Shown here piece by piece: positions 1-18,780 of a stretch of 18,780 bases of DNA. Position 1 is the stretch's first letter, and each line of letters starts with the position of its first letter. The DNA comes from Streptomyces fulvoviolaceus (GTDB lineage: Bacteria; Actinomycetota; Actinomycetes; Streptomycetales; Streptomycetaceae). The position numbers and the translations under genes were made by a program. The stretch covers positions 1 through 18,780 of the forward strand of contig NZ_JOEY01000097.1 in assembly GCF_000718165.1 (NCBI RefSeq). Direction: 5' to 3'. The notes under the pieces were generated by a model, which saw only the letters and a program-made list of their open reading frames with translations, searched no databases and was not told the DNA's origin.

Positions 1-30
1 GTGAGGGACCCCGCCCCCGCATCCCCGGAC

Positions 31-47
31 CACGGACACGATCCGTG
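31..47. repeat. Short stem-loop, possible terminator of an upstream gene
   Basis: CACGGA (31-36) pairs with TCCGTG (42-47) across a 5-nt loop. There is no T tract, which is common for terminators in high-GC actinobacteria. It could end a gene lying to the left of the window. Confidence 0.3.
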
Positions 48-106
48 CCGCCGGACCGCGGAGCGAACGCGGGCAACCAGAACGCCCAACACCGTTCGGA
101 GCGTTC

Positions 107-150
107 GGCTGAGCATGAGTCCTGGCAACAGGACTCACTCCCGCTCAGCC
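107..150. repeat. Long two-part hairpin with GCAA loop
   Basis: The outer arms GGCTGAGC (107-114) and GCTCAGCC (143-150) are perfectly complementary. Inside them TGAGTCCTG (116-124) pairs perfectly with CAGGACTCA (129-137) around a GCAA tetraloop of the stable GNRA type. The two stems are separated by a 1-nt/5-nt internal loop, so about 17 base pairs can form in 44 nt. As RNA it would be a strong terminator or part of a structured transcript. No T tract follows on either strand. Confidence 0.55.
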
Positions 151-254
151 CTTAGGAACGGTTCCGGGCTGCGACTGCGGTCCGGACTCGGACGACGACA
201 GAAGGCCCGCAGGGTCGGAACCCTGTCCGGTTGAGCCCTTCAGCATCACGCCGA

Positions 255-282
255 CCATTGCATTATGGCCATACTTTAATGG
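255..282. promoter_or_regulatory. Nested A/T-rich palindrome, candidate operator
   Basis: The outer arms CCATT (255-259) and AATGG (278-282) enclose the perfect 10-bp palindrome TATGGCCATA (264-273). This is one of the few A/T-rich stretches in the first 500 bases, and dyads of this size are typical of TetR or MarR operators. No adjacent gene or clear promoter boxes were found, so the regulator and target are unknown. Confidence 0.35.
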
Positions 283-516
283 GCTTCACAAGAGGTACGC
301 CGCACATCGCGCCGCACATGAGGTCACGCCGCCGGGGTGCATCCACCGCCGCCCGGCCTTGCGCCATGACCATGCCCCGCCTCCGGCACAGCCGGCGCGA
401 CCGACGCCGGCACGGAGCGCAGGGGGTGACGCCGGCGAGACCCTGGAGTGACGAGGGCATCACGCCATGAGGGCCGCCGGCCGTGGGGCATGACGCGTGC
501 GGGACAGCAACCCCGC

Positions 517-545
517 TTGCGGCCCGTCGGCCAGCCACATAGAAT
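517..545 (+). promoter_or_regulatory. Predicted promoter of the hydrolase-amidase-OYE cluster
   Basis: A TTGCGG box at 517-522 lies 17 bp upstream of TAGAAT at 540-545, a good match to the housekeeping sigma factor consensus. Transcription would start near 552. That gives a leader of about 144 nt to the ATG at 696. The -10 box overlaps the dyad at 542-559, so the promoter looks repressible. Confidence 0.5.
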
Positions 546-559
546 GATGGTCATAATTC
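542..559. promoter_or_regulatory. Imperfect palindromic operator over the -10 box and start site
   Basis: The outer arms GAAT (542-545) and ATTC (556-559) flank inner arms ATGA (544-547) and TCAT (551-554). The dyad covers the predicted -10 box and transcription start of the hydrolase operon, the usual place for a repressor site. The GlxA-type regulator at the end of the operon is one candidate ligand, but this is inference. Confidence 0.4.
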
Positions 560-695
560 AATTTGCGGAAGCCTGGTGTCGATCACACGGGCATCCACGA
601 CGCGAGGTAAGGCCGCCCGCATTTTCCGCCGCGGGGGAAGCCCGGGACGAACAGCACACTCGTCGACTCGCTCCACCTACTTGAAAGACCTGGCC

Positions 696-1565
696 ATGAG
701 CGCACCGCGCGATTCTCCGCCCCCCTCACGATCGTCGTACAAGAACGCGCCGACCCGCTCCGTGTCCGTCGACGGGGTGACCTTCGCCTACCGCGAACTC
801 GGCCCCGAGGACGGCGTGCCGCTGGTTCTCCTGATCCACCTGGCCGGAAACCTGGACAACTGGGACCCGAGCATCGTCGACGGACTCGCCACCCGGCGTC
901 GGGTGATCACCTTCGGGAACCGCGGGGTGGGCGGGTCGGGCGGCTCCACGCCGGACACGATCGAAGGGATGGCCCACGACGCGGTGCGGTTCATCCGCGC
1001 CCTCGGCTTCGACCAGGTCGATCTGTTCGGTCTGTCGATGGGCGGCTTCGTCGCCCAGGTCATCGCGGCGGAAGAACCGCACCTCGTCCGCAAGGTCATC
1101 CTCGCGGGCACCGGCCCCGCCGGCGGCCACGGCATCGACAAGGTCCCGGCCCTGGCCGTTCAGGCCACGATCAAGGGCGCCCTGACCCGCCAGGATCCGA
1201 AGCTCTCCCTCTTCTTCACCGCCACCGCAAGCGGCCAAAGAGCAGGACGCGCCTTCCTGCGGCGGCTGGAGGAGCGTACGGACGACCGCGACCAGGACAT
1301 CTCGCTGACGTCGGTCCGCGCCCAGATGAAGGCCATCAGACGATGGGGCCGCCAGGCACCGTCAGACCTGTCGGCAGTGCGCCAACCGGTCCTCGTGGCC
1401 AACGGCGAGAACGACCGGATGGTGCCCAGCCGGAACACCATCGACCTGGCCGCTCGCCTGCCCAAGAGCGAGCTTGTCCCCCTCTACCCCGATTCCGGCC
1501 ATGGGGGGATCTTCCAGAACCACGAGGACTTCGTCGCCAGGGCGCTCGGGTTCCTCGAGTCCTGA
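696..1565 (+). CDS. Alpha/beta hydrolase
   Basis: This is a 289-residue alpha/beta-hydrolase fold protein, probably an esterase, lactonase or C-C hydrolase of the cytosol. The nucleophile elbow GLSMGG places the catalytic serine at about residue 114. The acid is probably D240 in NGENDRMVP and the base H269 in DSGHGG. An oxyanion-loop segment, HLAGNLDNWDP, lies near residues 48-58. I chose the ATG at 696 because GAAAG lies about 8 nt upstream and the protein then begins near the conserved beta-strand region. An in-frame GTG at 576 would add 40 residues that look like translated leader. It is the first gene of an apparent operon, 67 bp ahead of the amidase. The substrate is unknown; the neighbours suggest ester or lactone cleavage in a small-molecule degradation route. 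Confidence 0.88.
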   Translation: MSAPRDSPPPSRSSYKNAPTRSVSVDGVTFAYRELGPEDGVPLVLLIHLAGNLDNWDPSIVDGLATRRRVITFGNRGVGGSGGSTPDTIEGMAHDAVRFIRALGFDQVDLFGLSMGGFVAQVIAAEEPHLVRKVILAGTGPAGGHGIDKVPALAVQATIKGALTRQDPKLSLFFTATASGQRAGRAFLRRLEERTDDRDQDISLTSVRAQMKAIRRWGRQAPSDLSAVRQPVLVANGENDRMVPSRNTIDLAARLPKSELVPLYPDSGHGGIFQNHEDFVARALGFLES

Positions 1566-1632
1566 GCTTGATGCCGCCCTCTCACTCGCCTACAAGCCCG
1601 CCGAATCAGCGCATACAGAAACGAGGCTCTCC

Positions 1633-3102
1633 GTGCGTGACCTCCCGTTCCAGTCAGCCGCGGACCAGTTGGGCGCACTGGCCTCGGGGAAGGTGTCGAG
1701 TGAGGAACTGTTCGACGCCTACCTGAGCCGCATCGACGCCCACAACGAGACGCTCAACGCGATCGTCACCCTCGACGTCGAACGGGCGCGGAGCGCGGCC
1801 AGGGATGCCGACGCGAAACGCACGAGCGGGGCGAAACTCGGCCCGCTGCACGGTCTGCCGATCACGCTGAAGGACAGCTACGAGACCGCTGGTCTGCGGA
1901 CCGTCTGTGGTCGGACCGATCTCAAGGACTACGTGCCCGACCAGGACGCCGAGGCGGTACGACGGCTGCGTTCCGCAGGTGCGGTGATCATCGGCAAGAC
2001 CAACATGCCCGCGGGGAACCAGGACGTCCAGGCGGACAACCCGGTGTTCGGACCGACGCTGAACCCATGGAACACCGCCCGCACGTCCGGAGGCTCCGCA
2101 GGCGGTGGCGCCGTGGCCACGGCCGCAGGGCTGACGGCTCTCGACTTCGGCTCCGAAATCGGCGGCTCCACCCGGATCCCGGCACACTTCAACGGCCTCT
2201 ACGGGCACAAGGCCACCTGGCGGTCCATCCCGCTCATCGGGCATGTGCCGGGCGGACCGGGTGTCGGACGGTGGGGGGAGATCGACCTCGCCTGTGCGGG
2301 CGCCCAGGTGCGCGAGGCGCGCGACCTGGTCCCTGTCCTCCACGCGACGGTAGGACCGCCCGAGCGCGACGGCGGTTTCAGCTACACCCTCGCACCACCC
2401 AGGGCGAGCGAGCTGAGCGGCTTCCGGGTCGCAGTGTGGCCCGAGGACGCGTCGTGCCCTGTCGACCACGACGTCGCCGCAGCGATGGACGACGCTCTGA
2501 GCGCCCTCAAGTTGGCCGGCGCGAAGGTCGAGTCGCGGCCCTCCGCGCTCCCCGGTGACATGGCGACCAGTCATGACATCTTCCTGCGCCTGCTCTTCGG
2601 CGCGTTCACCTATGACCGGTCCGGACTGACAGCGGCCTCCAACACCGCCCTCCTCGCGCGTCTCGCCCAGCATCCTCGGGGGGAGGCCCTGTACGCCTTG
2701 CGAGGAACCTTCCAGACCCACTACAGCTGGCTCCAGGCGGACGTCGCACGCCATGAGCTACGGCAGCGCTGGACCGAGTTCTTCCGGGACTTCGACGTCC
2801 TCCTCATGCCGGTCACACCGACCGCGGCACCGCCTCATCACAACAAACCGATCGACAGATTCGGACGCCGGATCCAGGTCGACGACCGGTCTCGCCCTTA
2901 CTGGGACCAGGTCAAGTGGAGCGCCATCGCCAACGTGGCCGGCTCTCCGGCGACGACCGTCCCGGTGCGAACGAGCCGCGACGGTCTGCCTGTCGGGCTC
3001 CAGGTGATGGGCCCGAGCGGAGGCGACCTCACCACCATCAAGTTCGCCGAGCTCCTCGGCCGAGAACTCGAGGGCTACCAGCCCCCTCCGGCCTTCATCT
3101 GA
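1633..3102 (+). CDS. Amidase signature family hydrolase
   Basis: This is a 489-residue amidase-signature enzyme that hydrolyses amide (occasionally ester) bonds through a Ser-cisSer-Lys triad. The triad is visible: K80 in LPITLKD, the cis-serine S155 in GGSAGGG, and the nucleophile S179 in EIGGSTRIPA. The length fits the family. I chose the GTG at 1633 because ACGAGG lies 6 nt upstream and the conserved N-terminal helices begin just after it. The same frame is open further upstream but overlaps the hydrolase there. The second serine of the usual GGSSGG motif is alanine here, which is tolerated in the family. The gene follows the hydrolase and precedes the OYE with short gaps, so co-transcription is likely. 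The substrate cannot be told: GatA is unlikely without GatB/GatC, and a small-amide or aryl-amidase role fits better. Confidence 0.9.
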   Translation: MRDLPFQSAADQLGALASGKVSSEELFDAYLSRIDAHNETLNAIVTLDVERARSAARDADAKRTSGAKLGPLHGLPITLKDSYETAGLRTVCGRTDLKDYVPDQDAEAVRRLRSAGAVIIGKTNMPAGNQDVQADNPVFGPTLNPWNTARTSGGSAGGGAVATAAGLTALDFGSEIGGSTRIPAHFNGLYGHKATWRSIPLIGHVPGGPGVGRWGEIDLACAGAQVREARDLVPVLHATVGPPERDGGFSYTLAPPRASELSGFRVAVWPEDASCPVDHDVAAAMDDALSALKLAGAKVESRPSALPGDMATSHDIFLRLLFGAFTYDRSGLTAASNTALLARLAQHPRGEALYALRGTFQTHYSWLQADVARHELRQRWTEFFRDFDVLLMPVTPTAAPPHHNKPIDRFGRRIQVDDRSRPYWDQVKWSAIANVAGSPATTVPVRTSRDGLPVGLQVMGPSGGDLTTIKFAELLGRELEGYQPPPAFI

Positions 3103-3182
3103 CGGTCCGCCGACCCCCACTCCCCTGACCCCGGCCCGCAGGCAAACCCGGCCGGCGCCGACCACACAGAAGAAGAGCCCGG

Positions 3183-4430
3183 ATGAATACGCTGGACACC
3201 CCCCTCACCCTCCCGAACGGCCGGATACTGGCCAACCGCCTGATGAAGTCGGCACTCAGCGAGGCGCTCGGGGACAAGAACAACGCACCCGACGAGCGCC
3301 TCGTCCGTCTGTACTCCACATGGAGCCGAGGCGGCTACGGCCTGATGATCACCGGCAACGTCATGGTCGATCGCGCACAGCTCGGTGAACCGGGCAACAT
3401 CGTCATCGAGGACGAGCGTGATCTCGACGCGCTCTCGCGCTGGGCCAAGTCGGCCCAGGACTCGGGCGGTGCGATCTGGGCACAGCTCAACCACCCCGGG
3501 CGCCAGGCCAATCCCTTGGCACTCGGACACACGCCGGTGGCCCCCAGCCCGATCCCGACGAAACTGCCCGGGGCCAGGACACCGCGCGAACTGCGACCGG
3601 CGGAGATCGAGGAGATCATCGAGCGCTTCGCCACGGCCGCGGCCCTGTGCGAGACAGCCGGCTTCAACGGCGTACAGGTACAAGGGGCCCACGGATATCT
3701 CATCTCGCAGTTCCTGTCCCCGCTGTCGAACCGGCGCGAGGACGGCTGGGGCGGCGATCTCGAGGGACGGATGCGTTTCGGCCTCGAGGTCGTCCGCCGC
3801 ATCCGCGGCCGCGTCAGGCCAGGCTTCGCCGTGGGCATCAAACTCAACTCGGCGGACTTCCAGCGGGGCGGATTCACCGAGGACGAGTCCCAGGCCGTGC
3901 TGGCCGCGCTCGCCCACGAAGGCGTCGACCTCATCGAGGTCAGCGGCGGTAGTTACGAGTCCATGGCGATGAGCGGCTCGGCGGCCCCCAGCACCAGGGC
4001 ACGCGAGGCGTACTTCCTCGAATACGCCCGCACGGTTCGCCGACTCGTGGGCGACATCCCCCTCGCCGTCACCGGCGGATTCCGCACCGGCGATGCCATG
4101 CAGCGAGCCGTACAGGCCGGCGAATGCGACGTGGTCGGCATCGGCCGGCCGTCAATCACCACGCCGGACGCGGCCCGGCTCGTCCTGGAAGGGCGGGCCG
4201 AGACACTCACGGCACATCAGATGCGCTACGGCATGAGAGCCCTGCTGGGCAGAATCGCCGACCTCAAGGTCCTGGACGGGGTACTGGACATCAGCTGGCA
4301 CACCGACCAGATACATCGCCTCGGGAACGGCCTGCTCCCCGACCCGGATCGCGGCAGTCTTGCCGCCACCATCGCCATGGTGCGGCGCAACGGGCGCACC
4401 TCGTTCCGCGCCAAGCGAGGCGGGTCATGA
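3183..4430 (+). CDS. NADH:flavin oxidoreductase / Old Yellow Enzyme family protein
   Basis: This 415-residue FMN-dependent TIM-barrel protein belongs to the NADH:flavin oxidoreductase/NADH oxidase branch of the Old Yellow Enzyme family, which reduces activated C=C bonds with NAD(P)H. Family motifs include QLNHPGRQ (101-108), GAHGYLISQFLSP (168-180), the DGWGGDLEGR segment near 187-196 and the phosphate-binding VTGGFRTG and VGIGRP segments. The residue corresponding to the first His of the usual H-G-A-H/N active-site motif is Gln (Q167), while the second position, H170, is kept. This may lower or alter activity. The ATG follows a purine-rich AGAAGAAGAG stretch. Its stop overlaps an ATG (ATGA, 4427-4430), pointing to coupling with the downstream regulator. 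Confidence 0.9.
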   Translation: MNTLDTPLTLPNGRILANRLMKSALSEALGDKNNAPDERLVRLYSTWSRGGYGLMITGNVMVDRAQLGEPGNIVIEDERDLDALSRWAKSAQDSGGAIWAQLNHPGRQANPLALGHTPVAPSPIPTKLPGARTPRELRPAEIEEIIERFATAAALCETAGFNGVQVQGAHGYLISQFLSPLSNRREDGWGGDLEGRMRFGLEVVRRIRGRVRPGFAVGIKLNSADFQRGGFTEDESQAVLAALAHEGVDLIEVSGGSYESMAMSGSAAPSTRAREAYFLEYARTVRRLVGDIPLAVTGGFRTGDAMQRAVQAGECDVVGIGRPSITTPDAARLVLEGRAETLTAHQMRYGMRALLGRIADLKVLDGVLDISWHTDQIHRLGNGLLPDPDRGSLAATIAMVRRNGRTSFRAKRGGS

Positions 4431-4457
4431 GCGCAACCAGGCCGCCGGGCCCGACCA

Positions 4458-5351
4458 GTGATCACCGTGGCCGTGCGGGACATGAACCCACGCGGGCGTC
4501 CCAAGGGTCGTAACGCGACCGCTACGACCCGGTGGCCGTCAGAACTCTCGATCACCGTCGAGCACGGCCCGGAGGCCCTGCGCACCGCCGACACCGTCGT
4601 CATCCCGCCCTTCACCCCCACCGCCGTCACGACGGAAGTACCGCAAGCCGTGGTGGAGGCGCTCGGCTCCGTCACCGCCGGCACGCGCCTCGTGTCCATC
4701 TGCACCGGCGCCTTCGTTCTCGCCGCGGCCGGTCTCCTCGACGGTCGTGCGGCCACCACGCACTGGATGGTCGCCGACCTCTTCCGCGCATGCTTCCCAC
4801 AGGTCGCCCTCGATCCGGACGTCCTGTTCATCGACGACGGAGACGTGCTGACCTCGGCCGGTGCGGCTTCCGGGCTGGACGTCTGCCTGCACGTCATCCG
4901 CAAGGACCACGGCAGTGAAGTCGCCAACCAGGTGGCCCGCATGTGCGTCGTCCCTCCGTGGCGGGACGGAGGACAGGAGCAGTACATCCAGCACCCGGTG
5001 CCCGACGCCACGGGCAGCGGAACGGCCACCGCCCGCCAGTGGGCGCTGGAGAACCTCCACGAGCCCATGACGCTGACGGATCTCGCCGAGCACTCCCACA
5101 TGAGCCTGCGCACCTTCGCCCGCCGCTTCACCGAAGAGGTGGGCATGAGCCCGGGACGCTGGCTGATCCAGCAGCGCGTCGACCGGGCACGGCACCTCCT
5201 GGAGACCACCGATCAGCCGGTGGACGAGATCGCCGGCCAAGTCGGCTTCGCCGGCGGCACATCACTGCGAGAACACCTGCATGCCGCCATCGGCGTCTCA
5301 CCGCTCGCCTACCGGCGCACCTTCCGCGGCACCCTGTCCCCCGCGCACTGA
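4458..5351 (+). CDS. GlxA/AraC-family transcriptional regulator with damaged N-terminus
   Basis: This is a GlxA-type regulator, a DJ-1/PfpI-like sensor domain followed by an AraC helix-turn-helix. The C-terminal 100 residues carry a full AraC DNA-binding region: ENLHEPMTLTDLAEHSHMS, then ARRFTEEVGMSPGRWL, then a second helix-turn-helix near VDEIAGQVGFAG. The sensor core SICTGAFVLAAAGLLDGR is present. The first strand and about 40 following residues are missing or scrambled: a short VAV strand runs straight into SELSITVEHG. Two other frames keep pieces, MSATRPPGPTSDH from ATG 4427 and DRYDPVAVRT near 4520-4550. The original start was probably the ATG at 4427, overlapping the OYE stop; the GTG at 4458 is only the best open start now. 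The protein may be non-functional as a sensor. It probably once regulated the upstream operon. Confidence 0.75.
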   Translation: MITVAVRDMNPRGRPKGRNATATTRWPSELSITVEHGPEALRTADTVVIPPFTPTAVTTEVPQAVVEALGSVTAGTRLVSICTGAFVLAAAGLLDGRAATTHWMVADLFRACFPQVALDPDVLFIDDGDVLTSAGAASGLDVCLHVIRKDHGSEVANQVARMCVVPPWRDGGQEQYIQHPVPDATGSGTATARQWALENLHEPMTLTDLAEHSHMSLRTFARRFTEEVGMSPGRWLIQQRVDRARHLLETTDQPVDEIAGQVGFAGGTSLREHLHAAIGVSPLAYRRTFRGTLSPAH

Positions 5352-5397
5352 GCACCACCACGCAACTCCCGCTCCGCCAACGCGGCGATGAGGCCCA

Positions 5398-6298
5398 TCA
5401 CTTGTCCGCCAGGATGCGTTCCAACGATCGTTGACCCGTCCGGCTCATGACTGTGTTGCTTTTGACGTAGTACCAGACCAACCCCATCACTTGGACGAAA
5501 GCCCACGCCTTGCCTCGCTCCCATTCGAGGTCGTCGCTACCCAGGTGATCACGGAGCTCCTGGCGCGGCCCGGCCTCGAGCAGGTGCCACGCACTCACAA
5601 GATCCAGTGAAGGGTCAGCCGGCCCGAAGCCGCCGACGTCGAGAATCCCCGCAAGCCGGCCGGCGGACACGAGCACGTTGCCAGGAATCAGATCGCAATG
5701 GGCCATGGCGTCGATCCCCAGCTGCACCTCGCGGCAGCTCACGCAAAGTCGCCCAGCTACGGCGCAGCCGAGGGACATCCAGGAGGTGCTCACTATGTCG
5801 GAAACAGGTCTCCATCCACGCGTCGTGCGACCGCAGGTCACCTCCTCGGCCCGTGCCGGCGAACGTGCGGCCATGCGTGTCGATCGCGCGCAGTTCGCCG
5901 ATGAGATCGGCCAAGTCACGGGCAAACGCAGACGATCCGCCAGGGTCCTCGTCGGCGGCCACGACGCCGGACAGCCACGTCTGCACCGACCACGGAAGCG
6001 GATAACCCGCCCCGGGTTCACCGAGTGCCACCGGCTCAGGTGTCGGGAAACGCGTGCGACCTGCCAGCTCCCGAGCCGCTTCCGCTTCGGACTCCAGCCA
6101 GCGCCGCGTCGACTCGACGTCTGCGGACTCCAGAGGGAATCGGGCTGCCAACCGGTCGCCAATGCGGAAGACGGCGTTGACCGTGGCCTGCGCCGCGATG
6201 CTCCTGACCGGCAGGCTCCGCCACTCAGGAAACTGCTGCTCCACCAACATGCGCACGGTCTCAGGTGACACGGTCAGCTGATTGGCGTGCATCTTCAT
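5398..6298 (-). pseudogene. Aminoglycoside phosphotransferase-like kinase, frameshifted
   Basis: This is an APH/choline-kinase fold phosphotransferase in two reading frames. The N-terminal part runs from MKMHANQLTVSPE (ATG 6298) through VFRIGDRLAARFPL and LPWSVQTWLSG to RRSWATLRELPR. The C-terminal part continues in another frame with MAHCDLIPGNVLV, the catalytic loop with its conserved H-x-D and N, then LDVGGFGPADPSLDLV and a tail ending at 5398. The break lies around 5716-5719, a run of four G on the coding strand. Removing one G restores a single frame of about 299 residues, the family's normal length. The loop glycine after His is Cys (HCDL instead of HGDL). No good ribosome binding site is visible before ATG 6298. 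It is either a recent pseudogene or a base-calling error. It need not confer resistance, since many such homologues phosphorylate other substrates. Confidence 0.8.
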
Positions 6299-6425
6299 GG
6301 GGGAAGCATTCGCGTCACGATCTTCAGCTGCAACCCATTTCCGTCGCGCAACGTCGCCTGCTGGAAGTCCTGCACGCGTCGGTTCCACCGGGAGCGCTCC
6401 CGACCGGGACCTCGCCCGTAGCGGA

Positions 6426-6467
6426 TCAGGGCGCGGGGAGTGGAAAGAGCATGCAGCTGCTGGTGGC
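6426..6467 (-). pseudogene. Residual C-terminal tail of a PaaI-type thioesterase
   Basis: In frame on the minus strand this reads ATSSCMLFPLPAP and stop. It nearly matches the end of the intact thioesterase at 11582 (ATSSCMLFPVPAPRV). The two loci share 24 identical bases, starting AAGAGCATGCAGCTGCTGG, at about 6445-6468 and 11609-11632. Nothing recognisable of the thioesterase remains upstream of the tail, where the TetR gene at 6520 ends. It is a deletion or recombination scar, suggesting that a TetR-thioesterase pair once stood here. Confidence 0.65.
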
Positions 6468-6519
6468 GAAGTCAGAGCTCCGCCCCGGGCGGCACTGCCG
6501 GTCCGCGCGCGGAAGTGCG

Positions 6520-7110
6520 TCAGTCACGCTGCCAGGCGTCCAGCAGGGCGAGGGCGTTGTCCACCCCCTGATCGAGGAGCTCGTCGGCGAGTCGGCTGTC
6601 GGTCAAGGCGCGGGACAGCTGCAGCGTCCCGGCCATCATGCCGAGGAGACTGAGCGCCTTCACGCGTGCGGAGGACGGGGCCTCGGGCGCCATGCGGGCG
6701 GCAATGCCCTCGACAAGGATCAGCACACCGTCGGTGTACGCCTGCCTGGTCGTCTCGGTGCAGCGCCCGATCTCGTCGAGCAGAGCGGCGTTGGGGCAGC
6801 CGTCGCCGAGCCTTTCGCGGTGCTGGGGGGAAAGGTACCCCCGCACGATCTGCTCGAGTCCGGCACGGCCGGGCTCGGCCAGCGCGACAACGCTCTCGGC
6901 CTGCACTTTCAACTGGTCGGCGATGGCCGTGGTGACGAGATCATCCTTGGATGCGAAGTGAGCATAGAAGGCCCCATTGGTCAGCCCCGCGTCCTTCATG
7001 AGCGTCGAGACCCCGGAGCCGTCGATACCGTCTTGCTTGAACCGGCGGCCCGCTGTCTCGATGATCCGCCGCCTGGTCTCCGACTTGTGCTCTTTTCCGT
7101 ACCGCACCAC
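6520..7110 (-). CDS. TetR/AcrR-family repressor, paralogue 1
   Basis: This is a 196-residue TetR regulator. Its N-terminal helix-turn-helix runs from about residue 10 to 60 (RRRIIETAGRRFKQDGIDG, then VSTLMKDAGLTNGAFYAHF, then SKDDLV). The ligand domain carries the DGCPNAALLDEI motif. The start is GTG, with GGAG about 8 nt upstream. It is a close paralogue of the next gene at 7249: most of the helix-turn-helix and long C-terminal stretches such as LSLLGMMAGTLQLSRALTD are identical. A likely promoter and dyad lie at 7164-7191, so it is probably autoregulated. Its partner gene may have been the thioesterase whose tail survives at 6426. Confidence 0.9.
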   Translation of the reverse strand: MVRYGKEHKSETRRRIIETAGRRFKQDGIDGSGVSTLMKDAGLTNGAFYAHFASKDDLVTTAIADQLKVQAESVVALAEPGRAGLEQIVRGYLSPQHRERLGDGCPNAALLDEIGRCTETTRQAYTDGVLILVEGIAARMAPEAPSSARVKALSLLGMMAGTLQLSRALTDSRLADELLDQGVDNALALLDAWQRD

Positions 7111-7163
7111 GCCACACGCTCCTTCGCCGGCCGGAGGACCGGTTGCCCTTCACCGACTCAACC

Positions 7164-7191
7164 ATTCTATGGTATTGCAAACGTAATCCAA
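7164..7191 (-). promoter_or_regulatory. Predicted promoter and dyad of TetR paralogue 1
   Basis: On the minus strand TTGGAT (7186-7191) lies 16 bp from TAGAAT (7164-7169). Between them is an imperfect dyad, with GGTATTGC (7171-7178) against the complement of ACGTAATCC (7181-7189). This is an A/T-rich island in high-GC DNA, as expected for a TetR autoregulatory site. Confidence 0.45.
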
Positions 7192-7248
7192 AGAGTCGGC
7201 AGAGGCGACGGGCGAGCGAGCGTGTGGGCTTCTTCAGTGGTTGCGCTG

Positions 7249-7824
7249 TCAGGCGTCTATCAGTGCGAGGGCGTTGCGGATGCCCTGTTCGAGGAGTTGG
7301 TCGGCGAGTTGCCGGTCGGTCAGGGCGCGGGAGAGTTGCAGGGTGCCTGCCATCATGCCGAGGAGGCTGAGTGACTTCAGGCGTGCCAAGGGCGGGTCGT
7401 GGGGTGCCAGGCGGGCGGCGAAGCCGTCGATGAGGGTCAGCGCGCCGTCGGTGTAGGCCTGCCGGGTTGCGTCCGTGGAGCGTGCGATCTCGTCGAGGAG
7501 GGCGGCGTTGGGGCAGCCGTCCTCGATGCTGTCGCGCTGCTCGGTGGAGAAGTACCAGCGGATCATCTGCTCGAGTCCGGCGCGACCGGGTGCCGCCTGC
7601 GCGACGATGTTCTCGTGCTGTGCGCGCATCTGGTCGGCGACGGCGGTGGCGACGAGGTCGTCCTTGGAAGTGAAGTAGGCGTAGAAGGTGCCGCCCGTCA
7701 GGCCCGCGTCCTTCATGAGGGTCGCGACTCCTGAGCCGTCGATGCCGTTGTGCTTGAGCCGGCGGCCGGCGGTCGTGACGATCCGCTGCCGTGTCTGGTG
7801 TTTGTGTTCTTGCGGGTACCGCAC
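7249..7824 (-). CDS. TetR/AcrR-family repressor, paralogue 2
   Basis: This is a 191-residue TetR regulator. The start is GTG 7824, preceded by a strong GGAGG with a 6-nt gap. Longer open frames upstream run through the neighbouring gene and are not real. The DNA-binding domain covers about residues 10-55 (RQRIVTTAGRRLKHNGIDG, then VATLMKDAGLTGGTFYAYF, then SKDDLV), and the C-terminal domain has DGCPNAALLDEI. It is about two-thirds identical by eye to the TetR at 6520, so the pair is an old tandem duplication. The gene lies just behind the secreted-protein gene, separated by a perfect 12-bp hairpin. It is a candidate repressor of the SDR at 9128 through the operator array at 9967-10025, by proximity only. 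Confidence 0.92.
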   Translation of the reverse strand: MRYPQEHKHQTRQRIVTTAGRRLKHNGIDGSGVATLMKDAGLTGGTFYAYFTSKDDLVATAVADQMRAQHENIVAQAAPGRAGLEQMIRWYFSTEQRDSIEDGCPNAALLDEIARSTDATRQAYTDGALTLIDGFAARLAPHDPPLARLKSLSLLGMMAGTLQLSRALTDRQLADQLLEQGIRNALALIDA

Positions 7825-7838
7825 GGTGTTCCTCCGTT

Positions 7839-7864
7839 GCAGCCGGGGCGTGCGCCCCGGCTGC
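7839..7864 (-). terminator. Perfect 12-bp GC-rich inverted repeat
   Basis: GCAGCCGGGGCG (7839-7850) is followed after two bases by its exact complement CGCCCCGGCTGC (7853-7864). In RNA about 11 pairs with a 4-nt loop would form. It lies 13 nt beyond the stop of the secreted protein and only a few bases before the GGAGG of TetR paralogue 2. There is no T tract. It can act as an intrinsic terminator, an attenuator for the TetR gene, or a DNA-level operator. Confidence 0.6.
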
Positions 7865-7877
7865 CGTCCTGGTCGGG

Positions 7878-8960
7878 TCAGTGGGCCGCGCCTGCAAGGA
7901 GAGCCGGGAAGTTGATCCTGGCGGTCTGCAGTTTCGGGTCGTGGGGCTCGGGGACCCCGCCGTCGGTGACGTACAGGCGGTCTCCGCGAACCGCGGTCGC
8001 TGAGGGTGAGGCGAGGCCGTCCGCACTGGTCAGGACGGGCTTGTAGGTGCCGTTGGGGTAGATCACCACGACCCTGTCCGGGCCGTTGTTCGAGGAGGAG
8101 CCGTTCTGCGCGGCGAACACCACATCGGACCAGGGGGTCAGGAAGCTGAGGTCGTCGATGTTGGGCAGGCCGCCCGCGACCTGGCGGATGGGGCCGGGAG
8201 CGCCGGCGGGGGTGATCGGTACGCGCAGCAGCGTTCCCTTGTTGAAGTTGCTGATCCACAGGGCGCCGTTGTGGAACCTGAGGCCGTTGGCGCCGATCGG
8301 CAGGGCTTCGGTGGGCACGGGGGCGAGAGCGGTGTCGGTCAGCCACGGCGTCGCCGATCCGCCGGACACCGGAACGGACCAGATGACGCCCTTGAGGCTG
8401 TCCGCGATGTAGAGGGTGCCTGTGGCCGAGTCGACGGCCAGCCCGTTGGGGCCCGAGTCGGCGGGCAGAGCGGCGACGCGCTGCGGGCTACCGTCCGCAA
8501 GCAGCTTGTAGACGCCGTTGCGGTCCGCGTTGCCCGGGGCCCACAACGCGTAGTGGACGGTGCCGTCGCTGCCACGGGCGTTGCCGCTGATCGCCTCACC
8601 CACCTGCCCGGTGACCAGCACCGTGCGCTCTCCGGAGGCGGAGATACGCATCAGCTCCGGACCGTGGGTGCGCTGGCACACCGCGCAGCTGCCGAGCATC
8701 GACAGGGTCACCGAGCCGTCGGGGTTGACGGTGATGTTCTCGGGGATCTCGCCGGCCGCGAAGTCGAACGTCGCCGCCGTCCGTACGTCGGTGACCACGG
8801 ACCCGCCGTACGAGCCTCCCGTCCAAGCGGACGCGGACGGCGCCGAGGCCAGGACGGCCGCCGCGGCGGTGACCGCCAGCGCTATGCCGACCTTCTTCTT
8901 CAGGAAACGCTGTGCGCTCGATGCGCTGCGCCGGGCGGTGTGCTGGTGTTGCTGCTGCAT
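7878..8960 (-). CDS. Secreted SMP-30/gluconolactonase-like beta-propeller protein
   Basis: This is a 360-residue exported protein. After a basic N-terminus (MQQQHQHTARR...FLKKK) comes a hydrophobic segment, VGIALAVTAAAAVLASA, ending at a likely signal peptidase I site after APSASA, around residue 45. The mature part has repeated blade-like segments of the SMP-30/NHL type, such as SGPNGLAVDSATGTLYIAD, IGANGLRFHNGALWISN and SATAVRGDRLYVTDGG. It most resembles extracellular sugar-lactone hydrolase-like or scaffold propellers; enzymatic function is not certain. Two nearby cysteines (SCAVC) could form a disulfide. The ATG at 8960 is chosen because it gives a standard signal peptide, although the ribosome binding site is weak. 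It lies 167 bp downstream of the SDR and may be co-transcribed with it. Confidence 0.82.
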   Translation of the reverse strand: MQQQHQHTARRSASSAQRFLKKKVGIALAVTAAAAVLASAPSASAWTGGSYGGSVVTDVRTAATFDFAAGEIPENITVNPDGSVTLSMLGSCAVCQRTHGPELMRISASGERTVLVTGQVGEAISGNARGSDGTVHYALWAPGNADRNGVYKLLADGSPQRVAALPADSGPNGLAVDSATGTLYIADSLKGVIWSVPVSGGSATPWLTDTALAPVPTEALPIGANGLRFHNGALWISNFNKGTLLRVPITPAGAPGPIRQVAGGLPNIDDLSFLTPWSDVVFAAQNGSSSNNGPDRVVVIYPNGTYKPVLTSADGLASPSATAVRGDRLYVTDGGVPEPHDPKLQTARINFPALLAGAAH

Positions 8961-9127
8961 GACTCGCCTGGGCAAATCGACAAGTGGCTGATCAATGGAC
9001 TTCGCGAGACGCCGGGTACATCGGGGAGGTCGGGCGGTGGCGACCCTGTTCGACCACCGCATCCGCTGCCACCTCGTCGAAGACGCGCCGTCGTTTTCGG
9101 GCGGGTCGGGCACGCGACAGGTGGGTG

Positions 9128-9943
9128 TCAGTTCGGCATCCGGTTGAACCGGCGGACGATGCGGTCGAAGATCCGGGCCGGAAGGACGCGGTGGAACACG
9201 CTGATGCCCGCGGCCGTCGAGCCGGCGGTGCGCCGCAGTTTCGGGCTCTTGTCGGTGGCCGCCGCGACGATCACCTTGGCAACGGTGGCGGGATCGTCGC
9301 CGCCGCTGGTGTTCTTCGCCAGCACCTCGTCGAAGGTGCGCCGCCCCGCCGCATAGAGCGGCAAGGGGGTGTCGCCCTGCACGCTGTGGTCCCCGAACGG
9401 GGTGTTGATCGGGCCGGGCTCGACGAGCAGGACCCGGACGCCGTGCTCGCGGACCTCGTGGTCCAGCGACCCGGAGTAGCCCTCGACCGCGTGTTTGGTG
9501 GAGGTGTAGATGGCCATGAACGGGCTGGGGACGAACCCACTGAGGGAGGAGACGTTGATGACGCGTCCGCGCCGTTGCGCGCGCATGTGCGGCAGAACCG
9601 CCTTGGTCGTCCGCATGATGCCGTAGACGTTGACGTCGAAGACCTCCTGCGTCCGGGCGACGGAGAACTCCTCGGCGGCGCCGTTGGCGCCGACGCCGGC
9701 ATTGTTGACCAGGACGTCGATACGCCCGAACCGGTCGATCACCTGCTTGACCACCGAAGCGACCGATTCGTCGCTGGTCACGTCGAGGTCGAGGTAGGTC
9801 ACCCCGGCGGGGGCGGTGACCCGCGCGGTGTTGCGAGCGGTTCCGATCACCTCGAAGCCCGCCGCGGCGAAGGCGCGGGCCGTCTCCTTGCCGACCCCCG
9901 ATGAGGCACCTGTCACGAGCACCACCGGTCGATTTGTCGCCAT
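9128..9943 (-). CDS. Short-chain dehydrogenase/reductase (SDR 1)
   Basis: This is a 271-residue classical SDR with an NAD(P)-binding Rossmann fold. Motifs are TGASSGVG at 11-18, DVT at 54-56, NNAG at 80-83, N105, catalytic S133, and Y146 with K150 in YTSTK. The TARN segment after the second strand has an Arg that favours NADP(H). The PGPINTPF segment is typical of SDRs acting on small alcohols or ketones. The start is ATG 9943, with GGGAG 6 nt upstream. Its promoter (10009-10037) sits inside a repeated operator array, so it is probably tightly repressed and induced by a ligand. The substrate is unknown. Confidence 0.93.
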   Translation of the reverse strand: MATNRPVVLVTGASSGVGKETARAFAAAGFEVIGTARNTARVTAPAGVTYLDLDVTSDESVASVVKQVIDRFGRIDVLVNNAGVGANGAAEEFSVARTQEVFDVNVYGIMRTTKAVLPHMRAQRRGRVINVSSLSGFVPSPFMAIYTSTKHAVEGYSGSLDHEVREHGVRVLLVEPGPINTPFGDHSVQGDTPLPLYAAGRRTFDEVLAKNTSGGDDPATVAKVIVAAATDKSPKLRRTAGSTAAGISVFHRVLPARIFDRIVRRFNRMPN

Positions 9944-9966
9944 CACGAGCTCCCTTGATATTGGCG

Positions 9967-10025
9967 TACGCTCGTATGCCTTACGGTCGTTTGCCTTACG
10001 TTCGTACGACCATATGCCGGTCGTA
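9967..10025. promoter_or_regulatory. Operator array: three 15-bp tandem repeats plus an inverted pair
   Basis: Three units start at 9967, 9982 and 9997 with exactly 15-bp spacing: TACGCTCGTATGCCT, TACGGTCGTTTGCCT and TACGTTCGTACGACC. Each contains TACG-nn-CGTA or a one-mismatch version, itself a small dyad. The third runs into an interrupted palindrome, TACGACC (10005-10011) against GGTCGTA (10019-10025). The array spans the -10 box, the start site and the early leader of SDR 1. It looks like several operator copies for one dimeric repressor, probably TetR-type. Confidence 0.65.
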
Positions 10026-10037
10026 AGCCAATGGCAA
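10009..10037 (-). promoter_or_regulatory. Predicted promoter of SDR 1
   Basis: On the minus strand TTGCCA (10032-10037) lies 17 bp from TATGGT (10009-10014), matching the housekeeping consensus at 5 and 4 of 6 positions. The start of transcription would be near 10002, giving a leader of about 60 nt. The operator repeats cover the -10 box and the region downstream of it. Confidence 0.55.
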
Positions 10038-10138
10038 GTGGTCACGCCCGTTGATCCGGAAAAGGTCCGGGAAATGTGGGGTTCGGTTCGCCAGTACGCC
10101 CAGCGCCGACGGACAGGGTTACCTGCTCACCCCAGGGT

Positions 10139-10339
10139 TCATGCGATCTTGTCGCCGTAGATCTGGCTGACATGGAGCTCGATGAGAACTGGCCGGTCGG
10201 CGATCATCACCTGGCGGTAATCGTGGATCGTCAGGCGCGGCGCCGGGTCCGTCCAGCGTGACGACGCCTTCGGCGATGTGGCGAGTACGCCGAGCGAGCC
10301 GGCAGCCAGAAGCTCCCGAAGATCGCGGTCCTGGCTCAT
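10139..10339 (-). pseudogene. Internally deleted PPOX/F420-type oxidoreductase remnant
   Basis: This 66-residue frame begins with ELLAAGSLGVLATSPKA, which resembles the N-terminus of pyridoxamine-phosphate-oxidase-like (F420/FMN-binding split-barrel) enzymes. It ends with HDYRQVMIADRPVLIELH and SQIYGDKIA, which resembles their C-terminus. The central 70-90 residues that build the barrel and cofactor pocket are absent, and the two ends are joined in frame. The ATG at 10339 overlaps the stop of the imine reductase (ATGA, 10336-10339), so translational coupling survives. The product can hardly bind a flavin. It could be a pseudogene or, less likely, a small retained protein. Confidence 0.6.
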
Positions 10340-11250
10340 TCCGGGCTCCGGAACTGGCTGATCATCGCGGCATAGCTCGACCGGCCGAGCCCTTCGGCGA
10401 CAGCACGGTCGGCGACCGCCTTGATCTGACGTGGCAGATCGGTGCTGACTCCCCGGGCATTGCTCTCGTCGATGAGTTGAGTCATGGCGGCCAGATGGGT
10501 GGCGATCGTGGCGTCGTCTCCCGGGAAGGCTCCCGCGTCGATCTGCTCGGCGTAGCCGGCGAGCCATCCGGTGGTGGTGGCGATGCCGCCTTCCAGGACG
10601 GGAGCGAGTGCGGTCGCGGAGACACTGGCCGACTGGAGGAGTGCGGCGGCGTGGAGGAAGGCGTTCAGGATGTTCCACATCATGCCCAGCACGGCAACGT
10701 CGCGGGGCGCGGCGAGACCTGGATCATTGCCGAGGAACGTCGGGGTGCCCAGCTTTCGCAGCACGGAGTTGTGTTGATCGAAGGCATCCCTGTCGCCGGA
10801 GTAGAGGATGGCGGCCTCGTCGGTGCCGATGCCGTCGGGAGCAGCCAAGACGGCCCCGTCGACATAGGCGATCTCGTGCTGGGCAGCCCACCCGGAGATG
10901 TCGCCGGCCTCGCTGGAGGACCCGGATGTCAGGTTGATGAGCGTGCGGCCCCGTAGCTCGGCGGCGAGCGGTTGAACAAGCTCACGGACGGCGTTGTTGT
11001 CGGTGATGCAGACGATGACGAGGGAGCTGGCTGCAATCGCTTCGCCTGCCGAGGCTGCCCGGCGTGCACCGCGGCCGATCAGGTCGGCGCCCTGGCCAGT
11101 GGAGCGGTTCCACACCGTCGTCGGGTGCCCCGCAGCCAGGAGCGTGTCGGCCAGGGCGTACCCCATCAGCCCCAGACCGAGGAGGGTCACCGATCCAGCC
11201 TGGTCGGATCCTGCGTGATCGTGATCGTGATCGTGTTCTGGACTGGTCAT
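10336..11250 (-). CDS. NAD(P)-dependent imine reductase-like oxidoreductase
   Basis: This is a 304-residue member of the 6-phosphogluconate-dehydrogenase-like superfamily, imine reductase branch. The Rossmann motif GLGLMG is at 25-30, followed by TTVWNRS at 44-50, where R49 and nearby residues suggest NADPH. Typical branch motifs follow: GRTLINLTSG (101-110), YVDGAVLAAP (129-138), AILYSG (147-152), TPTFLGNDPGLA and RDVAVLGMMW. D184 sits at the position of the proton-donor Asp/Tyr of characterised imine reductases. A non-standard His/Asp-rich extension (HDHDHDH, residues 6-12) precedes the Rossmann fold. The start ATG 11250 has GAGGG 7 nt upstream. It diverges from a broken MerR gene and shares its operator. 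The reaction is probably reduction of cyclic imines or related C=N/C=O compounds; the substrate is unknown. Confidence 0.87.
   Translation of the reverse strand: MTSPEHDHDHDHAGSDQAGSVTLLGLGLMGYALADTLLAAGHPTTVWNRSTGQGADLIGRGARRAASAGEAIAASSLVIVCITDNNAVRELVQPLAAELRGRTLINLTSGSSSEAGDISGWAAQHEIAYVDGAVLAAPDGIGTDEAAILYSGDRDAFDQHNSVLRKLGTPTFLGNDPGLAAPRDVAVLGMMWNILNAFLHAAALLQSASVSATALAPVLEGGIATTTGWLAGYAEQIDAGAFPGDDATIATHLAAMTQLIDESNARGVSTDLPRQIKAVADRAVAEGLGRSSYAAMISQFRSPE
11215..11235. repeat. Hexanucleotide microrepeat GTGATC in the imine reductase gene
   Basis: Three exact GTGATC copies (11215-11232) followed by GTG encode the alternating His-Asp run at residues 6-12 of the imine reductase. Such a repeat can expand or contract by slippage in steps of two codons without shifting frame. 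Confidence 0.8.
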
Positions 11251-11260
11251 GCCGATACCC

Positions 11261-11270
11261 TCAACGTTGA
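11261..11270. promoter_or_regulatory. MerR-type operator between the imine reductase and MerR remnant
   Basis: The perfect palindrome TCAACGTTGA lies midway between the imine reductase start (11250, minus) and the MerR remnant start (11278/11288, plus). In context (CCCTCAACGTTGACACCGG) it resembles operators of MerR-family regulators, which sit in the spacer of the target promoter. The regulator gene beside it is broken, so the site may be orphaned. Confidence 0.5.
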
Positions 11271-11287
11271 CACCGGTATGAAGGTCA

Positions 11288-11467
11288 GTGGCGGCGCATC
11301 AATTGCGCTACTACGAAGCCCAAGGGCTCTTCGCTCCGGCACGAGCTGCCAACGGATACCGGGACTACGGGGAAGAATCGGTGGCGACGGTCACTCAGAT
11401 CCGCAAGCTGCTGGAGGCCGGGCTCTCGACCGAGGAAAGCGCACCGTCAACGTGCGCCACCAGGTGA
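11288..11467 (+). pseudogene. MerR-family regulator, truncated at both ends
   Basis: The frame encodes AAHQLRYYEAQGLFAPARA, then NGYRDYGEESVATVTQIRK, then LLEAGLSTEE. This is the winged-helix core of a MerR regulator from helix 2 onward. The first helix is missing; a start-like ATGAAGGTC at 11278 in another frame is probably the old N-terminus, left after a short deletion. After LSTEE the frame runs into unrelated residues and stops at 11467, so the rest of the DNA-binding domain, the dimerisation coiled coil and the effector domain are lost. It diverges from the imine reductase, as expected for its dedicated activator. As it stands it cannot make a functional dimeric regulator. Confidence 0.8.
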
Positions 11468-11581
11468 ACCCTGCTTCAGCACCACGCGCGGCGTAAGAGG
11501 AATGCAGCCCCCCTCCGCCCTGCACATCCAGAATAGGACAGCGGGCCGCCGCCGAGCGGATCGAGGGGCCTGCCTGCAGGG

Positions 11582-12082
11582 TCACACCCGAGGGGCGGGT
11601 ACCGGGAAGAGCATGCAGCTGCTGGTGGCGTGGGCGAGGAGACGGTCCTTCGCGTCGACCAACTGGGCCTGCGCGAGGGCGGTTTGGCGGCCCTTGTTGA
11701 CGACCGTTCCGATGGCGCGCACCGGGCCGGTGTCCACGGTGACCCGCCGCAGGAACTTCACCGTCAGGTCGAGCGAGGTGTACGCCATCCCCTGCGGGAG
11801 AAGCGACTGGACGGCGCAGCCCGCCGCCGAGTCGAGCAGCGTGGCGAAGACGCCGCCGTGCATGCTGCCGATGGGGTTGTAGTGCTCCTCCCCCGGTGTC
11901 AGCGAGAAGACCGCCCTGCCGGGCTCCACCTCGTCCAGAGTGAAGTCGACGGTGCTACTGATCGGCGCCCTCGGAAGCCGGCCCGCCTGCACCTCGCGCA
12001 GGAAGTCGATGCCGGCCAAGCGCCCGGCGGCCTCCGCCGAGATCGCGGGATCGTCCCATTGATACGTACGCGTTCGCCCCAC
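11582..12082 (-). CDS. PaaI-family hotdog-fold thioesterase
   Basis: This is a 166-residue single-hotdog protein of the PaaI/acyl-CoA thioesterase type, which cleaves acyl- or aryl-CoA thioesters. The active-site region NPIGSMHGGVFATLLDSAAG has the characteristic HGG and the downstream Asp at the start of the long helix. The strand-rich C-terminal half (SLDLTVKFLRR, TGPVRAIGTVVNKGRQ) completes the fold. The start is GTG 12082, with GAAGGG about 10 nt upstream. A strong promoter lies at 12127-12156 with two dyads. It diverges from an HxlR regulator, which probably controls it. An acyl-CoA synthetase lies beyond that regulator, so a CoA-thioester balance role is plausible. Confidence 0.9.
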   Translation of the reverse strand: MGRTRTYQWDDPAISAEAAGRLAGIDFLREVQAGRLPRAPISSTVDFTLDEVEPGRAVFSLTPGEEHYNPIGSMHGGVFATLLDSAAGCAVQSLLPQGMAYTSLDLTVKFLRRVTVDTGPVRAIGTVVNKGRQTALAQAQLVDAKDRLLAHATSSCMLFPVPAPRV

Positions 12083-12105
12083 GGTCCAACGCCCTTCCCT
12101 CTGAT

Positions 12106-12115
12106 GTCAGCTGAC
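12106..12115. promoter_or_regulatory. Palindrome GTCAGCTGAC, candidate HxlR operator
   Basis: This perfect 10-bp palindrome lies just downstream of the predicted start site of the thioesterase gene. With the related dyad TGACTGTCA at 12147-12155 it frames the promoter. Both are built from TGAC/GTCA half-sites. The neighbouring HxlR protein is the obvious candidate ligand. Confidence 0.45.
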
Positions 12116-12126
12116 TTTTCCAAGCG

Positions 12127-12156
12127 AAGCTAGGCTTTACTTCACCTGACTGTCAA
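12127..12156 (-). promoter_or_regulatory. Predicted promoter of the thioesterase gene
   Basis: On the minus strand a perfect TTGACA box (12151-12156) lies 18 bp from TAGCTT (12127-12132). The -35 box overlaps the dyad TGACTGTCA (12147-12155), so binding there would block polymerase. The HxlR ATG on the other strand is only about 30 bp away. Confidence 0.55.
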
Positions 12157-12186
12157 TGGAGAAGCCAGGTCCCTTACGATGGCGGG

Positions 12187-12654
12187 ATGGAGTGGCTTGA
12201 GGCGAGCACCGAGAACTGCCCCGTCCAGCGCACGCTCGATGTGATCGGGGAGAAATGGACGCTGCTGATCCTGCGTGACGCCGTCAATGGCGTCCGCCGC
12301 TTCGACGACTTCCACCGCCACATCGGCCTCTCGGAAGCCGTGCTCAGCGACCGCCTCCGCAAGCTGACCTCGGCCGGCATCCTGAAGACCGTCCCCTACC
12401 GGGAGCCCGGCAGCCGCCCCCGCAACGAATACCGCCTGACCCGCAAGGGCTGGGACTTGTGGCCCGTCCTGATGGCACTGACCCAGTGGGGCGAGGCATA
12501 CGCCCTCGGTCCGGAGGGGCCTGTCCTGGACGTCCGTCACACCGACTGCGACGCTCCGGTCCGCGTCGTCGTCGAATGCTCCGCGGACCACTCCCCCCTC
12601 ACCCCCCGTGAAGTCACCGCCCGGCTGGGGAAGGGCGCCCGCCTCCGGTCCTGA
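12187..12654 (+). CDS. HxlR-family winged-helix regulator
   Basis: This is a 155-residue HxlR/MarR-like regulator. The domain begins at ENCPVQRTLDVIGEKWTLLI, which includes the conserved N-terminal cysteine (C11) that senses thiol-reactive electrophiles in several HxlR proteins such as HypR and YodB. The recognition helix region is FHRHIGLSEAVLSDRLRKL, and the wing is RNEYRLTRKGWDLWPVLMAL. The C-terminal tail of about 50 residues is longer than in minimal family members. The ATG at 12187 has only a weak ribosome binding site. It diverges from the thioesterase and overlaps its regulatory region, which implies control of that gene and itself. Confidence 0.92.
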   Translation: MEWLEASTENCPVQRTLDVIGEKWTLLILRDAVNGVRRFDDFHRHIGLSEAVLSDRLRKLTSAGILKTVPYREPGSRPRNEYRLTRKGWDLWPVLMALTQWGEAYALGPEGPVLDVRHTDCDAPVRVVVECSADHSPLTPREVTARLGKGARLRS

Positions 12655-12701
12655 GCCATCCACCTCGCGGTCGCGGGCCGGACAGCGGTCAGACCGCGCA
12701 G

Positions 12702-12740
12702 GACCGAACGTGATCCGGGTTGCGGCCGAAGCGTTCGGTC
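12702..12740. terminator. Shared terminator between HxlR and acyl-CoA synthetase
   Basis: GACCGAACG (12702-12710) and CGTTCGGTC (12732-12740) are perfectly complementary over 9 bp with a 21-nt spacer. A smaller dyad, GCGGTC/GACCGC, lies at 12685-12697. Both sit between two convergent stops (12654 plus, 12767 minus), the expected place for a bidirectional terminator. Confidence 0.55.
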
Positions 12741-12766
12741 GCCCAGCCGCGCAGCGGCCGACCTGC

Positions 12767-14333
12767 TCAGGCGAGTTCCCGCTTCATGATCTTGCCGGTG
12801 GATGTCAAGGGCAGTGCGTCGACGAACTGGACGACGCGCGGGTACTTGTACGCTGCGAGCCGCTCCTTCGCCCAGGCGGCGAGCTCCTCCTCGGTCGTGC
12901 CACTCCCGGCCTTCTTCACCACGACGGCCTTGACCTCCTGACCGTGGGATTCGTGCGGTACGCCGATGACGGCCACCAGTGAGACGGCGGGGTGCTCCAT
13001 GAGCACTTCCTCGACCTCGCGCGGGTAGACGGTGAAGCCGCCGCGGATGATCATGTCCTTGGACCCGGTCGACGATGTAGTAGAAGCCGTCCTCGTCCCT
13101 GTGCGCGAGGTCGCCGGAGCGGAACCAGCCCTCCCTGATCGCCTCGGCCGTCGCCTCGGGCCGTTTGTAATAGCCCTTCATGACGTTGTGCCCCTTGATC
13201 GCGATCTCCCCGATCTCGTCGGGGCCGCCCGCGGCCTCGGACCAGTCGTCGCGGATCAGCTTCATCTCCACGCCCGGGATCGGCACGCCGATCGACCCGA
13301 CGCGGGGCTCCTCCCCGAACCGGGAGAAGGAGGCGATCGGAGAGGTCTCGGAGAGCCCGTATCCCTTGAGGATCGTGACACCGAAGCGGTCCTTGAACTG
13401 CTTATGGATCTCGCCGGGCAGCGCTGAACCACCCGCCGCCGCCACGCGAAGATTCGCGGCCAGGCGGGCGACGTCGACCGTGTCGTCCAGTGCGGCGAGA
13501 AGACCCCAGTACATCGTCGGGACGCCGGCGAAAAACGTCACATCATGGTCGAGCATGAGACGCAGGGCTGAGCGCGCCTCGAACCTCGGCTGCATCACGA
13601 TCGTGCCGCCGAAGGCGAGAGCGCCGTTCTGGCTCACCGTCTGGCCGAAGGCGTGGAACAGCGGCAACGCGCACAGGTACGTGTCGGGACGCTCGGGGTC
13701 GGAGGCGAACAGGTCGACGCCGGCGAGTGCGTTGTCGTACACGTTGCGGTGACGCAGCTCCGCGCCCTTGGGGCGGCCGGTCGTGCCGGAGGTGTAGAGG
13801 ACCACCGCGGTGTCGTCCTCGTCGCGCTCGACCGTCGGGAACGTCACCGGCTGTTCGGTGACGACCGAGGCGTACGACTCCGGCGTGCCGTCCCCGGCCC
13901 ACGGCGCGTCGCCGCCCTCGATCAGGAAGAACTCGCTGCAGCCCTCGGTGGCCTGGAATCCCTCCCACGCGGTCTGTCCGATCGGCAGCTCCGCCGTGCC
14001 CTCGAACGCGAAGTACGCCTTCGCGTCGGAGTCGGTGAGGTGGTAGGCGACTTCGCGGGCCTTCAACAGCACGTTCAGCGGCACGACCGCCGCCCCGGCC
14101 TTGAGGATGCCGAAGTAGACGCTGGTGAAGTGGGGCACGTTGGGGCAGGACAGTGCGACCTTGTCCCCCGGCTGAACGCCGCGCGAGACGAGCAGGTTCG
14201 CGACCCGGTTGGCCGCGGCGTCGAGAGCTCTGTATGTGATGAGTTCGTCACCGAAGACGATTGCGGCGCGCTGAGGGTACCGAGACGCGGAATCCGTCAG
14301 TACGCGTGGCACGTTGCGGGTCGGTCCGTGCAT
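12767..14333 (-). pseudogene. Acyl-CoA synthetase (ANL superfamily), frameshifted at the hinge
   Basis: This is an AMP-binding long/medium-chain fatty acid or aryl-CoA ligase. The first frame, from MHGPTRNVPRVL (ATG 14333, AGGAG 7 nt upstream), carries the P-loop VLYTSGTTGRPKGAE, the GYGLSETSP motif and GWFRSGDLAHRDEDGFYYIV. It loses the frame inside the hinge motif after IVDRV. The second frame picks up with DMIIRGGFTVYPREVEEV and ends with LTSTGKIMKREL, which contains the catalytic C-terminal lysine. One extra base at about 13061-13062 explains the break; removing it gives DRVKDMIIRGG and a normal 521-residue enzyme. As written the protein would lack the mobile C-terminal domain and be inactive. 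A base-calling error is possible. It converges on HxlR. Confidence 0.85.
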
Positions 14334-14654
14334 CGTCGTTCTCCTGGTTCTCGAGGTGGCAGTCACGTCTGGACGAAGTCCCGAGGCGGGCACGAAGCCG
14401 TCGGCTTCCCGGCCCAGCAGCGCGGCGAACTCGAGCCGCGAGCTTCCGTCCCTACGCCGATGACGGTCCACGCGAGGTCGTTGCCGAGGATCAGCGGCCA
14501 CTCGTCGGGCAGGACCTGCTGGAACTCACCTGCGGGGCCCTTTTCGCCCAGCGAGCTGAGCCCGGCGGCCTCCACCCGCACGAGCCAGCCGCGGGAGCAC
14601 GACGGGCTCGTGCGAGTCGAGCTGCCGATCCGCAGCCGCTCGCGCCGCCGGCCC
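14334..14654. other. Stretch without a recognisable gene
   Basis: This lies upstream of the acyl-CoA synthetase. Open frames exist on both strands, but none has a start with a ribosome binding site or a recognisable domain. A plus-strand frame reading VVAEDQRPLVGQDLLELTCG, then ALFAQRAEPGG, may be the front part of the decayed gene that follows. The promoter of the synthetase must lie here, but I see no clear boxes. Confidence 0.4.
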
Positions 14655-14862
14655 CGAAACTGCCGGACCAACCGGCCTACCAGCGGATCATGGCGCTGGT
14701 CGCCGCGGCCGACGCGCGGCCGCGGCGGCGCGGTAGGTGTGCGAGGCGATGGACATGGATCGCGCCCAGCGACATCAACAACACCCGCCTGGAACTCAAG
14801 CGGCTGACCGAGCGCGGAATCCCGCTCGAGACGAGCAGGGCTTGTTCACCCAGCCGCGACCA
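14655..14862 (+). pseudogene. Multiply frameshifted winged-helix-like gene fragment
   Basis: Pieces of one protein appear in order but in changing frames: PKLPDQPAYQRIMALVAAAD (from 14655), VCEAMDMD (from 14737), IAPSDINNTRLELKRL, then TERGIPLET (from about 14758), and EQGLFTQPRP (14833-14862). Together they resemble a small winged-helix domain at the end of actinobacterial hypothetical proteins, with two helices, a helix rich in K/R, then a wing ending in G-L-F. At least two shifts separate the parts, so it is well decayed. Exact family and function are unknown. Confidence 0.5.
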
Positions 14863-14940
14863 TGGCCGCCCGGCGACGCTGCGGCCGGCCCGCCTGCCCC
14901 TTGCGAAAGGGTGAAACAGACATCAACTCACGTAACCCTC

Positions 14941-15369
14941 TCAGGACTGCAACTGGGCGAACAGCGTCGCCAGGTCGATGAGGCCCCAGTGCTCGGCGAG
15001 CTTCCCGTCGGCCACCTTGAACATGCGGAGCTCCAGCACCTTGATCGATCGGCCGGTGGCGGGAGTGCCGTTGAAGGATCCGGTGTTCGTGCCGGTGAGG
15101 ATGAAGCTGATCGCGAACCAATCGTCCTCGGCGACGACACGGACCGGCGTGGCAGCGAAGTCGGGGACCGCGTCGAGGAACGACGCCAGCACCGCGCGGG
15201 TCTCCTCGACGCCGGTGGTGGTTCCGTCGGCGGCGTGGGAGCGGAAGTCCGGCGCGTACAGGTCGAACAGGGCGTCGAGGTCACGCAGGTTGACGCGCCT
15301 GACGTACTCATCCGCAAGCCGGTGCAAGTCGGCGGTGGACGTTTGGGTTTTGACGTTCGAGGAAGACAT
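14941..15369 (-). CDS. SnoaL-like / ester cyclase-type NTF2-fold protein
   Basis: This 142-residue protein has the NTF2-like cone fold of SnoaL-type polyketide cyclases and related ester cyclases. Typical segments are YVRRVNLRDLDALFDLYAPD near the start, VEETRAVLASFLDAVPDFA in the middle, then the strands of the cone (VVAEDDWFAISFILTGTNTG) and DGKLAEHWGLIDLATLFAQL at the end, where H and W line the pocket in relatives. Many such proteins are not cyclases, so substrate and reaction are open. The start is ATG 15369, with GGGAG 6 nt upstream. The perfect palindrome at 15463-15474 lies upstream, near its probable promoter. OYE 2 precedes it on the same strand, 185 bp away. Confidence 0.85.
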   Translation of the reverse strand: MSSSNVKTQTSTADLHRLADEYVRRVNLRDLDALFDLYAPDFRSHAADGTTTGVEETRAVLASFLDAVPDFAATPVRVVAEDDWFAISFILTGTNTGSFNGTPATGRSIKVLELRMFKVADGKLAEHWGLIDLATLFAQLQS

Positions 15370-15462
15370 GTGCTTCTCCCATATGGATGGACCGGAGCGG
15401 CTCCGCCCCGGTGACGGACCGTGGAATCGGATCGAACAGGCGGGAGGATGACCCACATTAAC

Positions 15463-15474
15463 TTATGATCATAA
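15463..15474. promoter_or_regulatory. Perfect palindrome TTATGATCATAA, candidate operator
   Basis: This 12-bp perfect palindrome sits in an A/T island about 95 bp upstream of the SnoaL-like gene. On the minus strand TATGAT (15468-15473) could be a -10 box with TGCACA (15491-15496) 17 bp upstream as a weak -35. It shares TCATAAT with the operator at 542-559 upstream of the hydrolase operon, so one regulator might see both. Confidence 0.45.
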
Positions 15475-15554
15475 TACTATCGGGGCCATCTGTGCATACC
15501 GGCTAGCCAGGACCGGTAGCGCCGGGGTTTGTCAGGCGGTGTGGACCGGGTTCA

Positions 15555-16619
15555 TCACTCGGAGAGGGCGGGGTAATCGGTGTAGCCGGCCTCGTCGCCG
15601 CCGTAGAAGGTGGCGGGGTCAGGGGTGTTCAGCGGGGCGTCGGTGCGTACGCGCTCGACCAGGTCGGGGTTGGCGAGCGCCATGGTGCCGACGGTGACGA
15701 CGTCGGCCAGGCCGTCTTCGACGTCCTTCGCGCGGGTGGCGATGTCGGTGCCGGCCCGGTTGAGGACCAGGGTGGTCGGCCACAGCTTGCGGAGGGTGTG
15801 CAGGAGTTCGTCGTCGCCGCCGTGGTTTCCGATGTGGAGGTAGGCGAGGTCGAGCGGGGCGAGGGTGCGCACGAGTGCCGGGTACAGCTCGTGGGTGTCG
15901 CTCTCGGCGATGTCGTTGAACGGGTTGCCGGGAGAGATCCGGAGGCCGGTGCGGCCGGCGCCGATCTCGTCGGCCACGGCGGTGGCCACCTCGACGGCGA
16001 AGCGGATGCGGTTCTCGACGGAGCCGCCGTAGCGGTCGGTGCGCTGGTTGGTGTTGGTGGCGAAGAACTGGTGCAGGAGGTAGCCGTTGGCCCCGTGGAT
16101 CTCGACGCCGTCGGCGCCGGCCGCGATGGCGGCCGCGGCGGCGCGCCGGAAGTCCTCGACCGTGGCGGCGACCTCCTCGGTGGACAGTTCGCGCGGTACT
16201 GGCATCTCCTGGAGCCCTGAGGCGGTGAACATGGTGCCCACCGGCTGGACCGGGGAGGGGGCGACAGGCTGTCGCCCGTGGGGGGTGTTGTCGGGGTGGG
16301 CGATGCGTCCGGCGTGCATGAGCTGGATGACGATGCGTCCGTCGGCGTTGTGCACGGCGTCGGTGACCTTGCGCCAGCCTGCGATGTGTTCGTCGGTGTA
16401 GATGCCCGGGGTCACGGGGTAGCCCTGTCCGTCGGCGGAGGGCTGGGTGCCCTCGGTGATGATGAGCGCGTGCGAGGCGCGCTGGGCGTAGTACTCGGCG
16501 TTCAGCTCGGTCGGCACGCCTTCGGGGGTGGACCGGTTCCGGGTCAGGGGTGCCATGGCCAGCCGGTGCGGCAGGGGGATCTCTCCGGCGGCGATCGGGT
16601 TCCACAGGGCGTTCGACAT
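15555..16619 (-). CDS. Alkene reductase, Old Yellow Enzyme family (OYE 2)
   Basis: This is a 354-residue classical OYE with FMN bound in a TIM barrel. It reduces activated C=C bonds (enones, nitro-alkenes, maleimides) with NAD(P)H. Key elements are present: PLTRNRS with T26 near the flavin, QLMHAGR (99-105), the substrate-anchoring pair H175/N178 in HGANGYLLHQF with Y180 as likely proton donor, and RYGGSVENR (196-204). Unlike the OYE at 3183, the active-site His is kept. The start is ATG 16619, with GAGGAAA just upstream; the frame stays open far beyond but without coding character. It lies downstream of SDR 2, after a terminator, so it probably has its own promoter. The nearby TetR may also act on it. 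Confidence 0.94.
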   Translation of the reverse strand: MSNALWNPIAAGEIPLPHRLAMAPLTRNRSTPEGVPTELNAEYYAQRASHALIITEGTQPSADGQGYPVTPGIYTDEHIAGWRKVTDAVHNADGRIVIQLMHAGRIAHPDNTPHGRQPVAPSPVQPVGTMFTASGLQEMPVPRELSTEEVAATVEDFRRAAAAAIAAGADGVEIHGANGYLLHQFFATNTNQRTDRYGGSVENRIRFAVEVATAVADEIGAGRTGLRISPGNPFNDIAESDTHELYPALVRTLAPLDLAYLHIGNHGGDDELLHTLRKLWPTTLVLNRAGTDIATRAKDVEDGLADVVTVGTMALANPDLVERVRTDAPLNTPDPATFYGGDEAGYTDYPALSE

Positions 16620-16873
16620 GGATGTTTCCTCAAAATAAAGAGTGAGAGAGACTTGCGGGGTGGCGGGCCGGATGGGCTTGGTGGCCGTCCACCGTGGAAG
16701 GGCAGACCGCGCGAAGGGGCAGTGGACGGTGCGGAGGAGCTTGCCGCGCTCATGACCGCCGCCAATGGAGGGCTGGGCCCTGGCTGTCCGGCCAGTTGGG
16801 AGGACGCCCAGTGCGTCGGTCTTCACCCACGCCCCAGGTGGCATCGATCGTGTGCGGCACCAGCCGCACCGTA

Positions 16874-16899
16874 GAAAAGGGACTCCCGCACCGGAGTCC
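16874..16899 (-). terminator. Intrinsic terminator of SDR 2
   Basis: On the minus strand GGACTCC (16893-16899) pairs with GGAGTCC (16880-16886) over a 6-nt loop and is followed by C-TTTT-C (16874-16879). It lies 11 nt beyond the SDR 2 stop codon. It is the clearest rho-independent-type terminator in the window. Confidence 0.7.
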
Positions 16900-16909
16900 G
16901 GAGCGGCGG

Positions 16910-17701
16910 TCAGCCGCGGTAGCGATCGGCGGGGACCCGCAGCGACAGGTTCGGGACGAGCGTCTGACGCGCCTTCTCGAACGACTCCCAGTCGCTGATC
17001 TGGGGCAGTGACGGAATGGTGACGGGCTCCCCGGCGTCGAGGCCGGCGAGCGCCGCGTCGACCACGTCGTCCGCGCTCATGATCCACTCATCGGGAAACG
17101 CCCCGAGGTCGGCGCCGGAGCCGTCCCAGAACTCCGTGCGGACAGCGCCCGGCAGCACGGCCTGCACCACGACGGGGCTCTCGGCGAGCTCCTGCTGCAG
17201 GGCCTGGGTGAACGTCAGCACGTAGCTCTTGGTGCCGCTGTAGACGGCGCTGACGGGCAGGATGTTGAGAGCCAGCGCAGAGGAGATGTTCACCACGGTG
17301 CCGTGCCCGCGGGCCGTCAGACCCGGCAGGACCGCGGTGGTCAGCCTGGTCAGCGAGGTCACATTGAGGTTGATCAGCGCCTCGGAAGCCGCGGCGTCGG
17401 AGGTCGCCAGCGGCGTGAACAGCCCCCCGCCGGCGTTGTTGATCAGTACCTCGATGCTCTCGTCGGTGCGCAGACGCTCCTCGACCACGGAGATCTGCGC
17501 CGCATCGGTGAGGTCGGCGGTGACGACGTCCACCGCACGGCCCGTGCGGCTGCGGATGTCCGACGCCAGCGTCTCCAGCCGCGCAGCGTTGCGGGCCACC
17601 AGGATCAGGTCGTAGCCCCGGTCGGCTAGCCGCTGCGCGTAGGCGGCACCCAGGCCGGCGGACGCGCCGGTGACGACAGCGGTCTTGTTCTGCGTGGTCA
17701 T
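16910..17701 (-). CDS. Short-chain dehydrogenase/reductase (SDR 2)
   Basis: This is a 263-residue classical SDR. TGASAGLG (11-18) binds the cofactor, and LVARNAARL after the second strand suggests NADP(H). ADLTD at 62-66, NNAG at 88-91, N113, S140/S141, Y154 and K158 (YSGTK) complete the catalytic set. The PGAVRTEFWDGSG segment and the C-terminus resemble DltE/YqjQ-like oxidoreductases. The start is ATG 17701, with a weak GAGA upstream. Its promoter (17768-17796) is overlapped by a palindromic operator. A TetR gene diverges from it, a standard repressor-target layout. The reaction is probably reduction of a small aldehyde or ketone; the substrate is unknown. Confidence 0.93.
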   Translation of the reverse strand: MTTQNKTAVVTGASAGLGAAYAQRLADRGYDLILVARNAARLETLASDIRSRTGRAVDVVTADLTDAAQISVVEERLRTDESIEVLINNAGGGLFTPLATSDAAASEALINLNVTSLTRLTTAVLPGLTARGHGTVVNISSALALNILPVSAVYSGTKSYVLTFTQALQQELAESPVVVQAVLPGAVRTEFWDGSGADLGAFPDEWIMSADDVVDAALAGLDAGEPVTIPSLPQISDWESFEKARQTLVPNLSLRVPADRYRG

Positions 17702-17757
17702 GGGAGGGATCTCATTTCTGGGCTGGCGGATGAGTAGAGGGGCCAGAGCGTCGGCCC

Positions 17758-17785
17758 GCTTTAGATTACGATAGCTATCTAAAGC
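17758..17785. promoter_or_regulatory. Operator site 1 of the SDR 2/TetR pair
   Basis: The 9-bp arms GCTTTAGAT (17758-17766) and ATCTAAAGC (17777-17785) are perfectly complementary around a 10-bp centre. A second perfect palindrome, GATAGCTATC, lies at 17770-17779. The segment 17767-17782 reads TACGATAGCTATCTAA, two half-sites back to back. It covers the -10 box of SDR 2, so binding should repress. Confidence 0.7.
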
Positions 17786-17796
17786 GCTCCGGTCAA
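17768..17796 (-). promoter_or_regulatory. Predicted promoter of SDR 2
   Basis: On the minus strand TTGACC (17791-17796) lies 17 bp from TATCGT (17768-17773). The match to the housekeeping consensus is good at -35 and fair at -10. Transcription would begin near 17761, giving a leader of about 60 nt. Operator site 1 occupies the spacer and the -10 box. Confidence 0.55.
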
Positions 17797-17928
17797 CGGC
17801 CCTCGATCCCACCAACCACCGCCCGAGACCGGAGACCGAAGCGGATCCGCAAGCTCCCCGCCGTGCAGCAGTGCGAGAAAGCGCCGTACGGGAAGAGGGC
17901 GTCGCGGCCCGCCGCCCGCCACTTCGCG

Positions 17929-17954
17929 TACGATAGATGCACGTAACTATCTAA
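17929..17954. promoter_or_regulatory. Operator site 2, in front of the TetR gene
   Basis: The same two half-sites as in site 1, TACGATAG (17929-17936) and CTATCTAA (17947-17954), recur here separated by 10 bp. The site ends 16 bp before the TetR start codon, so it probably mediates autoregulation. TACGAT could also serve as the -10 box, but no good -35 is visible. Confidence 0.6.
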
Positions 17955-17970
17955 CGTGGGCAGGTGAGTG

Positions 17971-18549
17971 ATGAGTCGGGTTTCGCAGGCACAAGCGCTC
18001 GAGAACCGCAGGCGCGCGGTCGCCGCGGCCTCCCAGCTGTTCCGGGAACGCGGCGTGAACGGCATCAGCGTCGCCGACCTGATGAAGTCCATCGGGCTGA
18101 CCACGGGTGGCTTCTACAAGCAGTTCCCGTCCAAGGAGGCGCTGGTGGCCGAGGCGGCTCAAGCCGGTTTCGGGGACCTGGACGTACTCCTGGCGGGGTT
18201 CGACACGGACCACGGCGATCACGACACCGCGCGCGCCGCCCTCATCGACTTCTACCTGTCGGCCGAGCACCGTGACCAGCCCGGCACCGGTTGTCCCACC
18301 GCGGGCTTCGCAGGCGACATGGCTCGCGAGCCCATAGCCGGGGAGGTGCGCGAAACGTACGCAACCGGAGTCCAGGAATTCGCCGCGTGGCTGTCCACCG
18401 ACGCCAACGACGGCCTCCCCATGGTGGCCACTCTGGTCGGCGCGATCCTGCTCGCCCGGGCCACGGCGGGCACAGAACTGTCGGAGAAGATCCTGGAATC
18501 GACCCGCAAGGCCCTGACTGCGTCACAGGGCATTGAACCGGAGTCCTGA
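17971..18549 (+). CDS. TetR/AcrR-family repressor (TetR 3)
   Basis: This is a 192-residue TetR regulator. The N-terminal helix-turn-helix includes NRRRAVAAASQLFRERGVNG, then ISVADLMKSIGLTTGGFYKQ, then FPSKEALV. The ligand domain has GTGCPTAGFAGDM, equivalent to the GCP motif of the two TetR paralogues at 6520-7824, so all three belong to one subfamily. ATG 17971 is chosen because AGGTGA sits 6 nt upstream; a GTG one codon earlier is the alternative. It diverges from SDR 2 and almost certainly binds sites 1 and 2 between the genes, releasing them on binding a small ligand. Confidence 0.93.
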   Translation: MSRVSQAQALENRRRAVAAASQLFRERGVNGISVADLMKSIGLTTGGFYKQFPSKEALVAEAAQAGFGDLDVLLAGFDTDHGDHDTARAALIDFYLSAEHRDQPGTGCPTAGFAGDMAREPIAGEVRETYATGVQEFAAWLSTDANDGLPMVATLVGAILLARATAGTELSEKILESTRKALTASQGIEPES

Positions 18550-18584
18550 GACGGGCCATTCGACTGCGCCAACGCCACGGGTGA

Positions 18585-18679
18585 GCGGACCCGAGCGCCC
18601 CGCGCTTCCTGGACCGCTCCCCCGCCCGCAACCGCCGTCGGCGCTCCATGTCCCGCTGCGGCGACCGCACCGAGGTTCG
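18585..18679 (+). pseudogene. CGNR zinc-finger domain fragment
   Basis: One frame reads ADPSAPRFLDRSPARNRRRR, then SMSRCGDRTEV. This closely follows the C-terminal CGNR zinc finger of actinobacterial regulators, usually C-x4-C-x-R-x-F-x-D-x-S then W-C-S-M-x-x-C-G-N-R. Only the C of CGDR remains; the positions of the other three zinc ligands are changed, including Trp-Cys to Arg-Arg. A stop lies just upstream and the frame runs into a C tract. It is a small decayed piece with no start. Confidence 0.6.
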
Positions 18680-18689
18680 CCCCCCCCCC
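18680..18689. repeat. Run of ten C
   Basis: A homopolymer of 10 C follows the zinc-finger fragment. It is a slippage-prone and sequencing-error-prone site. Confidence 0.85.
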
Positions 18690-18701
18690 GTTATGTTTTC
18701 C

Positions 18702-18722
18702 GCGGTCCTGCAAGAGGACCGC
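18702..18722. terminator. Stem-loop at the right edge
   Basis: GCGGTCCT (18702-18709) pairs perfectly with AGGACCGC (18715-18722) over a 5-nt loop. No T tract follows on the plus strand. It lies about 150 bp after the TetR 3 stop and could end that transcript or one entering from the right. Confidence 0.4.
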
Positions 18723-18780
18723 TGGCCTCCGGGCCCGGCATGACTGTTCCCCCCTGTCGAACGAATGACCTGGGGGGTGG

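What the first reader, a model, noticed from the sequence alone, without database searches (positions are those of the whole stretch)
9967..10025. 15-bp-periodic operator array over the SDR 1 promoter
Three units starting exactly 15 bp apart share TACG-n-TCGT, and each contains a TACG-nn-CGTA-like dyad. A further interrupted palindrome, TACGACC/GGTCGTA, follows. The array spans a good -10 box, the start site and the leader. Repressors usually have one or two operators; four or more half-overlapping sites with a 1.4-turn period suggest cooperative loading of dimers on alternating faces, and so a steep response to inducer. I cannot name a regulator with this layout.
Basis: partly seen in the sequence, partly recalled or inferred. 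Interest (0 to 1): 0.72.

Follow-up and report, generated by a model that had tools for sequence, protein, structure and literature searches.

The report
Tandem TetR operators at dehydrogenase promoter
Three short mirror-symmetric DNA sites, spaced exactly 15 bases apart, sit on the start point of a Streptomyces enzyme gene and are most likely parking places for a repressor protein encoded just downstream; the layout is real and conserved, and broadly similar multi-site arrangements are already known.

Summary
Three exact ACGNNCGT dyads stand 15 bp apart at 9967-10006, at the start site and in the leader of the SDR gene (minus strand, ATG at 9943), behind a TTGCCA-17-TATGGT promoter. Of 35 exact hits of a two-unit pattern in the genome-contig collection, 33 lie 46-64 bp before a related SDR gene (Streptomyces, Streptacidiphilus, Kribbella, one untitled actinobacterium). 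One more has a matching leader but a late-starting SDR match, and one is cut by the end of the fetched DNA. Of 31 array promoters 23 have two units and 8 three.

The array tracks one TetR clade. TetB (7249-7824), encoded two genes downstream, is near 19 of 31 array promoters and 1 of 27 others; that one carries a decayed array. The sister TetR, TetA (6520-7110), has a single related site upstream of its own gene.

Best reading: a local TetR repressor with tandem operators that block initiation or promoter escape, and that also control TetB itself. Binding, co-transcription, cooperativity and inducer are untested. EthR, SCO7222, ActR, RolR and QacR are precedents for multi-site TetR control. 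Novelty is modest.

The parts
9997..10006 (-). operator unit 1 (TACGAACGTA), centred about on the predicted transcription start
   Evidence: Its outer T and A, which were not used to select promoters, are kept in 31 of 31 array promoters
9982..9991 (-). operator unit 2 (AACGACCGTA), centre about +16
   Evidence: Outer A at its 3' side 31 of 31; its 5' outer base T in 27 and A in 4 of 31
9967..9976 (-). operator unit 3 (TACGAGCGTA), centre about +31, in the leader
   Evidence: Three units in 8 of 31 array promoters, of which L071 is probably spurious
10032..10037 (-). -35 box TTGCCA
   Evidence: its bases are the commonest at those positions in 31 promoters, 81-90% each
10009..10014 (-). -10 box TATGGT, 17-bp spacer
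   Evidence: A and T at its second and third positions in 31 of 31 promoters
10005..10025 (.). interrupted palindrome TACGACC-N7-GGTCGTA across the -10 box, containing two one-mismatch dyads; possible weak extra sites
   Evidence: only partly conserved, absent in L027, L078 and one of two L074 promoters
9128..9943 (-). SDR oxidoreductase (adh_short; NCBIfam subfamily PRK06179), first gene behind the array
7878..9113 (-). second gene of the string, weak NHL / SMP-30-like match
   Evidence: lies between SDR and tetB in many orthologous loci
7249..7824 (-). TetB, TetR-family regulator, proposed repressor of the array
6520..7110 (-). TetA, sister TetR (69% identical to TetB), possible second reader of the same site type
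7174..7187 (-). single related site ATTACGTTTGCAAT upstream of TetA
   Evidence: a site with 1-2 mismatches to TTACGNNCGTAA in 20 of 20 TetA-clade rows of at least 84% identity. The sigma-70 scan found no promoter there

Best explanation
The feature is a tandem array of three single-dimer TetR operators (unit TTACGNNCGTAA-like, 15-bp step) laid over the start site and leader of the SDR-o7878-tetB gene string. TetB, encoded in that string, most likely binds the array and blocks RNA polymerase at initiation or promoter escape. An unknown small molecule, probably a substrate or product of the SDR pathway, would release it. TetB has no comparable site and no promoter-like match of its own just upstream, so the array probably also makes TetB negatively autoregulated. 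The paralogue TetA has a single related site upstream of its own gene and may bind the array too. Shown here: the array, its fixed step, its conservation, its attachment to this SDR promoter and its co-occurrence with the TetB clade. Inferred: binding, repression, co-transcription, ligand, and any cooperativity between neighbouring dimers.
For: Fixed step: among 58 distinct SDR promoters, exact pairs of ACGNNCGT (spacings 8-44 tested) occur at 15 bp in 27, and otherwise only at 19 (1), 30 (5) and 34 (1). Over 48 loci and 951,578 bases, 29 exact pairs are at 15 bp and at most 4 at any other spacing up to 60. Place: of 35 genome-contig hits of TACGNNCGTAAGNCAWACGNNCGTA, 33 have an SDR match starting 46-64 bp on. 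In 392 genomes of the genus, 31 array-like places in 21 genomes were counted from the list; 30 lie beside an SDR listed, and all 21 genomes are among the 54 of 392 with the SDR and the 51 of 392 with a TetB/TetA-type match. Regulator: TetB of at least 75% identity in the fetched locus of 19 of 31 array promoters against 1 of 27 others (Fisher p 3.3e-6, relatedness not corrected for; the 1, L065, has an array whose middle unit is decayed). In the TetB clade 18 of 21 tree rows have an array within 6 kb; the other three are L131 (contig ends before the SDR), L065 and L143 (5' part of the SDR lost). The array follows the TetR and not only the SDR subtype: SDR paralogues 57-59% identical also carry it near TetA or TetB (L062, L067, L069, L132). 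Unit: lone symmetric sites near relatives, for example GCATTACGGTCGTAATCC between a TetR and an SDR in L158, and ATTACGNNCGTAAT upstream of OYE genes. Promoter overlap. TetB: best match to TTACGNNCGTAA in the 150 bases upstream has 4-5 mismatches in 20 of 20 rows, and no promoter-like site in 7822-8025.
Against: No binding or expression data. 12 of 31 array promoters have no TetB of at least 75% in the locus: 9 have only TetA-type proteins and 3 have neither (L076, L081, L089), although those three genomes hold a TetB elsewhere. The Fisher test ignores shared ancestry. Promoters were selected by the dyad cores, so core conservation is partly built in, and the linker AAG-N-CAT is also well conserved, so the element as a whole, not only its half-sites, is under constraint or recently shared. 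With one mismatch allowed, pairs also appear at 8, 23, 19 and 34 bp in 22, 22, 13 and 10 of 58 promoters, from the weaker upstream dyads. The 15-bp step could partly reflect descent from one duplication.
Confidence: 0.8

Rival explanations
1. TetA, or TetA and TetB together, rather than TetB alone, is the physiological repressor of the array.
For: A related site lies upstream of TetA. Arrays persist in three genomes with only a TetA-type match, G207, G288 and G284. Arrays with other flanks (L027, L078 and one in L074) go with TetA-like proteins 71-73% identical to TetA.
Against: Of 20 TetA-clade rows of at least 84% identity, 11 have no array within 6 kb (one of the 11, L094, has a two-mismatch array), while 18 of 21 TetB-clade rows do. 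TetB's helix-turn-helix stretch (window LTGGTFYAYF, mostly LTNGTFYAYF) differs from TetA's (LTNGAFYAHF).
Confidence: 0.3
2. The repeats are a fixed-phase cooperative array: neighbouring dimers on opposite faces help each other to bind, and unit number sets the steepness of the response.
For: The 15-bp step is constant among exact pairs while the distance from the last unit to the ATG takes nine values (eight without L071). CprB, a TetR-family pair of dimers on opposite sides of the DNA, and QacR bind cooperatively (PMC4150764, passages).
Against: No measurement. Orthologous arrays vary between two and three units, so three is not essential. Common ancestry can also keep the step constant.
Confidence: 0.4
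3. The repeats act in the leader RNA (attenuation or translation control) instead of as DNA operators.
For: Units 2 and 3 lie in the predicted 5' leader.
Against: No Rfam match at gathering threshold in the window. Unit 1 sits on the predicted start site. Lone copies of the same dyad occur upstream of other genes, and no intrinsic-terminator-like site was found in 9900-10140.
Confidence: 0.04
4. Chance repeat or a slippage remnant without function.
For: Unit number differs between relatives.
Against: 0 of 400 simulations gave an equal-step triple. Outer bases of the dyads that were not used for selection are kept in 31 of 31 promoters, and 33 of 35 hits in an independent collection sit at the same place before an SDR.
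Confidence: 0.01

Closest known systems
SCO7222 / SCO7223 and ActR / ActA in Streptomyces coelicolor (PMC3511530, passages read)
   Same: Streptomyces TetR-family repressors with three operators and three gel-shift complexes; SCO7222 represses an oxidoreductase gene (monooxygenase).
   Different: Divergent gene pairs; SCO7222 protects three discrete regions rather than one contiguous array; other operator sequence (TGGAACGNCGTTCCA).
EthR of Mycobacterium tuberculosis (PMC9210681 section 10; PMC5403819 passages)
   Same: TetR-family repressor on a 55-bp operator that contains two copies of a 15-nt direct repeat; several dimers bind cooperatively.
   Different: Divergent ethA-ethR region, different sequence; cooperativity is reported there and only proposed here.
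RolR and QacR (PMC9210681 section 10), CprB (PMC4150764 passages)
   Same: Two TetR-family dimers on one operator; QacR and RolR operators lie at or downstream of the start site and block promoter clearance or act as a roadblock.
   Different: One operator of two dimer sites, not two to three equal units at a 15-bp step.
AtsR of Corynebacterium glutamicum (PMC9210681 section 10)
   Same: Same unit geometry: 5-bp half-sites with a 2-bp gap (TGCAA-N2-TTGCA against TTACG-N2-CGTAA), one homodimer per site; the regulator gene is the second gene of the operon it controls.
   Different: Single site, other sequence.
NemR / AltR type redox TetR repressors (PMC13178969 passages; PDB 4yze by fold)
   Same: Fold neighbour of the TetB model; a Cys is invariant in the 23 aligned relatives (C104); some source names call relatives 'repressor for nem operon'; OYE genes lie in the window.
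   Different: 18-19% identity to NemR; operator sequence differs; redox sensing untested.

Membership tests
TetR-family repressor and operator | N-terminal TetR_N DNA-binding domain in the candidate regulator | tested here: met
   PF00440 in TetA, TetB and TetC above the gathering score; fold matches of the TetB model to TetR-family structures
TetR-family repressor and operator | short dyad operator overlapping the target promoter | tested here: met
   sequence and promoter prediction only
TetR-family repressor and operator | operator conserved with the regulator across genomes | tested here: met
TetR-family repressor and operator | direct binding and ligand release | not testable with these tools
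   needs gel shift, footprint and reporter assays
Multi-dimer cooperative TetR operators (EthR / QacR type) | two or more adjacent dimer-sized sites | tested here: met
   two or three units at 15 bp in 31 promoters
Multi-dimer cooperative TetR operators (EthR / QacR type) | measured cooperativity | not testable with these tools
   none available
NemR-type electrophile sensor | conserved redox-active cysteine at the NemR position | tested here: inconclusive
   C104 invariant in 23 aligned relatives, but not aligned residue by residue to NemR, and the GC[P/A] pattern is missing in many more distant relatives
NemR-type electrophile sensor | response to electrophiles | not tested
   -

The most novel reading that the evidence does not exclude
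A phase-locked TetR array in which operator number is an evolutionary dial. TetB dimers stack on 15-bp units at alternating DNA faces, and Streptomyces promoters with one, two or three units form a natural series with graded steepness of induction of a self-repressing SDR-TetR operon.
Probability: 0.3. Interest if true: 0.55.

Novelty: new member of a known kind. Interest (0 to 1): 0.38.

Why it matters
It gives a conserved Streptomyces regulator, for which I found no description in the searches made, a predicted binding site, target operon and autoregulatory circuit, all testable in one gel-shift series. The orthologues provide one-, two- and three-unit promoters, which would let the question 'what do extra TetR operators buy?' be measured with natural variants. 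If cooperative, it would also make a compact tunable promoter part.

Tried and rejected
Tried and set aside. (1) First own-genome pattern was mis-spaced by one base; replaced. (2) Reading the array as CGTA-N5-TACG dyads: set aside because lone TTACGNNCGTAA sites exist without a partner and because the outer bases of the outer half-sites are kept in 31 of 31 promoters; the conserved linker leaves it not strictly excluded. (3) Leader RNA element: no Rfam match. (4) TetC (17968-18549) as regulator: a different-looking palindrome lies at its own start (by eye); its linkage to arrays was not counted. (5) Wider taxa: 394 genomes of the class gave 4 with a two-unit match, two of them (G590, G669) GC-rich and not followed up. 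In 392 genomes of the genus 28 matched. By my count of the listed places 38 are distinct: 31 array-like (30 beside an SDR, 1 a promoter without the SDR, L222) and 7 that look like chance matches (read by eye). (6) Exact-motif text search of the paper library: seven hits for six spellings, by their titles on other topics (listing only); a search for tandem TetR operators in Streptomyces had no hit. (7) TetB structure model: mean pLDDT 77, nearest fold 2fd5 with TM 0.66-0.69; too loose to model neighbouring dimers. (8) Sigma-70 scan upstream of TetA found no promoter, so a separate promoter for TetA rests on the conserved block alone.

Rows dropped before counts. One search counts only distinct promoters with 130 bases in hand and SDR matches of at least 50% identity over at least 200 aa. 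Loci were chosen from the best SDR hits and TetR hits, not all of them, so presence of a TetR in the TetR-chosen loci is biased. One search leaves out TetR matches under 150 aa, under 50% identity, with stops, or identical to an earlier one, and asks for A/T at 3 of 4 outer positions of a pair. One search listed 120 of 5386 proteins; 16 were used in the alignment.

Full report
What was checked. The window is the whole of contig C97 of an 11.58 Mb genome. The genus is Streptomyces by inference: contigs of genus-mates have the same lengths as named Streptomyces records (1,520,852 and 1,104,483 bases). The three TACGNTCGT units are at 9967, 9982 and 9997, exactly 15 bp apart. The full dyad TACG-NN-CGTA is present in units 1 and 3, with one outer base off in the middle unit. 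Chance is excluded: 0 of 200 shuffles had three copies, and 0 of 400 Markov simulations had any equal-step triple of ACGNNCGT. In the own genome no place outside the array comes nearer to the two-unit pattern than 3 mismatches.

Promoter frame. On the minus strand the promoter is TTGCCA (10037-10032), 17 bp, TATGGT (10014-10009). By the usual distance the start would be near 10002, so unit 1 is centred about on +1, unit 2 on +16 and unit 3 on +31 (inference). The SDR start codon is at 9943. The interrupted palindrome at 10005-10025 covers the -10 box and holds two one-mismatch dyads, 8 and 19 bp upstream of unit 1. Such dyads occur in 22 and 11 of 31 array promoters. The palindrome is missing in L027, L078 and one of the two L074 promoters.

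Conservation. The SDR was sought in 61 genomes (own plus 60 relatives; 6 of 61 with E up to 1e-60) and then in 392 genomes of the genus (54 of 392 with E up to 1e-80). From 58 distinct SDR promoters, 31 carry the array with at most one mismatch in two units and 27 do not. Of the 31, 23 have two units and 8 have three. Of those 8, four are exact in all three units (window, L068, L090, L132), three have one mismatch in one unit (L062, L064, L066), and in L071 the third is probably spurious. Exact pairs are at 15 bp in 27 promoters, and otherwise at 19 in 1, 30 in 5 (a multiple of the step) and 34 in 1. With one mismatch allowed, 15 bp leads with 31, followed by 8 and 23 bp with 22 each, 19 with 13 and 34 with 10, as expected from the weaker upstream dyads. 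The distance from the last unit to the ATG takes nine values, so the region is not frozen as a whole. This suggests, but does not prove, a constraint on phase, because shared ancestry also keeps distances. Since promoters were chosen by the dyad cores, core conservation is partly built in; the outer T and A of unit 1 and the 3' outer A of unit 2, not used for the choice, are kept in 31 of 31. The linker (AAG-N-CAT) is conserved too.

Independent scan. The pattern TACGNNCGTAAGNCAWACGNNCGTA in genome contigs gave 35 loci: 31 titled Streptomyces, 2 Kribbella, 1 Streptacidiphilus carbonis and 1 'Actinobacteria bacterium OV320'. In 33 of 35 an SDR match of 57-97% identity starts 46-64 bp after the start of the pattern. 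In L190 (Streptomyces violaceus NRRL B-2867, SDR 97% to the window's) the leader and first codons match but the SDR alignment begins later. L174 ends 71 bases on. Thirty of the 35 have two units and 5 have three. In the genus sample 28 of 392 genomes matched a looser pattern. By my count 31 of 38 places are array-like, 30 of them beside an SDR, in 21 genomes, all 21 of which also have the SDR and a TetB/TetA-type match (51 of 392).

Which regulator. TetB of at least 75% identity lies in the fetched locus of 19 of 31 array promoters and of 1 of 27 others (Fisher p 3.3e-6; not corrected for relatedness). The one exception, L065, has two intact units around a decayed middle unit. TetA or TetB of at least 60%: 28 of 31 against 15 of 27 (p 0.006), with a selection bias because part of the loci were fetched by TetR. 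The three array promoters without either nearby (L076, L081, L089) lie in G252, G164 and G316, which hold TetB elsewhere. In a tree of 89 TetRs the TetB clade (21 rows, support 99/90) has 18 rows with an array within 6 kb. The other three are explained by a contig end (L131), the decayed array (L065) and a lost SDR 5' end (L143). TetA is the sister clade. TetA-clade genes have one conserved site of the form GGATTACGTTCGCAATACC upstream (1-2 mismatches to TTACGNNCGTAA in 20 of 20 rows of at least 84%), although the sigma-70 scan finds no promoter there. TetB rows have no such site (best 4-5 mismatches in 20 of 20), and no promoter-like site was found in 7822-8025. TetB is therefore probably expressed from the array promoter (inference).

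Unit and mechanism. Lone copies of the symmetric site occur near relatives: between a divergent TetR and an SDR (L158), upstream of OYE genes (L138, L141, L144, L153, L170), and twice, far apart, before the SDR of L072/L044. About half of the tree rows show neither array nor lone site within 6 kb (45 of 89), so the regulon of the wider family is not explained. The lone sites point to a unit of 5-bp half-sites with a 2-bp gap, the geometry reported for AtsR (TGCAA-N2-TTGCA, one homodimer; PMC9210681, section 10 read). Three abutting dimer sites across +1 to about +36 would block open-complex formation or promoter escape, as reported for QacR (-6 to +21) and, further downstream, RolR (same section). 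At 15 bp, successive sites are about 1.4 turns apart, so neighbours would lie on roughly opposite faces (arithmetic). Whether they cooperate is unknown.

Comparison. EthR (55-bp operator, 15-nt repeats, octamer), SCO7222 and ActR (three operators), QacR, CprB and RolR (pairs of dimers) cover the kind. What differs is a contiguous run of equal dyads at a strict 15-bp step in the leader, with two or three units among orthologues. No held paper was found to print the motif, in the six spellings searched, in a regulator context (titles only), and one narrow search for tandem TetR operators in Streptomyces found none; this does not show that the regulator is undescribed elsewhere. Verdict: real, conserved, most likely a TetB operator array; new member of a known kind.

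Noticed in passing
window 7839-7864: GC-rich perfect inverted repeat (GCAGCCGGGGCGCACGCCCCGGCTGC, 12-bp stem) between o7878 and tetB; a perfect stem of at least 8 bp lies in the same stretch in 11 of 20 TetB rows. It may tune TetB level within the operon.
   Followed up: partly
L015/L028 and L016/L029 (own contig C62): Two SDR paralogues (62% and 59% identical) have pairs of GAAACCGATCGGTTTC-like palindromes instead of the array, so this SDR family seems to recruit different operators.
   Followed up: no
L222 (G278:C1:7628221): Intact array promoter, TTGCCA/TATGGT and two units, with no SDR in the roughly 540 bases translated behind it and none listed there: a probable solo remnant.
   Followed up: partly
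L138, L141, L144, L153, L170: Single ATTACGNNCGTAAT sites 115-159 bp upstream of OYE (Oxidored_FMN) genes in loci with TetA-like regulators, suggesting a wider regulon of single sites.
   Followed up: partly
window 17931-17956: Other palindrome-like sequence (CGATAGATGCACGTAACTATCTAACG) just before TetC, a candidate TetC operator (by eye).
   Followed up: no
L175, L180: Kribbella loci (a different actinobacterial genus) carry the same array, SDR (79-80%) and TetB (72-74%), which could mean transfer between genera.
   Followed up: no
array units, 31 promoters: The dyad centre is asymmetric in both aligned units: its first base is A in 30 of 31 (unit 1) and 27 of 31 (unit 2), while its second base varies, so the units are also direct repeats.
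   Followed up: no
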